Assembly (NCBI GenBank): GCA_021300095.1
Contig: JAJTHV010000118.1
Coordinates: 1-64,000 of the forward strand
DNA from: Flammeovirgaceae bacterium
Lineage (GTDB): Bacteria > Bacteroidota > Bacteroidia > Cytophagales > Cyclobacteriaceae
Length of the DNA stretch: 64,000 nt
Reading direction: 5' to 3'
Shown here: positions 1-64,000 of the stretch, in pieces
Layout of the letters: every line of letters starts with the position of its first letter
Position numbering within the stretch: the first letter of the stretch is position 1
Translations under genes and position numbers: made by a program
Notes under the pieces: generated by a model
The model's input: only the letters and a program-made list of their open reading frames with translations
Database searches by the model: none
Told to the model about the DNA's origin: nothing

Positions 1-1
1 C

Positions 2-1087
2 TCGATCCATTGGAGTGAACGCGACAAAATGAAGATTCTTCTCGCAGAAAGCCTCATCAGCAGTTCACTTTTATTTGTGGATAAGAAAATCAATACGTCT
101 GAAGAACTATCTGAAATAATCGAAAAAACGCTGGAAAGTATCGGTAACTTCTATAATAATGTTTTTCCTGAACTTGCCACACCATCAAAAACCTTATTTG
201 GCAGAAAGAAAACATCACTTGAACTGGCCGAGAAAATTTTAGATAAGCGCATCGAGTTAACAACTAAACACAGCCAAAATTTTTGGGTTCACTTTTTCCA
301 TAACAGCCTCCTTTTTCTGGATGTCTTCATCTTTGGCCAATGGATACACACCAATGCAGATAAAATTGTATCGGACTTCTTTAAGTATGAACGCGAAGAA
401 TTACGATTCTCTGTGATTAAAGTGATAGCATCCGCAGCCCATTCAAATCACTCGGTGGAATTTGAAGAACGGAAACTGCTTGACTACTTTTTGATAAGTG
501 CCAGTTTAAGCAGCGAAAAGAAAAAAGAGGCTCAAGACATTTTTGAAAAAGGTATTTCGGTAGAGGAGATTAACCTCCCCACCAACAACTCCTGGATATT
601 GAAGAAATATTTTTTGGAAATGGCTATTCTCACCATTTGGGCCGACAAGCGAGTAGAGGGCAATGAACAGAATTTTTTGGTAAGACTTTGTACCTACATG
701 GGGTTTTCACCGGATGATCTGGAGAACAGCATGATTGCCATTGAGGGTTTTGTATTAGAACATTGGGATCACCTCGATACGCTTCAAAACAAACAGGACT
801 ATCATCAGGTAAGCGAGCGATTTATCAAACGCATGTCCGATGTTACCAGCAGTAACAAAAACAGACTGATCAAAGAAGTTCAACAAAATGCCGAGTTGAT
901 GAGTCTGCTGCGAATGGCACGATCAAACGACTTGAATTCAGAGGATAAGAAAAGAATGCAAGAATTGCTGATTGTGGCTCTTAAGACGATCCCAACCTTT
1001 GTGATTATTTCGTTGCCACAACGCTTCCTTACGCTTCCCGTATTGTTAAAGATATTGCCTGCCGACTTCTTTTCTGAAATAGGGTAA
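2..1087 (+). CDS. LETM1-related biofilm-associated-like protein, 5' end outside window
   Basis: The frame is open to the left edge: codons before the first ATG (position 29) read on without a stop, so the gene probably starts before the window. From that ATG there are 352 residues. The protein is mostly helical. A central part (about residues 120-240) resembles TerB-like helical bundles, and the C-terminal 40 residues (IPTFVIISLPQRFLTLPVLL) resemble the LETM1 ribosome-binding-like segment. In Bacteroidota such proteins are annotated as LETM1-related biofilm-associated proteins, about 400 residues long, which fits the loss of some 40 N-terminal residues. The molecular function is unknown. The gene is convergent with terC, with only two bases between the stop codons. 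Confidence 0.65.
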   Translation, partial: SIHWSERDKMKILLAESLISSSLLFVDKKINTSEELSEIIEKTLESIGNFYNNVFPELATPSKTLFGRKKTSLELAEKILDKRIELTTKHSQNFWVHFFHNSLLFLDVFIFGQWIHTNADKIVSDFFKYEREELRFSVIKVIASAAHSNHSVEFEERKLLDYFLISASLSSEKKKEAQDIFEKGISVEEINLPTNNSWILKKYFLEMAILTIWADKRVEGNEQNFLVRLCTYMGFSPDDLENSMIAIEGFVLEHWDHLDTLQNKQDYHQVSERFIKRMSDVTSSNKNRLIKEVQQNAELMSLLRMARSNDLNSEDKKRMQELLIVALKTIPTFVIISLPQRFLTLPVLLKILPADFFSEIG

Positions 1088-1089
1088 GC

Positions 1090-2085
1090 CTATTCCTTCA
1101 ATTTAGAATCTTCATCCGTATTGCCTTGCAGTTTTTGGGGCACAACAACCGATAAGACGATCGAGAAAGTAAGCGTTACGATGATCACAGCAAACGACAA
1201 TTGTGGAGCAATCTCATAGTGCACAATCTCCAGTAGCATTTTAGCGCCAATGAAAAACAGGATAATACTGAGACCTTTCTGCAAGAGATAAAACTTATCA
1301 ATAATGCCGGAGAGCAAAAAGAACATTGCCCGCAAGCCCAATACCGCGAAGATGTTTGAGGTGTAAATGAGAAATTCATTTTGCGTAATCGCAAAAGCCG
1401 CAGGTATGGAGTCCACCGCAAAAATCAAATCGGTGGTTTCGATGAGAACGATGATCAAAAAGAGCGGAGTAAACATCCATTTGCCGTCTACTTTGGCCAT
1501 GAATTTACCTCCCATTTCATCATTGGTAATGGGCAAATACTTGCGGCAAAGCTTTAGGATTGGATTCTTTTCGGGGTCAATTTTCTCATCACTGTCTTCA
1601 AAATAAATTTTGATACCTGAGTAGAGTAAAAACACTCCGAAGATGTAGAGAATAAAGTGCCATTTTGCAATGAAGTAGGCTCCCACAAAAATGAAGATAC
1701 CCCGGAAAAACACCGCGCCTAGAATGCCCCAAAAAAGTATCTTATGGTAATATTCCTCTTTTACCGAAAAGTATTTTAGAATCAAAAGAATAACGAAAAT
1801 GTTATCTACTGATAGGGCATACTCTGTGAGATAGGCAGAAAAGTACTCTACCATGGCATCGCCTTTGCCCGGGTCGTACAGATAAACCAAGTATCCAAAA
1901 ACGGTGATGACCATTACCCAGAAAATGGACTGATACAGGGCGGATTTGGTCGTAATTTTATGAGCCGACTTGTTGAAGACCCCCAGGTCTACCAACAAGA
2001 AAACGAAAATTACTGCCGAGAAAACCCCAAAGAGAATGGTTTCTTCTTGGCTTTGATTGCGAAACAGTGAAAAAAGGAGCATCAC
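1090..2085 (-). CDS. TerC/Alx family integral membrane protein
   Basis: A 331-residue polytopic inner-membrane protein with about eight to nine hydrophobic helices. The two hallmark TerC acidic motifs inside membrane segments are present: LSVDNIFV (about residue 92) and FAVDSIPAAFAIT (about 223). Characterised members of the family (E. coli Alx, Bacillus YceF/YkoY) export manganese or help metallate exported enzymes; metal export is inferred here from the family. It lies downstream of a Fur-family regulator gene in the same direction but appears to have its own promoter (TAGATTTG at 2155-2162). The 165-bp spacer also holds a hairpin. Confidence 0.85.
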   Translation of the reverse strand: MMLLFSLFRNQSQEETILFGVFSAVIFVFLLVDLGVFNKSAHKITTKSALYQSIFWVMVITVFGYLVYLYDPGKGDAMVEYFSAYLTEYALSVDNIFVILLILKYFSVKEEYYHKILFWGILGAVFFRGIFIFVGAYFIAKWHFILYIFGVFLLYSGIKIYFEDSDEKIDPEKNPILKLCRKYLPITNDEMGGKFMAKVDGKWMFTPLFLIIVLIETTDLIFAVDSIPAAFAITQNEFLIYTSNIFAVLGLRAMFFLLSGIIDKFYLLQKGLSIILFFIGAKMLLEIVHYEIAPQLSFAVIIVTLTFSIVLSVVVPQKLQGNTDEDSKLKE

Positions 2086-2154
2086 CCGATATTGCTGGTT
2101 AGAAGGTCAGGGAAAAATAGCGCATTTTGATTTGCTGGTAGCTATAATAATTTT

Positions 2155-2162
2155 CAAATCTA
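2155..2162 (-). promoter_or_regulatory. Bacteroidota -7 promoter element for terC
   Basis: On the minus strand the octamer reads TAGATTTG, an exact match to TAnnTTTG, with a T-rich TTTTTTG stretch about 15 bases upstream that could serve as the -33 element. Transcription would start near 2148, giving a leader of about 60 nt. The spacer is slightly shorter than usual. Confidence 0.4.
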
Positions 2163-2229
2163 CGAATATATTTTACACAAAAAACTTACGCGTGCGATTA
2201 GATCGGGCGGAAAGACAAAAGGAAACCAT

Positions 2230-2254
2230 CTAATCTGAAAATACCGCAGATTAG
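2230..2254 (-). terminator. Hairpin at the end of the fur-like gene
   Basis: CTAATCTG (2230-2237) and CAGATTAG (2247-2254) form a perfect 8-bp stem with a 9-nt loop. The stem overlaps the TAA stop of the Fur-family gene. There is no clean T-run after it, so termination would be weak. The arm 2228-2235 can alternatively pair with GATTAGAT at 2196-2203. Confidence 0.35.
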
Positions 2255-2664
2255 CGGCAATTTTGGCACTTCCCCTGAATCAGTAGATTAATTTCTCTGG
2301 CTTCGTAGCCTGCAGGCAACGACACCATCGGTATGTTTACTTCTTGTAGGCAACTGGTTTGGCCGCAAATGGTACATTTAAAATGCACATGTTCGTGCCG
2401 ATGGTGCGCATGTGTACACAATTCGGAGCAAAGCGCGTATTTCAATGAGCCGCTGTCATCCAAAACTTTGTGAACGACTCCCTTGTCTAAAAATGTCTTC
2501 AGTGTACGGTAAACCGTTACACGGTCAAAGACATCGGCTATCTCGCGTTCAATGTCGGTGTAGGATAAGGCAAAGGGTCGTTTGAGGAATAACTTCAAAA
2601 TGGCCGACCGGCTGGTGGTGTGCCGAAGATCAAAATCCTTCAATATTTCGCCTTCTCCTTTCAT
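2251..2664 (-). CDS. Fur-family metalloregulator
   Basis: 137 residues, normal for the Fur superfamily. The N-terminal winged helix (about 1-80) contains the recognition region DRVTVYRTLKTFLDKG. The C-terminal dimer domain has a His-rich stretch (HAHHRHEHVHF) and paired cysteines for a structural zinc (CTICG near 97-101 and CQNC at the C-terminus). It is a metal-dependent DNA-binding repressor; whether it senses Fe, Zn or Mn cannot be told from sequence. It is the last gene of the gpmI, lipoprotein, ABC, fur set, starting 4 bases after the ABC stop. The terC gene next in line makes metal homeostasis a plausible theme. Confidence 0.85.
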   Translation of the reverse strand: MKGEGEILKDFDLRHTTSRSAILKLFLKRPFALSYTDIEREIADVFDRVTVYRTLKTFLDKGVVHKVLDDSGSLKYALCSELCTHAHHRHEHVHFKCTICGQTSCLQEVNIPMVSLPAGYEAREINLLIQGKCQNCR

Positions 2665-2668
2665 TGAC

Positions 2669-4456
2669 TTAATTATTCTCTAGCTGTAGCTCGAGCAAAT
2701 TACGATAAATACCATTGTCGCGCTGAGATAGTTCTAGGTGCGATCCGGATTCAGCAATTTGCCCGTCTTTAACAACAAAAATCGTATCTACCGAGCGAAT
2801 TGTGCTAAGCCGATGCGCGATTACAATGGTGGTGCGGTTTTCCATTAGTTTTTCCAATGCCTCTTGCACCAGGCTTTCAGACTGGGCATCCAGTGAGCTC
2901 GTAGCCTCATCCAAAATCAAAATAGACGGATCTTTCAGAATAGCTCGGGCAATGGCCACCCGCTGCTTTTGCCCACCGGATAGTTTTACTCCCCGATCAC
3001 CTACCAAAGTTTCCATCTTTTCGGGAAAGCTTTCGATGAATTCCCATGCGTTGGCTTTGCGGGCTGCGGCTTCAATTTCTTCAGGTGTGGCATTTGCTTT
3101 TCCGTACGCAATGTTTTCGCGAATAGTGCCACCAAACAAAATCACTTCTTGGGGCACAATGCCAATGTTGCTTCGATAATCGGTGAGGTTAAAATCCGAA
3201 ATAGATTGGCCATCTACTTCAATGCTGCCGGTAGAGAGTGGGTAGAAGCGCATAAGCAGTTGAACAATGGTTGACTTACCCGCACCACTGGGGCCCACCA
3301 ACGCAATTTTTTCTCCCGGATTGATTTTCAGGCTGATGGATTTTAAAACCTGAAATTCACTACGCGTTGGATAGGTAAACGATACATTGTTGAAAGCAAC
3401 TTTGCCTTTCAGTTTCAACTTACTTTGGGAGGCAACGGCTTCATCAGTTTGATCTAAAATTTCCAGTACCCGCTCCGATGCGCCCACCGAACGCTGAAGC
3501 GAACTAAAGATATCGCCTAAGCCGGCAATTGAACCACCGATAAACGAGGTATAGATAATAAATGAAAATAATTCCCCTACTGTGGCCTGACCTTGTTGCA
3601 ACAGATAGGCACCATACCAACTCACAGCCACAATTCCGCCAAACAATGCAAGAATGGTAAACGAAATAAACAATCCTCTGTATTTGGAGGCGTGTATAGC
3701 CGTGTTCACCACTTCATTCAAAGATTTTTTGTAACGAATCGTTTCGAAAACCTCATTGGTAAATGATTTGACGACTGCTATTGATTGCAAGGTTTCTTCC
3801 ACAATTACGTTGGCGTTGGCTAATTGATCTTGTGTTTTCTTAGAAAGCTTCCGGATAAATTTCCCGAAGAAAAGAGCCGCCACCACCAGCACCGGAAAGG
3901 TGAGCAACATAAAAATGGTGAGGCGTGGTGTGAGAATGAAGATCAACGGAATGCCGATGAGCAACACCAAAATTTGACGAAGCAGTTCGGCTAACGTAAA
4001 GGTGAAGGTATCGTACAGCGTGCCCACATCAGATGTGAGGCGGCTGGTGAGTTCACCCACTCTGCGACTATCAAAAAATGACATGGGTAGCCATACCATT
4101 TTTGTGTAAACGGCATGACGCAAGTCGGACAACGATCGCTCGCTGACGATGGTAAACGTGTATACACGCAGAAAAGAGAAAACACTTTGAATCGCTAAAA
4201 TGCCAATTAAAGCCAATGCGATTTGATTGATGCTGGTAAGGACAAAATCATTTTTTCCCTGCGCAACGTCCAGCAACTTGCCGGCAAAATAGGGAAATGA
4301 CAACAAGGTTCCGCTGGAAAGTGCCAAAGCCACCAACCCCAAAGCAAATGTTTTTCGATACGGCAACACAAAGCGAAAAATGCCCAGCAGTTTTCGAAGC
4401 CCTTCTTTGTCTAACTTTTTCTTTTCGCCCTCTTCTTCTTTAAATCGTTTCGCCAT
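2669..4456 (-). CDS. MsbA-like ABC exporter (fused membrane and ATPase domains)
   Basis: 595-residue half-transporter. Six transmembrane helices lie within residues 30-320. The ATPase domain follows: Walker A GPSGAGKST (about 387), Q-loop near 430, signature LSGGQKQRVAIARA (about 492), Walker B ILILDEATSSLD (about 510) and H-loop IAHRLST. It would work as a homodimer exporting lipids or hydrophobic compounds. Bacteroidota carry several such MsbA-type copies, so lipid A flipping is possible but not shown. The charged N-terminal tail (KRFKEEEGEKKKLDKEG) is cytosolic. It sits between a lipoprotein gene (3-base gap) and the Fur-like gene (4-base gap). Confidence 0.88.
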   Translation of the reverse strand: MAKRFKEEEGEKKKLDKEGLRKLLGIFRFVLPYRKTFALGLVALALSSGTLLSFPYFAGKLLDVAQGKNDFVLTSINQIALALIGILAIQSVFSFLRVYTFTIVSERSLSDLRHAVYTKMVWLPMSFFDSRRVGELTSRLTSDVGTLYDTFTFTLAELLRQILVLLIGIPLIFILTPRLTIFMLLTFPVLVVAALFFGKFIRKLSKKTQDQLANANVIVEETLQSIAVVKSFTNEVFETIRYKKSLNEVVNTAIHASKYRGLFISFTILALFGGIVAVSWYGAYLLQQGQATVGELFSFIIYTSFIGGSIAGLGDIFSSLQRSVGASERVLEILDQTDEAVASQSKLKLKGKVAFNNVSFTYPTRSEFQVLKSISLKINPGEKIALVGPSGAGKSTIVQLLMRFYPLSTGSIEVDGQSISDFNLTDYRSNIGIVPQEVILFGGTIRENIAYGKANATPEEIEAAARKANAWEFIESFPEKMETLVGDRGVKLSGGQKQRVAIARAILKDPSILILDEATSSLDAQSESLVQEALEKLMENRTTIVIAHRLSTIRSVDTIFVVKDGQIAESGSHLELSQRDNGIYRNLLELQLENN

Positions 4457-4459
4457 CGG

Positions 4460-5041
4460 TTAGTGGGAGATGCTGCCTTGAATAAAAAATTGTACGGTGT
4501 CATTAAAAACCATTTTCTGGCCACCGGTGATTGCATACTTCTGAATGAATGGTTTGCCTTGCTCTACATCGAATGTCAATGTTAAATGTCGAGCGATATC
4601 GTTTAATACATTTTTCTCTACATACGTTGATTCAATGCGCTTGAGATTCGCAAAGGAACCCTGATAGTAGAAATGCACAAACGGTACGGATGAAGGAATC
4701 TTAGCTTGGTAACTGCGAATGGTGAGATTACTTTTTTCATCCGGTCGCTCGGTGATTTCATAGTTGTTTTTGTACATCGGCTTATTGATCACATCCAGTT
4801 GCAAAAACGCATCCCATTCATGTGCCAATTTGGTGCCGTCAACTTGAAAGGAACTGGAATCCTTCTGGTTGTTGATAGAGGCCACTTTAAAAATGGTCTT
4901 TTGTTGAATCGCACGTGCCTGTATTTGGGTGTGAATCAAACTATCAAAATCAAAATACGGCTTGACATAGACTTCATTGGATTGTTTGCACGAGGAGCAC
5001 AAAAAAACCAAGCTGCCAAGACTAATCAGGAATCCTTTCAT
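4460..5041 (-). CDS. Lipoprotein of unknown function
   Basis: 193 residues with a short signal peptide ending in a lipobox, FLCSSC, so lipidation at about Cys18 is expected. The rest is a beta-rich domain with no motif I recognise. It lies 9 bases after gpmI and 3 bases before the ABC exporter and so is probably co-transcribed with them. A role with the exporter is possible from position only. Confidence 0.7.
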   Translation of the reverse strand: MKGFLISLGSLVFLCSSCKQSNEVYVKPYFDFDSLIHTQIQARAIQQKTIFKVASINNQKDSSSFQVDGTKLAHEWDAFLQLDVINKPMYKNNYEITERPDEKSNLTIRSYQAKIPSSVPFVHFYYQGSFANLKRIESTYVEKNVLNDIARHLTLTFDVEQGKPFIQKYAITGGQKMVFNDTVQFFIQGSISH

Positions 5042-5050
5042 CGATTACTT

Positions 5051-6574
5051 TTAAACTAATACATTTCCGGTCATTTCTTTCGGAATGGAGATGCCCATCA
5101 GTGTAAGAATGGTAGGGGCCAAATCGCCCAGCTTACCGTCTTTTATTTTGGAATAGGTTTTTGAATCATCTACCAAAATGCAAGGAACCAGATTGGTAGT
5201 ATGTGCGGTGTTCGGAGATCCGTCTTCATTCACCATGATATCCGCATTTCCATGGTCAGCAATGATGATCACCGCATAGCCATTTTTTCGCGCTACTTCG
5301 GTTACGGCTTCGTTGCATTTGTCGACTGTTTCCACAGCGGTAACAGCCGCAGAGAAAACACCCGTGTGACCAACCATGTCCGGATTCGCAAAATTCAGAC
5401 AGATAAAATCAGCCGAACCTTTTTCCAGTTCAGGAATGATTTTGTCTTTGATATCGTTGGCGCTCATTTCCGGTTTCAAATCGTAAGTAGCCACCTTGGG
5501 GGAAGGACACATGATTCGAGATTCGCCTTCGAAAACATCTTCACGGCCGCCTGAGAAAAAGAAAGTAACGTGTGGATACTTTTCTGTTTCCGCAATGCGG
5601 ATTTGTTTCTTACCAGCTTTTGATACAATCTCACCCAAGGTGTTTTCCAGATTATCTTTATCGAACATCACTTTCACATCGTGAAACGAGTCGTCATAGT
5701 TTGTAAGCGTCAAGTAATACAGGGGCAATTTTTTCATTCCTTGCTCGGGAAAGTCTTGCTGTGTCAGCGCCATGGTGATTTCGCGGCCGCGGTCGGTTCT
5801 GAAATTAAAACATAAAACCACATCACCCGGTTGAATAGTGGTGATTGGTTTTCCTGCCGCATCAACAGCAACGATTGGCTTTATAAATTCATCGGTAACA
5901 TCTGCATCGTAAGATTTTTTCAAAGAGGCTAGCAAATCGGTAGACTTTTCTCCTTCGCCTTTTACCATCAAATCGTAAGCTAGCTTCACACGCTCCCAGC
6001 GCTTATCGCGATCCATGGCATAATATCGACCGACAATACTCGCCAGCTTTCCGGTGGATTTGGCTAAATGATTTTGTAAGTCGGTGAGGTAGTGATAGCC
6101 ACCCTTGGGGTCAGTATCCCGTCCATCTGTAAAGGCGTGAATGAATAAATTCGACACCTTTTCATTTTTTGCAATCGTGCAGAGTCCCTTTAAATGCTCG
6201 ATGTGTGAGTGCACCCCGCCATCGCTTACCAAACCAATGAAGTGAACAGATTTATTATTTTCTTTTGCGTACTTAAATGCTTCGAGTAAAGTCGGATTCT
6301 GATCCAATTCTTTTTCTTCCACAGCCTTGTTAATGCGCACTAAATCCTGATATACCACTCGGCCTGCGCCAATGTTCATGTGGCCTACTTCCGAGTTACC
6401 CATTTGTCCGGCCGGCAACCCTACCGCCAAACCGGAAGCTTCTAACTTACTATGCGGGTATTTTTGGTATAAAGAGTTGATGTAAGGCGTTTGGGCATTG
6501 TCGATGGCAGATACTTTCAGGTTTTTGGCCAGGCCCCAGCCGTCTAAAATCATCAATAGTACTTTCTTGTTCAT
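5051..6574 (-). CDS. gpmI: 2,3-bisphosphoglycerate-independent phosphoglycerate mutase
   Basis: Interconverts 3- and 2-phosphoglycerate in glycolysis/gluconeogenesis using two Mn ions and a phosphoserine intermediate. At 507 residues it matches the family. Seen motifs: N-terminal LMILDGWG, the catalytic-serine loop GNSEVGHMNIGAGR (serine near residue 62), GRYYAMDRDKRWER, and the C-terminal metal site DHGNADIM. The frame allows a start at 6607, but ATG 6574 gives the canonical MNKKVLLMILDGWG start. A TATATTTG promoter element (6593-6600) lies inside the longer version, supporting 6574. It leads a four-gene operon. Confidence 0.95.
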   Translation of the reverse strand: MNKKVLLMILDGWGLAKNLKVSAIDNAQTPYINSLYQKYPHSKLEASGLAVGLPAGQMGNSEVGHMNIGAGRVVYQDLVRINKAVEEKELDQNPTLLEAFKYAKENNKSVHFIGLVSDGGVHSHIEHLKGLCTIAKNEKVSNLFIHAFTDGRDTDPKGGYHYLTDLQNHLAKSTGKLASIVGRYYAMDRDKRWERVKLAYDLMVKGEGEKSTDLLASLKKSYDADVTDEFIKPIVAVDAAGKPITTIQPGDVVLCFNFRTDRGREITMALTQQDFPEQGMKKLPLYYLTLTNYDDSFHDVKVMFDKDNLENTLGEIVSKAGKKQIRIAETEKYPHVTFFFSGGREDVFEGESRIMCPSPKVATYDLKPEMSANDIKDKIIPELEKGSADFICLNFANPDMVGHTGVFSAAVTAVETVDKCNEAVTEVARKNGYAVIIIADHGNADIMVNEDGSPNTAHTTNLVPCILVDDSKTYSKIKDGKLGDLAPTILTLMGISIPKEMTGNVLV

Positions 6575-6592
6575 AGAGTTTAAAATAAGCCC

Positions 6593-6600
6593 CAAATATA
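6593..6600 (-). promoter_or_regulatory. -7 promoter element of the gpmI operon
   Basis: The minus strand reads TATATTTG, an exact TAnnTTTG match, 18 bases upstream of the ATG at 6574. A TTTG (minus strand, 6625-6628) lies 24 bases further up as a possible -33 element. Transcription would begin around 6586, which rules out the upstream start at 6607. Confidence 0.5.
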
Positions 6601-6669
6601 GGCTCATTCGCGCTAATAGATGTGCAAAATCGTGCCAACTAGCTTAATAGATAATTCAAAACGAATGTT

Positions 6670-6684
6670 CGGTTAAATTGACCG
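6670..6684. promoter_or_regulatory. Inverted repeat between divergent gpmI and DUF4783 promoters
   Basis: CGGTTAA-A-TTGACCG is a near-perfect 7-bp inverted repeat around a single base, with one T/G mismatch. It lies in the shared upstream region of two divergent transcription units and has the look of a repressor or activator operator. Confidence 0.3.
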
Positions 6685-6715
6685 ATAATTCTTTTTACAA
6701 AACATGATTATGGCA

Positions 6716-6723
6716 TACTTTTG
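6716..6723 (+). promoter_or_regulatory. -7 promoter element for the DUF4783-nadC unit
   Basis: TACTTTTG matches TAnnTTTG exactly and lies 17 bases before the ATG at 6741. A T-rich TTTTTAC stretch sits about 18 bases upstream. Confidence 0.45.
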
Positions 6724-6740
6724 GCGTTACCTTACATCCT

Positions 6741-7133
6741 ATGAGAACATATAAGTTGATTGCAGTTGTGATTTTGGCTTTTATCGGTGGTGGTGCAATG
6801 GCTCAGGCTGAAATTTTTGCTCCTGTGAAAGATGCCATTAAGGCCAACAATGCAAAAGAGGCTGTTAAATATTTCAATCAATCGGTTGATATTAACATTG
6901 AAGGTGATGTGAACAACTATAGCAAAGCACAAGCAGAGTTTGTGTTAGCTGATTTTTTTAAAAAACACCCGGTAGCTGATTTTTCCATCGTTCACACAGG
7001 TTCATCTCCCAGCGGGCTGAAGTTTGCGATTTGTAAGTACACCAGCGGTGGCAACAGCTACAGTGTGCTGATGCGCGTAAAGGAATCGGAAAAGAAATAC
7101 TTCGTACACGAAATCAGCTTTATCAAAGAATAA
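6741..7133 (+). CDS. DUF4783 family secreted protein
   Basis: 130 residues with a signal peptide (hydrophobic 4-20, cleavage after GGGAMAQ). The mature part has an NTF2-like alpha+beta pattern: an initial helical region, then strands around SIVHTGSSPSGLKFAICKY and FVHEISFIK. DUF4783 proteins are small periplasmic proteins of Bacteroidota without a known activity, commonly found next to nadC, as here. Its TAA stop overlaps the nadC ATG (TAATG), so the two are translationally coupled. Confidence 0.8.
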   Translation: MRTYKLIAVVILAFIGGGAMAQAEIFAPVKDAIKANNAKEAVKYFNQSVDINIEGDVNNYSKAQAEFVLADFFKKHPVADFSIVHTGSSPSGLKFAICKYTSGGNSYSVLMRVKESEKKYFVHEISFIKE

Positions 7134-7990
7134 TGCGGCCCGCCTATTTAACCGAGCAGGCCATTGCATCATTTATTCACTCGGCTTTGCAAGAGGATAT
7201 TGGTGAGGGAGATCACTCTTCACTAGGGGCCATCCCTGCTTCCACCATTCGCACCGCCCAGTTGCTGATCAAAGACAACGGCATCATAGCCGGACTTGAG
7301 TTGGCAGACAAAATATTTCGACAGGTAGATCCTGCTTTGAAGGCTACTTACTTCAAGAAAGATGGAGACGCTATTCAGAAAGGTGAGGTAGCATTTGAAG
7401 TGACGGGTCCTGCCCGATCTATTTTATCTGCCGAGCGACTGGTGTTGAACTGCATGCAACGGATGAGTGGAATAGCTACGTACACACACCAACTATGTCA
7501 ATTGATTGAAGGTACAGGCGCGCGTTTGCTCGACACCCGTAAAACCACACCTAATTTTCGCATAATGGAAAAGTGGGCGGTGTGGATTGGTGGAGGCCAG
7601 AACCATCGCTTTGCTTTGTATGACATGGTGATGCTAAAAGACAATCATGTCGATATGGCGGGAGGCATTCGGGCCGCCATCGAGAGCACCAAAGCGTATC
7701 TTCAAAAAATCGGCAAACCCCTTTCCATCGAAGTTGAGACCCGCAACCTAGCCGAGGTGAATGAAGTGCTGGAGGTGGGCGGTGTGCAAATCATTATGCT
7801 GGATAATATGAATGTAGCAGACATGAAGAAAGCCGTGGCCATGATTGGCGGCAAATTCAAAATCGAAGCCAGCGGAGGCATTACCGAGGCCACCTTGCGC
7901 CAGGTGGCAGAAACGGGTGTAGATTTCATTTCTGTAGGCGCCCTGACGCACTCGGTCAAAAGCCTTGATCTGAGTTTAAAATCGCGGTAA
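7133..7990 (+). CDS. nadC: Nicotinate-nucleotide pyrophosphorylase (carboxylating)
   Basis: Quinolinate phosphoribosyltransferase, which converts quinolinate and PRPP to nicotinate mononucleotide, CO2 and PPi in de novo NAD synthesis. 285 residues, normal length. Motifs: LQEDIGEGDHSS near the N-terminus, ERLVLNCMQRMSGIAT (about 101-116), DTRKTTPNFR, and GGGQNHRF..YDMVMLKDNH with the substrate-binding Arg/His/Lys. The C-terminal half is a TIM-barrel-like fold ending in IEASGGIT and VDFISVGALTHS. It is coupled to the DUF4783 gene by a one-base overlap. Confidence 0.95.
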   Translation: MRPAYLTEQAIASFIHSALQEDIGEGDHSSLGAIPASTIRTAQLLIKDNGIIAGLELADKIFRQVDPALKATYFKKDGDAIQKGEVAFEVTGPARSILSAERLVLNCMQRMSGIATYTHQLCQLIEGTGARLLDTRKTTPNFRIMEKWAVWIGGGQNHRFALYDMVMLKDNHVDMAGGIRAAIESTKAYLQKIGKPLSIEVETRNLAEVNEVLEVGGVQIIMLDNMNVADMKKAVAMIGGKFKIEASGGITEATLRQVAETGVDFISVGALTHSVKSLDLSLKSR

Positions 7991-8040
7991 ACGCCCTCAA
8001 AAACCACATTAAAAGTAATTTTCGGCCCACACTGCAAATC

Positions 8041-8065
8041 CGGCAAAACTGGATTATTTTTGCCG
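8041..8065 (+). promoter_or_regulatory. Hairpin with embedded -7 element ahead of the YcxB-like gene
   Basis: CGGCAAAA (8041-8048) and TTTTGCCG (8058-8065) form a perfect 8-bp inverted repeat. The octamer TATTTTTG at 8055-8062, an exact TAnnTTTG promoter element, lies across its right arm. It may be the end of the nadC transcript, an operator over the promoter, or both. The next ATG is at 8085. Confidence 0.35.
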
Positions 8066-8084
8066 TCCCATTCAGGTAAAGTTT

Positions 8085-8558
8085 ATGATTGTAAAGACAA
8101 AAAATTACAGATTAGAGAAGAGTGATTACATCCGCATGGCCTTGCGCAATATTTTAATGCAGCAATGGTGGGTGAGTTTGATTGTGCTGGCCATTTGCCT
8201 TTGCTATTTGTGGATCGCCAGCATCTGGTGGTTTATCGCAGCTTTTGTAGGAGCGGGTTTGTACCTGTTGTTTTGGTGGATACAATTTTATGGTGTTACC
8301 CAACTCGAGCAAGGCAAGATGTTGTTTGAGCGATTCTCATACGAGATCACCAGCCAACAAATTATCATGAAGATCAACGCACGCGAAGGAATGCCCATGA
8401 AGTGGGATCAGATACAGAGTGCGAAGCTTACCAAAGATGCTTTTGTGTTATTTGTAAACAAAGCACAACTCATTCATCTTCCGTTCAAAATTTTTAATAC
8501 CGAAAACGAGCGAAAGTTTTTGAACAGCATTTTGAGAAATAAGGGATTAATTAAGTAA
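8085..8558 (+). CDS. YcxB-like membrane protein
   Basis: 157 residues with two adjacent membrane helices (about 28-47 and 50-70) rich in tryptophan, followed by a soluble PH-like beta domain. The pattern ERFSYEITSQQIIMKINAREGMPMKWDQI then LPFKIF..ENERKFLNSIL is typical of YcxB proteins, whose function is unknown. It probably has its own promoter and stands alone between nadC and ridA. Confidence 0.65.
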   Translation: MIVKTKNYRLEKSDYIRMALRNILMQQWWVSLIVLAICLCYLWIASIWWFIAAFVGAGLYLLFWWIQFYGVTQLEQGKMLFERFSYEITSQQIIMKINAREGMPMKWDQIQSAKLTKDAFVLFVNKAQLIHLPFKIFNTENERKFLNSILRNKGLIK

Positions 8559-8678
8559 TTTCTTAAATTGAAGATACGAAGTTGCCAAGCCGTTTGAGCT
8601 GGCTTGACGCTCTCAGGCAAGCATCTTGTGATTTTGTGTATTCGTGGCTAAAGACTCTAAAAGTTAACCGTTCGCAAA

Positions 8679-9203
8679 ATGAAAAAAATCATCCTATCCC
8701 TTTTTGTTCTACTCACTTGCAGTGTTTTATCGTTTGCTCAAAAAGTAGACTTCGATAAAAAGTTAAAAGATCTTGGGATTGAATTGTTTGAACCGGCCAA
8801 GCCAATCGCGAACTATGTAAAGGCGGTTCGTACGGGCAATTTGCTTTTCGTTGCAGGCCACGGACCTACTCGCGCAGATGGCACCAACATCACCGGTAAG
8901 GTGGGAAAAGATCTGACCACCGAAGAAGGTTACGCGGCTGCTCGTCAAACAGCGATTGCAATTCTTTCTACATTGAAAGCTGAAATAGGCGACTTGAACA
9001 AAGTGAAGCGCATTGTGAAAGTGTTGGGAATGGTGAACTGTACTGAAAACTTCACCGATCAACCTAAAGTAATCAATGGCTTTTCTGATTTGATGGTGAG
9101 TGTGTTTGGCGACAAAGGAAAACATGCGCGCTCTGCCGTGGGGATGTATGCTTTGCCAATGAATATTTCGGTGGAGGTAGAGTTGATTGTGGAGTTGGAG
9201 TAA
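8679..9203 (+). CDS. Exported RidA/YjgF-family protein
   Basis: 174 residues. A signal peptide (2-20, ending SVLSFAQ) precedes a RidA domain of about 150 residues. The fold signatures are KAVRTGNLLFVAGHGPT near the start and ARSAVGMYALPMNISVEVELIVE at the end, in the usual RidA order. Cytosolic RidA hydrolyses reactive enamine/imine intermediates; this subgroup has GMYALP at the C-terminal signature, where RidA proper has an arginine in R.xV.V..LP, so imine deaminase activity is uncertain. The periplasmic location implied by the signal peptide is common in Bacteroidota paralogues. It is a single gene. Confidence 0.8.
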   Translation: MKKIILSLFVLLTCSVLSFAQKVDFDKKLKDLGIELFEPAKPIANYVKAVRTGNLLFVAGHGPTRADGTNITGKVGKDLTTEEGYAAARQTAIAILSTLKAEIGDLNKVKRIVKVLGMVNCTENFTDQPKVINGFSDLMVSVFGDKGKHARSAVGMYALPMNISVEVELIVELE

Positions 9204-9367
9204 TCTCTCTAAACTAGCTTTCTTTCCTATTTGTATTCAAGAGTAGGTTTTAGTTATGATTCTAAGTGGAATCTCAATTGCTCTGGGAAGTATAACGCTG
9301 TCCTTTACAGTATGATTTTGGAGTTCTTTTTATTATTTCTAAATTAGAAACTATAATCACATCACTT

Positions 9368-9721
9368 ATGAGTAGAATAAGTTCTATTGGTCGATCTATG
9401 GCAATCAGTTTCGGCTTAACTGCATTTATTGGATCTGTTTGTAGTCTCATTATAGCATGGATCAATTCAGAGAGACTATTTGACAAGTCATTTTTTGACG
9501 GATTTAATTCGAACTTACGGGTAGCTTTAAACAGTTATCTACTTTTTGCGCTGTTTCTTGTTTTGAGTGTTTGCTTTTTCATTTTCCTTCAGTTCAAGAA
9601 AGACACTTATCAAGAATCCAAGCTTTCAAAGATTTTTGGAATTGTATTCTTTGTATATGCTACTATGATGATACTTGCTTATGGTGCAGGCTTCGGATTT
9701 GGTTTACTTACTAAGCAATAG
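9368..9721 (+). CDS. Small membrane protein of unknown function
   Basis: 117 residues with three predicted membrane helices (about 12-32, 55-76, 88-112) and a charged loop FKKDTYQESKLSK between the last two. I do not recognise the family. The local sequence is AT-richer than the flanking genes, as is often the case for recently acquired or fast-evolving genes. It converges on the antitoxin-like gene and the toxin stub. Confidence 0.55.
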   Translation: MSRISSIGRSMAISFGLTAFIGSVCSLIIAWINSERLFDKSFFDGFNSNLRVALNSYLLFALFLVLSVCFFIFLQFKKDTYQESKLSKIFGIVFFVYATMMILAYGAGFGFGLLTKQ

Positions 9722-9770
9722 TAAACTTCGCTTGTTATTTTGTTTTGATTGGTGACATTATAACTTCAAT

Positions 9771-9830
9771 CTAGAAAGGTCTTGATAATTGTTCCAAAAT
9801 CGGAGAATCCTCAGACCAGATGATTTTCAT
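9771..9830 (-). pseudogene. 5' stub of a RelE/ParE-type toxin gene
   Basis: An ATG 5 bases after the antitoxin-like stop opens a 19-codon frame, MKIIWSEDSPILEQLSRPF, then TAG. The opening MKIIWSE is characteristic of RelE/ParE toxins of Bacteroidota, which are usually about 95-100 residues long and follow the antitoxin with exactly this spacing. After the TAG the frame reads IEVIMSPIKTK then TAA, weakly like a toxin C-terminus, so an internal deletion is possible. The gene is clearly not functional as a full toxin. Confidence 0.5.
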
Positions 9831-9835
9831 TTTGC

Positions 9836-10120
9836 TTATCTGAACAATCCCGAGAATTTTTTTCTTGTTATCTCCTTTACTTCATCATGAGTCATTGAAC
9901 GACCCGACTCAATGGAGGCTATGCCCGCATCAATTGCTTTTTTTTCATCTGTGCTCAATTGAAGAGAAATTGATTCTTGGTTGGTTTGCTTTAAAAGCAT
10001 GAACTGTTTAATTATTCTATGCTCATTTACACCAGCCAACCACTGAATGATATCTAACTTTTCCGTTTGAAGATCTGAAGTATGTTCTGATTGCAATAAG
10101 TAAAGATAATAATTTTCCAC
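9836..10120 (-). CDS. Antitoxin-like protein, toxin partner lost
   Basis: 94 residues. The C-terminal part (AIDAGIASIESGRSMTHDEVKEITRKKF) has the pattern of small Bacteroidota antitoxins: an amphipathic helix, then a glycine turn and a THDEV segment, normally followed by a RelE/ParE toxin gene. Here only a 19-codon stub follows. The N-terminal half (1-50) is helical and unlike DNA-binding antitoxin heads that I recognise. It begins 22 bases after the end of the interrupted MutS-like gene. Confidence 0.6.
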   Translation of the reverse strand: MENYYLYLLQSEHTSDLQTEKLDIIQWLAGVNEHRIIKQFMLLKQTNQESISLQLSTDEKKAIDAGIASIESGRSMTHDEVKEITRKKFSGLFR

Positions 10121-10142
10121 TCCACATTTTCAAAGAAGTGCA

Positions 10143-11807
10143 TCAACGATTTTTCGTTACTTGAGAAAGCTGACCGCTTACTTTTCTAGCCTCCTGAATT
10201 ACTTCCGAAGGATAATCGGCTAATTCTAGTAGCTTGATGGCATTTCTTGTTGTAAGTGGCCCCCGTTTCAACCGATGATCAAAATTCAATTCGTTGTTAT
10301 CTACAGATTCTGCAAAGTGATACAAATCATACTCTTTATCTAGTAGATCTGCTAACTCAATGTCGTGGGTTGAAACCAAAACAATATTGTCGCCTTTGTT
10401 AAGGTAGGATAAGATAGCCTAAGCGGAAGCAATTCGTTCGATTGTGTTGGTCCCCTTGAAAACCTCATCCAACACAAATAAATTTTGATAAGGAGTTTCA
10501 GAAGCTTCTAAGAAAGTGGCAATCGTACTTACTTCCTGAAAATAGTAACTCTTTCCCTGAAAGAGATTATCATCAATACGAAGTGAGGAAAACTGTCTGA
10601 GTGGCGGACTGATAAACTCATCGGCAAAACAAGTGTAAATCGTTTGTGCTAAAATGGAGTTGATCAGAAACGTTCTCAGAAATGTAGATTTGCCAGACAT
10701 GTTTGATCCTGTGATCAACACACTTTTTCCGTCAATATGAATATCATTTGAAACACAATGTTCAATCAAAGGATGATAAGCTCCTTTTATGGTGATAGTT
10801 TTACTTTTATTCACCAATTGCGGCTCACACGTTTTTGATTCTCCGGCTCGCAGCGAAAGGATGGATATGGCCATATCAATGTCACCAACATATTCGATCA
10901 ATACTTCAATATGTGATTGTTTGGATTCTAATTCTTTGACGATCCAGAAAAGCCCCCAAACTTCTATGAGCAAAAACGATTTAACTAATTCTAACAAATA
11001 ATTTCCAAATTGAGATAGTTCGCCTTCTATTCCGCTTTTGTTGCTCAAAGCAATCAACACAGACTTCCGCTTGAATGATTGCAATTCGGCAATTGATTTT
11101 TTTACGGATTCATTTGCCAATTCATCGTGACACTGACTTAAATAGTCGCAGGCTTCAATGAGTGCATTTAATTGCGGAAATGACCGAATGAATTGATAGG
11201 TATTTCCTTTATTCCAATAGTGCACCAACATATTCAGCGTAAGCGGAGCGAGCAATAGAACGATGCAAATAGGATATTTGAAGGAGAGAACAACAAGGGA
11301 AAACGTGACCAACAAACTAATTGCCAAGGCCCAAAGCCATTTTGGACGTGCCAACAGATTTTTGTTTAGCAGAGAAGAAATATAGTATGCGTCCTGACTG
11401 CCAAGCGAAAGCATTTTGAACTGCACATCATCGCAAATCTTTTCGTGTGTGTTGAAAAAATTGATAAATCGGTTTAGCGGATTGATGAGATCATTTCTCT
11501 GTTGAGTCATCCGTTTATAAAGAACTTGCTGGCCAACTTTACTGGTGGTTCTATCCGCGAAAGCAAATACCTTTTGAAAATCGATGTCCTCTAAAGTCTG
11601 TTCGGTTAATTGGTGAAATGAATTTTCCGATGAAATAGTTGCGTACTTCTTTATGCGGTCAAAGTCAAACTCATCTGCTTTGGGTTTGCCCCATTGCCGC
11701 TTTAGCTCTTCTTTAATTTTTTTAATTTTCTTCTGCGTTTGAATGCGCACTAGGATCGCTCCAACAAGTGTAGCACCGATCGCTAAAAAAACAAGGTAGA
11801 AGAGCAC
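10143..11807 (-). pseudogene. MutS-like ATPase gene interrupted by an in-frame amber codon
   Basis: One frame runs from 11807 to 10143 (555 codons) but has TAG at 10419-10421. Before it: two N-terminal hydrophobic helices, a helical lever/core region, then the MutS ATPase domain with Walker A TGSNMSGKSTFLRT and Walker B FVLDEVFKGTNTIERIASA. After it the frame continues AILSYLNKGDNIVLVSTHDIELADLL, holding the conserved STHD motif. Relatives have Lys or another residue at the stop, so one base change (AAG to TAG) explains it. These membrane-anchored MutS-related proteins of Bacteroidota are not classical mismatch repair MutS; their role is unclear. The 462-residue product lacks the last ATPase motif. 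A sequencing error is possible. Confidence 0.75.
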
Positions 11808-11823
11808 GTGTAAGTTGCTTTGG

Positions 11824-12696
11824 TTACGCCACGTCTCTTCCGGTAGACCACTTCAGCATTTCAAACCAATCTTGTTTGTCCAACACAATGTCTGTCGACT
11901 TGGCTGCTTCGGTGATGCGCTCGGGCTTTGTGGTACCCAAGATCGGGAATATGTTGGAAGGATGTTTTAATAACCAAGCCAAGGCCAATTGGCTGTACGA
12001 TGCATTGTATTTGGTGGCCTTCGCAAACCAATCTCTCTCTTCGAAATGAAGCTTACCGCCTCCGAGTGGCGACCACGCCATCGGGCTTGCTCCGTGTTTG
12101 AGCATCAGATCCAAATCACCATTGAAGAGCGAGTCAATCCGCGAAAGAGAAATTTCAATTTGATTGGTCACCAGTGGAAATGGCAAAAATTGCTGCAGCA
12201 TTTCAAATTGCGATGGCGTAAAGTTAGACACACCAAAATGCAACACTTTGCCGGCTGCTTTTAGTTTCACAAAGGCCTCTGCTACTTCGTGCGGATTGAG
12301 TAAAGGATCGGGGCGATGGATCAGTAACAAATCCAAGTGATCGGTGGCCAACATCTTCAATGAGTTGTCAGCCGACCAAATGATATGATCTTCGGAAGTG
12401 TCGTAGTGTTTGACCCATGTTTGCGGACGCTTGGCTGAACTAAACTTGATACCGCACTTGGTTATGAGTTGCATTTGACTGCGAAGTGAAGGCTGATTTT
12501 TCAAGACAGCTCCAAAGAGTTCTTCGCAGCTATGATCACCATAAATGTCGGCATGATCAAATGAAGTGATGCCTTCATCAATAGAAGTTTTAACCAACCG
12601 CTCCACCGATTCGGAGGAAAGTTGTTGCCAGCGCCATACACCTGTTACTATGCGCGACAGGCTGGGACCTTGAGAGTGGAGTGGTTGTAAGTTCAT
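11824..12696 (-). CDS. Aldo/keto reductase
   Basis: 290-residue cytosolic NADPH-dependent oxidoreductase of the AKR superfamily (TIM barrel), closest in style to YdhF. The catalytic tetrad is visible: Asp and Tyr in FDHADIYGDHSCEELFG (about 47-63), Lys in LITKCGI, His in LLLIHRPDPL. The cofactor-binding end ILGTTKPERITEAAKS is present. The substrate is unknown. It starts two bases after the end of the DUF5763-type gene and ends 16 bases before the MutS-like gene, so an operon is likely. Confidence 0.9.
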   Translation of the reverse strand: MNLQPLHSQGPSLSRIVTGVWRWQQLSSESVERLVKTSIDEGITSFDHADIYGDHSCEELFGAVLKNQPSLRSQMQLITKCGIKFSSAKRPQTWVKHYDTSEDHIIWSADNSLKMLATDHLDLLLIHRPDPLLNPHEVAEAFVKLKAAGKVLHFGVSNFTPSQFEMLQQFLPFPLVTNQIEISLSRIDSLFNGDLDLMLKHGASPMAWSPLGGGKLHFEERDWFAKATKYNASYSQLALAWLLKHPSNIFPILGTTKPERITEAAKSTDIVLDKQDWFEMLKWSTGRDVA

Positions 12697-12697
12697 A

Positions 12698-13006
12698 TTA
12701 TTTGCTGTGTTGGTAGCACTTGCCTTTGCTGCTGGAAGTCATTCGTTTGCAACGAGTGCCATCGGCAGTTTTGCCATTGCACTGCGCTACTTTGTCTTTG
12801 AGGTGTTCATCGGGTTTGCAAACACCGCATGCTCCCTTCTTTGCTTTCTTGGCAGCGGCCAAAGTCATACCATCGGCATCGCCTGACAATTTACAATCGG
12901 CAGTATGATATTTTTCGCCCTTGGCAGATGCATACACGGTTTGACCAAAACCTTTCAGCGCCAAGCCAAAGAATAAGAATAAACTGAGAACGAGTACTTT
13001 TTTCAT
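12698..13006 (-). CDS. Small exported Cys-rich protein with DUF5763-like domain
   Basis: 102 residues from the ATG at 13006; a longer frame from 13033 lacks a signal peptide at its start and is less likely. A signal peptide (ending LKGFGQ) is followed by KYHTADCKLS...GACGVCKPDEH, which resembles the metal-binding Ada-type cysteine cluster. Then comes QCNGKTADGTRCKRMTSSSKGKCYQH, the C..T..GT.CKR...G.C.QH pattern of DUF5763. Both halves look like small zinc-binding knuckles. Function unknown. Confidence 0.7.
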   Translation of the reverse strand: MKKVLVLSLFLFFGLALKGFGQTVYASAKGEKYHTADCKLSGDADGMTLAAAKKAKKGACGVCKPDEHLKDKVAQCNGKTADGTRCKRMTSSSKGKCYQHSK

Positions 13007-13101
13007 TTGGGGTAGGGGTTTAGAGTTGCTCAACAGTCAAAATTGTGATTTTTTGAGGAGGAATAAAAATGATATTGGTGTTGCCGATAAGAACTTACTT
13101 G

Positions 13102-13109
13102 TAAATTTG
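13102..13109 (+). promoter_or_regulatory. -7 promoter element for the trans-sulfuration enzyme gene
   Basis: TAAATTTG matches TAnnTTTG exactly; TTG at 13081-13083 lies 18 bases upstream as the -33 element. The ATG at 13132 would be about 15 nt from the transcription start. Confidence 0.5.
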
Positions 13110-13131
13110 GTTAACCATAAAAAGACTTGAA

Positions 13132-14256
13132 ATGACAGACGAATTGAAAAACATTTGCGCCCATGCAGGTGCCACACCCGATCCTTCTACCGGAGCGGTG
13201 ACTATTCCGATTTATTTGTCGTCTACATTTCATTATACCCCTACGGGTGAGAGTCCGACTGGAAATGTGTATAGCCGTGAAACGAATCCTACCCGAACTT
13301 CGCTTGAAAATGTTTTGGCTCAGCTAGAACGTGGAGAAGACGCTGCCGCGTTCAGCAGTGGAAGTGCTGCGGCCAATGCTGTATTTTTAAGTTTACGACC
13401 GGGTGATCATGTGGTGATTAACTTCGATGCGTATGCGGGCATTCGCACCATGTTGCGAGACATTTTTATGCCGTGGGGATTGCAGGTGACATTTACTGAC
13501 CTGAGTGACATTGCTGACTTATCGAAAGCGTTACAGCCCAACACGAAATTAGTTTGGACAGAATCTCCTACCAATCCACAACTTCGAATTGTTGATTTGA
13601 ATGCGGTTGTTGCTATTTGTAAGAAGCAAAACATTACCGTGGCGGTTGATAATACATTTGCAACACCTGCTTTACAAAATCCGATTGCGATGGGTGCCGA
13701 TTTGGTGATGCACAGCACTACCAAATATTTAGGCGGACACAGCGACTTAACCGGAGGCGCGCTAATCACTGCAAAGAAAAATCAGCAATGGGAGCGCATT
13801 CGTCATATTCAACATATACAGGGTGCCGTGCCTAGTCCATTTGATTGCTGGCTGTTGTTGCGTGGCATTCGCAGTTTTGTACCTCGTATGACGCAGCACC
13901 TCTCGAACGCAAAAGCTATTGCGGAATATTTGTCGCATCATCCTAAAGTGGAACGCGTGCTGTATCCGGGTTTAGCAACACACCCCGGTCATGAAATAGC
14001 GAAAAAGCAAATGAGCGATTTTGGTGCGATCGTTTCATTTTTGGTGAAAGGGTCGAAAGCAGATGCCATTCAAATAGCGCAGCGTGTGAAGGTATTTACC
14101 AACGCCACCAGTTTGGGAGGCACCGAGAGTTTATTGGAACATCGAAAAACAGTTGAAGGCCCCGACTCACCTACACCAGATAACTTAATTCGTTTGAGTG
14201 TGGGTTTGGAAGATAGTCAGAGTTTGATTGCGGACTTAACGCAAGCGCTGGGATAG
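13132..14256 (+). CDS. Cys/Met-metabolism PLP-dependent enzyme (cystathionine gamma-synthase/lyase family)
   Basis: 374 residues. The PLP lysine is in HSTTKYLGGHSDL (about 199-211). Other family landmarks are NVYSRETNPT, FSSGSAAANA (phosphate grip), the Asp of AVDNTFATP that contacts the pyridine ring, and the C-terminal TSLGGTESLLEHR and IRLSVGLE. Members act as cystathionine gamma-synthase, cystathionine gamma-lyase, O-acetylhomoserine sulfhydrylase or methionine gamma-lyase. Sequence alone does not separate these, so no symbol is given. It is monocistronic, with its own promoter, and ends in TAG. Confidence 0.88.
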   Translation: MTDELKNICAHAGATPDPSTGAVTIPIYLSSTFHYTPTGESPTGNVYSRETNPTRTSLENVLAQLERGEDAAAFSSGSAAANAVFLSLRPGDHVVINFDAYAGIRTMLRDIFMPWGLQVTFTDLSDIADLSKALQPNTKLVWTESPTNPQLRIVDLNAVVAICKKQNITVAVDNTFATPALQNPIAMGADLVMHSTTKYLGGHSDLTGGALITAKKNQQWERIRHIQHIQGAVPSPFDCWLLLRGIRSFVPRMTQHLSNAKAIAEYLSHHPKVERVLYPGLATHPGHEIAKKQMSDFGAIVSFLVKGSKADAIQIAQRVKVFTNATSLGGTESLLEHRKTVEGPDSPTPDNLIRLSVGLEDSQSLIADLTQALG

Positions 14257-14318
14257 ATTGACCTAACCCTTGAAAAATGGCAACTGATTATTCTTTTGAA
14301 AAAGCACTTTTCTTATTT

Positions 14319-15632
14319 TTATTCCTTGTCGTTTATTTTTTTTATAGCTAACTGAATAATAGCTTCATGATCTTCAACATAAATGGCTGGCTCTATCCCG
14401 TTTCCAGAAATCATTTTTCCGTCAGCCGTAAGTAGCTCACCAGTTTTTACTTGAAAATAAAATGGCTTGAGAGCGAGCTTCCCACCGGAATTTATTTCCC
14501 CAATGCCAAATGTTTTTCTTCCAATTACAGTTATAGTCCTTTGTGTTTTTAGTGACGATACGATTACTTCAGCGGCTGATGCAGTACCACTATTTGTCAA
14601 TATCACTACCTTACAGTTAATCAGATTGTCTTTTTTTGATAGGATAATCTTTGGTAAATTGGAAAGAGGGTCTGAATATTTAATCCTGCAAATTGTATCG
14701 CCTTTTTTAAGAAACAACCCAACAAACTCGATGGCTTCATATAGAATACCGCCTCCGCAATTCCTCAAATCAAGTATAATTCCTTTGAGAGGTTGATTTT
14801 GAATAATTTGGGACTCAAAATTTTCGGCAACCCCTGAATTTAATTCAGAAAAGCGATAATACAAGATGCGATCGGAATTTATGGAAATGGAATCAGTTGT
14901 TGCTTTTTCGTATTCGGGGTAGTTTTTCCAGTACGTTGAAAACAAAATACTGTCTCTTTCAATTTCGATGGCAATTGAATCAGCCATAGTATTACCTAAA
15001 ATTTTCGTAAAATAACCACCACCCAAAAGAGAACAAGGAACTCCGTTCACTGTTACAATACGATCCCCTCGAAGCAGTGACAATCTATTATTATGTGAAC
15101 TAACGAAAGGTGCAGTGATGATAAATGAGCCTTGGTCATCCTTTGCATAGTGTAACCCTTCGTTGGACTTTGATTTCCATTCAATTGACTTTTTTGAAAG
15201 TAACCAAGAATCTTTCGCGTTTGAGGTAAGCAGATAATCACTTAAGTATTCATCTATGCATATACTCAATTGATATTTATCTAATTTGGATTTGATCAGC
15301 GGTTCAATGAATGTACAGAGTTCCTTAACCTTGTCGTAGTAAAGCAAAAATTCGTTTGTTTGAAAGCTTTTTTTATTTGGCGCAGTAACGTTTATAGATT
15401 TACCCATTTCATACTGTATCACGAGCTTAAGGTCAAACGATTTATTTAAGGCATCAAAGAATCTCTTTAGGTGTAGAGTAGTATACACTTCGTTTTTATG
15501 AGAGCGTATCTCATCTAGTGTATTTGAAACGCCCCAAAATTCTTCACAATTATCTTTTGGAATTTGACTAAATCCGCAGCTTCCCCAACTAATAAAGCCG
15601 ATTAAAAATGAAGTAGCTATCCGGTTTTTCAT
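14319..15632 (-). CDS. S41-family C-terminal processing-like peptidase
   Basis: 437 residues with an N-terminal signal sequence (hydrophobic 6-20). After a helical N-terminal region, a PDZ-like segment (about 175-220, LLRGDRIVTVNGVPCSLLG) leads into the S41 core: GIILDLRNCGGG, then TNSGTASAAEV with the catalytic serine, then GRKTFGIGE with the catalytic lysine. It would be a periplasmic serine protease. The substrate is unknown. It is a lone gene, convergent with the PLP-enzyme gene, and lower in GC than its neighbours. Confidence 0.82.
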   Translation of the reverse strand: MKNRIATSFLIGFISWGSCGFSQIPKDNCEEFWGVSNTLDEIRSHKNEVYTTLHLKRFFDALNKSFDLKLVIQYEMGKSINVTAPNKKSFQTNEFLLYYDKVKELCTFIEPLIKSKLDKYQLSICIDEYLSDYLLTSNAKDSWLLSKKSIEWKSKSNEGLHYAKDDQGSFIITAPFVSSHNNRLSLLRGDRIVTVNGVPCSLLGGGYFTKILGNTMADSIAIEIERDSILFSTYWKNYPEYEKATTDSISINSDRILYYRFSELNSGVAENFESQIIQNQPLKGIILDLRNCGGGILYEAIEFVGLFLKKGDTICRIKYSDPLSNLPKIILSKKDNLINCKVVILTNSGTASAAEVIVSSLKTQRTITVIGRKTFGIGEINSGGKLALKPFYFQVKTGELLTADGKMISGNGIEPAIYVEDHEAIIQLAIKKINDKE

Positions 15633-15662
15633 TAACCAAAATCAATTTTTTTTAATCAAAAA

Positions 15663-17015
15663 TCAGGATTGGGAAACGCTAGTTTTCCATTTGCCTGATT
15701 GCATGTACCAATACGCCATGGAGAACATGCTGATCCAATACACCCACTCACTTACCCATCCCCAGGTGATTGACATATTCCACACATCCAAAACAAGATA
15801 GACATAGGCGCTGTACAAAACCAGCGTAACTATTTCGATCATAAGATTGACCGCAGTGTTTCCCGTTCCGGTAACGGCATTGAGCCACACCACCGAAAAA
15901 GATTGAAGCAATAGCGCGGACGATACCACGCGCAAAACAGGGGTTGCATAAACGATGAAATCTTCGCCTTGCCCAAAAAGTGACAATAACAATTCCGGAA
16001 ATAAGTTGAGTGTCACAATCAAGAGCAATGAAAATCCGGCACTTACTTTTGAGATGCGCACAATCAGAGGAATGACTTCTTCTTGCTTGCCCTGACCGAT
16101 GATATTACTCACCATCGTATTGCTGGCGGCCGCAAATGACCAAGAGAAAATGCCGGCAACGCCAAACACGTTGCGCATGGTATTTGAAACGGCCAGATCG
16201 CGGGCACCATGGTGTTCAATCAATATGTAAAAATATTCCCAGGTGATGATGCTGAGCGCATATTGTAAAATGAGCGGAGATGACCGGATGAAAATAAGTT
16301 TTATAGTGGCCGTTTCTATTTTCCAGCTTTCAAAAAATGAAAATGCTTTGTGAATACCTTTTACATGAATGACAATGTAGATTACAATCAAGCCGATGGC
16401 TTCGGCCATGATGGATGCATACGCAGCCCCATTGAATCCAAGTTCAGGAAATCCAAGTTTGCCATAAATCAATGTATAGTCTAAAAAGATATTCGAGAGG
16501 GCTTCACTGAGCGTACCCCACACTAAAAACTTGGTTTGATTGGTGCCCACCAGCAACGCATTGCGCATGACATACAAATACAAAAACGGAATGCCCCAGA
16601 TGCGGATCAGAATAAAGTCGATGACTTGTTCGGCAATGACGGTGTTGTGAATAGTGGCACGTAAAATAAATGGAGCCAGTGTGTACGTGATTACAATGCC
16701 CATGAAGGCAATTGCCAGAGCTGCCCACACGCCATGATAAAATAGTTTGCCGATTTCTTTGGGTAAATTTTCACCAGCCTTTCGGGCGATGAGTGCTTGC
16801 AATCCATTGTTTAGTCCGCTGCCGATTACTGCAAAGATAAGATAGTAAACCCCGGTGATGGCTGCACATGCCAATGCTTGTTCCCCCAATCCTCCCAAAA
16901 AGACGTTGTTGGTTATGAAATTGATTTGAGGCACGAGCATGGCTAAGGAAATGGGCAAAGCCAATCCTAAGATTTGTTTGTAGCCGGTTTGAATGCGCAG
17001 GTCAGAACTATTCAT
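15663..17015 (-). CDS. MATE-family efflux transporter
   Basis: 450 residues, twelve membrane helices in two six-helix halves, the size and layout of MATE/NorM proteins. The N-terminal LGLALPISLAMLVPQINF and the loop AITGVYYLIFAVIGSGLNNGLQALIARKAGE are typical. It would export cationic compounds by H+ or Na+ antiport; the substrate is unknown. It is divergent from the SDR gene at 17115. Confidence 0.88.
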   Translation of the reverse strand: MNSSDLRIQTGYKQILGLALPISLAMLVPQINFITNNVFLGGLGEQALACAAITGVYYLIFAVIGSGLNNGLQALIARKAGENLPKEIGKLFYHGVWAALAIAFMGIVITYTLAPFILRATIHNTVIAEQVIDFILIRIWGIPFLYLYVMRNALLVGTNQTKFLVWGTLSEALSNIFLDYTLIYGKLGFPELGFNGAAYASIMAEAIGLIVIYIVIHVKGIHKAFSFFESWKIETATIKLIFIRSSPLILQYALSIITWEYFYILIEHHGARDLAVSNTMRNVFGVAGIFSWSFAAASNTMVSNIIGQGKQEEVIPLIVRISKVSAGFSLLLIVTLNLFPELLLSLFGQGEDFIVYATPVLRVVSSALLLQSFSVVWLNAVTGTGNTAVNLMIEIVTLVLYSAYVYLVLDVWNMSITWGWVSEWVYWISMFSMAYWYMQSGKWKTSVSQS

Positions 17016-17056
17016 AGATGGAGGCGCAAAAATAAAGTAATTCCATCAGCTTAGAC

Positions 17057-17064
17057 TAACTTTG
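17057..17064 (+). promoter_or_regulatory. Possible -7 promoter element for the SDR gene
   Basis: TAACTTTG is an exact TAnnTTTG match 50 bases before the ATG at 17115. No clear -33 TTTG is seen at the right distance. Confidence 0.3.
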
Positions 17065-17114
17065 TTAAAAGAGCGTCTCATAAGCAGAAACCTCACCCTT
17101 CTAATCAATATATT

Positions 17115-18026
17115 ATGCAAACCATACTCGGAGCCAATGGAGCCATCGCACAGGAATTATCGAAGCATTTGATCAACTACACAGACAAAATCAGACAGGT
17201 AAGTCGCAACCCCAAGCGTGTGCATGAAACAGATGAATTGCTTTCTGCTGACTTACTCAACTTTGATCAGACTCAAAAAGCAGTAGAAGGAAGTGATGTG
17301 GTGTATTTAGTTGCCGGACTGAAATATGAAGCGACTACATGGCAAGAGCAATGGCCCAGGGTGATGAAGCATACAATCGATGCTTGCAAGAAGAACAATA
17401 GCAAGTTGGTTTTCTTTGACAATGTGTATCCGTATGGGTTGGTGAAAGGAGTAATGACAGAAGAAACACCATTCAATCCAACCAGCAAGAAGGGAGAAGT
17501 TCGCGCAAAAATTGCCACTCAATTGCTTGAAGAAATGAAGGCGGGCAATTTGCAAGGAATGATTGTGCGAGCTGCAGATTTTTATGGCCCGAATGTAATC
17601 ACGAGTCTTACGCATTCCATGGTAACTGAGCGTGTGAAGGCGAGGAAAGCACCGCAGTGGATTGGCGATCAGAAGAAGAATCACTCTTTTACCTACACAC
17701 CCGATGCCGGAAAATGTGTTGCCATATTGGGCAATACGCCATCCGCCTATCAACAAACTTGGCATGCATTGACAAGCCCTGAGCGCATGTCGGGCGAAGA
17801 GTACATTCGCATCGCTTGTAAGTTAACCGATCAAACGTTTAAAGTTCAGGCGTTGCCTAAGTGGGGTGTGCTCATGATGGGACTGTTTGTGCCGGTGCTT
17901 CGTGAATTTATCGAGATGATGTATCAATACGAAAACGATTATTATTTCGATAGCACCAAATTTCAGAAGGCATTTAATATGTCAGCGACTTCGTATCAAG
18001 AAGGAATAGCTGAGACATTGAAATAA
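17115..18026 (+). CDS. NAD-dependent epimerase/dehydratase-like (extended/atypical SDR)
   Basis: 303 residues. It opens with a Rossmann nucleotide-binding loop, ILGANGAIAQ, and continues with SADLLNFDQTQKAVEGSDVVYLVAG. The active-site area reads FFDNVYPYGLVKG, with a Tyr in place of the usual YxxxK arrangement, so the catalytic chemistry is uncertain. The C-terminal half is substrate-domain-like. The substrate is unknown. It is single and convergent with the beta-propeller gene across a strong terminator. Confidence 0.75.
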   Translation: MQTILGANGAIAQELSKHLINYTDKIRQVSRNPKRVHETDELLSADLLNFDQTQKAVEGSDVVYLVAGLKYEATTWQEQWPRVMKHTIDACKKNNSKLVFFDNVYPYGLVKGVMTEETPFNPTSKKGEVRAKIATQLLEEMKAGNLQGMIVRAADFYGPNVITSLTHSMVTERVKARKAPQWIGDQKKNHSFTYTPDAGKCVAILGNTPSAYQQTWHALTSPERMSGEEYIRIACKLTDQTFKVQALPKWGVLMMGLFVPVLREFIEMMYQYENDYYFDSTKFQKAFNMSATSYQEGIAETLK

Positions 18027-18045
18027 ATATTTTTGATTCAATAAA

Positions 18046-18071
18046 AAGGGGTTAGTGTTAGCTAGCCCCTT
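18046..18071. terminator. Bidirectional intrinsic terminator
   Basis: AAGGGGTTAG (18046-18055), a 6-nt loop and CTAGCCCCTT (18062-18071) form a 10-bp stem with one G-T wobble. A-rich sequence lies to the left and TCTTATTTGATTTTTT to the right, so it can serve both convergent genes. Confidence 0.7.
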
Positions 18072-18089
18072 CTTATTTGATTTTTTCAG

Positions 18090-19895
18090 TTACAATTTGT
18101 AACAAAAGAATTCAGAACCAGAGACAGTCCCGTTTAAGAGTGTAAACAATTGACCCGTTACATAATCTACATCGAAAATAGGATCCAGTGTTTTCAGAAC
18201 AATCTTCCCTTTCTCTTCGCCTGTTCTTTTATCAACCTTTACCATACCTACGCGTTTGTTTTCACCATCTTCTACTCGCGTCATAATGAAGTTGGCATCG
18301 CTGGTAGAGAAAGATTTTTTGCGGTTAGCGATTGCTTTTGAAATATCGCCTACAATTTTATCTCCTTTTTCAGAACGTTGTATCACCATTGCGTTTGGAT
18401 CGTTAGGATCTTGAACGACTTCCAAGTTATCGACTGTAGCATAAACCTGGCCAACAACACCTAGCACTTTCAGAGCCGTGCCAACAGATGCCGGTTTGTA
18501 GTACTTGGAATAAATTACCTTTCCGCTCGTTCCGATCAACCACACATTTTGTTGTGAACTTAAGAGATAACCATTCTCCAATACTTCAATTCTTTTTACA
18601 TCTTCATCTTTTCCCTCGAACTTAATATTTTCAGCAAGCAGTTCATATCCATTCCCTTCCAGATTTACACGATACAGTTTTTCATCTGAGTAAATAAGCG
18701 CCATCTTTTCGTCTACGAACGTAACCGGTCTACCTTTTAATTTTATTCTTTTTTTCCAGATTGTATCGTCACCGGTTTTCAAATCAATCATGTTAGCTTC
18801 TTCAGCATTAGCAAATAAAATTCCTTTGGCGGTTAACCGGAAGCTTACGATGGGTCGATCGGTTTTATACGAGCGTTTCCAAATTCCTTTTCCTTCAAAG
18901 TTGATATAATCGAACATGGATTCTTTTTCGGTAGTTCCAAATACCAGAATGCCTTCATTCGTAAATCGCAAAGAGGCAAATGGAAGATCAAATTCGGCTG
19001 GTTTTTTCCACGCAGCTTTTCCTGTCTGGGTATCGATTAAATTGATTTCGCGACTTGTAACCACATACATTTTTTTGTCGCGGCTAGGAATAAACATTTG
19101 GAAATCGCCTGAGATCTTAAGCGGATCTTTCCACTGATCTTTTCCATCAGCAACATTAATCCCCATTATTTTTTTACCTGAGCCGAGATAAACAGATTGG
19201 CCATCGTCTGATAAATTTAGTCGCCCGATGGTTTTTTCATTTTCGTTGCCCCACAGCACTTTCCCGGTTTGTGCATCAATGCGCTTTAGCACTTTGTCAT
19301 CCGGATAGAGAATGTTTCCATCTAAATCGGTGATGGGCGAGGCATCAAATAATGATTTGATCGTTTGCTTCAAAGCACCTAATCCAAAACCTGTTTTACG
19401 TTCAGGAAGATCTAACCGCCAGCGCTCTTTGCCGCTGTTAATATCCACTAAGGCTAAGAATATATTTTTGCCTGCTTTTGCCTCCAGCAAAATAGCTCCA
19501 ATATCTAACAAAGGATATTTCTCACGAATGGTTAAGTCTGCATCTACATTGTTGTACACAATTTTGCCGGTTGTAAAATCAATGATCGTAGTTTGCGTTT
19601 TTAAACTTTTGAGCGGATTAGTACTTTCATACATCGCAAAAGAAGTTCCTTCAATTTCCACAAAGCTCGCTTTATCGATTTGGTCAAGGGCTTTTACCTC
19701 CCAAATCTTTTGTTGTTTGTCGGGATCGATGCCAATGAGCGCGGAGTTGGTAGCTACAACTACGGTTCCGGTGGAGGTGAGTGTAATCCATTTGGCTTTA
19801 CTTTCGAATGAAAGTTTCCACTGAGGTTCAACTTGAGCGCTCGCGTTCCCAACAACGCATAGCAACACAAGCATGCGAAAAATGATTTTTTTCAT
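18090..19895 (-). CDS. Exported PQQ-type beta-propeller repeat protein
   Basis: 601 residues from ATG 19895, which gives a clean signal peptide (KIIFRMLVLLCVVGNASAQ). The longer frame from 19985 adds 30 residues without such a feature. The mature protein is built of repeated units of the kind D..TGK..W (IDAQTGKVLWGNENEK, INVADGKDQWK, IDTQTGKAAWKK, IDLKTGDDTIWKK), which mark a PQQ-like/BamB-type beta-propeller. It is probably a periplasmic binding or scaffold protein; there is no sign of quinoprotein catalytic residues. It stands alone. Confidence 0.78.
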   Translation of the reverse strand: MKKIIFRMLVLLCVVGNASAQVEPQWKLSFESKAKWITLTSTGTVVVATNSALIGIDPDKQQKIWEVKALDQIDKASFVEIEGTSFAMYESTNPLKSLKTQTTIIDFTTGKIVYNNVDADLTIREKYPLLDIGAILLEAKAGKNIFLALVDINSGKERWRLDLPERKTGFGLGALKQTIKSLFDASPITDLDGNILYPDDKVLKRIDAQTGKVLWGNENEKTIGRLNLSDDGQSVYLGSGKKIMGINVADGKDQWKDPLKISGDFQMFIPSRDKKMYVVTSREINLIDTQTGKAAWKKPAEFDLPFASLRFTNEGILVFGTTEKESMFDYINFEGKGIWKRSYKTDRPIVSFRLTAKGILFANAEEANMIDLKTGDDTIWKKRIKLKGRPVTFVDEKMALIYSDEKLYRVNLEGNGYELLAENIKFEGKDEDVKRIEVLENGYLLSSQQNVWLIGTSGKVIYSKYYKPASVGTALKVLGVVGQVYATVDNLEVVQDPNDPNAMVIQRSEKGDKIVGDISKAIANRKKSFSTSDANFIMTRVEDGENKRVGMVKVDKRTGEEKGKIVLKTLDPIFDVDYVTGQLFTLLNGTVSGSEFFCYKL

Positions 19896-20048
19896 GTTGT
19901 TTTGTTTGGTTTTTTTGAATTCTACACGAGCTGGCAAACTATGGGGAGTAGTGCACGAAAGCGCGTGTGTAAATAATGTTTGCAAAACTAATAAGTTTTT
20001 GCAAGGAATAAAAAAAGGGAATGATAAATCGGTAAGATCCTTTTTATT

Positions 20049-20609
20049 TTAATTTTCCTTTTCACTTATTGGAAGCCAACCGAAAATCAACCAAACATAT
20101 TGGATTTCTTTAGATATGGTTTGATCATTATGAATCATTGAATGAAAGTCAGAATGCACCGAAAAGGCAGCGTCTACTTCAACGGATGTCCAAAGAAGTG
20201 GAATGCTTTTTACTCTACAAGCTTTGAAAGGAATACAAGTTGTTTGATTTAAACTATCAATATTATTCTTAATTAATTCAGTGAATGGTGTATTTGAATT
20301 AGCAAATTCAATATTTCGAAATAGCCCATAACAGCTTGTATCAATCTTCTCATTACAATAATCTAAATCGTATTTATTCACATATTCTTTTAGCTTGGAT
20401 CGATCCCTGAAGAATTCATCGCCACATGACAAGAACAAAAACTGTTCGCTGGTATGTTTTACATTGTAAGGGTTTTTGTTTTTTCGAACACAGAATTCAC
20501 GAAACTCATTAAATACCATTTTTTCAAGCACCCAATCTCCAATTAGAGAATAGAGAGAGATATGTATAATCAGAATGCAAAGTGCAATGGTTTTAAGTTT
20601 TCTTTTCAT
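20049..20609 (-). CDS. Membrane-anchored protein of unknown function
   Basis: 186 residues: one N-terminal hydrophobic segment (about 7-25) that could be a signal anchor, followed by a soluble region with six or more cysteines. I recognise no family. It is AT-rich and lies 7 bases after the SRPBCC gene, so it is probably the last gene of the YeeE/YedE transcript. Confidence 0.5.
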   Translation of the reverse strand: MKRKLKTIALCILIIHISLYSLIGDWVLEKMVFNEFREFCVRKNKNPYNVKHTSEQFLFLSCGDEFFRDRSKLKEYVNKYDLDYCNEKIDTSCYGLFRNIEFANSNTPFTELIKNNIDSLNQTTCIPFKACRVKSIPLLWTSVEVDAAFSVHSDFHSMIHNDQTISKEIQYVWLIFGWLPISEKEN

Positions 20610-20616
20610 TTGAAAG

Positions 20617-21081
20617 TTAAATCAATTGTGTTTCTGTTAGGGCTTTATTTTTAATCACCTCGTTTCTGATCGAAAGCAAATTCGTCATATATCGTTTCAA
20701 AATAAAGTAATCAAAAATCTTTCCAGCTATTCCGTAGGGAACTTCATAGCGAAAAATGTCTGTCATCAATATGTGATCGCCATTGCTTTCAAAAAAATGT
20801 TCGTGTTCCATCGAACGAAATGCTCCTTTGGTCATTACATCTTTGAAATAATGCGGTCTGCGCATTTCTACGATACGCGTACTTAACCGCTGTCGAATAA
20901 AAAAATGAGTGGCTTCCCATGTTACAAATTCACCTTGCTCAATCAATCCGGAAGTGCGACCAGCAATAGCTCTTTCATTACTTGCTTTTGTAGATTCGAT
21001 GTGTAAGTCGATGCTGCGAGCCAGATCGAAGCAGACTTCGAGTGGCGCTTTGATTATTGTGGTAAGACGGATAAGCGTCAT
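20617..21081 (-). CDS. SRPBCC-family ligand-binding protein
   Basis: 154 residues with the START/Bet v1-like outline: an N-terminal strand IRLTTIIKAPLEVCFDLARSID, a series of beta strands (VTWEATHFFIRQRLSTRIVEM, FRSMEHEHFFESNGDHILMTDIFRYEVPYG) and a long C-terminal helix. In many genomes such proteins are labelled cell-division-inhibitor-like SRPBCC proteins. The bound ligand is unknown. It starts 12 bases after the end of the DUF6691 gene in the same operon. Confidence 0.75.
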   Translation of the reverse strand: MTLIRLTTIIKAPLEVCFDLARSIDLHIESTKASNERAIAGRTSGLIEQGEFVTWEATHFFIRQRLSTRIVEMRRPHYFKDVMTKGAFRSMEHEHFFESNGDHILMTDIFRYEVPYGIAGKIFDYFILKRYMTNLLSIRNEVIKNKALTETQLI

Positions 21082-21093
21082 TCGGTATTAATA

Positions 21094-21504
21094 TCAATCC
21101 GGTAAATATTTTTGCAACAATCCATACGTCCATGTTCCTGCGAGCGCAGCGAGCAGAGTAGCGATCGTCACCAACACACCCGAGCCAAGCTGGGCATAAA
21201 TCGGTCCGGGGCAAGCACCGGTGAGTGCCCAACCAAAACCAAACAACAAACTTCCGATAATGATGCCATGATGATATGGTTTGCGCGGCATTTCAATATC
21301 ACTACCATCTGCCGATTTGATTTTAAATTTTCGAATGATCCAGAGAGATAGCGCTCCCACTGGTACAGCCGTCATGAAAATGCCAAACATGTGAAAGCTT
21401 TCAAACCGAAACATTTCCTGAATACGGTACCATGAAATGGCCTCGCCTTTCGTCAACACAAATCCGAAGAATGTGCCAATGAGCAGATATTTGATATTCT
21501 TCAT
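21094..21504 (-). CDS. DUF6691/YeeE-YedE-type sulfur transport half-protein
   Basis: 136 residues with four membrane helices. The key motif FGWALTGACPGPIYAQLGSG carries the conserved cysteine (GACPGP) found in YeeE/YedE thiosulfate-type channels. Together with the upstream 186-residue partner it makes up the two halves that are fused in longer YeeE proteins. It would take up thiosulfate or another sulfur compound, as inferred from the family. ATG overlaps the partner's stop by 4 bases (ATGA). Confidence 0.82.
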   Translation of the reverse strand: MKNIKYLLIGTFFGFVLTKGEAISWYRIQEMFRFESFHMFGIFMTAVPVGALSLWIIRKFKIKSADGSDIEMPRKPYHHGIIIGSLLFGFGWALTGACPGPIYAQLGSGVLVTIATLLAALAGTWTYGLLQKYLPD

Positions 21505-22061
21505 AATGATAAGATGTAAGGCAAAACATATTTACTGAACAAAATTCCACCGGCAAAAAATGAAGCCGTGGCAAGCAGCGATGGCCATTGCAATGCTGAG
21601 AGACCAAGTATGCCGTGACCGGAAGTACAACCGCGCGCATATCGGGTGCCGAAGCCTACTAAAAACCCACCAACCATCATCAATAGAAATCCTTTCAATG
21701 AAAATAAAGTTTGCCAGTTGAATAATTCAGACGGCATGAGTCCGGGTGATGTAGCAACGCCAAAGGAAGCAAAGTAATCTTTGGTATTTTGCGCGATGGC
21801 AATCGGATCCGGATTAGCGAAAACGAAACCGGCTAGAAAACCACCTAGGATTACGCCCATAGCGAACAACAAACTCCAACTTTCTTTTTTCCAATCGTAA
21901 TTGAAGAGCGGAATGCGCATGGGAAGTACGGCCGCACACACGTGCCGAAAGGAGGAAGAGATACCTAAATTTTTATTGCCTACTAGAAATAGCAGCGGAA
22001 CTGTTACGCCAATGAGCGGACCGGCAACATACCATGACCAAGGTTGATATAACCAATTCAT
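21501..22061 (-). CDS. YeeE/YedE-family sulfur transport protein
   Basis: 186 residues, about five membrane helices, with the conserved cysteine motif [20 protein letters not shown] near residue 142. It is the N-terminal half-equivalent of YeeE thiosulfate transporters and is encoded directly before the DUF6691 half. This split pair is common in Bacteroidota and Proteobacteria. It is the first gene of a unit that continues with the SRPBCC protein and a cysteine-containing unknown. No rhodanese or sulfur dioxygenase gene is next to it. Confidence 0.85.
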
Positions 22062-22125
22062 AAACTATATTATTAGTGGGCAAAGATAGAATAATCTACT
22101 GAATAAATAGACTATTTGAATCGTC

Positions 22126-23874
22126 CTAAAGTTTCGTGGCTAACCACAGAAATCCGGCAGCTACTAAGAAGAGAAGAAAGAAAAAGAGTGGTGGTATTGG
22201 TTGCTCTTCGCGTGTGGTAGCGTAATCAGTCGCAGCAGAAGAATTGGAAGATCGATGTTGATTCGCTGTACGTAGATGCGTGGCGCGTAATGAAGCCCAT
22301 GAATCAATTGGAGCAACATAGAAATTTTTAGAAATCGAATCACCTTCTATTGCAAGTGAATGCCAACCGGATGTATCGGCCCACACTTTTCCATGACGGA
22401 AATCATCGACTACCACATCTTCCCGTAAAGGAATAACAACTTGATTAAAGGTTAATCGAGGCAGTTGATTTCCTGCGGAGATTACATCTACATCAATCGG
22501 TTCATTGGGATAGATTGGAAAAGAATTTTTAATGCTGATTTTATGTGATCGATTTTTCGAACGCGCCACACGCTCCAGCAAAGGCGACCACAACTCTGTG
22601 TAGTGATCTTGTTTCCCTTTCAAAACGAGTTGATACGTTTCCTGCAAAAACTGAAAGCCGGATTTCCCAAATCCTTTTTCTACAAAACCCGAGAGTATGC
22701 GTCCATTCGCACTAGTGATTGTTTCCACTGGCTCTTTCACGATCAATGGAGCTACTGAAATAACTTCGGTTGAATTGTTTAGTTTTAACCGTACCGTATC
22801 TTTTGCATTTTCCTGAATGGCTAAAGCCAATGAAGAATGGTTTTTCTTTTCACTGCTATCGATCAATTTGATAAGTCCTAATCCACTCTCAACCGCTGCT
22901 GTCAGTGCGTTTATTTCAGTAGGAGCTAACTCCAACAACGTTTCACTGGAAGTTATCACAACATCAAAGGATTCTAGTAACGAACCTGTGAGTCGTTCTG
23001 TTTTTAGTGTGTTAATTCCATTGTATTCGTAGCTAAAATTATTTTTGGAAAGTTGTGAGCGTATCGCCACCCGGTGACCTTGCGTGATAAGAAAGTTTTT
23101 CAAGTAGCGCATTTCAGCGGAAGGAAAACGTTGCACGATTAAAATGCGTAGCAGCTCAACCGCTTTTACTTCTACTGGAACAGGATAGACTTCAGTTGTA
23201 TTTTTATCCTTCACGCGAATAGAATAAACAAACCTTCCCTCTTGCTTCGGAGAAATCGAAAAATAAAAAGGATGTACTCCGTTACCGGAGACTGTTACGG
23301 AATCTTCACCACCACCCGGACCTGACAAAATCAATTGAGTCGATTTTTTGATATTGATTTTTCCGGAGATGGTTTCTTTTCGATTCACCCTGAAAATTTC
23401 CGACTGATTCCATGCAATAATTCCAATAGGAGTTTTGCTTTTTAAATAACGATAAGATGGGTTGTAGTCTTCGATAAAATATTCCGGTAGGCCATCTCCC
23501 ACTACAATGCGAATGTTTTTCTCGCGCTGAAGTTGATGTAGCGTAAGTGTAGCTGCATTTGCAAAAGGTTTCGCATCCGGAGTTTTAACGAATCGAAGCG
23601 CATGGTCTGATTTTCTCAGACTGTCCGCCTGAGCCTCATCATAGTTCGCAGTCAACAGTACTAACCCATCGGTTGTGATTTCTTTTCGGGTGTGTGGCTG
23701 TATGAGAACGCATGCCAATGCAATCACAAGTAAAGTCGTGGCGAACAGTCGTGCATATAAAAATTTAGCAGGTCGTTTCCACTCTAGCCAAAGTAAGCCA
23801 CAAAGCAAAGCAATCGCCCCCAGGCAAATGAACCAAGGCGATAGGAGAGGGTGAAATAGGAACTCGTTACTCAT
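22126..23874 (-). CDS. Membrane protein of the MoxR/BatA-type operon, unknown function
   Basis: 582 residues: two N-terminal membrane helices (about 12-28 and 40-58), a large extracytoplasmic region and one C-terminal helix (about 560-578) preceded by EEQPIPPLFFFL. The middle part (LRILIVQRFPSAEMRYLKNFLITQGHRVAIRSQ) has the outline of a glutamine-amidotransferase/vWA-like alpha/beta domain, as in other proteins at the end of Bat-type operons. It overlaps the end of the DUF4175 gene by 8 bases and is the last gene of the operon. No specific function can be given. Confidence 0.7.
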   Translation of the reverse strand: MSNEFLFHPLLSPWFICLGAIALLCGLLWLEWKRPAKFLYARLFATTLLVIALACVLIQPHTRKEITTDGLVLLTANYDEAQADSLRKSDHALRFVKTPDAKPFANAATLTLHQLQREKNIRIVVGDGLPEYFIEDYNPSYRYLKSKTPIGIIAWNQSEIFRVNRKETISGKINIKKSTQLILSGPGGGEDSVTVSGNGVHPFYFSISPKQEGRFVYSIRVKDKNTTEVYPVPVEVKAVELLRILIVQRFPSAEMRYLKNFLITQGHRVAIRSQLSKNNFSYEYNGINTLKTERLTGSLLESFDVVITSSETLLELAPTEINALTAAVESGLGLIKLIDSSEKKNHSSLALAIQENAKDTVRLKLNNSTEVISVAPLIVKEPVETITSANGRILSGFVEKGFGKSGFQFLQETYQLVLKGKQDHYTELWSPLLERVARSKNRSHKISIKNSFPIYPNEPIDVDVISAGNQLPRLTFNQVVIPLREDVVVDDFRHGKVWADTSGWHSLAIEGDSISKNFYVAPIDSWASLRATHLRTANQHRSSNSSAATDYATTREEQPIPPLFFFLLFLVAAGFLWLATKL

Positions 23875-26113
23875 GCAACTCTTTTACCTTTTTTAGAAAT
23901 TCCTGATCCAACGAGTGAAGTGATTGTTCGGGCTGATTGGCTGCATCCGTTGATCTGGGTAGTACTTTCCAAAATAAATGTTGCAACGCTGCGAGTTGTG
24001 ATTTTAGTTCTAGCGGATTCATATTCGATTCTTCCAAGCGCTTGAGCATCGACAAACCTTCCAGGTATTGGCCGGGTTGTTCTAGCACGAGTCTTGCTAA
24101 TTCTTGTCCCGCGAGTTGGAGTTGTTTCTTTTCAGAGATGGATAGTGTTTGATTATTTTTTTGTTGCCACCATTCAATCATCACCAAGGCTTTTCGAATT
24201 TGTGGAAATGCAATTGTAGAAGTTGTTGGATTACTTTGAGTCGAATTGTGTACTTCACTTAAATCTGCGGTGAGCCGTTTTTCTTCTTTGAGTGGAGGTG
24301 GATCAAAGCCCGTGCGATGAACATAAATTCTTGAATCGTTGCTGATTTCTTTTAGTAGTCGAAGGGCAGTGTATTGATAGGGTAGTGACTTCTCCGGTTG
24401 ATACAATCGTAAATAGAGTTCAGCATCCCACATCACGGTAAGCGCAGCTTTCAGCTTGGCGCGAACGGATTGCACGAAGAAGGTAGCTTGTTCACCATCA
24501 TCATGATTGTGAGCAAAAGCCTCTAATGGATTTTCGGCTTCACCTTTACCCTCACCTCCTTTGTGATCATGTCCATGCGATTCTTCTTTTTTCTCTTGCA
24601 CAAGATTATGTTCATTTTCTTTATCATGTGTGTGGCCAAATTTGGCGACCACACTTTCGTGATCGTCATCTTCCGAGGGGGCTTCCACTTTGCCAATCTG
24701 ATCTTCAAATTCTTCGCCTAAAAATTGACCATATCGCAATCGCAATACCTTTTGATCGTAACCAAGTTCGTTGCTGGTAGATTTGAATTGTTGCAAACTG
24801 ATTTTCTTTTTTTCTTTCAACAGCTTTTCAGTGTCGATGATGATTTGCCGCTGACTGCGGAAATAATCGGGCATTAAATCAACGCCAAGCCCTTCGTCTT
24901 CTACAGCCGTCTGCTGCGTAGTATCCTGCAATGCGATAAAGAAAGTTTCCGTTCGATTGTAATTCGGTGATGGCGTTTTGTTGTCTGTTGCTTCAACATA
25001 GAAATACAATTCATCGCCCGGTTCCATTCCCATTTTCATCAAGTCTATTTGTCGGGTGACTTTTAATTGTTTGCCGCTGATGAGTTGCTCAAACGCTAAT
25101 TTTTCTTCGCGAAACTTAACGGATTCTCCACTGCCCTTGCTGACGGTAGCCACAATGATGGATCGCGATAATCCATAGTCGTCTGATAGTGTTGATTGAA
25201 TTGTGAGTGATAACTTATCGCGTAAAGCAAGCTTGGTAAATTGATTAAGATTGTCAATCGTGATTTTAGGTGGTTGGTCAGCAATGACTTCTATTTTATA
25301 AAAATCAGATCGAGTGACTTTGTCTTTTTGCTTCCATTGAATTTGATAAAAGCCGGATTCGGAAACGAGATAGCTGATGTGATACTCATCACTTGTTTGA
25401 GAGAGTTGAACGGAATCTTTACCGGAGATGATCAATTGTGCTGAAGAAATTTCTGAACTGAATTTTAGCTTCCAGCTGACCTTGCTTCCTTCCGAAACTT
25501 TCAATTCAGGTTGTGTTGCCTCAGTGGATGCGAGGCGCGTGTAAGCCGGTGGCGTTACTTGTATAAAGAGAGATTGAATGCGAGCCGTTTCAGTTGGGGA
25601 TGTAGTGATTTGTGAAGCAAGGTTTACTTTATTCATTTCAATCGGATTGACCGATACAAACGAAGTAAGTGCCAGATACAACATTGAAACAACTACAACA
25701 GATATAACTGACTGAGGTAAAAGATGTGGTAATTTGATTTGGGGAAATAGAAGATGAAAACGCTCGGTTATTCTTTGAACTTGCAATTGCGCTAATCCAT
25801 GTAGATTGTTTGGATTTTCTAACAACAAATCGGCACTGTGTTCTAGTTGTGGATACTGTGCATTCAGATAGCTCGTAAACTGTTCATCTTCGAGAGAGAA
25901 TAATTTTAAGTGAATGATTCTTATGAGGAATGCAATCAACATCGAAGCTATGATCAAACTTATTTTTAATACAGGTTTATTGGAACAAACATGTAGAATC
26001 GAAGCCGCTAGTATTCCCGTGGCAACTGCAAACAACGCACTTTCAATCAGCCGATAGATCTGATATCGCCTTTTAAGTAGTTGAATGCTATGGTTCACAG
26101 GCGTCTTGCTCAT
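23867..26113 (-). CDS. DUF4175-family membrane protein with His/Asp-rich insert
   Basis: 748 residues from ATG 26113, chosen because it overlaps the previous stop as ATGA; the frame extends to 26290 but that part lies inside the BatA-like gene. Two N-terminal helices (about 18-60) and a third (about 135-155) precede a beta-rich region (SAQLIISGKDSVQLSQT) and a helical C-terminal half. Residues about 474-537 form a charged, His-rich stretch with HTHDKENEH, HGHDHKGG and HNHDD, which could bind metal ions. DUF4175 proteins of Bacteroidota occur in MoxR-DUF58 operons; their function is unknown. Confidence 0.78.
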   Translation of the reverse strand: MSKTPVNHSIQLLKRRYQIYRLIESALFAVATGILAASILHVCSNKPVLKISLIIASMLIAFLIRIIHLKLFSLEDEQFTSYLNAQYPQLEHSADLLLENPNNLHGLAQLQVQRITERFHLLFPQIKLPHLLPQSVISVVVVSMLYLALTSFVSVNPIEMNKVNLASQITTSPTETARIQSLFIQVTPPAYTRLASTEATQPELKVSEGSKVSWKLKFSSEISSAQLIISGKDSVQLSQTSDEYHISYLVSESGFYQIQWKQKDKVTRSDFYKIEVIADQPPKITIDNLNQFTKLALRDKLSLTIQSTLSDDYGLSRSIIVATVSKGSGESVKFREEKLAFEQLISGKQLKVTRQIDLMKMGMEPGDELYFYVEATDNKTPSPNYNRTETFFIALQDTTQQTAVEDEGLGVDLMPDYFRSQRQIIIDTEKLLKEKKKISLQQFKSTSNELGYDQKVLRLRYGQFLGEEFEDQIGKVEAPSEDDDHESVVAKFGHTHDKENEHNLVQEKKEESHGHDHKGGEGKGEAENPLEAFAHNHDDGEQATFFVQSVRAKLKAALTVMWDAELYLRLYQPEKSLPYQYTALRLLKEISNDSRIYVHRTGFDPPPLKEEKRLTADLSEVHNSTQSNPTTSTIAFPQIRKALVMIEWWQQKNNQTLSISEKKQLQLAGQELARLVLEQPGQYLEGLSMLKRLEESNMNPLELKSQLAALQHLFWKVLPRSTDAANQPEQSLHSLDQEFLKKVKELHE

Positions 26114-27318
26114 TGATTTTTTCGATAAGCTACCCATCGCTCGAGCATAAATACAAGCAACAATAAGACGAACAGATAGTAGTTGAAATGATTTTCGATG
26201 ATAACATCGGACACAACACCAGATGAAGTTGTGCTTTGTAAAAATGAATCTGGTAACGCACGTCTGTCGTGGTGCCGAATGCTTTTCCATTTTTCAGTTT
26301 CAGGAATTAAAATAGAAGCAAGATGTAAGGTGAAGTTTGTTTCTTCCATAAATGATATGGAGAGACGCTTCCTCATTGCCCATTGTTTAAAACCAACTGA
26401 CTTTAAAATGGCTGATCCTGATTCTGGATAAAAGAACACAACTGAAGCGGAATCAATTGTAGGGACTTTTTTATTTGATAACCAAAAGAGCCAATCACTG
26501 GAATCGGATTTGTAATTGCCTGAGTTTAGTTGTTCGATCGTGAGCTGAATCGGTAATTTTTCTTGAATAGCTTGGAGAGATGCTTTCAATAAGCGTGCAT
26601 CATTTTCAAAAGCTTCATCAGCTACGATCAATACCGTTTGCTGTAAAATGTTTTTTGTCTCTACAGAGTCAATTGCATTCGCTGCGTGAATAGTTTCGAA
26701 TTCAGTCGCATCAGATGAAAATGTTCCCAGACGAATAAAATAATCATTATTCGACTTTTGAAGTGCTTCTGCTACGAAGTGCTGTTCTATTGCCGGAAGC
26801 GTGATCCATTGAATCGAAGCAGGAAGTGATTCGCGCATGCCAACAAATTGTTCAACACCGGACGCAGAGAGCACAATTACTCTTTGCAACTCGCGCTGAC
26901 GAAGCAAAGCTATGCTTTCCCAATAATTTTTAGATGTTACAGAAGGTTCTTCTTTCGGAAACCCATCCGCCAGCCAGTGCAATTCAAACCCTTGCGCCCG
27001 TAAACTATCCATCCACTTTTTTGCTATCGGATGATTTTTGACGGACTGATCTACCACCAACCACTTTTGATTTTTAGTTTGATCAAATTGTAGACCACTC
27101 AGCAACATCGCCCAAAGCACAACGATCAGGCAACGAAGTGCCAGCAGCAACCATTCATTCAGCCGAATGCTTTTAAATTGTTGTGTGCTCTTCTCACGCA
27201 CATGCCGAAGGCTTCCCAACCGAATTACTTTTCCTTCTTTCTTGCTGAGCAAATGAATGGCAATCGGAACAGATAGTCCGGCCAACGCCCACAAAAATAT
27301 CGGTTGCGCGAATTGCAT
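26110..27318 (-). CDS. BatA-type N-terminal domain protein (aerotolerance/MoxR operon)
   Basis: 402 residues. The N-terminus (FLWALAGLSVPIAIHLLSKKEGKVIRLGSL, a helix followed by a HLL turn, then a second helix at about 56-76) is the BatA/'aerotolerance regulator N-terminal' double-helix domain. A vWA-like soluble domain without a visible complete MIDAS motif follows, and a C-terminal helix ends just before the tail. It should sit in the inner membrane and work with the MoxR ATPase and DUF58 protein. Its start overlaps the DUF58 stop by one base. Confidence 0.8.
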   Translation of the reverse strand: MQFAQPIFLWALAGLSVPIAIHLLSKKEGKVIRLGSLRHVREKSTQQFKSIRLNEWLLLALRCLIVVLWAMLLSGLQFDQTKNQKWLVVDQSVKNHPIAKKWMDSLRAQGFELHWLADGFPKEEPSVTSKNYWESIALLRQRELQRVIVLSASGVEQFVGMRESLPASIQWITLPAIEQHFVAEALQKSNNDYFIRLGTFSSDATEFETIHAANAIDSVETKNILQQTVLIVADEAFENDARLLKASLQAIQEKLPIQLTIEQLNSGNYKSDSSDWLFWLSNKKVPTIDSASVVFFYPESGSAILKSVGFKQWAMRKRLSISFMEETNFTLHLASILIPETEKWKSIRHHDRRALPDSFLQSTTSSGVVSDVIIENHFNYYLFVLLLLVFMLERWVAYRKNQ

Positions 27319-28214
27319 TACCTCACTAGACGTTTACGTTGAGTTAAAAAATTTCGCAACACTTCGTCAATGGCGAAATCCATCGACACCAATTGGTAAT
27401 TAATTTGTTTTTCCAACATCCAACTGCGCGAAGCACTCAGCCACAAATTCACTCTTGTCTGGTAATCACTTTGTTGTGCACGACTGTCGGCTTTTGTTTT
27501 GATTCCTGTTTCTAAATCCTCGAAAGTAAATGAACCATCAAAATCAAAGGCTGTTTCGTGAATGCCCATCAGATGAAACACAATCACTTCGTTGCGTTTG
27601 GTTTTTAATCGCGAAATGAACTTTTGTAAATCTTCGCTGTCATCGTACAAGTCGGTGATGAAGACGATCATTTCTTTTCCGTGGTGATCGTAAAGCTGCT
27701 CGATATTTTTAGATTGATCCCAACCACCTTCGCCCGTTACTTTCACCAGCTCCGTGAGAAATCGAATGAACTGTTGTTGTTCAAAGCGAGGTAATACCGA
27801 TTTGATTGAATGATCATTGACCGCATACAAACCAAAAGTATCACCCTGCTTGCGCGCGAGGTACGCCAATGCAGCCATCATCACTTTAGCGTACTGCAGT
27901 TTACTCACATCGCCTTCGCTGTAGGCCATCGAGCGACTTGCATCAAGCATGAACTTAACGGTGATGTTCGTTTCAATTTCTGCTTCTTTGATGTAGTAGC
28001 GCTCGGTGCGCGCAAACATTTTCCAATCGAGTTGACGCAAGTCATCGCCCGGCTGGTAGTTTCGGTATTGACTAAATTCCTGTCCGACACCAACCGATTG
28101 ACTTTTGTTGCTGCCGCTCATAAAGCCTTCTACAATTACACGCGCAATTAACTCTAATCCGCTGATGGAATTCAGCAGCGAAGGCTTCATTAATTCTTTA
28201 ACTTGGGAATTCAT
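27318..28214 (-). CDS. DUF58 domain protein (MoxR partner)
   Basis: 298 residues. The signature GVGQEFSQYRNYQPGDDLRQLDWKMFART (about 42-70) defines DUF58, and it is followed by a vWA-like domain with DASRSMAYSEG (MIDAS-type DxSxS) at about 92-102. DUF58 proteins are regular partners of MoxR ATPases, thought to be clients or adaptors in chaperone-like complexes. Its ATG overlaps the toxin stop as ATGA, while the expected upstream neighbour, moxR, is separated by a toxin-antitoxin pair. Confidence 0.88.
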   Translation of the reverse strand: MNSQVKELMKPSLLNSISGLELIARVIVEGFMSGSNKSQSVGVGQEFSQYRNYQPGDDLRQLDWKMFARTERYYIKEAEIETNITVKFMLDASRSMAYSEGDVSKLQYAKVMMAALAYLARKQGDTFGLYAVNDHSIKSVLPRFEQQQFIRFLTELVKVTGEGGWDQSKNIEQLYDHHGKEMIVFITDLYDDSEDLQKFISRLKTKRNEVIVFHLMGIHETAFDFDGSFTFEDLETGIKTKADSRAQQSDYQTRVNLWLSASRSWMLEKQINYQLVSMDFAIDEVLRNFLTQRKRLVR

Positions 28215-28828
28215 CTACACTTTGATATAATTTCATTCTTTACGTTTTCCCAATTAGTTGAATAGGGTGCTATCCCTTTTATATCAACATCCTCTTCAGC
28301 GTCCGAAAAATAAGTGATGCTTTTCCATAAAAAGAAGAGTTGGGATTCACCATACTTTTGTTTGAACCATATTACTAATTGATCCCAACTGTATAATTGC
28401 AGCAATGCATATAGATCAAAAAAGTCTTTCTTTTTTCCTCGACCACAGATGGTATGCAATTTCATGGCCGCAATGTCAGGTACTGAGTAAAGTTTTACAT
28501 TTTCTATTTCAATAAATGGCTTAATTAAAGGAAAGGGCTCATGCACAAAGTCGCACTTAACTTTATTGATATTACAAAAAAGCATTCTTTCGCTTTTGCC
28601 CATGGCTTCATACGTAAATGATCGATAGTCAAACAACAAGTTTTCAATTTCAGTAGGTATGAATGAGTTGGGTGAAAATAGATCAAGATCAATAGATCTA
28701 CGATGACCAATTTGTAAGGCTAAAGACGTTCCCCCTGCAAGGGCAAACCTTTCGCTGATGAAGGGAATTTTGAAAATATCAACGAGTAAGCCAAACGTTT
28801 TTGACTCAATGGTAGAATGATGAAGCAT
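28211..28828 (-). CDS. AbiEii/AbiGii-type nucleotidyltransferase toxin
   Basis: 205 residues. The nucleotidyltransferase motif is complete: FALAGGTSLALQIGHRRSIDLDLFSP (GG...S.DxDLF, about 28-53). The downstream catalytic block is IAAMKLHTICGRGKKKDFFDLYALL (about 119-143). AbiEii-family toxins (type IV toxin-antitoxin or abortive infection) inhibit growth, with tRNA nucleotide addition shown for some members. The gene overlaps its antitoxin-like partner by 23 bases upstream and the DUF58 gene by 4 bases downstream. It is AT-richer than the MoxR operon genes around it, which fits insertion by transfer. Confidence 0.85.
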   Translation of the reverse strand: MLHHSTIESKTFGLLVDIFKIPFISERFALAGGTSLALQIGHRRSIDLDLFSPNSFIPTEIENLLFDYRSFTYEAMGKSERMLFCNINKVKCDFVHEPFPLIKPFIEIENVKLYSVPDIAAMKLHTICGRGKKKDFFDLYALLQLYSWDQLVIWFKQKYGESQLFFLWKSITYFSDAEEDVDIKGIAPYSTNWENVKNEIISKCR

Positions 28829-29075
28829 GAAGTTCGTTTTGAGGTATTTGAAAGTACCAACTACAGAAGTGACGTGTTTTAGGATCTAATTCTTTTGATT
28901 TTTTTACCTCTGTTATTATTTCGGCTTTATTGTATAGTGTTAACAACTTTTCAAAATCCTCCATTCGCCCTCGGGTAAGGACACGTTCAATTACGTAACG
29001 TTTATGTTTCTGCAAATCCACGTCTCGGATGTCTACATCCCAGAATAAATTTTGTGAGAATGGGAATTTATCCAT
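28806..29075 (-). CDS. Probable antitoxin partner of the AbiEii-type toxin
   Basis: 89 residues. The pattern FPFSQNLFWDVDIRDVDLQK, then KRYVIERVLTRGRMEDFEKLL, is that of small DUF6922-like proteins that are encoded directly before AbiEii nucleotidyltransferases in Bacteroidota. It overlaps the toxin start by 23 bases, and 77 bases separate it from moxR, enough for an own promoter. Antitoxin function is inferred from context. Confidence 0.7.
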   Translation of the reverse strand: MDKFPFSQNLFWDVDIRDVDLQKHKRYVIERVLTRGRMEDFEKLLTLYNKAEIITEVKKSKELDPKTRHFCSWYFQIPQNELHASSFYH

Positions 29076-29152
29076 TTGCGACTAAATAAAATTAAAATCA
29101 CAGTATTCGACTTGTCAGGTAGTAACTCTTTCGTTTATAAAATTAACAATTG

Positions 29153-30160
29153 TCAAATACTTTTTCTTACGATTATATTTTCTAATAAATGTTTGGTCAC
29201 TGCATCGGCTGTGATCCCTTCGGATTCTGCTTTGAAGTTCATCAGAATACGATGACGCAACACCGGATATGCTACTTGCTGTATGTCTTGTTGCGTTACC
29301 GCAAAGCGGCCACTCAGCAACGCACTTGCTTTGGCGGTGAGAATCATGGCCTGGCCTGCGCGTGGACCTGCACCCCAGCGCACCCATTCGTTTACATACG
29401 CTACATCACTCACACCGGCACGTGTCGAGCGCACAATGTTGCTCACCCACTCAATCAAATCCGAACTGATATGCACCTCGCGCACTAATTTTTGTGCTTC
29501 TAAAATCTTCTTGCCTTCCATCACCTTGTGAATGGCCTCGCCTCGCTTGCCGGTAGTGTTTTCTAAAATGGCTCGCTCTTCAGTAGCAGTTGGATAACTT
29601 ACTTTGATATAAAGCAGAAAGCGATCCAGTTGAGCTTCCGGAAGTGGAAAGGTTCCTGCCTGCTCAATGGGGTTTTGTGTAGCAAGAATAAAGAAAGGTC
29701 GCTCCAGCGGATAGGTGACGCCTGCGTAAGTCACTTCAAACTCTTGCATGGCTTCAAGCAAAGCCGCTTGTGTTTTGGGAGAAGTGCGGTTGATCTCATC
29801 TGCCAGAATGATGTTGGCAAATACTGGACCTTTGTTGAATTTGAAAATGCGTTTGCCCGTGGTGTGATCTTCTTCCAGCACCTCCGTGCCGATAATATCC
29901 GATGGCATTAAGTCCGGAGTAAACTGAATTCTGCGAAAGCGTAAATCAATTGCTTCGGAAAGCGAACGAATCATCAGCGTTTTGGCCAATCCGGGAACTC
30001 CCTCTAACAACGCATGACCGCCTGCCAAAAAAGTAATCAGCAATTGGTCGATGATTTCTTCTTGTCCGACAATCACCTTTTTGATTTCTTTTTTCAAGCC
30101 GTTGAGGCTGGCAATAATTTCTTCGACTGATTGTTGAGTGGATGTTGATTCTGAATTCAT
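29153..30160 (-). CDS. MoxR-family AAA+ ATPase
   Basis: 335 residues. Walker A is GVPGLAKT (about 54-61), Walker B IILADEINRTSPKTQAALLEAM, sensor 1 FILATQNPIEQAGT, and the arginine finger region PEAQLDRFL. The MoxR helix-2 insert is followed by the C-terminal lid domain (VAYPVLRHRILMNF). It is a cytosolic hexameric chaperone-like ATPase working with DUF58 and BatA-type proteins on membrane or periplasmic processes. Second gene of the operon, 2 bases after the DUF4159 stop. Confidence 0.92.
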   Translation of the reverse strand: MNSESTSTQQSVEEIIASLNGLKKEIKKVIVGQEEIIDQLLITFLAGGHALLEGVPGLAKTLMIRSLSEAIDLRFRRIQFTPDLMPSDIIGTEVLEEDHTTGKRIFKFNKGPVFANIILADEINRTSPKTQAALLEAMQEFEVTYAGVTYPLERPFFILATQNPIEQAGTFPLPEAQLDRFLLYIKVSYPTATEERAILENTTGKRGEAIHKVMEGKKILEAQKLVREVHISSDLIEWVSNIVRSTRAGVSDVAYVNEWVRWGAGPRAGQAMILTAKASALLSGRFAVTQQDIQQVAYPVLRHRILMNFKAESEGITADAVTKHLLENIIVRKSI

Positions 30161-30162
30161 AC

Positions 30163-30789
30163 TTAACTGGTTAACGCGTACATGATGATGTTCACACTAA
30201 ATCGGGTGTTGTCAATTTTATAAAATCGTTTGTTGCGAAAGTCGTAATCCCATTCGCAGCCATAATCTTTGTTGCTGTAGAGCACGCCAATGCGGTTGTT
30301 GATTTCGATGGCTTTCAGATAGTCGTGCACAATGTCATCGCCCCAGCCATTCAACTCTTGTGCGGTGGTAGGTGGCCCTTCAAACTGAAAGAAAGATGAA
30401 TAAATGGGATGCGTCTTTGGAATTTTCTTCAACGCGTTGGCTCCAAATATTCGATCCATCTGTGCTTCAAATGTTTTGGCAAACAGACCATCGATGTCGT
30501 GGTTGCAATCATCGACAAACACAAAGCCTCCGTTTTTGACATACTTCTCAAAATTCTCTTTTTCCTTAGCGGTGAATTCTACCAGCTTGTGGCCACTCAA
30601 GTAGCAGAAGGGGCACCGAAAGATGTCATCGCTGCTGAGTGAAACAATATTTTCGTTGGTGTCAATTTTGAGTGTGGTGTATTCGATGAGCGAGTTGAGC
30701 ACATTCACCGGCATGCGCTGGTCTACATCCCAATCGCCTGATTCGTATTGCAAGCGGGTGAAAAAAAATCGGTTATCTGCGAGGCTCAC
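30163..30789 (-). CDS. DUF4159 domain protein
   Basis: 208 residues, no signal peptide. FFFTRLQYESGDWDVDQRMP at the start, KYVKNGGFVFVDDCNHD (about 109-125) and HPIYSSFFQF in the second half mark DUF4159, a glutamine-amidotransferase-like fold without the catalytic cysteine. It is a standard companion in MoxR-DUF58-BatA operons of Bacteroidota and related phyla. First gene of this operon; a perfect 14-bp palindrome lies 27-40 bases upstream. Confidence 0.85.
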   Translation of the reverse strand: MSLADNRFFFTRLQYESGDWDVDQRMPVNVLNSLIEYTTLKIDTNENIVSLSSDDIFRCPFCYLSGHKLVEFTAKEKENFEKYVKNGGFVFVDDCNHDIDGLFAKTFEAQMDRIFGANALKKIPKTHPIYSSFFQFEGPPTTAQELNGWGDDIVHDYLKAIEINNRIGVLYSNKDYGCEWDYDFRNKRFYKIDNTRFSVNIIMYALTS

Positions 30790-30815
30790 TTTATCAACTC
30801 TATTTCAATATTTAC

Positions 30816-30829
30816 AAAAGTCGACTTTT
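30816..30829. promoter_or_regulatory. Perfect 14-bp palindrome upstream of the MoxR operon
   Basis: AAAAGTCGACTTTT is an exact palindrome. On the minus strand it overlaps GACTTTTG, one mismatch away from the -7 element, 25 or so bases before the DUF4159 start, so it is placed like a repressor operator for the operon. Confidence 0.35.
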
Positions 30830-30889
30830 CAGTTCAACTAATCATTTATAATTGTTACGAACGGAGACTATTCAGGGTGAATAAAAAAA

Positions 30890-30923
30890 GAAAAGTCCCC
30901 GAAAACGAGTTTGGAGACTTTTC
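30890..30923 (-). terminator. Intrinsic terminator of the tldD-tldE unit
   Basis: GAAAAGTCCCC (30890-30900) and GGAGACTTTTC (30913-30923) pair at 10 of 11 positions around a 12-nt loop; on the minus strand a run of seven T follows. It lies 20 bases past the tldE stop. Confidence 0.7.
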
Positions 30924-30943
30924 AATAAAAAGGATTTAATCAA

Positions 30944-32278
30944 CTACACCGCATCCGACAAACTCGAGAACGTAAAGTCGCGAATTTTGAGTGGTGGCAA
31001 TAAGTAGTTTACATTCGACTCCACACTGACGGTGCGCTCTACTTTACCTAGTTCTTCTAAGTTATTAAGCATGATCACCGGACTTTCATTGAAGCGGAAG
31101 TTTTTGATCGGATATTGAATTTTTCCATTCTCAATGTAGAAAGTACCATCACGGGTCAATCCGGTGAGCAACAAACTTTGCGGATCAACATCACGAATGT
31201 ACCACAAGCGCGTAACGAGCACCCCTTTCTTCGTGCCTGCAATCAGTTCTTCCAATGACTTTGTGCCACCTTCCATGATAGCTCCATCCGGACCGGGAAT
31301 AGCTTTCACTCCTTTTTTCTCTGCCCAGTAACGCGAGTAGCTCAGATTTTTTACCACTCCTTTTTCAATCCACGAAATTTTTTCTTGTGGTCGGCCATCG
31401 CCATTCCACGTGCTGGTTGGGAGTTCCGGATTCAACGGATCAGAATAAATATTCACCCGCTCGTCCAGCATTTTTTCTCCCAGCTTAGTGCCGCCTCCGG
31501 CTTTGCTCAGGAAACTTCTTCCTTCGTCAGCCTGGCGTGCATCCAATCCAAAGAAGATTCGCTCTAACAATACAGCGACTGCGGCCGGCTCTAAAATTAC
31601 GGTGTACTTTCCGGGTTCGATGGCTTTCGCTTCCGCGGATCGCACCGCCTTTTCAGTCGCAATTTGGGTTGCCTTTTTGGTGTCGAGTTTGGTGATGTCG
31701 TTGTAACCGCGTGTGGCGTAGCCGGAGCCGCGTCCATCTTCGGTGCGAACGGTGATGGAGAAATTCGTGTTGGTGGAAGTGTTGTAAGCAAACAAACCTT
31801 TTGAATTCATCATAGCCGAATAGCCGGTGGTGTCTTCTAAAAATCCGGCCGCTACCGCTTTCGCATCTTTCGCTACTTGCAAACTAGCAGCTACTAAATC
31901 CGAACGAAGTTTGGGTGTGATGGCTGCCGTGGCCGGAACAAAGGTGATGGGCTCGGCATACGTTTGTGGTCCGAGTAGTGGCATGTATTCCGGATTTTCA
32001 GGTGCCAGTTGTGCCAACTCTTCCGAGCGCCTCACAACTTTTTCTAAAGAAGCATCGTCAAATTCGTTGATCGTGGCAACACCTGATTTTTTTCCGTAAG
32101 CAGAGGTGACTACCAATTGAGTTTGGCTCACTTTGCCGCTGGTGGAAACCGCATTGCGTGCATAGCGAATGTTGCCGCTGTCGGTTCCTCCTAAGTTCAC
32201 TTCGCATTCATCTGCTTTCGAGTAGCTCAACACTTTTTTCAATAAAGCGTAGGCTTCGTCTTTTGTAAGTATGGGCAT
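30944..32278 (-). CDS. tldE: TldE/PmbA-like protein, cluster A
   Basis: 444 residues, the catalytically inactive partner type of the TldD/TldE metalloprotease. It lacks the HExxxH motif seen in the adjacent tldD. Recognisable parts are ARNAVSTSGKVSQTQLVV near the N-terminus, the central MLDERVNIYSDPLNPELPTS and the C-terminal NFRFNESPVIMLNNLEELG and IRDFTFSSLSDAV. In E. coli TldD/TldE cleaves unfolded peptides and matures microcin B17. Unlike its TldD partner it has no twin-arginine signal, which is odd for a heterodimer. It starts 4 bases after the tldD stop. Confidence 0.85.
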   Translation of the reverse strand: MPILTKDEAYALLKKVLSYSKADECEVNLGGTDSGNIRYARNAVSTSGKVSQTQLVVTSAYGKKSGVATINEFDDASLEKVVRRSEELAQLAPENPEYMPLLGPQTYAEPITFVPATAAITPKLRSDLVAASLQVAKDAKAVAAGFLEDTTGYSAMMNSKGLFAYNTSTNTNFSITVRTEDGRGSGYATRGYNDITKLDTKKATQIATEKAVRSAEAKAIEPGKYTVILEPAAVAVLLERIFFGLDARQADEGRSFLSKAGGGTKLGEKMLDERVNIYSDPLNPELPTSTWNGDGRPQEKISWIEKGVVKNLSYSRYWAEKKGVKAIPGPDGAIMEGGTKSLEELIAGTKKGVLVTRLWYIRDVDPQSLLLTGLTRDGTFYIENGKIQYPIKNFRFNESPVIMLNNLEELGKVERTVSVESNVNYLLPPLKIRDFTFSSLSDAV

Positions 32279-32282
32279 AATC

Positions 32283-33917
32283 TTAAATATTTCTTCCTGT
32301 ATTGATTACATTAACTCCGTTGAAGCGCGTGGTGGATGAACCATGCGATACCGCACTGACTTGGCCGGGCTGTCCCTTGCCATCAAAGAATGAACCACCG
32401 AGGCGGTAGTCATTGCTATCCGCAATGGCGGTACAAGAGTTCCAAAACTCTTGTGTGTTGGATTGGTATGCTACATCTTTCAGCATCCCTACAATTTTTC
32501 CATTTTTAATTTCGTAGTACAATTGACCACCAAATTGAAAATTGTAGCGCTGCTGGTCGATGGAGAAAGAGCCATCACCAATAATGTAAATTCCTTTTTC
32601 TACATTTTTGATCATGTCATCGATGCTCTTTTTCTCTTTGCCCGGTTGCAAAGAAATGTTGGCCATGCGCTGAAACTGAATGCTGCTCCAGTTATCGGCA
32701 TAGCAACAGCCTTGCGAAGCGTTTAATCCTAAAATGTGTGCCTGATCGCGGATCACTTGATAGTTAACTAAAATACCATCTTTAATGATATCCCACTGAT
32801 CGCACTTCACACCTTCATCGTCATAGCCAACTGCACCCAGTGAACCCACTTGAGTTTTATCGGCAAAGATGTTCACCAGCTTACTACCGTAGTTGAATTT
32901 CTTCGATTCCCATTTATCGAGCGTAAGGAAACTGGTTCCTGCAAAGTTGGCTTCATAGCCCAGTACACGATCCAGCTCCGTAGGGTGCCCGGTGGATTCG
33001 TGAATAGTGAGCCACAAATGCGATGGATCTAAAATCAAATCGTATTTGCCGGCTTCAACTGATTTTGCTTTTAATTTTTCTCCTGCTTGTTGCCCAGCAA
33101 AGCGCGCATCCTCAATCATATCATAGCGACCTTTGTAAAGTGGAGTGATGCCTTGAATTTTATCTTGCGGCCGAGCATACAAATATTCGTAACCCATACC
33201 CATCGGTGAGCTGAGTGCATTGCGCGTTTCAAATTTGCCGGTGGCTTTGTCAATTTTGGTGATGAAGAACGTAGGCCAGATGCGATGAACATCCTGATCG
33301 ATGTAAGAGCCATCGGAAGAAGCAAAATATTTTTGCTCATTCACCATAAACAAAATGGAGTTGATGTAATCAGCACCGGCTTTCATAGCGGCATCATTTA
33401 CATTCAACAGCAAATCTACTTTCTCTTTGATAGGCACTTCGAATGAATTCTTTTCGATCGGAGCTTTCCAGCTCACTTCACCAAATCCTTTTTGTGGAGC
33501 GAGTCGCACCGGTTCAGAAAGTAGCCGCGAGTTTTCTTTGGCAATGGCTACAGCTTGTTCGGCTGCTTTTGCAATACTGTCTTTGTCGAGCTTGTCGGTA
33601 GCGGCAAACCCCCAACCACCATTGGCGACCACACGAACGCCCATGCCATACGATTCGGTGTTGACAATGTTCTGTACTTTGTCTTCGCGCGTTACCACAA
33701 ATTGATTGAGGTAGCGACCGATGCGCACATCAGTGTAGGTCGCACCTTTGCCACGTGCAGCGTTCAAGGCTACATCAGCCATTTGTTTTTTCAGTGCGAC
33801 ATCCACTGTTTCCAGCGCGCGACTTGGATCGATGGGGTTGCCCATGAGCGGGATGCCCGGCAGCATAGTCGCTGCAGCACCAAGGCCCGACAGATAAATA
33901 AAATCTCTACGTTTCAT
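32283..33917 (-). CDS. tldD: TldD-like metalloprotease with Tat-type signal, cluster A
   Basis: 544 residues. The N-terminus MKRRDFIYLSGLGAAATMLP has twin arginines followed by a hydrophobic stretch, i.e. a Tat-type signal. The zinc motif is HESTGHPTELDR (HExxxH, about 304-309). NTESYGMGVRVVANGGWGFAATD and GVKCDQWDIIKDGILVNYQ are typical of TldD. The C-terminus SHGSSTTRFNGVNVINTGRNI is shared with the two cluster B proteins. It probably pairs with the TldE encoded next, although export by Tat would need both partners to meet. Confidence 0.87.
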   Translation of the reverse strand: MKRRDFIYLSGLGAAATMLPGIPLMGNPIDPSRALETVDVALKKQMADVALNAARGKGATYTDVRIGRYLNQFVVTREDKVQNIVNTESYGMGVRVVANGGWGFAATDKLDKDSIAKAAEQAVAIAKENSRLLSEPVRLAPQKGFGEVSWKAPIEKNSFEVPIKEKVDLLLNVNDAAMKAGADYINSILFMVNEQKYFASSDGSYIDQDVHRIWPTFFITKIDKATGKFETRNALSSPMGMGYEYLYARPQDKIQGITPLYKGRYDMIEDARFAGQQAGEKLKAKSVEAGKYDLILDPSHLWLTIHESTGHPTELDRVLGYEANFAGTSFLTLDKWESKKFNYGSKLVNIFADKTQVGSLGAVGYDDEGVKCDQWDIIKDGILVNYQVIRDQAHILGLNASQGCCYADNWSSIQFQRMANISLQPGKEKKSIDDMIKNVEKGIYIIGDGSFSIDQQRYNFQFGGQLYYEIKNGKIVGMLKDVAYQSNTQEFWNSCTAIADSNDYRLGGSFFDGKGQPGQVSAVSHGSSTTRFNGVNVINTGRNI

Positions 33918-34050
33918 GCGTTAGTTGTTAAGGGAAATAGGACTTGCTTAAGACGATGTTCATCATCGGAAAGTTGATACTAGTTAAAGGTTATTATATC
34001 AACGGTCAAGAATTTGTTCGTAATCGGACGGAGAAAAAGCAATTATTTTT

Positions 34051-35361
34051 TTAGCGATTGTATTCTGACAGCCAATGAAACTGCTTTTCGGCTAATTGAA
34101 AATGGCGCTTGCTTTTAACTAGCTTGATGCGATGATCTTCATTCCGAATTTTTCCTTGTAAGAAAATGGTGTCGTTGTTTAGTTGATAATTTATGGTAAA
34201 CAGAAACGTGCTATCGCCCTGAACAGATCGTTTAAATAGATGAAGTGCTCCGGCCACCGTGTCGGCTCTGTAGTTGAAGTACCCTCTACGGTAGCGTTGT
34301 CGGAAAAGTGAATCCGTTGTATTCACACTACCCAATGTACCCTTTTCAAAAATCACATCTTTCCAAGTGAGTGTATCACTTGGAAGGGGTGATATCACCG
34401 TGCCGTTCCGCTCAAAAGAAATGACATCATAAACTCCGGACGAAATCGGTTTACTTTCCGCCACGATTTGATTCGATTGATAGTAGCTCCAGGAATCATA
34501 AAAGGGAAAAATAGCAATCAGAACAAATAGAATTGATTTTCCGACCAGTCGGGTAATACGCATCCATTTGGCGGTGATGCGCATTTTATAAAGAGGAGTG
34601 AAATCAGTTGCCTGGTTAAGTAGAAAGAATGAAGCGATGCGTTTGTAATCGTATGCCATCAGAAACAGGCAGTAGAAAAGTAGATGGAGTGAGAAAATTT
34701 TTACCGGAATGTCATACGCCAAATTCATCATGGCCACATTGGTAAATACGCCAGCAGCCATCATCACACCCAGAGTTACGGTTCTACGATTCAGTAACAA
34801 CAATCCGGCAATGGTTTCCATTACACCACTAAAAATCTGATAGGGTGTGGAGTAGCCGATAAACATCCACGACAAACGCATAGGTAAATAATCCCCAAGT
34901 GGTGTTGCCAGTTGGCTCAAGTTTGGAAAGGGCATTTGAAGCGCAAAAATTTTAATGATGCCGTAACTCAAGCAATTGATCGCAATGAAATAACGAACCG
35001 CATTGCGCAACCAATAATCGGCAGCGGCATACTGACTGCGCTTACGATCGATCAACGACCAAAGCACACAACCGATTAATGCCAGCGATAGAAAAAGCCA
35101 TACTTGTGTCCAGCCATACGAAGTGTCACCGCTTCCGTTGAGTGGCACTAGCACTTCTCGAACGTGAAAGACATTTTTATTGGCAAATTCTACCAGCCAA
35201 TCCATACCAGCATAATAATAACGGGTGATGAAGGAAACTCCGGGTATTATATCAAACCAAGTCCAAGGGGCAATTTGTAGCAGCAGATAGATAAAGAAAA
35301 AGCGAAACACAATTTTTCGCCACCATGGCCATGGGGAAGAAGGAGGTAATTCGAAAAGCAT
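34051..35361 (-). CDS. DoxX-like polytopic membrane protein
   Basis: 436 residues. About eight membrane helices occupy residues 15-290 and include a DoxX-like segment (NCLSYGIIKIFALQMPFPNLSQL ... YQIFSGVMETIAGLLLLNRRTVTLGVMMAAGV). A C-terminal soluble beta domain of about 140 residues follows. DoxX-type membrane domains occur in quinone-linked or unknown roles; no function is assigned. The start is shortly downstream of a strong terminator (35391-35413), so it has its own transcription. Confidence 0.65.
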   Translation of the reverse strand: MLFELPPSSPWPWWRKIVFRFFFIYLLLQIAPWTWFDIIPGVSFITRYYYAGMDWLVEFANKNVFHVREVLVPLNGSGDTSYGWTQVWLFLSLALIGCVLWSLIDRKRSQYAAADYWLRNAVRYFIAINCLSYGIIKIFALQMPFPNLSQLATPLGDYLPMRLSWMFIGYSTPYQIFSGVMETIAGLLLLNRRTVTLGVMMAAGVFTNVAMMNLAYDIPVKIFSLHLLFYCLFLMAYDYKRIASFFLLNQATDFTPLYKMRITAKWMRITRLVGKSILFVLIAIFPFYDSWSYYQSNQIVAESKPISSGVYDVISFERNGTVISPLPSDTLTWKDVIFEKGTLGSVNTTDSLFRQRYRRGYFNYRADTVAGALHLFKRSVQGDSTFLFTINYQLNNDTIFLQGKIRNEDHRIKLVKSKRHFQLAEKQFHWLSEYNR

Positions 35362-35390
35362 AAGTGAGATGTTTTCTAAAACTAAAAAAA

Positions 35391-35413
35391 ATCCCTGACT
35401 TATGGTCAGGGAT
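35391..35413 (-). terminator. Strong intrinsic terminator
   Basis: ATCCCTGAC (35391-35399), loop TTATG, GTCAGGGAT (35405-35413): a perfect 9-bp stem. On the minus strand it is followed by a run of eight T. It ends transcripts coming from the dehydratase/decayed DUF3088 region. Its stem is the same as that of the terminator at 41001. Confidence 0.75.
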
Positions 35414-35583
35414 CTTTATGTTCGTAGACTAAAGATCACCAAAGGAGGTTTTAGATATCTGCTATCTAAAAATAAACTCTATGTTCTATATCTTGGCAAA
35501 TGCTTTTAAAATAAGCCCGAAGCACTCTCCATTATTCTAGCAATTCCACAGAATAGTTTTTACGGGATCCATTTTTTAAATTA
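35414..35583. other. Non-coding stretch with AT-rich perfect inverted repeat
   Basis: Together with the decayed gene at 35584-35790 this fills the 440-base gap between two genes. It holds TTTTAGATA (35449-35457), TCTGC, TATCTAAAA (35463-35471), a perfect 9-bp inverted repeat. I see no open frame of credible length in it; short fragments on the minus strand may be further decay products. Confidence 0.4.
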
Positions 35584-35790
35584 CTAAGGATGCAAAAGAC
35601 CGACATTAAACTGATTCGCAAGAAATATGGCAATTTCTTTTGCGTCATTTGTAAATTTACCAATTTTGGAAAACGGATTACTTATTAACAATGGGCACCC
35701 TTGATTTTCTTCACCGACTAATTCTATGATCTCTGTTCGCGGTTACCGAGAATCCACTTCGATCAGAGCACAACTTACGTCATTTTTAGC
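35584..35790 (-). pseudogene. Decayed DUF3088-family gene
   Basis: The minus-strand frame from 35790 to the TAG at 35584-35586 reads SCALIEVDSR, a TAA at 35743-35745, then PRTEIIELVGEENQGCPLLI and a further coherent stretch through NPFSKIGKFTNDAKEIAIFLANQF in pieces to GLLHP. The blocks CALIE and PR.EII.L.GEENQ..P.LI are hallmarks of DUF3088 proteins (about 110-120 residues). Here the N-terminus is missing, the segment between CALIE and DSR appears deleted, and a stop lies inside. It directly follows the dehydratase gene. Confidence 0.55.
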
Positions 35791-35801
35791 TTAACAAGTC
35801 T

Positions 35802-36737
35802 TTATTGTATTTCTGAAAGATATTTTTCTTTGTATTCCACATATTTTTCAAAGCCCATGTTAACACCTCCACAAACGATCACTAACACTTTTTCTCCTTG
35901 CCTCAGTACATTGTGCTTGGAATACGACAACGCAGCACCACATGCGGGCTCAACTAATGTATGAAACTCGCGGAAAAAATCTTGACATCCCATAAAAGCG
36001 ACTTTATCAGACATAATATAGGGTTCTACATCAAACTGTTTTGCGTAGTGTAGTGTTTGTGAAGCAACTTGTTTAGCGGCAAGGCTTGTAGCGATGGTAC
36101 TGACTCCTTCCAATTTTACTATTTGATTTGCATTAAAACTTTTTGCAAAAGAAGCTGCGCCTTCAGTCTCCGCTGTCACAATTTTTACATTGCTCCATTT
36201 ATTACGCAAAAGACCCTCAAATATTCCACTAAGCAAGCCACCTCCACCCACTGCCACCACGATCTTGTCGGGTTTGCTTATTTGCAAAGCACATTCATCT
36301 ATGATTGTTGAATGTCCTTGCCATAATTGGGGATGATCAAAAGGCGGTATGTAAGGCAGCTTAAGTTCTTCCGAAAGATTGATAGCATACACATTTGCCT
36401 CATCCCAGTTTTCACCAAAAATTTCAACATTGGCACCGAATCGCTTTATCTTGTCGATCATGTACGTAGATGTTGTTTTAGGGACAACCAAATGCACACC
36501 AATGCTCATGTGATTTCCAACATATGCTAGCGAGTAGCCTGCATTTCCTCCGGATGATCCAATTACTTTTTTATGGCCTTTACTAGCTAGGTCTTTCATT
36601 AAAAAGTCCATTCCTCTTAGTTTAAATGATCCGGTAGGCTGGTAGCATTCCATTTTGTAGAAAACCTCCGCATTACATTGCTCACTTGCAACGTTTGATT
36701 TGAATATTGGCGTAGTGATATAGAGTGGTTTTAACAT
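35802..36737 (-). CDS. PLP-dependent serine/threonine dehydratase-like enzyme
   Basis: 311 residues of fold-type II. The PLP lysine is in YQPTGSFKLRGM (about 32-43), the substrate loop SSGGNAGYS follows at about 61-69, and the phosphate-binding glycine loop is VAVGGGGLLSGI (about 164-175). The C-terminal VCGG is typical of serine dehydratases. It likely deaminates L-serine and/or L-threonine to the 2-oxo acid and ammonia; the lack of a regulatory ACT domain fits the catabolic, SDS-like type. The local sequence is AT-rich and next to a decayed gene, suggesting an accessory patch. Confidence 0.82.
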   Translation of the reverse strand: MLKPLYITTPIFKSNVASEQCNAEVFYKMECYQPTGSFKLRGMDFLMKDLASKGHKKVIGSSGGNAGYSLAYVGNHMSIGVHLVVPKTTSTYMIDKIKRFGANVEIFGENWDEANVYAINLSEELKLPYIPPFDHPQLWQGHSTIIDECALQISKPDKIVVAVGGGGLLSGIFEGLLRNKWSNVKIVTAETEGAASFAKSFNANQIVKLEGVSTIATSLAAKQVASQTLHYAKQFDVEPYIMSDKVAFMGCQDFFREFHTLVEPACGAALSYSKHNVLRQGEKVLVIVCGGVNMGFEKYVEYKEKYLSEIQ

Positions 36738-36898
36738 TTTTTTATCTTTTTTCCATTAGCTGAAATCCGTAAATTAAGGTTGTGTTTAATTTATAGTTGC
36801 AAGTAATATCAGTACAAATTGCCATGTATGCAAAATGTGCTGAATGCAAATTATTGTTTATGTATGATGTTTGTTTCAGTTGATGAAGAGTAAATTAC

Positions 36899-39073
36899 TT
36901 ATCGTTCGTTCACAAAATAGACTTTTTCAATCAGTCCGGTTTTTAGATTAAAGAAGTAGGTACCCACTCCAATCATGGGAGTTGGCCCCACACCCGAAAT
37001 CGATTCGATCGCTACGCATTTGTTGCCAAGAATGGTGCGGCTCGTTACATGGCAGTGCAAATTGGGAAGCTGATTAAACATACCTCCCCATATTTCTCTG
37101 ATTTGTTTACTGCCTTTGGCAATGGGAACAGTGGGATTCGAAATGTCGTAGATTTCTGCATCGGGAGCATAACGAGCAACAAACGCATCGATGTTTCGTG
37201 CATTGTACGCATTTACTTCTGCCTTAGCCAGTTCATCCACCGTTTTAGGAAGTAGGTCTGCAGGAATGTATCCGTATCCATTTAGATAAACGGTTTCAAT
37301 TTTTTCCAAGGCTTTTAAAGATTGTAGAGGATTCTCATGTAACAAAATGAAGTTCGCTACTTTGCCCCGCTCAATGCTTCCGTATGCATTGGCCACACCA
37401 AAACTTTTTGCCACGTCAATAGTCGAAGCTTTTAGCACTTGCCAATTAGATAGGCCAGCTTGTTTCATCATTTCTATTTCACGCAAGTACGAAGCACCGT
37501 GTGCCACACCCGGATTGCCTGCATCGGTACCTGTGGCAATCGTAATTCCATAGTCAGCTACGCGTTTCAGATTTACCAACATAATGCTATCGCTTTTGGA
37601 TGGGATGTTGAATTGCGCGCCAATAGCTTTGTAGTTAAATCCATTCAAGTCTTTGGGATCGAGGTGTTGAAGATCGAGTAAAGAACTTAATTGGGTAGGG
37701 TCTGACCACGCCAACTCATGTGACGTAAAATCAAACTGCTGCTTGATGATGCGATAGGCTTGCTGAGCCACTTGTAAAGTAGGGATGTAAACAATTTTCT
37801 TTACCTTTACTATTTTTAGAAAAGCATCATCAAGTATGACATCGTCTATACTATGAACCAACAAATCAGCTCCCAGACGAATAGCTTCTTTCGCTGTGGC
37901 TAACTCGGTGGCGTGTACTGCCACCTTCAAATTGTTTTTGTGCGCTTCGTCAATGGCGGCACCTACCTCAGCGCTAAACTGTTCTGCTTTTTGTCCCGGC
38001 AAAACCACAAACCATATCTTAATAAACGAAGGCTTGTATGGCAATTGCTTGCGCACGAGTGCCCTTGCTTCTTCTGCATTGTTTACTTTAATAATAGGAG
38101 GATCGGCTTTATCTAAGTTGAGTGGACCGTATGTTGAAATGAGCGGCCCCGTCACAATGGTATGTGGAGCTCTTATTTTTGGATTGATTGAATCTCGGAT
38201 GGTAAAGTTAGAAAGCGGACCACCCACATCTACTACACTGGTGATACCATTGGCAATGTAGCGCTTCATGGTGATTGTATGATTGTCTTTGATCCATTGC
38301 TGATCTTTTTCATAGGGCACCACTTTTGTAAAGTCGAAGCCATCGGGGCGTGTGTAGAGGCCTCCACTATGAAAGAAATGAATGTGTGAATCCATCAGGC
38401 CTGGCAATACGAATTTTCCTTGTCCATCAACCACCACCGCATCGGCCGGAAGTATTGTTTTGTTGCCCGGTAAAACGGAAATGATTTTGCCTTCCTTCCA
38501 AACTACGGTTTGATTCTCCAACACTTTGCCCGTGTTTACATCTACCACCGATACATTTTTGATTGCTTTCGTTTGTGAAAATTCTTTTTTCTCATTTTCT
38601 AATTCATCGGGTGATTCTTTTTTGGTTGATGTGCCTTCCGTTTTAATTACCACATATTCAATACGTTTTCTAACTTCCCTATTCAGAAGAATGAGTTTAT
38701 TTTTTGTAACGGAGATGATGCTATCTTTTCTTTCGCCACCTCCTGTTATTTGGGTGATCAAATCGTTGCCAACTCTTTTCCATGTGCCTGCTTGCTTACC
38801 TTGCGCAGTATTCAACTCGTAGACACCGTTTTCACCGAAGGTAAATTCGAGTGCTTTTATCAAATCAGCAACGGCATCTGGGTAGGCTTCCATTTGTTTG
38901 GCCTGATCTGGACTTACTTTCCTGATCCTTTGGAGAACCACTTCCGAAAATGCCGGAAGGGATTTTTCATCAATCTTCCACGTGTTGATCAACGGATTGG
39001 CTTGTCCAAATACAGCGGTCACGTTGGCTGTAAGGACAAATGCCAGAAATAAAGTAATTGTAAAGTGCTTCAT
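36899..39073 (-). CDS. Exported amidohydrolase with lipocalin-like and NTF2-like end domains
   Basis: 724 residues. Signal peptide to about residue 24 (TAVFGQ). Residues 25-145 resemble a lipocalin-like DUF (LINTWKIDEKSL, YELNTAQGKQAGTWKRVGN, KLILLNREVRKR). Residues 165-605 form a metal-dependent amidohydrolase: GLMDSHIHFF (HxH, about 231-236), a candidate carboxylated Lys in FIKIW, HATELA, HSIDD, and TGTDAGNPG with the catalytic Asp. Residues 610-724 match SnoaL/NTF2-like polyketide-cyclase folds (VNAYNARNIDAFVARYAPDAEIYD). It is probably a periplasmic hydrolase, peptidase or imidazolonepropionase-like; the substrate is unknown. Confidence 0.82.
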   Translation of the reverse strand: MKHFTITLFLAFVLTANVTAVFGQANPLINTWKIDEKSLPAFSEVVLQRIRKVSPDQAKQMEAYPDAVADLIKALEFTFGENGVYELNTAQGKQAGTWKRVGNDLITQITGGGERKDSIISVTKNKLILLNREVRKRIEYVVIKTEGTSTKKESPDELENEKKEFSQTKAIKNVSVVDVNTGKVLENQTVVWKEGKIISVLPGNKTILPADAVVVDGQGKFVLPGLMDSHIHFFHSGGLYTRPDGFDFTKVVPYEKDQQWIKDNHTITMKRYIANGITSVVDVGGPLSNFTIRDSINPKIRAPHTIVTGPLISTYGPLNLDKADPPIIKVNNAEEARALVRKQLPYKPSFIKIWFVVLPGQKAEQFSAEVGAAIDEAHKNNLKVAVHATELATAKEAIRLGADLLVHSIDDVILDDAFLKIVKVKKIVYIPTLQVAQQAYRIIKQQFDFTSHELAWSDPTQLSSLLDLQHLDPKDLNGFNYKAIGAQFNIPSKSDSIMLVNLKRVADYGITIATGTDAGNPGVAHGASYLREIEMMKQAGLSNWQVLKASTIDVAKSFGVANAYGSIERGKVANFILLHENPLQSLKALEKIETVYLNGYGYIPADLLPKTVDELAKAEVNAYNARNIDAFVARYAPDAEIYDISNPTVPIAKGSKQIREIWGGMFNQLPNLHCHVTSRTILGNKCVAIESISGVGPTPMIGVGTYFFNLKTGLIEKVYFVNER

Positions 39074-39210
39074 AGTTTTAAAAATGATTTAGCTCAAAGA
39101 AACGGAGCAAGTTTTATTTAAGATGTAGGGAACATCCTTTTCATGATCAAACCCTTCATTTTAATGACGAACACTTCGAACACTTAAGTATAGAAATACA
39201 ATCACGTCTA

Positions 39211-39244
39211 TTGGATGATTACTTTTGTTGGATGATTACTTTTG
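39211..39244. repeat. 17-bp perfect tandem duplication
   Basis: TTGGATGATTACTTTTG occurs twice in direct succession (39211-39227 and 39228-39244), just before the first ATG of the histidine kinase gene. It could alter leader length or extend the frame upstream with TTG codons. Confidence 0.8.
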
Positions 39245-39248
39245 TTAC

Positions 39249-40238
39249 ATGAATCGATTGATGATGCTGCATTTTAAAAAGGTGATAGGTCACCTCTTGG
39301 TTTGGTTGGCTTGGCTTTCCATACAAGTATATTTTTTGGTTCTCGCCAATCAGAAAATAGATGTAAAGACGATTTTTCAATTGGTCGGTCACTGCATTGA
39401 ATTAGCTCTTCTGATTTACTTCAATTTGTATGTGCTGGTGCCACTTTTATTGGACAGGAAAAAATATGTCGTTTATACGCTGAGTGTACTTGGTAGTTTG
39501 TTGATCGTTTCTTTTGCCAGTATTCACGTGGATTTGGGAATTACCCAAAGCAAGGATTATTTATCGCATGTAGTGGGTGCTGGTTTTTACTTTTTGGTTG
39601 GAACATTTATTGGGTTGTTTCACCGGTCGGTGTCTCTGAATAAAAAACTTCGGGAGCAACAACTAATCGCTGAACTGGATTTACTAAAAGCCCAGGTGAA
39701 CCCGCATTTCTTTTTTAATTCCCTGAACAGCATTTATTCGATTTCACTCGTAAATCCCGAAAAGACCAGTGCTGCCATCCTTCAGCTTTCGGAGCTGATG
39801 CATTATATGTTTAAAGTAACTCAACTGAACACCATTCCTCTGCAACAAGAACTAGAATACATTTCCCATTACATCCACTTGGAGAAGGAACGGTTTGGCG
39901 ATAAATGCGATGCATCCATTGAAGTTACCGGTCCGATTGATGCCGTTCAGATTCCGCCTTTGCTCTTGTTGCCATTTGTTGAAAACGCTTTCAAACATGG
40001 CACTGAAGTAGCCACTGCTCATTCATTTGTTCGAATCGATATGGCAGTGCAGCAAAATGAGTTTTTCTTTCAAGTGTCCAATTCCATTGGCGACCAACTG
40101 CAGACCAAGCCCGGTTCTGGAACAGGCTTGAAGAATGTAAAAAAGAGATTAGATCTTCTTTTTAAAGATAAACACGATTTGCAATTGGTTTCCGAACATG
40201 CAGTTTACATCGCTACCTTGCGTTTGCAATTGAACTAA
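39249..40238 (+). CDS. LytS/YehU-type sensor histidine kinase
   Basis: 329 residues from ATG 39249; upstream in-frame TTG codons in the tandem repeat are less likely starts. Four membrane helices (about 10-125) without an evident sensor domain precede the His_kinase domain: LKAQVNPHFFFNSLNSIYS with the phosphoacceptor His near residue 152, and the ATP-lid parts LLLPFVENAFKHG and GSGTGLKNVKKRLDLLF. It pairs with the LytTR regulator 7 bases downstream. The stimulus is unknown. Confidence 0.88.
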   Translation: MNRLMMLHFKKVIGHLLVWLAWLSIQVYFLVLANQKIDVKTIFQLVGHCIELALLIYFNLYVLVPLLLDRKKYVVYTLSVLGSLLIVSFASIHVDLGITQSKDYLSHVVGAGFYFLVGTFIGLFHRSVSLNKKLREQQLIAELDLLKAQVNPHFFFNSLNSIYSISLVNPEKTSAAILQLSELMHYMFKVTQLNTIPLQQELEYISHYIHLEKERFGDKCDASIEVTGPIDAVQIPPLLLLPFVENAFKHGTEVATAHSFVRIDMAVQQNEFFFQVSNSIGDQLQTKPGSGTGLKNVKKRLDLLFKDKHDLQLVSEHAVYIATLRLQLN

Positions 40239-40245
40239 CTCCGTT

Positions 40246-40983
40246 ATGGTTGGCGCAAAATCTCCCTTACCTTTTCGCTGCGTAATTATTGATGACGAAC
40301 CTCCGGCCATTGCCGTAATTACTAACTATATTAAACGAATGAGTGAGTTGCAGATGGCGGCAGCATTCAACAATGCCATGGCAGCGAAGAAGTATATCGA
40401 AGAGAATCAACCGGAGATAATCATTTCAGATATTAAGATGCCGGGCAAATCCGGAATTGATTTAGTCAAGGGTCTGGCATATCAGCCCTCGGTTATTTTT
40501 GCTTCGGCTTATGATCAGTTTGCCATCCATGGCTATGAACTGGGTGTGATTGATTTTTTACGAAAGCCGTTTTCGTTTCAGCGATTTAGTGATGCCATTC
40601 ACAAAGTCATTCATCCAAAAGCTCCTTTGTTGCCTGAAGTGCCTAAAAAAGATCCGTTCATTTTTCTGAAGGCCGATCGCGTCATACATCGGGTAATGCT
40701 TTCACAGGTTTTCTACTTTCAGGCTTTTGGCAATTATTGCAAAGCATTTTTTACGGATGGTAGTGTGCGCGTATATAATTCTAAAATCTCTTCGGTAGAA
40801 GAACTGGTAAAGCCGCATGGATTTTTGCGCGTTCATAAATCTTTTGTTATTTCAACTGCCAACATACAATCCATTTCAATCCAAATGATTATGATTAATC
40901 GCACTCAGCTACCTATTGGTGAGAGTTACAAAAAAATGGTAGTGAGTTATTTCAAATCAACCTCTGATATTGGGCTTTTCTGA
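40246..40983 (+). CDS. LytTR-family response regulator
   Basis: 245 residues. Receiver domain with the acidic pocket IIDDEPP (about 14-20), phosphoacceptor Asp in IIISDIKMPGKSG (about 61) and the conserved Lys in FLRKPF. The C-terminal LytTR DNA-binding domain (about 140-240) contains IFLKADRVIHRV, FYFQAFGNYCKAFF and GFLRVHKSFVIS. It regulates transcription with the kinase encoded just upstream. Targets are unknown; the M61 peptidase gene lies convergently beyond a shared terminator. Confidence 0.9.
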   Translation: MVGAKSPLPFRCVIIDDEPPAIAVITNYIKRMSELQMAAAFNNAMAAKKYIEENQPEIIISDIKMPGKSGIDLVKGLAYQPSVIFASAYDQFAIHGYELGVIDFLRKPFSFQRFSDAIHKVIHPKAPLLPEVPKKDPFIFLKADRVIHRVMLSQVFYFQAFGNYCKAFFTDGSVRVYNSKISSVEELVKPHGFLRVHKSFVISTANIQSISIQMIMINRTQLPIGESYKKMVVSYFKSTSDIGLF

Positions 40984-41000
40984 ATATTAACTCCAAAAAA

Positions 41001-41027
41001 AAATCCCTGACGTGTGGTCAGGGATTT
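41001..41027 (-). terminator. Strong intrinsic terminator between convergent genes
   Basis: AAATCCCTGAC (41001-41011), loop GTGTG, GTCAGGGATTT (41017-41027): a perfect 11-bp stem followed on the minus strand by a T-run of eight. It ends the M61 peptidase transcript and may also act on the plus strand. The core stem matches the terminator at 35391-35413. Confidence 0.8.
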
Positions 41028-41044
41028 CTGTGATTGGAATAAAC

Positions 41045-42892
41045 CTATTTACCCAACCAAGCGTTTCTAATTTTTTGTTGTGCAGCACTTGCGCTAGCCA
41101 ACGGCTCAATTGAAATATACGATTGCACTTCTTCCCGAATATCAGCTTCCAGCGCAACTTCTTTCTCTTCGCCATTGGCATCCTTACGTTGAACAACAAA
41201 CTTTACTGTGTCGCCTAATTTTGCAGTAGAAGAATATTTGGCAAAACATGCTTGATACGTTTCAAGTGTAAATGGTTCGCCATTCATAGAGACAAATACA
41301 TCGCCCTTTTGAAACCCTACTCGCTTGCCCAGATTGGTCGCCCCACTCATATCAGCAATGATCAAATGTTTTCTGTCGGGGGCAAGCCCTGCACCAAAGG
41401 CCATACTAATTTCTACTGATTGGCGTGTTGCGTCTGGGTTGTAACTAATGCCCAGTGCATCAAAAGTCTCCTTCAAAGGAAGTGGCTTGCCGGCTTCAAC
41501 ATAGTCTTTAAAGAAGGTGCGTATCTCTGGAAACGTCATGGAAGCAATCTGATCAAACAACACTTCGTCTTTAAATGATTTTTTCATCCCATATTTTTTT
41601 CCGAGACGAGCCATCACTTCGCGCAGCCCATATTTTCCGTTGGAGAGTGTGAGTAGTTTTACATCCAAACACAAACCAATAAGTGCTCCCTTTTGATACA
41701 CATTTTGGTATTGCTCTTTTTGTTTGTCCAATGCCTCGCTTGATAAAACCGTGAAGGCTAGCGTGTCATTGAAGTACTTTTTGGAAACCCCAATCTTTTC
41801 CGTCTGTCTCTTTAAATATTCTTCGAGCGAAATAGCACCGGAGCGAAGTTGCGAATGGTGAGCAGCATATTCAGTCACGCCTTCATACAACCACAAGTGT
41901 TTCGACATTTTGGCATCGATGAAATCGAAATTGCCAATTTCTTCGCTGTGGATGGTGAGTGGCGTGATGATGTGCAAAAACTCATGCGAAGCAATGTCTC
42001 TGAACTGACTCGACAATTCTTCTGGTGAAAAGCTATCCGGCATAAAGGTTAGGCACGATTGTGTGTGCTCCAATGCTCCGTAACGTGTTAAGTTCTTTTT
42101 GTTCGACAAGTAAACTAAAAATGCATATTTCTTTACCGGAAGTTTTCCTCCGAGGTATTTCGCATGACCTTCCAATATTGGGCGTACATCGTTTACCAAC
42201 GATATGGCAGAACTTTTGCCGCTTGCCGAAAAGACAGAAACCAGAACCGAAGCATTGGCTACTTTAATCCACGCAGTATCAGGTTTTGCATATAGAATAG
42301 GGGCGTCTGCTAATGTGTGATAGCTATCGGTTTCAAATAGATCTACATTTGGTGTATTGCTCTTTTGTGGTTCGAGTGAGGTAGAACCATAAAAACCTTC
42401 GGCATGTTTAATTTGTACCTGATACGGCTTCTTTTCATTTCCTTGCAGGTAGCCAATTATCCCGAATGTATTCAACACAAAGGCGGTGTCTTTTTCAAAG
42501 CTTGTTCCACCCGGTTCAAATACATCTTCTTTGATTTGTGGTGTATCCCACGTGTCATCTACATCATAGGTAACTTTGTAAAGTTTCTTTGCATCGCTGA
42601 TGGTCCAGGTATTGGCATCAGGATGTGTGGTTGATAGCGCGTTGCCCGCTTGATCAAAGGCCTTGAAGTCCGAAATGAAAGAACCAAAGTTACTGATGGA
42701 GTACGTGCCAGGCACAATTTTAGGAACATGAAAATTGATTTGGTCAATTTTCATTTTTGGGGTATAGATCTCCACCGAAAGCTTATCAGCAGAAGATTTG
42801 GTAAGATCAATGGATACCTTGTAACTATTTTGAGCAATCAGCAATTGTGGGATTAGAAAGAATGCGATTGTAATTGTCTTGAGAATTTTCAT
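41045..42892 (-). CDS. M61-family glycyl aminopeptidase-like protein with PDZ domain
   Basis: 615 residues. Signal peptide (to LLIAQ, about 20), an N-terminal beta domain (about 22-190), then the gluzincin catalytic domain with HEFLH (about 304-308) and the third zinc ligand Glu in WLYEGVTEY (about 340). A PDZ domain follows at about 490-585 (MSGATNLGKRVGFQKGDVFVSMNG). M61 peptidases of Bacteroidota cleave N-terminal glycine or other small residues in the periplasm. It is a lone gene between two LytS/LytTR modules. Confidence 0.9.
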   Translation of the reverse strand: MKILKTITIAFFLIPQLLIAQNSYKVSIDLTKSSADKLSVEIYTPKMKIDQINFHVPKIVPGTYSISNFGSFISDFKAFDQAGNALSTTHPDANTWTISDAKKLYKVTYDVDDTWDTPQIKEDVFEPGGTSFEKDTAFVLNTFGIIGYLQGNEKKPYQVQIKHAEGFYGSTSLEPQKSNTPNVDLFETDSYHTLADAPILYAKPDTAWIKVANASVLVSVFSASGKSSAISLVNDVRPILEGHAKYLGGKLPVKKYAFLVYLSNKKNLTRYGALEHTQSCLTFMPDSFSPEELSSQFRDIASHEFLHIITPLTIHSEEIGNFDFIDAKMSKHLWLYEGVTEYAAHHSQLRSGAISLEEYLKRQTEKIGVSKKYFNDTLAFTVLSSEALDKQKEQYQNVYQKGALIGLCLDVKLLTLSNGKYGLREVMARLGKKYGMKKSFKDEVLFDQIASMTFPEIRTFFKDYVEAGKPLPLKETFDALGISYNPDATRQSVEISMAFGAGLAPDRKHLIIADMSGATNLGKRVGFQKGDVFVSMNGEPFTLETYQACFAKYSSTAKLGDTVKFVVQRKDANGEEKEVALEADIREEVQSYISIEPLASASAAQQKIRNAWLGK

Positions 42893-42958
42893 TGGGAAAA
42901 AGTTAAACTTATTTTTAGACGTTTGATTTGATGCGAACGAGATCGATAGCGAATTGTT
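42893..42958. other. Intergenic stretch upstream of the M61 gene
   Basis: Part of the roughly 400-base gap between the M61 gene and the second histidine kinase. Apart from the small frame at 42959-43093, the gap holds only the upstream regions of the flanking divergent genes. I see no RNA gene or repeat in it. Confidence 0.3.
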
Positions 42959-43093
42959 TCAGCGAAGAAATAACTTAATGGAACGATTATTTGCTCTGGC
43001 AGTCTTCATTTTTGCATCTTGGATGGCAAAAGTCTTTTGCAATAAAACACCTGCACATAAACCGACTACAAATGCCATTAAGGTTAATTTCAT
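42959..43093 (-). CDS. Possible 44-residue membrane peptide
   Basis: ATG at 43093 opens 44 codons to a TGA. The peptide starts MKLTLMAFVVGLCAGVLLQK, one hydrophobic helix, then a basic tail with AKMKTARANNRSIK. A CAATTTTG octamer, one mismatch from the -7 element, lies about 33 bases upstream on the same strand. The frame may be chance; the clean helix-plus-basic-tail layout is the main argument for it. Confidence 0.3.
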   Translation of the reverse strand: MKLTLMAFVVGLCAGVLLQKTFAIQDAKMKTARANNRSIKLFLR

Positions 43094-43290
43094 AGCTATA
43101 TTTATTAAACCGTTATGCTAGTTGCAAAATTGATCTAAAACCATGGCTCATAAATACACCAGTGCATAGAATGAGGTAGGAATGAAGAGTCCATAGCGAA
43201 TTTAGAATAGAGATTCTTACAACACTTATTTTCTTCGCTTGTGTTATTTAGATCAAATAATTCTCTGGTTGTGTTTTACTTTACAGGCAA

Positions 43291-44325
43291 ATGATTGTAA
43301 GTCAAAATAAACTATACTGGATTCTTACCCTTTCGGGATGGCTGGGCATGTTGTCTATCGAGATTTTGAATTATACTTTTTTTATTGTAGGCCACTTTGA
43401 GTGGGGTTTTGTTTGGACGTTTGGTTATTATGCCTTTTTGGGAATAAGCCTCATGCATATCTTTCGATTTTTCGTAAAACGCTCAACCGTTTTTGATTGG
43501 AGACCGCGTGAAATTTGGTTGTTTGCGGTGCTTTCAACAATCATCATTTCCGTGATCATTAATTTACTCTCTACTATTCCCTATTTGTTTAAAGAATCCG
43601 AAAATATTTCGTCTATCTATTCATTCATTGCACTTTTTGGAGGCACGCTGAATAGCATGCGTTATATTGGTGTGTGGATTATTATCTATTTTTTATATCA
43701 GATTTTAGAAAGATCACGAAAGCTAAAGGAGGCTAAATTAGAATCAGATGGCATTGCGCGACTGATGGAATTGGAGTTACTAAAATCACAACTCAATCCG
43801 CACTTTTTATTCAATGCACTCAATTCCATTAAAGCGCTGGTGTCCATCGATCAGGAAAAGTGCAAGGATGCGATTGTAAAATTAAGTGAGCTGTTACGCT
43901 TTACACTTCAAAGTGGCAACCAAACACTCATTCCGCTTTCAGACGAAATGCAAGAAGTGAAGAAGTATCTAAGTCTGGAGCAAATCAGGTTTGGTGAGCG
44001 TTTTCAATTTGAGTTTCAAATGGACGAGCAAGCCGCCTATCAAATGGTGCCACCCAGCATGGTGCTTACGCTTGCAGAAAATGCCATTAAACACGGCATT
44101 ACAAAAACACCCGGTTTTTCGCAATTGCGTCTAACAGCTTCGTATACGAATGACACGCTCCAAATTGTTATGATCAATCCTGGGTGTTTAGAAAAAGGGG
44201 AAGGAATGGGACTGGGGTTGGTAAATATCGAGAAGAGATTGGCACACATCTTTCCAGATCATGCACAATTTTCCATCCAACAAATGGGGGCAGAAGTGAA
44301 AGCAACTATTATCATACAAAAATGA
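43291..44325 (+). CDS. LytS/YehU-type sensor histidine kinase (second copy)
   Basis: 344 residues. Four membrane helices (about 8-140), then a short coiled linker (RSRKLKEAKLESDGIARLMELELLKSQ) and the His_kinase domain LNPHFLFNALNSIKAL with the phosphoacceptor His near 170. ATP-binding parts are MVLTLAENAIKHG and GMGLGLVNIEKRL. The stop overlaps the start of its response regulator (ATGA), so the two are coupled. It is a diverged paralogue of the kinase at 39249. Confidence 0.9.
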   Translation: MIVSQNKLYWILTLSGWLGMLSIEILNYTFFIVGHFEWGFVWTFGYYAFLGISLMHIFRFFVKRSTVFDWRPREIWLFAVLSTIIISVIINLLSTIPYLFKESENISSIYSFIALFGGTLNSMRYIGVWIIIYFLYQILERSRKLKEAKLESDGIARLMELELLKSQLNPHFLFNALNSIKALVSIDQEKCKDAIVKLSELLRFTLQSGNQTLIPLSDEMQEVKKYLSLEQIRFGERFQFEFQMDEQAAYQMVPPSMVLTLAENAIKHGITKTPGFSQLRLTASYTNDTLQIVMINPGCLEKGEGMGLGLVNIEKRLAHIFPDHAQFSIQQMGAEVKATIIIQK

Positions 44326-45032
44326 TCAAGACTATTTTAATTGATGACGAGCCGCTGGCGATTACGGAATTACAATCCATGCTAAGCCCATACCCCGAAA
44401 TTGATATCATTTCCGTAAGCAACGATGCACAAGACGGTATTCAAAAGATACAGCAGTTCAATCCGCAGCTACTTTTCTTGGATATTAATATGCCGGGCAA
44501 GAATGGTTTTGATTTGCTGAGCGAATTGAGCAATGCGCCCGAGGTAATCTTTGTTACAGCCTACGATCAGTTTGCCATCAAAGCGTTTGAAGTAAATGCA
44601 TTGGATTACATCCTGAAGCCCGTGAATCCGGAGCGATTAAAAGAGGCGGTGACAAAAGTAATCCGAAAATTAACACAAGCCGAAGGCGAAAAAGCACTCG
44701 ACATCAATAAACGAATTTTCATTAAAGATGGTGAACAATGTTTTTTTGTGCCTATTCACCAGATTTTTTACATCGAGAGTGTTGGCAATTATGTTCGGTT
44801 GCATTTTCGGGATAAGAAAGCTATGCTACATCGTTCACTCAACTACTTGGAAGAAAAATTGCCGGACGAGCATTTCTTTCGTACCAGCCGACAGGAAATG
44901 ATCAATGTAAATTTCATTAAGAACATCGTGCCCTATTTTAGCAACACACTTCAGGTGGAAATGGAAACCGGAATCAAAATCGATTTGAGCCAACGCCAAA
45001 GTGTAAAGTTTAAAGAGAAGATGGGAATTTGA
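44322..45032 (+). CDS. LytTR-family response regulator (second copy)
   Basis: 236 residues from ATG 44322; the frame is open further upstream but only inside the kinase gene, and the ATGA overlap decides the start. Receiver domain: ILIDDEPLAI, phosphoacceptor in LLFLDINMPGKNG (about 53), Lys in YILKPVNPERL. LytTR domain: FIKDGEQCFFVPIHQIFYIES, NYVRLHF, FFRTSRQEMINVNFI. It works with the kinase encoded just before it. Targets are not evident. Confidence 0.92.
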   Translation: MIKTILIDDEPLAITELQSMLSPYPEIDIISVSNDAQDGIQKIQQFNPQLLFLDINMPGKNGFDLLSELSNAPEVIFVTAYDQFAIKAFEVNALDYILKPVNPERLKEAVTKVIRKLTQAEGEKALDINKRIFIKDGEQCFFVPIHQIFYIESVGNYVRLHFRDKKAMLHRSLNYLEEKLPDEHFFRTSRQEMINVNFIKNIVPYFSNTLQVEMETGIKIDLSQRQSVKFKEKMGI

Positions 45033-45098
45033 CTTTACGCCATTTTGCAAATCAGCTAGGTTCGCCCATCTATCATTATTCCTCTACCATTATTTACT

Positions 45099-46541
45099 TT
45101 ACCATCCCCCGCCAAGCGTTCGATAGAGATCAATCACTGAGTAGAACTGCTCTTTTCTGGTTTCAGCTAATTGCAGTTCTGCTTCCAGTACATTTTTTTG
45201 AGCCATGATTACTTCGAGGTAAGAGGCCAATCCAGCCAGGTACAAATCATTAGATGTAGAAACAGCCTCGCGCAAGATATTTACTTCCTGTTGTTTAAAG
45301 GTAGCAGCCGAGCGCATGTTTTCGATTCGCTGCAATCCGGTTACTGTCTCCTGATATCCGTTGATAACGAGCTTCTGATATTCATAAAACAAACTCAGTT
45401 GTTCAGCCGAAACTTGTTTGTAGTTACCACGGATGAGATGCCGATTGAAGAGCGGAGAGGTGAGTCCTCCAAAAACAGAATAGGCAACGGCACCCGGAGT
45501 GGAGAAAAGTTTTTCTGAACGAAATGACTGTAACCCTAAAGAAGAAGAAATTACAAATGACGGCAGAAATGCTGCGCGTGCAGCATCTACATCAAATTTG
45601 GCTGCGCGTAAATTTAATTCTGCTTGTGCGATATCAGGTCTACGTGACAACAATTCAGAAGGCACCCCCGCGTGCATATCCACTGGGAGCGGTTGCTCCA
45701 GAATAGGATTTCCTCTTTCCACCAGCTGCGGATAGCGGCCTAACAAAAAATTTAGTTTGTTTTCATTCTGAACGACCAACTGCCTCTTTTGTGCTTCCAG
45801 ACTTTTTGTGTTGAGAAGTTGAGCGGTAAATTGTTTCACTGCCAATTCCGTTGCACGACCCGCCTCTTTTTGAACGCTTACCAAATCAACAGCCGTTTGT
45901 TGCAGCGCACTATTCTCCCGAATGATTTTTAATTCATTATCCAATGCAATCAAGTCGTAATATGTTTTGGCTATTTCAGCGATCAGGCTGGTAACAATCA
46001 GCTGTCGTCCTTTTTCAGTAGCGAGATACTTTAATGCGGCTGACTTTTTTTGGTTTTGCAATTTTCCCCAGGCAAATACTTCCCAACTACTTTGTAAGCC
46101 CACGGAATAATCTGGCAAGTGTTCGGGCACTTTTTTATCACCAGGCAAGTTGGTAGAGAAGTTGGTATCAAAGTTGCCTATCCCATCCATGGTGTACTCC
46201 CCAAATTTCCGTTGTCCTGCAGCCGCATTAATTCCTACGGAAGGAAGGAGCATTCCTTTTGAAATTCTCAAAGAAACTCTGGATTGTTCTATTCGCTGCA
46301 GTGCTACCTTCAGATCCAAATTGTTCGCAATACCTTCCTCCATAAATTTCAACAGATACGGATCGTCAAAAAACTTTTTCCAAGGAATTTCTCCACTGCT
46401 CTTGGTGGTGTCGTTGGCCTTCACAAAAGAGGACGGCAATGGAGTGGCATCGGGTGTCTTTACCGGAGGAGCTAACCTGCAACCTATTAAAAACCCACCG
46501 CTCAGCAGCGTGATTATGAATTTATAGCGTAGTCGATACAT
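45099..46541 (-). CDS. Outer-membrane efflux lipoprotein (NodT/TolC family)
   Basis: 480 residues. Signal peptide with lipobox FLIGC (Cys about 21), then two repeated OEP domains (about 60-260 and 265-475) made of long helices, including LKVALQRIEQSRVSLRIS and the matching LRAAKFDVDAARAAFLPS. The conserved LLSRRPDIAQAELNLRAA is typical of NodT-type proteins. It forms the outer-membrane trimeric channel of the tripartite pump encoded upstream. The start lies 5 bases after the RND gene. Confidence 0.92.
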   Translation of the reverse strand: MYRLRYKFIITLLSGGFLIGCRLAPPVKTPDATPLPSSFVKANDTTKSSGEIPWKKFFDDPYLLKFMEEGIANNLDLKVALQRIEQSRVSLRISKGMLLPSVGINAAAGQRKFGEYTMDGIGNFDTNFSTNLPGDKKVPEHLPDYSVGLQSSWEVFAWGKLQNQKKSAALKYLATEKGRQLIVTSLIAEIAKTYYDLIALDNELKIIRENSALQQTAVDLVSVQKEAGRATELAVKQFTAQLLNTKSLEAQKRQLVVQNENKLNFLLGRYPQLVERGNPILEQPLPVDMHAGVPSELLSRRPDIAQAELNLRAAKFDVDAARAAFLPSFVISSSLGLQSFRSEKLFSTPGAVAYSVFGGLTSPLFNRHLIRGNYKQVSAEQLSLFYEYQKLVINGYQETVTGLQRIENMRSAATFKQQEVNILREAVSTSNDLYLAGLASYLEVIMAQKNVLEAELQLAETRKEQFYSVIDLYRTLGGGW

Positions 46542-46546
46542 GACTA

Positions 46547-49500
46547 TTAATTTAAATGACTAGTTATTTTTTCAGCGTTTTTCGAATTGGTCTTTTTGGT
46601 CAGTTCACTGAACAGCACATATAATCCGGGAACAACCAACAGACCGAAAATGGTACCGATCAGCATGCCTCCGGCAGCGGCAGTACCAATGGAGCGATTG
46701 CCCATAGCACCGGCACCGGAAGCAATACATAAAGGAATCAGTCCGGCAATAAAGGCAAACGAAGTCATCAAAATGGGGCGAAGGCGTGACCGAGCTCCCT
46801 CCATGGCAGCATCCAATGATGTACGCCCTTCTTCGCGTTCGTGTTCGTTGGCTACCTCCACAATTAGAATTGCATTTTTCCCCAGCAAACCAATCAGCAT
46901 AACCAGTGCTACTTGGGCATAGATGTTATTCTGAAGCCCCACCAATTGCAAAAACAGAAATGCGCCAAACACACCAGCTGGAAGCGAAAGGATAACCGGC
47001 AACGGCAATAGAAAACTTTCGTATTGTGCCGACAACAGCAGGTAGACAAAAACCAAACAGATTATAAAAATGTAAATGGCCTGATTGCCCGATAACACTT
47101 CTTCGCGCGTCATGCCCGACCACTCAATGGAGAAGCCGCGTGGCAGTGCTTGCTGCGCTACTTCTTCGATCGCTGCAATGGCATCTCCACTACTATAGCC
47201 GGCAGCTGCATCACCATTAATGAGAGCAGCGGTGAACATATTGTAGCGGGTAAGTTGTTCCGGTCCGTAGACACGCTCAAGTCGGGTAAACGCGGAGTAG
47301 GGAACCATTTCTCCTTTGTCGCTTTTGACAAGTAATTTTAACAGATCCTCCGGGTGCGCACGAAAAGACGGATCGGCTTGCACCATTACTTTATACATTT
47401 GACCGAAACGCAAAAAATTAGATGTATAGTAGCTACCGATAAATACTTGCAGGTTATTCATTGCATTATCAATCGTCACTCCTTTTTGTGCAGCAATGTC
47501 TTGATCGATGTGAATGAGATATTGCGGAAAAGTGGCATTAAATCCGGTGAAAGCATCCGCAATCTCCGGACGTTTTTTTAATGCTTCAATGAACTGATTG
47601 GCCACGTTGGCCGTGTTCTGCAAATTGCCTTGGCCGGTTCGATCCAGCAACCGCAATTCAAAACCACTGGCGTTACCAAACCCGGGCACTGTGGGAGGCG
47701 GAAAAAATTGAATGGATGCGTCCTTAATATGTTTGGTCTTTTCTTCCAGCAAGGGAATAATTTCATTCACTGAAAGAGATCGTTCATCCCAAGGCTTTAA
47801 GTTAATCATCCCCATTCCATAGGATGATCCAGCGCCTTCGGTAATGAGACTAAAACCGGAAAGAGTTGATACCGATTCAACAAATTCCATACCTGCAGTA
47901 GCTTTTTGTATCTTATCCATCACTTCTTCGGTGCGCTCTACAGTTGCCCCGGCAGGTGTGGTTACGTTCGCATAAATCATTCCCTGATCTTCGGAAGGAA
48001 TAAAGCCGCTTGGCAAAATGCTACTGATGCCCCATGTAGCAATCACGAATCCAATGAACATACTATAGGTTATCACTCTTCGAGCGGCTACTTTACTAAT
48101 GAACAGTTGATACCGATTGGACAGAGAATTAAACCAGTTATTAAAACCATCAAAGAATCTTTGCAGCCATGAATGGCTATGGGTTCCATCGTGTGCTTTT
48201 AGAAGAATGGCACAAAGTGCCGGAGTAAGAGTAACCGCATTAATACCGGAGATCACAATCGCTATGGCGAGTGTCAATGAAAATTGTCGATAGAAAACAC
48301 CCACCGGGCCTGACATAAAAGCAACGGGCACAAATACAGCCGACATTACCAACGTAATTGCAATCAATGCTCCGCTTATTTCATTCATGGCGGAGATAGT
48401 TGCCTGCAAAGGGGTAAGGCCAATTCCCAATTTAACGTGTACCGCTTCCACCACCACAATGGCATTGTCTACTACAATACCAATAGCCAATACCAAGGCA
48501 AACAACGTCAATAAGTTGATGGAGAACCCTAACATTTGCATGAAGAAGAATGTGCCTATCAATGATACCGGCACAGCCAATGCAGGAATAAGTGTCGATC
48601 GCCAATCTTGCAGAAAAACAAAAACAACAATAGAAACCAGAATAAATGCTTCAATCAATGTGCGCAAAACTTCGGCAATGGAAGCATCAAGAAAGCGCGA
48701 CACATCATACCCAATGGTATAGCTCATGCCGGGAGGGAAGGTAATTTTTTCCAACACCTCCATTCGTTTTTTTACATTTTCGATTACCTCTTTCGCATTC
48801 GAGCCGGGGCGTTGTTTCAGCATGATGGCAGCCGATGGGCGTCCGTTTTCTTTGGAGAGCACCCCATAATTTCTAGAGCCAAACTCAATGTCGGCAATGT
48901 CTTTTAGCTTGAGCAACGAGCCATCTTCATTTGCGCGCAACACAATGTTTTCATATTGTTTCGGTTCGAAAAATTTTCCGGTGTAGCGAAGCACGTACTG
49001 TAACATCTGAGGATCTTTATCTGAGCTTTCGCCTGTTTTTCCGGGTGCGGCTTCTACGTTTTGGTTTCGAATCGATTGTACCACCTCATCGGTTGATACT
49101 TCGTAGGCTGCCATCCGATCCGGCTTTAACCATACCCGCATGGAATACTCGCGGGCCCCCATGATCATGGCATAGCCTACACCATCAATGCGCTTCAATT
49201 CGGGAAGAATGTTGATGTCGGCAAAATTGTAAATGAATTTTTCATCGGCTGTAGAGTCGGTGCTGAGGATATTCAAATACAGCAACATACTGTTTACTTC
49301 CTTTTCTACCCCCACACCGGCTTTGATTACTTCTTCCGGTAATTCATCCAATACAGTGGAAACACGATTTTGCACGTTTACAGCTGCAATGTCCGGGTTC
49401 ACGCCTACATTAAAATAAACAGAGATAATACTGGTTCCGTCATTTCCGGAAACGGACGTCATATACGTCATGCCTGGCACACCATTGATGGCGCGCTCCA

Positions 49501-49693
49501 GTGTAGTTACCACAGCTTTCGATGCTACTTCTGCGTTGGCACCCGTGTAGTTGGTGGTTACCGACACTGCCGGTGGAACAATGTCGGGAAATTGAGTAAC
49601 GGGTAATTCGATCAGTGCGAGTGCTCCCAATAAGGTAATGATGAGCGAAATCACCAATGACAACACCGGACGTTGTATAAATCTATTAAACAT
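46547..49693 (-). CDS. RND efflux transporter, HAE1/AcrB family
   Basis: 1048 residues with twelve membrane helices and two large periplasmic loops, the size of AcrB. The opening NRFIQRPVLSLVISLIITLLG, the TM4 proton-relay motif LAIGIVVDNAIVVVEAV (Asp about 405), and the second-half ALVMLIGLLGKNAILIVEVA are diagnostic. It exports hydrophobic or amphiphilic compounds by proton antiport, as the inner-membrane trimer of the pump. It lies between the adaptor gene (42-base gap) and the outer-membrane channel gene. No repressor gene is adjacent. Confidence 0.96.
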   Translation of the reverse strand: MFNRFIQRPVLSLVISLIITLLGALALIELPVTQFPDIVPPAVSVTTNYTGANAEVASKAVVTTLERAINGVPGMTYMTSVSGNDGTSIISVYFNVGVNPDIAAVNVQNRVSTVLDELPEEVIKAGVGVEKEVNSMLLYLNILSTDSTADEKFIYNFADINILPELKRIDGVGYAMIMGAREYSMRVWLKPDRMAAYEVSTDEVVQSIRNQNVEAAPGKTGESSDKDPQMLQYVLRYTGKFFEPKQYENIVLRANEDGSLLKLKDIADIEFGSRNYGVLSKENGRPSAAIMLKQRPGSNAKEVIENVKKRMEVLEKITFPPGMSYTIGYDVSRFLDASIAEVLRTLIEAFILVSIVVFVFLQDWRSTLIPALAVPVSLIGTFFFMQMLGFSINLLTLFALVLAIGIVVDNAIVVVEAVHVKLGIGLTPLQATISAMNEISGALIAITLVMSAVFVPVAFMSGPVGVFYRQFSLTLAIAIVISGINAVTLTPALCAILLKAHDGTHSHSWLQRFFDGFNNWFNSLSNRYQLFISKVAARRVITYSMFIGFVIATWGISSILPSGFIPSEDQGMIYANVTTPAGATVERTEEVMDKIQKATAGMEFVESVSTLSGFSLITEGAGSSYGMGMINLKPWDERSLSVNEIIPLLEEKTKHIKDASIQFFPPPTVPGFGNASGFELRLLDRTGQGNLQNTANVANQFIEALKKRPEIADAFTGFNATFPQYLIHIDQDIAAQKGVTIDNAMNNLQVFIGSYYTSNFLRFGQMYKVMVQADPSFRAHPEDLLKLLVKSDKGEMVPYSAFTRLERVYGPEQLTRYNMFTAALINGDAAAGYSSGDAIAAIEEVAQQALPRGFSIEWSGMTREEVLSGNQAIYIFIICLVFVYLLLSAQYESFLLPLPVILSLPAGVFGAFLFLQLVGLQNNIYAQVALVMLIGLLGKNAILIVEVANEHEREEGRTSLDAAMEGARSRLRPILMTSFAFIAGLIPLCIASGAGAMGNRSIGTAAAGGMLIGTIFGLLVVPGLYVLFSELTKKTNSKNAEKITSHLN

Positions 49694-49735
49694 GTTTTCT
49701 AACCTGGTTAAGTTTGATTGAAAGGGAGTGAGCGA

Positions 49736-50857
49736 TTAATGCAGTTGCTTTAACAAACTATCCATTGGTACCAATACTGGTTTTACGCGCGTGCCCTCTT
49801 GAACATTTTGAATGCCCTCATAGATTATGTTGTCGCCTTCACTTAAGCCGGACTGCACAATGTAAAAATGAGCAAACCGCATTTTGGGCACAAAGCTTTT
49901 CATGCGCACGATTTGATTGGCGTCCACTATATAGACGTAGGTTTTATCTTGTATTTCGAAAGTAGCTTTTTGCGGAACCAGCAATGCGTTTTTCAAATCA
50001 CTGGCTAATCTCACTTTTCCGCTTGAGCCATGTTTTAACAAGAGATCGTTGTTGGGAAAGCGAGCACGAAATGCAATCGTGCCGGTGGTGGCATCAAACT
50101 GCCCTTCCATGGTTTCGATGAAGCCGGTATAGCGATGGTCGGTTCCGTCTGATAGCTCGAGCTTCACTTCATCACCTTTCAGTTCATCTCCTTTGCTATT
50201 TTTGAATTCGAGATATTCATTTTCTGACACCTTAAAATAAGCATACATCAGGTGCGTATCCGATACGGTTGTCAACAAACTGCCCTCGTTGATCAAACTG
50301 CCTATTTTGAAAGGAATACGGTCAATCATCCCATCAAATGGTGAGCGAATGTTGGTATGCGATAATCGAATAGACGCATTCGAGGCGGCCGATTGAGCTT
50401 CCTCAATACGCGCATTGGCAGCATCGTACTTTGCTTTTGCCAGCCGAAGTTCAGTTTCAGAAACCACTTTTTTATCGACCAATATTTTTACACGCTCCAT
50501 TTCCAATTGAATGGCAGCGGCTTCAGCTTTGGCGCTGTGCAAATTAGCATTGGCTTGTGCCAATGCGGCCTGGTACTCTTCGTCATTGATGCGAAACAAA
50601 AGCTGTCCCTTTTTTACAGTTTGCCCTTCATCTACATAAATCTGATCGAGATAGCCCTGAACGCGAGCGCGAATCTCAACGTTCCGAAAGGCATGAATAT
50701 CGCTTACATATTCTTTAAACAATGTCGTGTCCTTACGGATGATGCGCGTTACCGGAAACTCTTCCGAGCTATCCTCTTGGTTGGTAGAGGAAGAGCAACT
50801 ACTTAAAAAGTAAGCAAATGAAAATAGGAAGGCCAATGCCTTTAAATGCGAAGTCAT
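49736..50857 (-). CDS. RND efflux periplasmic adaptor (membrane fusion lipoprotein)
   Basis: 373 residues. Lipobox FLSSC (Cys about 21). The barrel-sandwich/lipoyl halves (VEIRARVQGYLDQIYVDEGQTVKKGQLLFRI and IRSPFDGMIDRIPFKIGSLI) flank a helical hairpin (LAQANANLHSAKAEAAAIQLEMERVK). The beta-barrel and membrane-proximal domains follow. It connects AcrB-like and TolC-like proteins. First gene of the three-gene efflux operon. Confidence 0.94.
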   Translation of the reverse strand: MTSHLKALAFLFSFAYFLSSCSSSTNQEDSSEEFPVTRIIRKDTTLFKEYVSDIHAFRNVEIRARVQGYLDQIYVDEGQTVKKGQLLFRINDEEYQAALAQANANLHSAKAEAAAIQLEMERVKILVDKKVVSETELRLAKAKYDAANARIEEAQSAASNASIRLSHTNIRSPFDGMIDRIPFKIGSLINEGSLLTTVSDTHLMYAYFKVSENEYLEFKNSKGDELKGDEVKLELSDGTDHRYTGFIETMEGQFDATTGTIAFRARFPNNDLLLKHGSSGKVRLASDLKNALLVPQKATFEIQDKTYVYIVDANQIVRMKSFVPKMRFAHFYIVQSGLSEGDNIIYEGIQNVQEGTRVKPVLVPMDSLLKQLH

Positions 50858-50890
50858 GTTGGGAGATAATTAATGAAAAAAAAACAGAAT

Positions 50891-50925
50891 GCCTTAAGTG
50901 GGGTGACTACCCGATCAGCTTAGGC
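50891..50925 (-). terminator. Intrinsic terminator overlapping the end of the 133-residue gene
   Basis: GCCTTAAG (50891-50898) pairs with CTTAGGC (50919-50925) with one bulged base, and on the minus strand a run of ten T follows. The TAG of the upstream gene (50907-50909) lies in the loop. It separates that gene from the efflux operon. Confidence 0.5.
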
Positions 50926-51308
50926 GGGGGTGTATTTTTTTTCAGCGAAGGTGCTTTTGGGTACTCAAACGATATCCTTTCATGATCAAGGTTAACATAT
51001 TGTTTGGGTAAGAAGGCAGGGTAATACGTGGAGATGAAATCGATTTTCACTACACTATCATCTTGCAAATCTGCGAAGTCGGTGCTGGAATTCGAAGAGT
51101 TGAAGGCCCACTCTAAAAGCAATGACAAGAAAGTGGATGCGGGTTTATTTACGGATTGAATGGCCATATCTTTTGACTCTCTGTCATCTGATAAAGTAAC
51201 TGTAGGCAATACTAATGTATGGCTTGCAGTGATAATCCAAAAGGAGAGAATGAAGCACCGGAAGGGCAAATTTCTTTTGATTCGAAGCCGGTGGATGATA
51301 TTACACAT
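50907..51308 (-). CDS. Protein of unknown function upstream of the efflux operon
   Basis: 133 residues. A basic N-terminus (HRLRIKRNLPFR) precedes one hydrophobic helix (about 18-37), then a short soluble part ending KKNTPPPKLIG. I recognise no family. A terminator overlapping its stop, with a T-run, supports that this strand is transcribed and ends here. The overlapping plus-strand frame at 51160-51522 is considered a shadow. Confidence 0.45.
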   Translation of the reverse strand: MCNIIHRLRIKRNLPFRCFILSFWIITASHTLVLPTVTLSDDRESKDMAIQSVNKPASTFLSLLLEWAFNSSNSSTDFADLQDDSVVKIDFISTYYPAFLPKQYVNLDHERISFEYPKAPSLKKNTPPPKLIG

Positions 51309-51433
51309 TATCTGTAATTATCCTGTAAAGTTATCAAAAACACACGCGCCTGAAAATAAATTTACGTTACCGTTTGCAACTGCTGACAAGCGGCTTTGTG
51401 TTGGCTGTTTGTGGGAAATGCTTGTGGAGGCAG

Positions 51434-52720
51434 TCAAAAAAAGCGCTCAATCGCATAGAGCGGAATATTCGTCATCCAACTTTCCTGACGGTACATATTC
51501 ATGGAAGTTCGAATTACTGTAGCTGGACTATATTTTTCAGCGTATGCCTTTAGGCTTTTCGACTTCAGATTCTCTTCAGCCTTTACTTCAATCGGAATAA
51601 TTTCATTTCGTGCCTGTAGTAAGAAGTCTACTTCGGCTGTGGCATTTTCAACAGTCCAATAAAATAATGTGTGTTCTATGATTAATTGCTGGCACACAAA
51701 CTGTTCGGTGGCGGCTCCCTTGTACTCAGTTAGGATCGTATTTTTTTCCAACAACACATGTGGATCTACATTTGCCATGGCATGAAGCAACCCCACATCT
51801 ACAAAGTAAAGCTTAAAGGCATCAGCCTCTTCATACGATGCTAGGGGAAGTGTCGGTTTTGTGATGCGATTGACTTTAATCACGAGTCCGGCATCGCTTA
51901 ACCATTGAATAGCCGTTTCAAAATCTTTTGCCCGCGCACCTTTTTTGATTTGCCCGTAAATAAATTTCTTGTTTTCTTTTGCCAGTTGACTGATGATCGA
52001 GTGCCATACCAATCGGATTCTCGGAACAATTTGATTAGGCGCATATTTTGCAAAATCATTTTCATACCCCAACAACAACTGCTGCTGCAAACTTCGTACT
52101 CGTTGCAAATTTTTGTTTTCCAGATAAGAGGCTACCACTTCCGGCATACCGCCAATAAAATAGTAAAGCCGCAGGTGTTCAATCAATGTCGCATGAAATG
52201 ACTGAATTACATCCCACTGGCGATTTTTCAATTGTTGAGTCAAACTTTCCTGCCCCATGTTTTCGAGGAACTCTAAAAAACTCAACGGATGCAATTGCAG
52301 AAAATCAACCTTGCCCACAGGGAATGAAGTATTCTTTTGAATAGAAACACCGAGCAAAGACCCTGCAGCGATAACAAAATATTCCGGGGCTTGCTCATAA
52401 AAATACTTGAGTGCTGTTAGCCCTTTTTCCGCCTCCTGAATCTCATCAAAAATGAGGAGCGTATCAGACGGTGAAATGGTTTGCCGGCTTTCAATTTCAA
52501 TGACTGAAATGATCCGTTGAATATTGAAGTCGGAAGCAAACAATTGTTGTAAGCGTTCGCTGCTTTCGAAGTTTAAATAAACAGTTTGTTTGAACTCCGT
52601 TTTGCCAAATTCATTCATGAGCCAGGTTTTTCCTACCTGCCGCGCGCCTTGTAAAATCAGCGGTTTTCGGGTAGCCGATGTCTTCCAGCTTATAAGTTCA
52701 TTGTATAGGTGACGTTTCAT
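51434..52720 (-). CDS. AAA-family ATPase with DUF4143 nuclease-like domain
   Basis: 428 residues from ATG 52720. A start at 52744 is possible but adds 8 residues of no family character. Walker A is GARQVGKT (about 27-34), Walker B LLIFDEIQEAEKGL (about 88-101), and sensor YFVIAAGSLLG. The C-terminal DUF4143 domain (about 200-400) ends in a PD-(D/E)xK-like core, TAEVDFLLQARNEIIPIEVKAEE. These orphan ATPases are abundant and mobile in Bacteroidota and archaea; their function is unknown. Three regularly spaced palindromic sites lie immediately upstream. Confidence 0.85.
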   Translation of the reverse strand: MKRHLYNELISWKTSATRKPLILQGARQVGKTWLMNEFGKTEFKQTVYLNFESSERLQQLFASDFNIQRIISVIEIESRQTISPSDTLLIFDEIQEAEKGLTALKYFYEQAPEYFVIAAGSLLGVSIQKNTSFPVGKVDFLQLHPLSFLEFLENMGQESLTQQLKNRQWDVIQSFHATLIEHLRLYYFIGGMPEVVASYLENKNLQRVRSLQQQLLLGYENDFAKYAPNQIVPRIRLVWHSIISQLAKENKKFIYGQIKKGARAKDFETAIQWLSDAGLVIKVNRITKPTLPLASYEEADAFKLYFVDVGLLHAMANVDPHVLLEKNTILTEYKGAATEQFVCQQLIIEHTLFYWTVENATAEVDFLLQARNEIIPIEVKAEENLKSKSLKAYAEKYSPATVIRTSMNMYRQESWMTNIPLYAIERFF

Positions 52721-52747
52721 GCCAAAACAGCCATTTTGACGCAAAAT

Positions 52748-52835
52748 ACACTTTTTCGAACGAAAAAGTGTTTGTATTCACACTTATTCAAACGAAAAAG
52801 TGTAATGAATCACACTTTTATGAAGGAAAATAAAA
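52748..52835. repeat. Three 24-bp palindromic sites at exact 32-bp intervals
   Basis: Site 1 (52748-52771) is a perfect inverted repeat: ACACTTTTTCG, AA, CGAAAAAGTGT. Site 2 (52780-52803) differs from it at 2 of 24 positions. Site 3 (52812-52835) matches site 1 at about 16 of 24 positions, keeping the left arm ACACTTTT. Start-to-start spacing is 32 bp both times, three helical turns. The array ends about 28 bases before the DUF4143 ATPase start and begins just after the tldE terminator, so it is best seen as a multi-site operator for that ATPase. Confidence 0.75.
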
Positions 52836-52837
52836 AA

Positions 52838-52859
52838 TCCCCAGCGTTTCGACCGGGGA
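52838..52859 (-). terminator. Intrinsic terminator of the cluster B tldE gene
   Basis: TCCCCAG (52838-52844) pairs with CCGGGGA (52853-52859), with one wobble in the minus-strand RNA; the minus strand continues with TTTTTTATTTT. It lies 29 bases past the tldE stop. Confidence 0.65.
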
Positions 52860-52887
52860 CTTCTTAAATACAAAACAACAAAAACAA

Positions 52888-54234
52888 TTATACTGCGTCA
52901 GATAAACTAGAGAAGGTAAAGTCGCGAATTTTCACAGCCGGTATCAACGAACTGCCACCGCCACCGGGGCCGCCACCACTGGCCACACGCATTTGCTTGC
53001 CCAGTGTTTCTAAATTATTCAGCATGATGATCGGGCTTTCATTGAAGCGGAAGTTTTTGATCGGATGCTTGATCTTTCCATTCTCGATGTAAAAAGTACC
53101 ATCGCGGGTTAAACCGGTATACAATAATGTTTGTGGATCCACGGCACGAATGTACCAGAAGCGCGTCACGAGCACTCCGCGCTTCGTATCCTTAATCATA
53201 TCTTCAATGGAAGCGGTTCCGCCCTCCATAATTCGGTTGCCCGGAAAAGGTGTTGGCTCTGCATTTTTTTGCGAAGCCCAATAGCGATCGTAGATCATGT
53301 TAGCCACAGTGCCATTCTTAATTAAATCCATGCGCTTCCGTGCTAAACCATTGCCAGCCCAGTTCCCAGTAGGTACTTCTTCGTGCCACGGGTCGGTGTA
53401 AATGTTCACACGCTCATCTACAATTTTTTCGCCCAGCTTGGTGCCGCCACCTTTCTTCGATAAAAAGCTTCTGCCTTCATCAGCCTGACGTGCATTCATG
53501 GCAAACAGCATCAAGCCTAATAAATCGGCTGCTGCATTCGGTTCGAGAATCACGGTATACTTGCCGGGCTCAATTGCTTTGGCGTTGCGTGATTGCAGTG
53601 CTTTTTCCATCGCAATAGCAGAGGCTTCGGCTGTGTTGAGTTTGCTTACATCGTTGAAGTTTCTGGCCACCCATCCTGAGCCAGTACCATCGTTGGTCCG
53701 CATGGTTACGGTGAAGTCTACACCCGTTCCTTTATTGTAAGCGAAAGCGCCTTTGCTATTCATCAATGAACCAAAGCCGCGATTATCTTCCAGGAAGCCC
53801 GCTGCGGTGATGTCTTTTTTCGAGGCCGGTAAAATACTGTCGGCTGCCGCTTGGGCGCGATAGTCGGGTGTGATTTTAGCGGTTGATTCAATAAACGTTT
53901 TAGGTTCCGCACCATACGTTTGTTGTGCGAGCGGTTCCATGAACTCCGGATTTTCAGGAGCCAGTTTCGCCAACTCTTCCGAGCGCCTTACTACTTTTTC
54001 CAGCGAGGCATCATCAAACTCGTTGATGGAGGCATTGCCTACTTTTTTTCCGAAGTAGGACTGCACATTCAAACTCACGTTGCTGTCTTCGCCCGAGGTA
54101 GACACGCTGTTGCGCGCGTAGCGAATGTTGCCACCGTCATTGCCATTCAGGTTGGCCTCGATGCCATCTGCTTTCGAAAAGCTGATGACTTTCTCGAGTA
54201 TTTTTTTGGTTTCTTCTTTCGATAATATGGCCAT
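52888..54234 (-). CDS. tldE: TldE/PmbA-like protein, cluster B
   Basis: 448 residues, strongly similar along its length to the cluster A protein at 30944, for example IEANLNGNDGGNIRYARNSV, LARKRMDL and NFRFNESPIIMLNNLETLG. It has no HExxxH motif and no signal peptide. A glycine-rich insert GGGPGGGGS near residue 425 is absent from the cluster A copy. It is preceded by two tldD genes; a 113-base gap with degenerate short repeats lies between. Confidence 0.85.
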   Translation of the reverse strand: MAILSKEETKKILEKVISFSKADGIEANLNGNDGGNIRYARNSVSTSGEDSNVSLNVQSYFGKKVGNASINEFDDASLEKVVRRSEELAKLAPENPEFMEPLAQQTYGAEPKTFIESTAKITPDYRAQAAADSILPASKKDITAAGFLEDNRGFGSLMNSKGAFAYNKGTGVDFTVTMRTNDGTGSGWVARNFNDVSKLNTAEASAIAMEKALQSRNAKAIEPGKYTVILEPNAAADLLGLMLFAMNARQADEGRSFLSKKGGGTKLGEKIVDERVNIYTDPWHEEVPTGNWAGNGLARKRMDLIKNGTVANMIYDRYWASQKNAEPTPFPGNRIMEGGTASIEDMIKDTKRGVLVTRFWYIRAVDPQTLLYTGLTRDGTFYIENGKIKHPIKNFRFNESPIIMLNNLETLGKQMRVASGGGPGGGGSSLIPAVKIRDFTFSSLSDAV

Positions 54235-54240
54235 ATTTAT

Positions 54241-54347
54241 TTCTGATTTGCGATTAAGATTTGCGATTTAAGATTTATGAATTTTGATTTATGATTTTAT
54301 TGCCTATTGAATTTTGCTTATTGCCTATTGAACTTTGCCTATTGAGT
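54241..54347. repeat. Degenerate short direct repeats between tldD and tldE
   Basis: The stretch is made of slightly varied units: GATTTGCGATTAAGATTTGC, GATTTATGA..TTTTGATTTATGATTTT, then TTGCCTATTGAATTTTGC, TTGCCTATTGAACTTTGCC and TATTGAG. Such drifting 6-18-bp repeats are known in intergenic regions of Bacteroidota. No stable hairpin is evident. Confidence 0.6.
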
Positions 54348-55988
54348 TTAAATAGTTCTTCCGGTATTGATCACATTCACACCATTGAAGCGTGCTGTTG
54401 CCGATCCGTGCGACACTGCATTCGATTGACTAGGCTGCCCTTTCCCGTCATTGAACGCACCATTCATCCGGTAGTCGCGCTCATCACAAATTTGTGAACA
54501 TGAATTCCAGAACTCTTGCGTGTTGGCTTGGTACGCCACATCTTTCAGCATGCCTTCGATTTTTCCGTTTTTAATTTCGAAGAAGAGCACACCACCAAAT
54601 TGGAAATTGTAGCGCTGCTGATCGATGGAGAAAGATCCGTCTTTCACAATGTAAATTCCTTTTTCAATGCCGCTCACCATCTGATCAGGTGTGAGTGGTT
54701 GCTTGCCGGGTTGCAACGACACGTTGGCCATGCGCTGAAACTGCACATCGCTCCAGCTTTGTGAGTAGCAGCAGCCATGCGATTCTTTTTGATCGATGAT
54801 GTTTACCTGATCGCGTATGGCTTGGTAATTTACTAGCACACCATCCTTAATCAAATCCCACGACTTGCATTTGACACCTTCATCATCGTAGCCTACGTTG
54901 CCGAGCGAACCGATTTGAGTTTTATCGGCAACAATATTTACAATCTCACTTCCGAACTTAAAGTTTTTAGTTTTCCATTTATCCAAGGTCAGGAAGCTGG
55001 TTCCCGCAAAGTTAGCTTCGTAACCAAGCACGCGATCCAGTTCGGTAGGGTGGCCTACACTTTCGTGAATGGTTAACCACAAGTGCGATGGCTCTAACAT
55101 TAAATCATATTTGCCCGGCTCCACCGATTTGGCTGCAATCATTTGCTTTGCCTGCTCTGCAGCCATCGTGGCATCTTCAATCATGTCATACGACTTGTTG
55201 TAAAGAATAATGCCGCCTGGTCCTGCAATTTTATCTTCTGATTTTCCATCCAGATATTCATATCCCATTCCCACCGGTGCGCTGAACGCTGCACGTGTTT
55301 TAAAAGATCCCGATTGGCGATCGACCATCGAAACTTGGAAGTTGGGCCATGTGCGGTGAATGTCCTGATCGATATATGAACCTTCGCTCGATGCAAAATA
55401 TTTTTGTTCGTTTACCAAAAACATAATGCTGTTCACAAAGCTGGCGCCTTTCTCCAACGCTTTTGCATTCGCAGCTAAGAGCAGATCTACTTTCTCTTTC
55501 ACAGGAACTTCAAAGCCATTTTTTACGATCGGTGTTTTCCAACTCACTTCTCCGTAGGAAGGAGTGGTGGCCAACTTCACCGGCTCTTTTTGAAATTTTG
55601 AATTTGCTTTCGCGATAGCAACGGCACGCTCCGTTGTTTTTTTGATGCCGTCCGGAGTTACGTTGTTGCTCGCGGCAAATCCCCACGTGCCATTGGCAAT
55701 CACGCGTATGCCCACACCAAACGACTCGGTATTGGTTACACCTTGCACTTTGCGTTCACGCGTGGTTACGAATTGGTTTAAGTACCGACCAATGCGCACA
55801 TCGGTGTAAGTGGCGCCTAATCCCTTCGCTGTGTTAAGCGCTACATCAGCCAGTTGTTTTTTCTGCGCAGTGTCCAGCAGGGGCGTAAGCATGTGGGCAA
55901 TGTCCACATCGTGAGCAAAGCTCGAGAACGGAAGTGCCAGCGCACCCGCACTCATGCCCGCCAATTGAATAAAATCTCGTCTCTTCAT
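54348..55988 (-). CDS. tldD: TldD-like metalloprotease with Tat-type signal, cluster B copy 1
   Basis: 546 residues. Tat-type start MKRRDFIQLAGMSAGALALP, zinc motif HESVGHPTELDR (about 305-310), and the same C-terminal SHGSATARFNGVNVINTGR as in the other two. It is very similar to copy 2 directly upstream (17-base gap), so a tandem duplication is likely. It presumably forms a protease with one of the TldE proteins. Confidence 0.87.
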   Translation of the reverse strand: MKRRDFIQLAGMSAGALALPFSSFAHDVDIAHMLTPLLDTAQKKQLADVALNTAKGLGATYTDVRIGRYLNQFVTTRERKVQGVTNTESFGVGIRVIANGTWGFAASNNVTPDGIKKTTERAVAIAKANSKFQKEPVKLATTPSYGEVSWKTPIVKNGFEVPVKEKVDLLLAANAKALEKGASFVNSIMFLVNEQKYFASSEGSYIDQDIHRTWPNFQVSMVDRQSGSFKTRAAFSAPVGMGYEYLDGKSEDKIAGPGGIILYNKSYDMIEDATMAAEQAKQMIAAKSVEPGKYDLMLEPSHLWLTIHESVGHPTELDRVLGYEANFAGTSFLTLDKWKTKNFKFGSEIVNIVADKTQIGSLGNVGYDDEGVKCKSWDLIKDGVLVNYQAIRDQVNIIDQKESHGCCYSQSWSDVQFQRMANVSLQPGKQPLTPDQMVSGIEKGIYIVKDGSFSIDQQRYNFQFGGVLFFEIKNGKIEGMLKDVAYQANTQEFWNSCSQICDERDYRMNGAFNDGKGQPSQSNAVSHGSATARFNGVNVINTGRTI

Positions 55989-56005
55989 ATTTTAGTCTTT
56001 TAAGT

Positions 56006-57646
56006 CTAGATAGTTCTTCCCGTATTAATCACATTCACTCCATTGAAACGGGCAGTAGAACTTCCATGCGATACAGCACTCACTTGCGAGGGCTGACCTT
56101 TTCCATCGAAGAAAGAACCAAACATTCGGTAATCGCGCTCATCACAAATTTTCACGCAGCTATTCCAAAATTCTTGTGTGTTGGATTGATACGCCACATC
56201 GTTGAGCATGCCTGCGATTTGTCCGTTTTTGATTTCGTAAAACACAGTGCCACCAAATTGAAAATTATAGCGTTGCTGATCAATCGAGTACGAACCACGA
56301 CCCGCAATGTAAATGCCCTTCTCGACATCTTTAATCATCTGATCGATGGAGTATGGATCTTTACCCGGAGCGAGCGATACATTGGGCATGCGCTGAAACT
56401 GCACATCGCTCCAGCTTTGTGAGTAGCAACACCCGTGCGACTCGGTTTGTCCGAGCATGTGTACCTGATCGCGTATAGCTTGGAAGTTGACGAGGATACC
56501 GTCTTTAATTAAATCCCAGCGCTTGCATTGCACGCCTTCGTCATCATAACCTACCGCACCGAGTGAGCCGGGTTGTATTTTATCTGCGAAAATGGTGACT
56601 TGCTTACTACCATAATTAAATGTGCCCGACTTCAGTTTTTCGATGCTGGCGAAACTGGTGCCTGCATAGTTGGCCTCATAACCCAAAATGCGATCTAACT
56701 CAAGCGGGTGGCCTACACTTTCGTGGATGGTTAGGCCTAAGTGATTGGGCTCGAGTACAAGATCATATTTACCGGGTTCAACTGATTTTGCCGAAATCAT
56801 TTCCTTCGCCTGGCGCGCAGCCGTGGTGGCATCTTCGATCATGTCGTAGCTGTTGCGATACAGCACCATTCCCATCGGGGTAGCAAGTTTATCTTCCGCT
56901 TTCGGAATCATGTATTCGTAGCCCATGCCCATCGGGGCACTCATGGCATCGCGCGATTTGAACTTGCCTGAAGCGCGGTCAATAACATTCACAGTAAAGG
57001 TGGGCCAGATGCGATGGATATCCTGATCGATGTACGAGCCATCTGTAGAAGCAAAATATTTTTGTTCGTTTACCTGAAAGAGATTGGAGCTGGCAAAGTT
57101 GGCTCCACCATTTTGGGCGGCTGCGTTGGCACTCAACAACAACTCTACTTTTTCAGACACCGGAACTTCAAAAGCATTTTTTTGAATAGGAGTGTTCCAT
57201 GTTACTTCACCATAACCTTTCACCGGAGCGAGGCGCACCGGCTCCGTTTGAAATTTGCTGTTCGCTTTCGCAATGGCAATGGCGCGCTCGGTAGCTTTTT
57301 TAATGCCATCTGTTGAAACATCGTTGGTGGAGGCAAAGCCCCAAGTGCCTTTGGCGATTACCCGTACACCTACTCCAAACGATTCGGTGCTTTGAATTCC
57401 CTGCACACGTTTTTCACGGGTGTTAATGAATTGGTTGAGGTAGCGACCAATGCGCACATCGGCATACGTAGCACCTGCACTCTTAGCGGTGTTGAGCGCT
57501 ACATCGGCCAATTGCTTTTTCTGACTCACGGTCAGCGGCACTTCCAGCAAGGCTTCGATGGATATTGGGTTACCGATAGCAGATATGGGTAAAGCAAGGC
57601 CTCCCAATCCCAATCCAGCCAGTTGAACAAAATCTCTTCTTTTCAT
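56006..57646 (-). CDS. tldD: TldD-like metalloprotease with Tat-type signal, cluster B copy 2
   Basis: 546 residues. Tat-type start MKRRDFVQLAGLGLGGLALP, zinc motif HESVGHPLELDR (about 304-309), and SHGCCYSQSWSDVQFQRMPN and ARFNGVNVINTGRTI in the C-terminal half. It leads the tldD-tldD-tldE set. Notable differences from copy 1 are near the signal end and around residues 255-275. The 250-base region upstream holds the divergent promoter area shared with the large membrane protein gene. Confidence 0.87.
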   Translation of the reverse strand: MKRRDFVQLAGLGLGGLALPISAIGNPISIEALLEVPLTVSQKKQLADVALNTAKSAGATYADVRIGRYLNQFINTREKRVQGIQSTESFGVGVRVIAKGTWGFASTNDVSTDGIKKATERAIAIAKANSKFQTEPVRLAPVKGYGEVTWNTPIQKNAFEVPVSEKVELLLSANAAAQNGGANFASSNLFQVNEQKYFASTDGSYIDQDIHRIWPTFTVNVIDRASGKFKSRDAMSAPMGMGYEYMIPKAEDKLATPMGMVLYRNSYDMIEDATTAARQAKEMISAKSVEPGKYDLVLEPNHLGLTIHESVGHPLELDRILGYEANYAGTSFASIEKLKSGTFNYGSKQVTIFADKIQPGSLGAVGYDDEGVQCKRWDLIKDGILVNFQAIRDQVHMLGQTESHGCCYSQSWSDVQFQRMPNVSLAPGKDPYSIDQMIKDVEKGIYIAGRGSYSIDQQRYNFQFGGTVFYEIKNGQIAGMLNDVAYQSNTQEFWNSCVKICDERDYRMFGSFFDGKGQPSQVSAVSHGSSTARFNGVNVINTGRTI

Positions 57647-57897
57647 CTCTTAATAATTTTTTTGTTTGTTAATAGGATCACCAAGAAGGTGTTAACATTT
57701 ACAATTCAAATAGGGTTAAAATTCTACAACCTGTCAATCAATCAAAATAAATGTAGTCAAAAGGAATAGCCTTCGGTCAGAAATAATACATGGAGTTCAC
57801 AAAACTTTCGATAAGTGGAGAATTAACGGTTTACTCACCATTTTATGAACAATGGTTTTAATCTAAATACTATATTCGTAAAAAGAAGGCTTACACT

Positions 57898-60609
57898 ATG
57901 GACGTGCCCCAGAAACAGGTATTGGAATTTATTGCACGCCTGGCCTATAATATCCCCGGTTTATCGGGTGAGTTGAAACTTTATTTTAGCCAGTTTTTGA
58001 CGGCTCATTTTTCAAAAACCCTCTCCAAGGAACAAATCGAAGATATTGAAAATAGAAGAGCATCTTCCGTTATCACGGAAGAGGAAAAGAACAAAGTGGC
58101 TCGCTCTTTTTCATTCGAAGATAAGGCATGGTGTATTGCCGCTTTGGGCCGGCTACAAGATCAGGCTGAGAAAGTAGATGATCGAATTCTATCTCGCAGA
58201 ATAGGAAAACTGATTGAAGAGTTAACTGCTTTATTTGGTCTAAGCGAGCAGCATGGTTTGATTCAAAAAGAAAAAGATCAAATCGAACAAGAGATTCTTG
58301 CCTTTCAAAATCGTCTGGTAATAAAAATTGAAACCAAGATTTGGCCCATTGCCTTAGACTATGTTATTCGATTTGCTTTCCTACTTAGCTTTAGCTTTTG
58401 GGATGTGAAAAAGGACTATTTAGCTCTGCTTAATATTTTGTTTATCCCTATTGTCACACTTGTTGCTGTGTATATCATTGGCAAAGTACATAAAAGGGCC
58501 AATCTAAAATTACTGGATACCTATGGCGGAGCGGCCATGTATAAAATTGAATACAGCGTTTCTGTCAGTCAATATACTTGGCTTGCGTTTTTTCTTAGTT
58601 CGAGTATTTTCATTAGCTATCTATTACCCGATCGGCTGCATATCTTGGCTTTGTTCGGATTAAGTTTTTACTATTTTCTATATCTCCGTTATTTCCGAAT
58701 TGGCCGCTTAGGTGAGAATGACTTAGTACGACAATTAGAGAACAAAGGATTGGATACAAGAAAACTTACCGTAGATGAGAATGACGAAGTAATTGTAGCC
58801 CTAGAGACAAAACTAAACTCGGCCACCAGTCGATTGGAGGCATACGTTTTAGAGAGCGCACTGTTTGGCGCTTTGACGTTCAGCGGATTTTTGCAAATTA
58901 TGGCTACAGATTTGGTTTCGTTTAAAGACTTAGAAGATTTTGCTTCCTACATTTTTTCTACCGCACAAGCATTTATTCATTTAGATGGGGCTCAGTTTGA
59001 TGCAGGCATTATCGGACTTAGCAATAAGAAAAGTTTGTTTTGTCTGGTGTCTGCTCAAAGTTTGATTTGCTCCATTTTCTTTTTGGCAGTAATTTCATCA
59101 CGTCTTCGTTTCAGCGACATCGCAGATAAAGTGCGAACTGCTTTAAACTTGGCGAAAGCTTATAATACCAAAGAGGAGGTGCTGCATGATGAACAGGAGA
59201 TTTCAGGGAAGACTACCAAGCGACTGGAACTATTAACCGCCAAGGTAAACGAACAGTTGCGTCAAGCCACACTCGCACTAGAAGAGATTAGCCCGGTGAT
59301 GCAATACATGGAATACTTTCGAAATGCAGGTATTCTCGTTTTTTTAATAATCCTTATTAGTAGCAGTCTATTTATTACGAGTATTTTGGGATGGACATTT
59401 TTGGCGCTCACGGTTGCTACCTATCTGTATTTCAATAGGTCGAAGATCAACACGCGCATAAAGTCATTTTTCCTCAGTTTCCGAATTGCATTTATTAAAC
59501 AGGGCTATTGGCTCTTCGCTGCTACAATACTTCCACAGGTGTTGGCTTTTGTGTTGCGTTTATTTTTTCATGTAAGAGATACCAATTTTCTGTTTGCCGT
59601 AAGCTATTTCTTAATGGGTCTTTATGTATTTGCCTGGCTGATCTTGGCTGCTCACGTAGACGAACAGTTTGGAGAGATTGAAGTAAGCAAGAGTGAGCAG
59701 ACCCGCTTAAGTAGATGGAAGTTTTTTAAAAATATTCTGGCTGTTTTAGTCTTAATAGGAACTATCGGCCTTACCCTTAAACACCAACATTTACAAGGAG
59801 CAAACGAAATGCTAATCCTTAGCCTTGGCCTTATTGGCACATCCATGTTTTTCATAGGTTATTATTTGACCAAGACAAAATGGATTGGTATTATTTGTGG
59901 TTGGGTAATGTCGGTAAGTAGTGTAGGAGCATTATTCAAATTACTCCATTTCGAGGGAGCAGAAGAAATGCGTTTAATTGGGATTAGCTGTGCGATGGTA
60001 ATGGTACCACTTATCGTGTGGAAGCGTAAAACATTTCATTCTTTAATGATTCGGTTTTGTGTAGCAACTATTTTAATCGGCATTTACTTTTTGCCCATTT
60101 TTGAAATACCCAAATTGAAATTGCAGATAGCCTACGACCATGAAACGTTTGATACAAATGAGATTCTGGGTGTGTTTGAAAAAAACAGTGCCGACTCTTT
60201 TCTAGAGCACCGCGACAAAGCTCTGGAGGAAGGCATAACTAAAAGTGATTGGTATATTCAGCAATATGGAATGCGCTATGGATTTACAGAGGTTTATCGG
60301 ACTTTAGCAGTGGAATATTACGATTTTGCAAGCGCTGCATTGGAATCAGTAAAGACAAGCAATAAGAATGACACTACTTTACTTCCTCTTGCGCTAAAGG
60401 CGATTAAGCAAGAATATAAAATCATAAAACTATTTAATTTCAAGTTACTAGCGTTTAACCTAGAATTAGAACCAGATATTTTAATGGCGATGGGAAGAAG
60501 AGAAGAAGCCATTGAGTCGCTAGAAAGAATTATTCCCCAGTTAGTTTATGATGATAATAAAGAATACCTAAAAGAAAAACTTAAGGCTATCAAAGAACAA
60601 AACCCATAG
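57898..60609 (+). CDS. Large polytopic membrane protein with GldL-like motif repeat, unknown function
   Basis: 903 residues. Residues 1-145 are soluble and helical; membrane helices lie at about 150-195, 225-265, 315-340, 380-400 and 475-575, with a coiled-coil stretch near 410-465. At about 612-710 there are two successive units, LTLKHQHLQGANEMLILSLG and ALFKLLHFEGAEEMRLIGIS, which match the FK..H..GA..M helix-turn motif known from the gliding protein GldL and other Bacteroidota membrane proteins. Residues about 745-903 look TPR-like (LMAMGRREEAIESLERI). I do not recognise the whole protein. It is a single gene upstream of proC. Confidence 0.7.
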   Translation: MDVPQKQVLEFIARLAYNIPGLSGELKLYFSQFLTAHFSKTLSKEQIEDIENRRASSVITEEEKNKVARSFSFEDKAWCIAALGRLQDQAEKVDDRILSRRIGKLIEELTALFGLSEQHGLIQKEKDQIEQEILAFQNRLVIKIETKIWPIALDYVIRFAFLLSFSFWDVKKDYLALLNILFIPIVTLVAVYIIGKVHKRANLKLLDTYGGAAMYKIEYSVSVSQYTWLAFFLSSSIFISYLLPDRLHILALFGLSFYYFLYLRYFRIGRLGENDLVRQLENKGLDTRKLTVDENDEVIVALETKLNSATSRLEAYVLESALFGALTFSGFLQIMATDLVSFKDLEDFASYIFSTAQAFIHLDGAQFDAGIIGLSNKKSLFCLVSAQSLICSIFFLAVISSRLRFSDIADKVRTALNLAKAYNTKEEVLHDEQEISGKTTKRLELLTAKVNEQLRQATLALEEISPVMQYMEYFRNAGILVFLIILISSSLFITSILGWTFLALTVATYLYFNRSKINTRIKSFFLSFRIAFIKQGYWLFAATILPQVLAFVLRLFFHVRDTNFLFAVSYFLMGLYVFAWLILAAHVDEQFGEIEVSKSEQTRLSRWKFFKNILAVLVLIGTIGLTLKHQHLQGANEMLILSLGLIGTSMFFIGYYLTKTKWIGIICGWVMSVSSVGALFKLLHFEGAEEMRLIGISCAMVMVPLIVWKRKTFHSLMIRFCVATILIGIYFLPIFEIPKLKLQIAYDHETFDTNEILGVFEKNSADSFLEHRDKALEEGITKSDWYIQQYGMRYGFTEVYRTLAVEYYDFASAALESVKTSNKNDTTLLPLALKAIKQEYKIIKLFNFKLLAFNLELEPDILMAMGRREEAIESLERIIPQLVYDDNKEYLKEKLKAIKEQNP

Positions 60610-60631
60610 AAAATAAATATTTGAAGATTAT

Positions 60632-61429
60632 ATGAACACGAAGAAAATTGCCATCATTGGCGGAGGAAATCTGGGCATTGCGATGGCCGAAGGATTATTG
60701 AAGAGTGGTTTTGCCAAACCGGCTCAACTCACAGTTACACGAAGAACCTTGTCGCGCCTGCAACCACTGCGGGAAAAAGGTGTAACCATCACGGATAACA
60801 ACGAAGCCGCTATCCGCGAAAGCGAGATAATCATTGTGGCGCTCAAGCCCTTCAATGTAAAAGAAGTATTGACGGGTTTGAAAAACGCCTTCGATCCGAA
60901 GAAGCACATTATTATAAGTGTGGTGACAGGAATTTTTTTGAAAGACCTTTCCGAAATTTTCACGGCACCGCTTCCCATTTTTCGGGCCATGCCCAATACG
61001 GCCATTGCTATTCAGGAGTCGGTTACGTGTATGTGTGCGCAGGGTGCTTCCGCAGAACAATCGGCTTATGTAAAAGAATTGTTTGATCAGATGGGTGTCA
61101 CCATTCCTATTGACGAAAAGTTGATGGACGCAGCCACGGTGTTAGGTGCTTGTGGCATTGCCTATGCACTTCGCTTTATCCGAGCTGCTACGCAGGGTGG
61201 AATTGAAATTGGATTTGATGCCAAAACAGCCAGCCTGATTGCCGCACAAACGGTGAAAGGCGCGGCCGAACTTTTATTGAAAGGCAATAACCATCCGGAA
61301 GAAGAAATCGATAAAGTTACTACCCCGAAAGGCTGCACGATTGTAGGTCTCAATGAAATGGAGCATCGCGGATTTAGCTCTTCGCTAATCAGAGGCATTG
61401 GTGCTTCGTATCATAAGATTAGTAATTAA
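60632..61429 (+). CDS. proC: Pyrroline-5-carboxylate reductase
   Basis: 265 residues. It reduces pyrroline-5-carboxylate to L-proline with NAD(P)H, the last step of proline synthesis. The Rossmann start is IAIIGGGNLGIAMAEGLLKSG, the middle part VALKPFNVKEVL and IFRAMPNTAIAIQESVTCM, and the C-terminal signature VTTPKGCTIVGLNEMEHRG corresponds to the family pattern. It starts 22 bases after the large membrane protein gene. Confidence 0.95.
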   Translation: MNTKKIAIIGGGNLGIAMAEGLLKSGFAKPAQLTVTRRTLSRLQPLREKGVTITDNNEAAIRESEIIIVALKPFNVKEVLTGLKNAFDPKKHIIISVVTGIFLKDLSEIFTAPLPIFRAMPNTAIAIQESVTCMCAQGASAEQSAYVKELFDQMGVTIPIDEKLMDAATVLGACGIAYALRFIRAATQGGIEIGFDAKTASLIAAQTVKGAAELLLKGNNHPEEEIDKVTTPKGCTIVGLNEMEHRGFSSSLIRGIGASYHKISN

Positions 61430-61506
61430 CTGCCCGTTTAAAAAATCAATGGTAAAGTAACAAGGCACACCTTATGAAAAGGAGGAAGTGCAGATGCTGT
61501 GTTTGA

Positions 61507-62154
61507 ATGAGTTTGAAACCTAAGGAAAATTATTTTTTAAACATGATAAAGTCACTTCGCGAAAGCGAGGAGGTGATATTGTATTATAAAAACATAACAT
61601 TCAGCCCGGATGAAGATCAGATGGTGGTGGATTTTTTGAAATCACAATACGAGGAGGAGAAAATGGATTACCCGGATAGTCCTCCGGAATATGATGAGGT
61701 AGCTGCTTTGTGGGCGGCCAAGACGGTGTATGTGGCGGCTCAATTAATTTTGTTTCGTCAGGATAAGGAGGAAACTTTAAATAATTTATTTCTTCCGATT
61801 CACATCCCCACTACACCCGGCTCAATTTTGTCAGCTGATTTGTGTTTGCGATTTTTGCCGGAGATGATAAAGAATTTAAAGGCCATTGATAGCGAAGATC
61901 TATTGATTGATTTGTTGGAGGAGAGATTAAAGAAATGGCACTACTCTTCGGTTAATTATCCCTTGCGTATTGAAGAATTAGATTTTACGGAAGTGTACGC
62001 AAACGCCTGCTTGCAGCATCTTTATTGCGACCGCATTATCCGATACAAAAATTTACCATTGGCATTGATTCCGTTTTTTAAAAGTAAGGTACAGGCGCAA
62101 ATGGGCTTATATGGAAAAGAATTTTGGAGTGAATTTCAATTACATGTCTCATGA
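61507..62154 (+). CDS. Accessory protein of a MoxR-type ternary system (bpX-like)
   Basis: 215 residues, all helical and acidic. The pattern PPEYDEVAALWAAKTVYVAAQLILFR, then SILSADLCLRFLPEM and HLYCDRIIRYKNLPLA, resembles the bpX-type helical proteins encoded with MoxR and vWA/beta-propeller proteins in the so-called MoxR-vWA-beta-propeller ternary systems. I cannot assign a bpX number. It overlaps the MoxR gene by 4 bases. Confidence 0.6.
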   Translation: MSLKPKENYFLNMIKSLRESEEVILYYKNITFSPDEDQMVVDFLKSQYEEEKMDYPDSPPEYDEVAALWAAKTVYVAAQLILFRQDKEETLNNLFLPIHIPTTPGSILSADLCLRFLPEMIKNLKAIDSEDLLIDLLEERLKKWHYSSVNYPLRIEELDFTEVYANACLQHLYCDRIIRYKNLPLALIPFFKSKVQAQMGLYGKEFWSEFQLHVS

Positions 62155-63281
62155 TGAATAGTGCTGAAAAGTTTGATCGCGTATTGAGTTACGTTAAAAA
62201 TGCCTTTGTTGGTAAAAATGAAATTGTTGATTTGCTGGGCATATCGTTGATAGCAAAAGAAAATGCCTTTTTGCTAGGGCCACCCGGCACAGCCAAAAGC
62301 GCTATCGTACGACATCTCTCTTCCTGCATTCAGGATGGAAAAAACTTTGAGTACCTGTTGACTCGCTTTACCGAGCCAAACGAAATTTTTGGACCATTCG
62401 ATATTCGGAGGCTGAAAGAAGGCGAGCTGGTAACGAATACGGAAGGCATGATGCCGGAAGCTTCGCTCGTGTTTCTGGATGAAATTTTTAATGCGAATAG
62501 TGCCATTCTCAATAGTTTGCTGATGGCGTTGAACGAACGCATTTTCAGAAGAGGCAAAGAAACGAAAAAACTACCCGCACTGCTTTTTGTAGGAGCCAGC
62601 AATTTACTTCCCGAAGATGAGGCGCTGAATGCGTTGCTCGATCGTTTTCTAATTCGCATTCGCTGCGATTATGTGGATACAGATTTGTTGGAGCAAGTAC
62701 TATTGGCCGGATGGAAGCTGGATGCAAATCAAACAGACAAACCAACCATAACGCCTGCTGAAATTATTGAGATGCAGCAAAAAAGTAAGTTGGTAGACCT
62801 CTCACCCATTCGAAAGCAGTATGTCGATTTGGTACACAATCTTCGAAGTACAGGCGTAAAAGTATCGGACAGACGAGCGGTTAAAATTCAAAATCTGCTA
62901 GCTGCCAGCGCGCTGATCTGCAATCGCGATGCGGCCATTGTTTCCGATTTGTGGGTGTTGAAACACATTTGGGACACAGAAGAGCAAATTGAAATTTTAG
63001 CTGGAATTGTCGATGCCGTCATTGAAAAGGATCAATCACCACAGGCGCATCCGCAAGCGCATTACAACCGAATGCCCAATGCCGAGGAATTAATGAAGGA
63101 AGTTGAGCTTCTGAAAACAAAGTGGTCGGCAGAAAATTTATCGTTTGAAGAAAAGAATGTATTGAAAGACAAATTGCGTTATGTACAAAACAGAAGCAAC
63201 TGGGTGAAGAAAAGTGAGCACAAGCAATTTATTCAGAATGAAATCGATCAATTATGGCAACTCATGCTTCAGACAGTTTGA
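62151..63281 (+). CDS. MoxR/RavA-like AAA+ ATPase of a ternary system
   Basis: 376 residues. Walker A LGPPGTAKSAIVRHL (about 43-57), Walker B ASLVFLDEIFNANSAILNSL (about 102-121), sensor 1 LLFVGASNLLP and arginine-finger region ALLDRFLIRIRCD. The C-terminal lid and helical tail (about 270-376) resemble RavA-type MoxR proteins. It is distinct from the MoxR ATPase at 29153. The neighbours on both sides, joined by overlaps, look like the specific partners of ternary-system MoxR proteins. Confidence 0.85.
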   Translation: MMNSAEKFDRVLSYVKNAFVGKNEIVDLLGISLIAKENAFLLGPPGTAKSAIVRHLSSCIQDGKNFEYLLTRFTEPNEIFGPFDIRRLKEGELVTNTEGMMPEASLVFLDEIFNANSAILNSLLMALNERIFRRGKETKKLPALLFVGASNLLPEDEALNALLDRFLIRIRCDYVDTDLLEQVLLAGWKLDANQTDKPTITPAEIIEMQQKSKLVDLSPIRKQYVDLVHNLRSTGVKVSDRRAVKIQNLLAASALICNRDAAIVSDLWVLKHIWDTEEQIEILAGIVDAVIEKDQSPQAHPQAHYNRMPNAEELMKEVELLKTKWSAENLSFEEKNVLKDKLRYVQNRSNWVKKSEHKQFIQNEIDQLWQLMLQTV

Positions 63282-63988
63282 TTTATTATGCATGCTTGCC
63301 TGTAGAACGAAAACTCGATTTGGCCTCCATTCGTCATTGGGATAATTTGAAATTGGCTGCAGATAGCGGAGAAATTTGGGTGAAGGGCTTTACAGATTTT
63401 CAAATCATTTCCAAAGAGGTCAAATCCATTCCAATCAAAAGTTTGTACTTCGAAAGGGATGGTCACTTATTTCCTCTGGGCAGTAGCTTACCGGCTCTGG
63501 TAGTACCATCTCTTCTTTGGTCGCCTATTGATCGGGCTTTGCCAATTGAATTGCCTTCATTCAATCATAATTTTTTTGGAGTCGATCAGTCGATTTCACT
63601 TCAATTGGTTGTTGATTCTGAAGAACGCGAAGCCTATGCCATGAAAGTAAATCTTCATGACTTAGAAATGTATTTAACCAATGCTTCGCAGATACGTTTG
63701 GAAAAAATAAATTGGCTAATCTTGAATTCGACACAAGCGCTCGTAGTCGGCAAACCGCCATTGCCTATTCCGGGAAATGCGTATTGGCCTTTCGGTCAGT
63801 TTTTATTGCCAGGCGGCTATCATTTTGACTTGCCTATCTTAGCAAAAGCCTTAGCACAGAAACTGAATCAACAAAAGACAGATTGGATTTTGTGGGATGT
63901 GAATAACACCTACTCATTCATTTTACAATCCAGCTTCATGCCTTTATCGCGCAGTTCGTTTCGAAACACATTTTCAAAAGTGATTTGA
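63254..63988 (+). CDS. Second accessory protein of the ternary system (bpX-like)
   Basis: 244 residues. It begins within the MoxR gene (28-base overlap); a TTG start at 63278, which overlaps the MoxR stop, is an alternative. The sequence SLIYYACLPVERKLDLASIRHW, WVKGFTDFQ, LYFERDGHLFPLGSSLPALVVPSLLWSPIDRALPIELP and the downstream ALAQKLNQQKTDWIL have the outline of the mixed alpha/beta bpX proteins. Function unknown; a substrate-recognition or scaffold role is inferred. Its TGA overlaps the next ATG (TGATG). Confidence 0.6.
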   Translation: MATHASDSLIYYACLPVERKLDLASIRHWDNLKLAADSGEIWVKGFTDFQIISKEVKSIPIKSLYFERDGHLFPLGSSLPALVVPSLLWSPIDRALPIELPSFNHNFFGVDQSISLQLVVDSEEREAYAMKVNLHDLEMYLTNASQIRLEKINWLILNSTQALVVGKPPLPIPGNAYWPFGQFLLPGGYHFDLPILAKALAQKLNQQKTDWILWDVNNTYSFILQSSFMPLSRSSFRNTFSKVI

Positions 63989-64000
63989 TGGAACAGGCTA
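63988..64000 (+). CDS. Start of the next operon gene, cut by the window end
   Basis: ATG GAA CAG GCT A follows with a one-base overlap (TGATG) to the previous stop. Only four residues are visible, so the family is unknown; by context it is expected to be a further ternary-system component such as a vWA or beta-propeller protein. Confidence 0.4.

What the first reader, a model, noticed from the sequence alone, without database searches (positions are those of the whole stretch)
61507..64000. Start of a MoxR-type ternary operon at the right edge
Three tightly overlapping genes (4-base, 28-base, then 1-base overlaps) encode a small helical protein, a RavA/MoxR-like AAA+ ATPase and an alpha/beta accessory protein, with another gene beginning at 63988. 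The accessory sequences fit the bpX-type partners of MoxR-vWA-beta-propeller ternary systems, which have been proposed from comparative genomics as NTP-dependent conflict systems. The effector part lies beyond the window.
Basis: partly seen in the sequence, partly recalled or inferred. Interest (0 to 1): 0.65.

Follow-up and report, generated by a model that had tools for sequence, protein, structure and literature searches.

The report
Complete beta-propeller MoxR–vWA operon
The window ends inside a complete five-gene bacterial machine of a known but apparently untested kind, a ring-shaped ATPase with a propeller-bearing partner, and its relatives often keep company with a type of retron, an anti-virus system, which gives a first concrete hint of what the machine may work on.

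Summary
The proteins at 61507-62154, 62151-63281 and 63254-63988 are bpX4, bpMoxR and bpX2 (Pfam E 7.1e-71, 4.5e-100, 4.6e-76). The two missing genes follow on the same contig: a 767-residue bpX0–(vWA-like)–propeller–bpX1 protein and a 574-residue bpX3–TPR protein. [quoted passage not shown] 2020, PMC7159879), so the operon is a new member of a known kind. All five genes keep this order in 78 of 83 loci examined. The operon is patchy (3 of 148 genomes of its family) and sits in a slot that holds other genes in a sister species. No recognised effector was found, so the conflict role is unproven. A new lead: full-length type XIII retron SWIM proteins occur in 15 of 49 genomes with the operon against 6 of 145 family genomes without it. 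Retron XIII or related WGR–SWIM genes lie within 10 kb in 10 of 83 loci. One unrelated defence family shows no such link. Shared lifestyle or defence clustering is not excluded.

The parts
61507..62154 (+). bpX4 protein, 215 aa, accessory subunit
   Evidence: PF19920 E 7.1e-71, residues 9-210 over the full profile
62151..63281 (+). bpMoxR: RavA-like MoxR AAA+ ATPase, 376 aa, P-loop GPPGTAKS
   Evidence: PF20030 E 4.5e-100; 38% identity to E. coli RavA over 296 columns; P-loop printed
63254..63988 (+). bpX2 protein, 244 aa, accessory subunit
   Evidence: PF19918 E 4.6e-76
63988..64000 (+). first bases of the vWA-like/propeller subunit (767 aa from the TTG at 63985, runs to contig position 66288); followed outside the window by bpX3-TPR at contig 66278-68002
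   Evidence: ORFs in L007; bpX0 E 9.4e-34 at 31-181 and bpX1 E 6.6e-15 at 681-762; bpX3 E 2.1e-39 and SNAP/TPR in the 574-aa protein
60632..61429 (+). left flank, proC (pyrroline-5-carboxylate reductase), one edge of the slot; not part of the system
   Evidence: TIGR00112 223.9 bits; same neighbour of a different cassette in a sister genome

Best explanation
A complete five-gene beta-propeller MoxR–vWA ternary operon: bpX4, bpMoxR, bpX2, bpX0-(vWA-like)-propeller-bpX1, bpX3-TPR. Shown: the gene content, the order, the P-loop, and, in models of homologues, a propeller and a TPR solenoid. Inferred: the MoxR proteins form a RavA-like hexameric ring. The propeller subunit docks on the ring through the strongly conserved, flexible stretch just before its vWA-like domain (window-genome residues about 225-300). 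The ring then uses ATP to remodel a client held by the propeller and the alpha-SNAP-like TPR arm, with bpX4 and bpX2 as fixed structural subunits. The most likely setting is response to invaders: the operon behaves as an exchangeable cassette. The best present clue to the client is its recurrent association with WGR–SWIM modules, including type XIII retrons.
For: Pfam hits for six bp-system families over the five proteins (bpX4, bpMoxR, bpX2, bpX0, bpX1, bpX3). Five-gene order in 78 of 83 loci. P-loop GPPGTAKS, the GXXXTAKS variant Kaur et al. give for this class. AlphaFold2 model of the vWA-subunit homologue L016: mean pLDDT 83, helical N-terminus, Rossmann-like strand/helix order from residue 299, propeller. 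Model of the bpX3-TPR homologue L018: pLDDT 79; four of the six Foldseek hits at E <= 0.001 are chains of NSF–alpha-SNAP or Sec18–Sec17 complexes, by length the SNAP chains. MoxR is 66-81% identical to the window's across loci while the partners are about 25-52%. Patchy: 3 of 148 family genomes and 10 of 395 phylum genomes; absent from all 3 other same-genus genomes searched. The same proC–oxyR–rlmL slot holds four unrelated genes in G137. Retron association: with control.
Against: No PADLOC model is hit by the system's five proteins beyond one weak AAA+ match (E 0.002). No effector domain was found. vWA homology was not confirmed: no Pfam hit, no PDB hit, hhalign to E. coli ViaA probability 0.07%. 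The second MIDAS Asp is not conserved, judged by eye. Horizontal transfer is not proven: the AU test does not reject a clade of the three family members (p 0.124). The window's own operon is not beside its retron: they lie on different contigs. In most of the 83 loci no retron XIII or WGR–SWIM gene lies within the fetched flanks.
Confidence: 0.62

Rival explanations
1. A housekeeping assembly chaperone in the style of RavA-ViaA: the operon matures or repairs a cell-envelope or redox complex and has nothing to do with invaders.
For: MoxR is RavA-like (38%) and very conserved. No effector domain. In the window the neighbours are ordinary genes (proC, OxyR-like, RlmL-like), and no PADLOC family apart from DEDDh, QatD and retron parts matched more than two members of either batch of 250 flanking proteins. 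An OxyR-like regulator lies 26 bp downstream, though the sister genome has that neighbour without the operon.
Against: Patchy at species level (0 of 3 other same-genus genomes, 3 of 148 in the family), an exchangeable slot, and co-occurrence with retron XIII SWIM proteins.
Confidence: 0.25
2. The operon and WGR-SWIM modules (type XIII retron, or the shorter WGR-SWIM pair without a neighbouring RT) form one functional network: the MoxR machine loads, unloads or resets the WGR-SWIM effector complex.
For: Full-length SWIM_XIII in 15 of 49 genomes with the operon against 6 of 145 family genomes without (Fisher p 2.9e-6) and 3 of 10 against 3 of 385 in the phylum sample (p 2.3e-4). At least 10 changes on the operon tree, so not one lineage. 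Near in 10 of 83 loci in several arrangements, e.g. 39-63 bp tail-to-tail (L040, L042-L044), RT 185 bp upstream (L022), short SWIM 2-5 bp away (L036, L039), and 88 bp co-directional in L150. The window genome itself carries a WGR-SWIM-RT XIII set (L147).
Against: 34 of 49 genomes with the operon lack full-length SWIM_XIII and 28 lack any match, so neither requires the other. Nine of the 10 loci with a near copy are Flavobacterium. The arrangement is not fixed. The family background is not matched for order or habitat, and the Fisher tests ignore kinship. The >500-bit threshold was set after seeing the gap in scores. In the window's own family only 1 of 3 genomes with the operon has it.
Confidence: 0.25
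3. The association only reflects lifestyle or shared islands: large-genome environmental Bacteroidota collect both.
For: The full-length background is 6 of 145 in the window's family against 3 of 385 in the phylum sample, so lineage matters; the Flavobacteriales neighbourhood also holds RNA ligases, an exonuclease and slipin. The window genome itself also carries a Zorya-type protein.
Against: The Zorya-type control (PF15611) is not enriched: 1 of 49 against 3 of 145. One control family is not many, and the PADLOC lists are capped, so other defence genes in the flanks are under-reported.
Confidence: 0.4

Closest known systems
MoxR-vWA-beta-propeller ternary systems (Kaur et al. 2020, PMC7159879, subsystem 4; Pfam bpMoxR, bpX0-bpX4)
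   Same: All the Pfam families above, the GXXXTAKS P-loop, a propeller C-terminal to a divergent vWA-like part, the helical N-terminal domain, the beta-rich C-terminal domain, Bacteroidota host, a TPR component
   Different: The TPR component here has no hydrophobic segment and its modelled homologue shows no propeller, whereas the paper says the third component typically has both; no L12/ClpS-like insert in the 767-aa subunit (by length and inspection only)
RavA-ViaA of E. coli
   Same: MoxR ATPase of the RavA type (38% over 296 columns) with a partner protein encoded downstream
   Different: ViaA relation not detectable in sequence here; the E. coli ravA-viaA locus shows no further partner genes
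VMAP, iSTAND and FtsH ternary systems (Kaur et al. 2020)
   Same: MoxR-vWA core idea
   Different: No VMAP, iSTAND or FtsH family hit among the operon's proteins and the neighbours scanned
Type XIII retron (PADLOC RT_XIII, WGR_XIII, SWIM_XIII)
   Same: Often in the same genomes and sometimes adjacent
   Different: A separate gene set; the operon itself contains no RT, WGR or SWIM protein

Membership tests
MoxR-vWA-beta-propeller ternary system | MoxR AAA+ of the bpMoxR family with the GXXXTAKS P-loop | tested here: met
   PF20030 333.3 bits; 335.6 against 55 for the next place in the genome; GPPGTAKS
[quoted passage not shown]
   Model of the L016 homologue (A3 profile aligns to the window genome's protein over 759 columns): residues about 470-625 match propellers, Z up to 10.8, rmsd 3.5 over 118 residues. 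Fold only; the blade count was not measured
MoxR-vWA-beta-propeller ternary system | vWA domain in that component | tested here: inconclusive
   No Pfam or PDB profile hit; hhalign to ViaA probability 0.07%, though the best alignment falls on its DTSGS motif. Model shows a Rossmann-like strand/helix order from 299; the first Asp is in 33 of 33 rows, the second is not conserved, as the paper says of a subset
MoxR-vWA-beta-propeller ternary system | N-terminal helical domain (bpX0) and C-terminal beta domain (bpX1), in about 62% per the paper | tested here: met
   bpX0 117.5 bits, bpX1 55.1 bits
MoxR-vWA-beta-propeller ternary system | third component with variable N-terminus, membrane segment, TPR and propeller (the paper says 'typically', so not strict) | tested here: inconclusive
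   Against: in the bpX3-TPR protein the highest 19-residue hydropathy is 0.70 and the model of the L018 homologue shows no propeller. For: TPR present (SNAP 27.4 bits). That this protein is the paper's third component was assumed, not shown
MoxR-vWA-beta-propeller ternary system | optional conserved linked genes with unique domains | tested here: met
   bpX4 238.5 bits, bpX2 256 bits, bpX3 135.4 bits
Biological conflict (defence) system | protects against an invader or kills the infected cell | not testable with these tools
   Needs phage assays; no PADLOC model for the system
Biological conflict (defence) system | patchy distribution and exchangeable location | tested here: met
   3 of 148, 10 of 395, slot with other contents in G137
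RavA-ViaA | ViaA-type vWA partner | tested here: inconclusive
   hhalign probability 0.07% over 82 columns

The most novel reading that the evidence does not exclude
The beta-propeller MoxR machine is the ATP-driven remodeller of WGR–SWIM effector complexes. In some hosts these complexes are armed by a type XIII retron and in others stand alone, so two sets of genes catalogued separately are one defence network whose trigger is nucleic-acid damage or a reverse-transcribed signal.
Probability: 0.2. Interest if true: 0.78.

Novelty: new member of a known kind. Interest (0 to 1): 0.45.

Why it matters
The beta-propeller class is the one Kaur et al. call enigmatic because it shows no conventional effector. 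The operon described here is complete, compact and in a slot whose alternative content is known, so it can be tested. The link to WGR–SWIM modules and type XIII retrons, if it holds in matched genomes, names a first candidate client and gives a directly testable pairing. If it does not hold, the operon remains an ordinary member of a catalogued but apparently untested family.

Tried and rejected
Horizontal transfer between phyla: locus L016 is labelled Glaciecola amylolytica, which NCBI places in Gammaproteobacteria. Its 16S gene is only 79-81% identical to E. coli's (the two places listed) and its neighbours look like Bacteroidota genes to the eye, so the label is doubtful and the case was dropped. 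L027 ('Williamsia' MAG) was not used for the same purpose; no 16S was found in the genomes of L027, L047 or the window.

Transfer within Bacteroidota: the free tree puts the window's operon with L012, L014 and L018 (SH-aLRT 99) and the two same-family copies elsewhere, but the AU test does not reject one clade (p 0.124), so this is not claimed.

Faster evolution of partners as a sign of conflict: the partners do diverge more than MoxR. The planned control with another MoxR cluster (window 21-31 kb against L020) failed: two of the nine window genes matched a counterpart there, at 40% and 25%, and orthology is unclear.

Conserved 28-base overlap as regulation: see the observation check; not claimed. 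No Rfam family reached its threshold in L007 2000-12000. Promoter-like sites were near the chance number (19 against 15.2, sd 3.2) and terminator-like sites were 4 against 6.5, so no promoter or terminator is claimed.

Defence islands: searches list only the 25 families with most members (of 114 and 73), so they cannot say how many flanks hold some defence gene; a draft claim that most loci lie outside defence islands was taken out.

Dropped before counts: L031 (its RT scores best as types XI/XII) and L019 (its WGR protein is a helicase-nuclease) were taken out of the 12 loci, leaving 10. One search was given 48 of the 80 loci plus G002 and G112; Chryseobacterium and its kin were thinned; L058 was not held, so 49 genomes were searched. 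The phylum count of 15 'any' matches includes one very weak one (G171, 17.5 bits). In the tree count, one row (L055) had not been tested for SWIM_XIII and was counted as lacking it. Searches scanned 250 of 254 selected flanking proteins (at least 170 aa, up to four a side plus inserted genes, 43 of 44 chosen loci). That (148 genomes; 395) used the same genomes is judged from equal numbers and shared handles.

Absence in print: Kaur et al. has no whole-word WGR, SWIM or retron in its main text ('retrons' occurs in the DGR passage shown). Searches for retron with WHSWIM (none), with WGR and SWIM (none), for type XIII retrons (one paper with the phrase 'retron type XIII', not opened), for retron with MoxR (Kaur et al. 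and one jumbo-phage paper, not opened) and for two of retron, WGR, SWIM domain, HEAT-ARM (one grape paper) showed no paper linking them, judged from listings. The library lacks many journals and supplements were not readable, so this shows little. Papers seen: PMC7159879, sections 8 and 22 whole, outline and passages; PMC10907252 and PMC11090510, passages; all others, search listing only. The retron type numbering comes from PADLOC names; its source paper was not read. That QatD is TatD-like is recalled.
Full report
What is there. The three ORFs named in the finding exist at the stated coordinates with overlaps of 4, 28 and 1 bases. Pfam identifies them as bpX4 (E 7.1e-71), bpMoxR (4.5e-100) and bpX2 (4.6e-76). 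A 767-residue protein (contig 63985-66288) carries bpX0 at 31-181 and bpX1 at 681-762, and a 574-residue protein (66278-68002) carries bpX3 at 2-171 and a SNAP/TPR region at 327-446. An OxyR-like LysR regulator, an RlmL-like methyltransferase and an S10 peptidase follow.

What the parts look like. bpMoxR is 38% identical to E. coli RavA over 296 columns and has a P-loop of the unusual GXXXTAKS type that Kaur et al. report for this class. AlphaFold2 models of homologues were made, because the tool folds only proteins of the window and of certain loci. The propeller subunit (from L016, mean pLDDT 83, pTM 0.45) has a helical N-terminal domain, a Rossmann-like part from residue 299, a propeller at about 470-625 (Z up to 10.8, rmsd 3.5 over 118 residues) and a beta-rich end. 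Residues 226-325 are the most conserved of the whole subunit (25-residue windows of 0.73-0.84 against a mean of 0.49), yet the part before the Rossmann-like domain is modelled as disordered (pLDDT below 50 in most of 240-295). That is what one expects of a docking segment that orders on the ATPase ring (inference). The vWA identity of the Rossmann-like part is not confirmed by any profile search; the first metal-binding Asp is in 33 of 33 rows, the second is not conserved. The bpX3-TPR protein (from L018, pLDDT 79, pTM 0.54) has a beta N-terminal domain, a disordered middle and a TPR solenoid, for which four of six Foldseek hits at E <= 0.001 are chains of NSF–alpha-SNAP or Sec18–Sec17 complexes. 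TPR matches are generic, so this is a hint only. The window genome's copy has no membrane-like segment and the model shows no propeller, unlike the 'typical' third component of the paper.

How general it is. A scan of one genome per species returned 80 loci (178 confirmed relatives, the best 80 kept). With the window and two same-family loci that makes 83. Strictly counted, 78 of 83 hold all five genes in the same order, some with extra genes inserted. Of the other five, L012, L038 and L066 lie at contig ends, L056 has one gene obscured by an overlapping ORF in my gene picker, and L023 appears to suffer from both. MoxR is 66-81% identical to the window's, the partners about 25-52%. Outside Flavobacteriales the flanks share little between loci.

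Mobility. The system is in 3 of 148 genomes of the window's family, in none of the 3 other genomes of the genus that were searched, and in 10 of 395 of the phylum sample. In the sister genome G137 the same neighbours (proC 83%, OxyR 88%, RlmL 83%, S10 peptidase 92%) enclose a different four-gene cassette of about 3 kb; in G017 proC is next to rlmL directly; in G094 proC and the oxyR-rlmL pair lie on different contigs. So the operon sits in an exchangeable slot. Gain and loss cannot be told apart, and transfer is not proven.

A new association. Several loci had reverse-transcriptase, WGR and SWIM genes beside the operon, which PADLOC identifies as type XIII retron parts: RT_XIII 622.8 bits in L022, WGR_XIII 1078.7 in L034, SWIM_XIII 757.8 in L040. 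The window's own genome has a WGR–SWIM–RT set on another contig (SWIM_XIII 789.7 bits; L147). Scores for SWIM_XIII fall into two groups. Full-length ones (over 500 bits) have an RT and a WGR neighbour in the loci I read in full (L034, L147, L148, L153). Shorter ones (pieces of about 70-230 bits) have a roughly 840-1040-residue WGR1037-like neighbour and no RT beside them in L036, L149, L150, L151 and L155. Counts: full-length in 15 of 49 genomes with the operon and any match in 21 of 49; in the window's family full-length in 6 and any in 10 of 145 genomes without the operon; in the phylum sample full-length in 3 of 10 with and 3 of 385 without, any in 6 of 10 and 9 of 385. Fisher tests give p 2.9e-6, 4.4e-8, 2.3e-4 and 1.9e-7 in that order; they ignore kinship. 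On the operon tree the full-length trait needs at least 10 changes among 16 positive rows of 48, so it is not one inherited block. Physical linkage within the fetched flanks of up to 10 kb: 10 of 83 loci (after removing two): L022 and nine Flavobacterium loci, in several arrangements, plus L150 outside that set. As a control, the Zorya-type EH_Signature family is in 1 of 49 genomes with the operon and 3 of 145 family genomes without it, no enrichment; the window genome, not among the 49, has one. Among 250 flanking proteins, the PADLOC families matching more than two members of a batch were DEDDh (7, the generic RNase T-like exonuclease), WGR_XIII, SWIM_XIII and HEAT-ARM_XIII (3 each) and QatD (3); the RT models matched two members in each batch, some of these other RTs or pieces of one. 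In Flavobacteriales the neighbourhood also holds RNA ligases, an RNase T-like exonuclease, a phosphoesterase, a slipin and an endonuclease V-like gene, several of them enzymes of RNA handling.

Mechanism, and how sure. Identity as a beta-propeller ternary operon is close to certain. That it is an ATP-driven remodelling machine follows from MoxR biology as reviewed in PMC7159879 section 8 and is likely. That it serves conflict is plausible, from patchiness, the exchangeable slot and the retron association, but no experiment was seen in the listings. That its client is a WGR–SWIM complex is a new, testable suggestion at about one in four or five.

Comparison and novelty. Kaur et al. predicted this class from comparative genomics; Pfam carries its families. 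The operon is a new member of a known kind. The link to WGR–SWIM modules was not found in print in the searches named under Tried and rejected, but the supplements of the key paper and many journals could not be read.

Noticed in passing
window 57898-60609: A 903-residue membrane protein upstream of proC (66 hydropathy windows above 1.6) has no relative in the three other same-genus genomes searched; only weak GldL_N and TPR hits.
   Followed up: partly
window 26110-30160: A second, classical MoxR cluster: AAA_3 MoxR, DUF58 and BatA N-terminal genes; its MoxR also passes the bpMoxR cut-off (44.8 bits), which shows that cut-off is loose.
   Followed up: partly
L147 6440-13030 (same genome, contig C342): WGR-SWIM-RT type XIII retron set in the window's own genome, followed by a DUF1508 gene.
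   Followed up: yes
G000 contig C295:1096-2313: A Zorya-type EH_Signature protein (196.7 bits) in the window's genome.
   Followed up: no
L106 4311-7175: In the sister species the proC-oxyR slot holds DUF4389, DUF4870, M48 peptidase and one unassigned gene (weak GtrII match below cut-off) instead of the operon.
   Followed up: partly
L019 2427-7886: A 1819-residue DUF4011-helicase-MTES_1575 nuclease-WGR protein near the operon, another WGR protein of possible defence type.
   Followed up: no
L049, L054, L063, L064, L065, L067, L080, L086, L087 between bpX4 and MoxR; also L152: Extra genes inserted inside the operon in 9 of 83 loci, all Flavobacteriales by label, and in L152; one (L063) is weakly like DUF4919 and one (L049) weakly like an M50 peptidase.
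   Followed up: partly
L017 16084-16584, also L016, L036, L039, L049, L154: An endonuclease V-like gene recurs next to or near the operon (5 of 83 loci, and L154), in L017 with no gap; Pfam hit in L017.
   Followed up: partly
L036, L039, L049 and Weeksellaceae loci: The bpX3-TPR component is split or followed by a second related gene, mostly about 340 residues, in 43 of 83 loci.
   Followed up: no
L158 (record CP034120.1, the record of L016): The record called Glaciecola amylolytica has a 16S gene only 79-81% identical to E. coli and is possibly a mislabelled member of Bacteroidota.
   Followed up: partly
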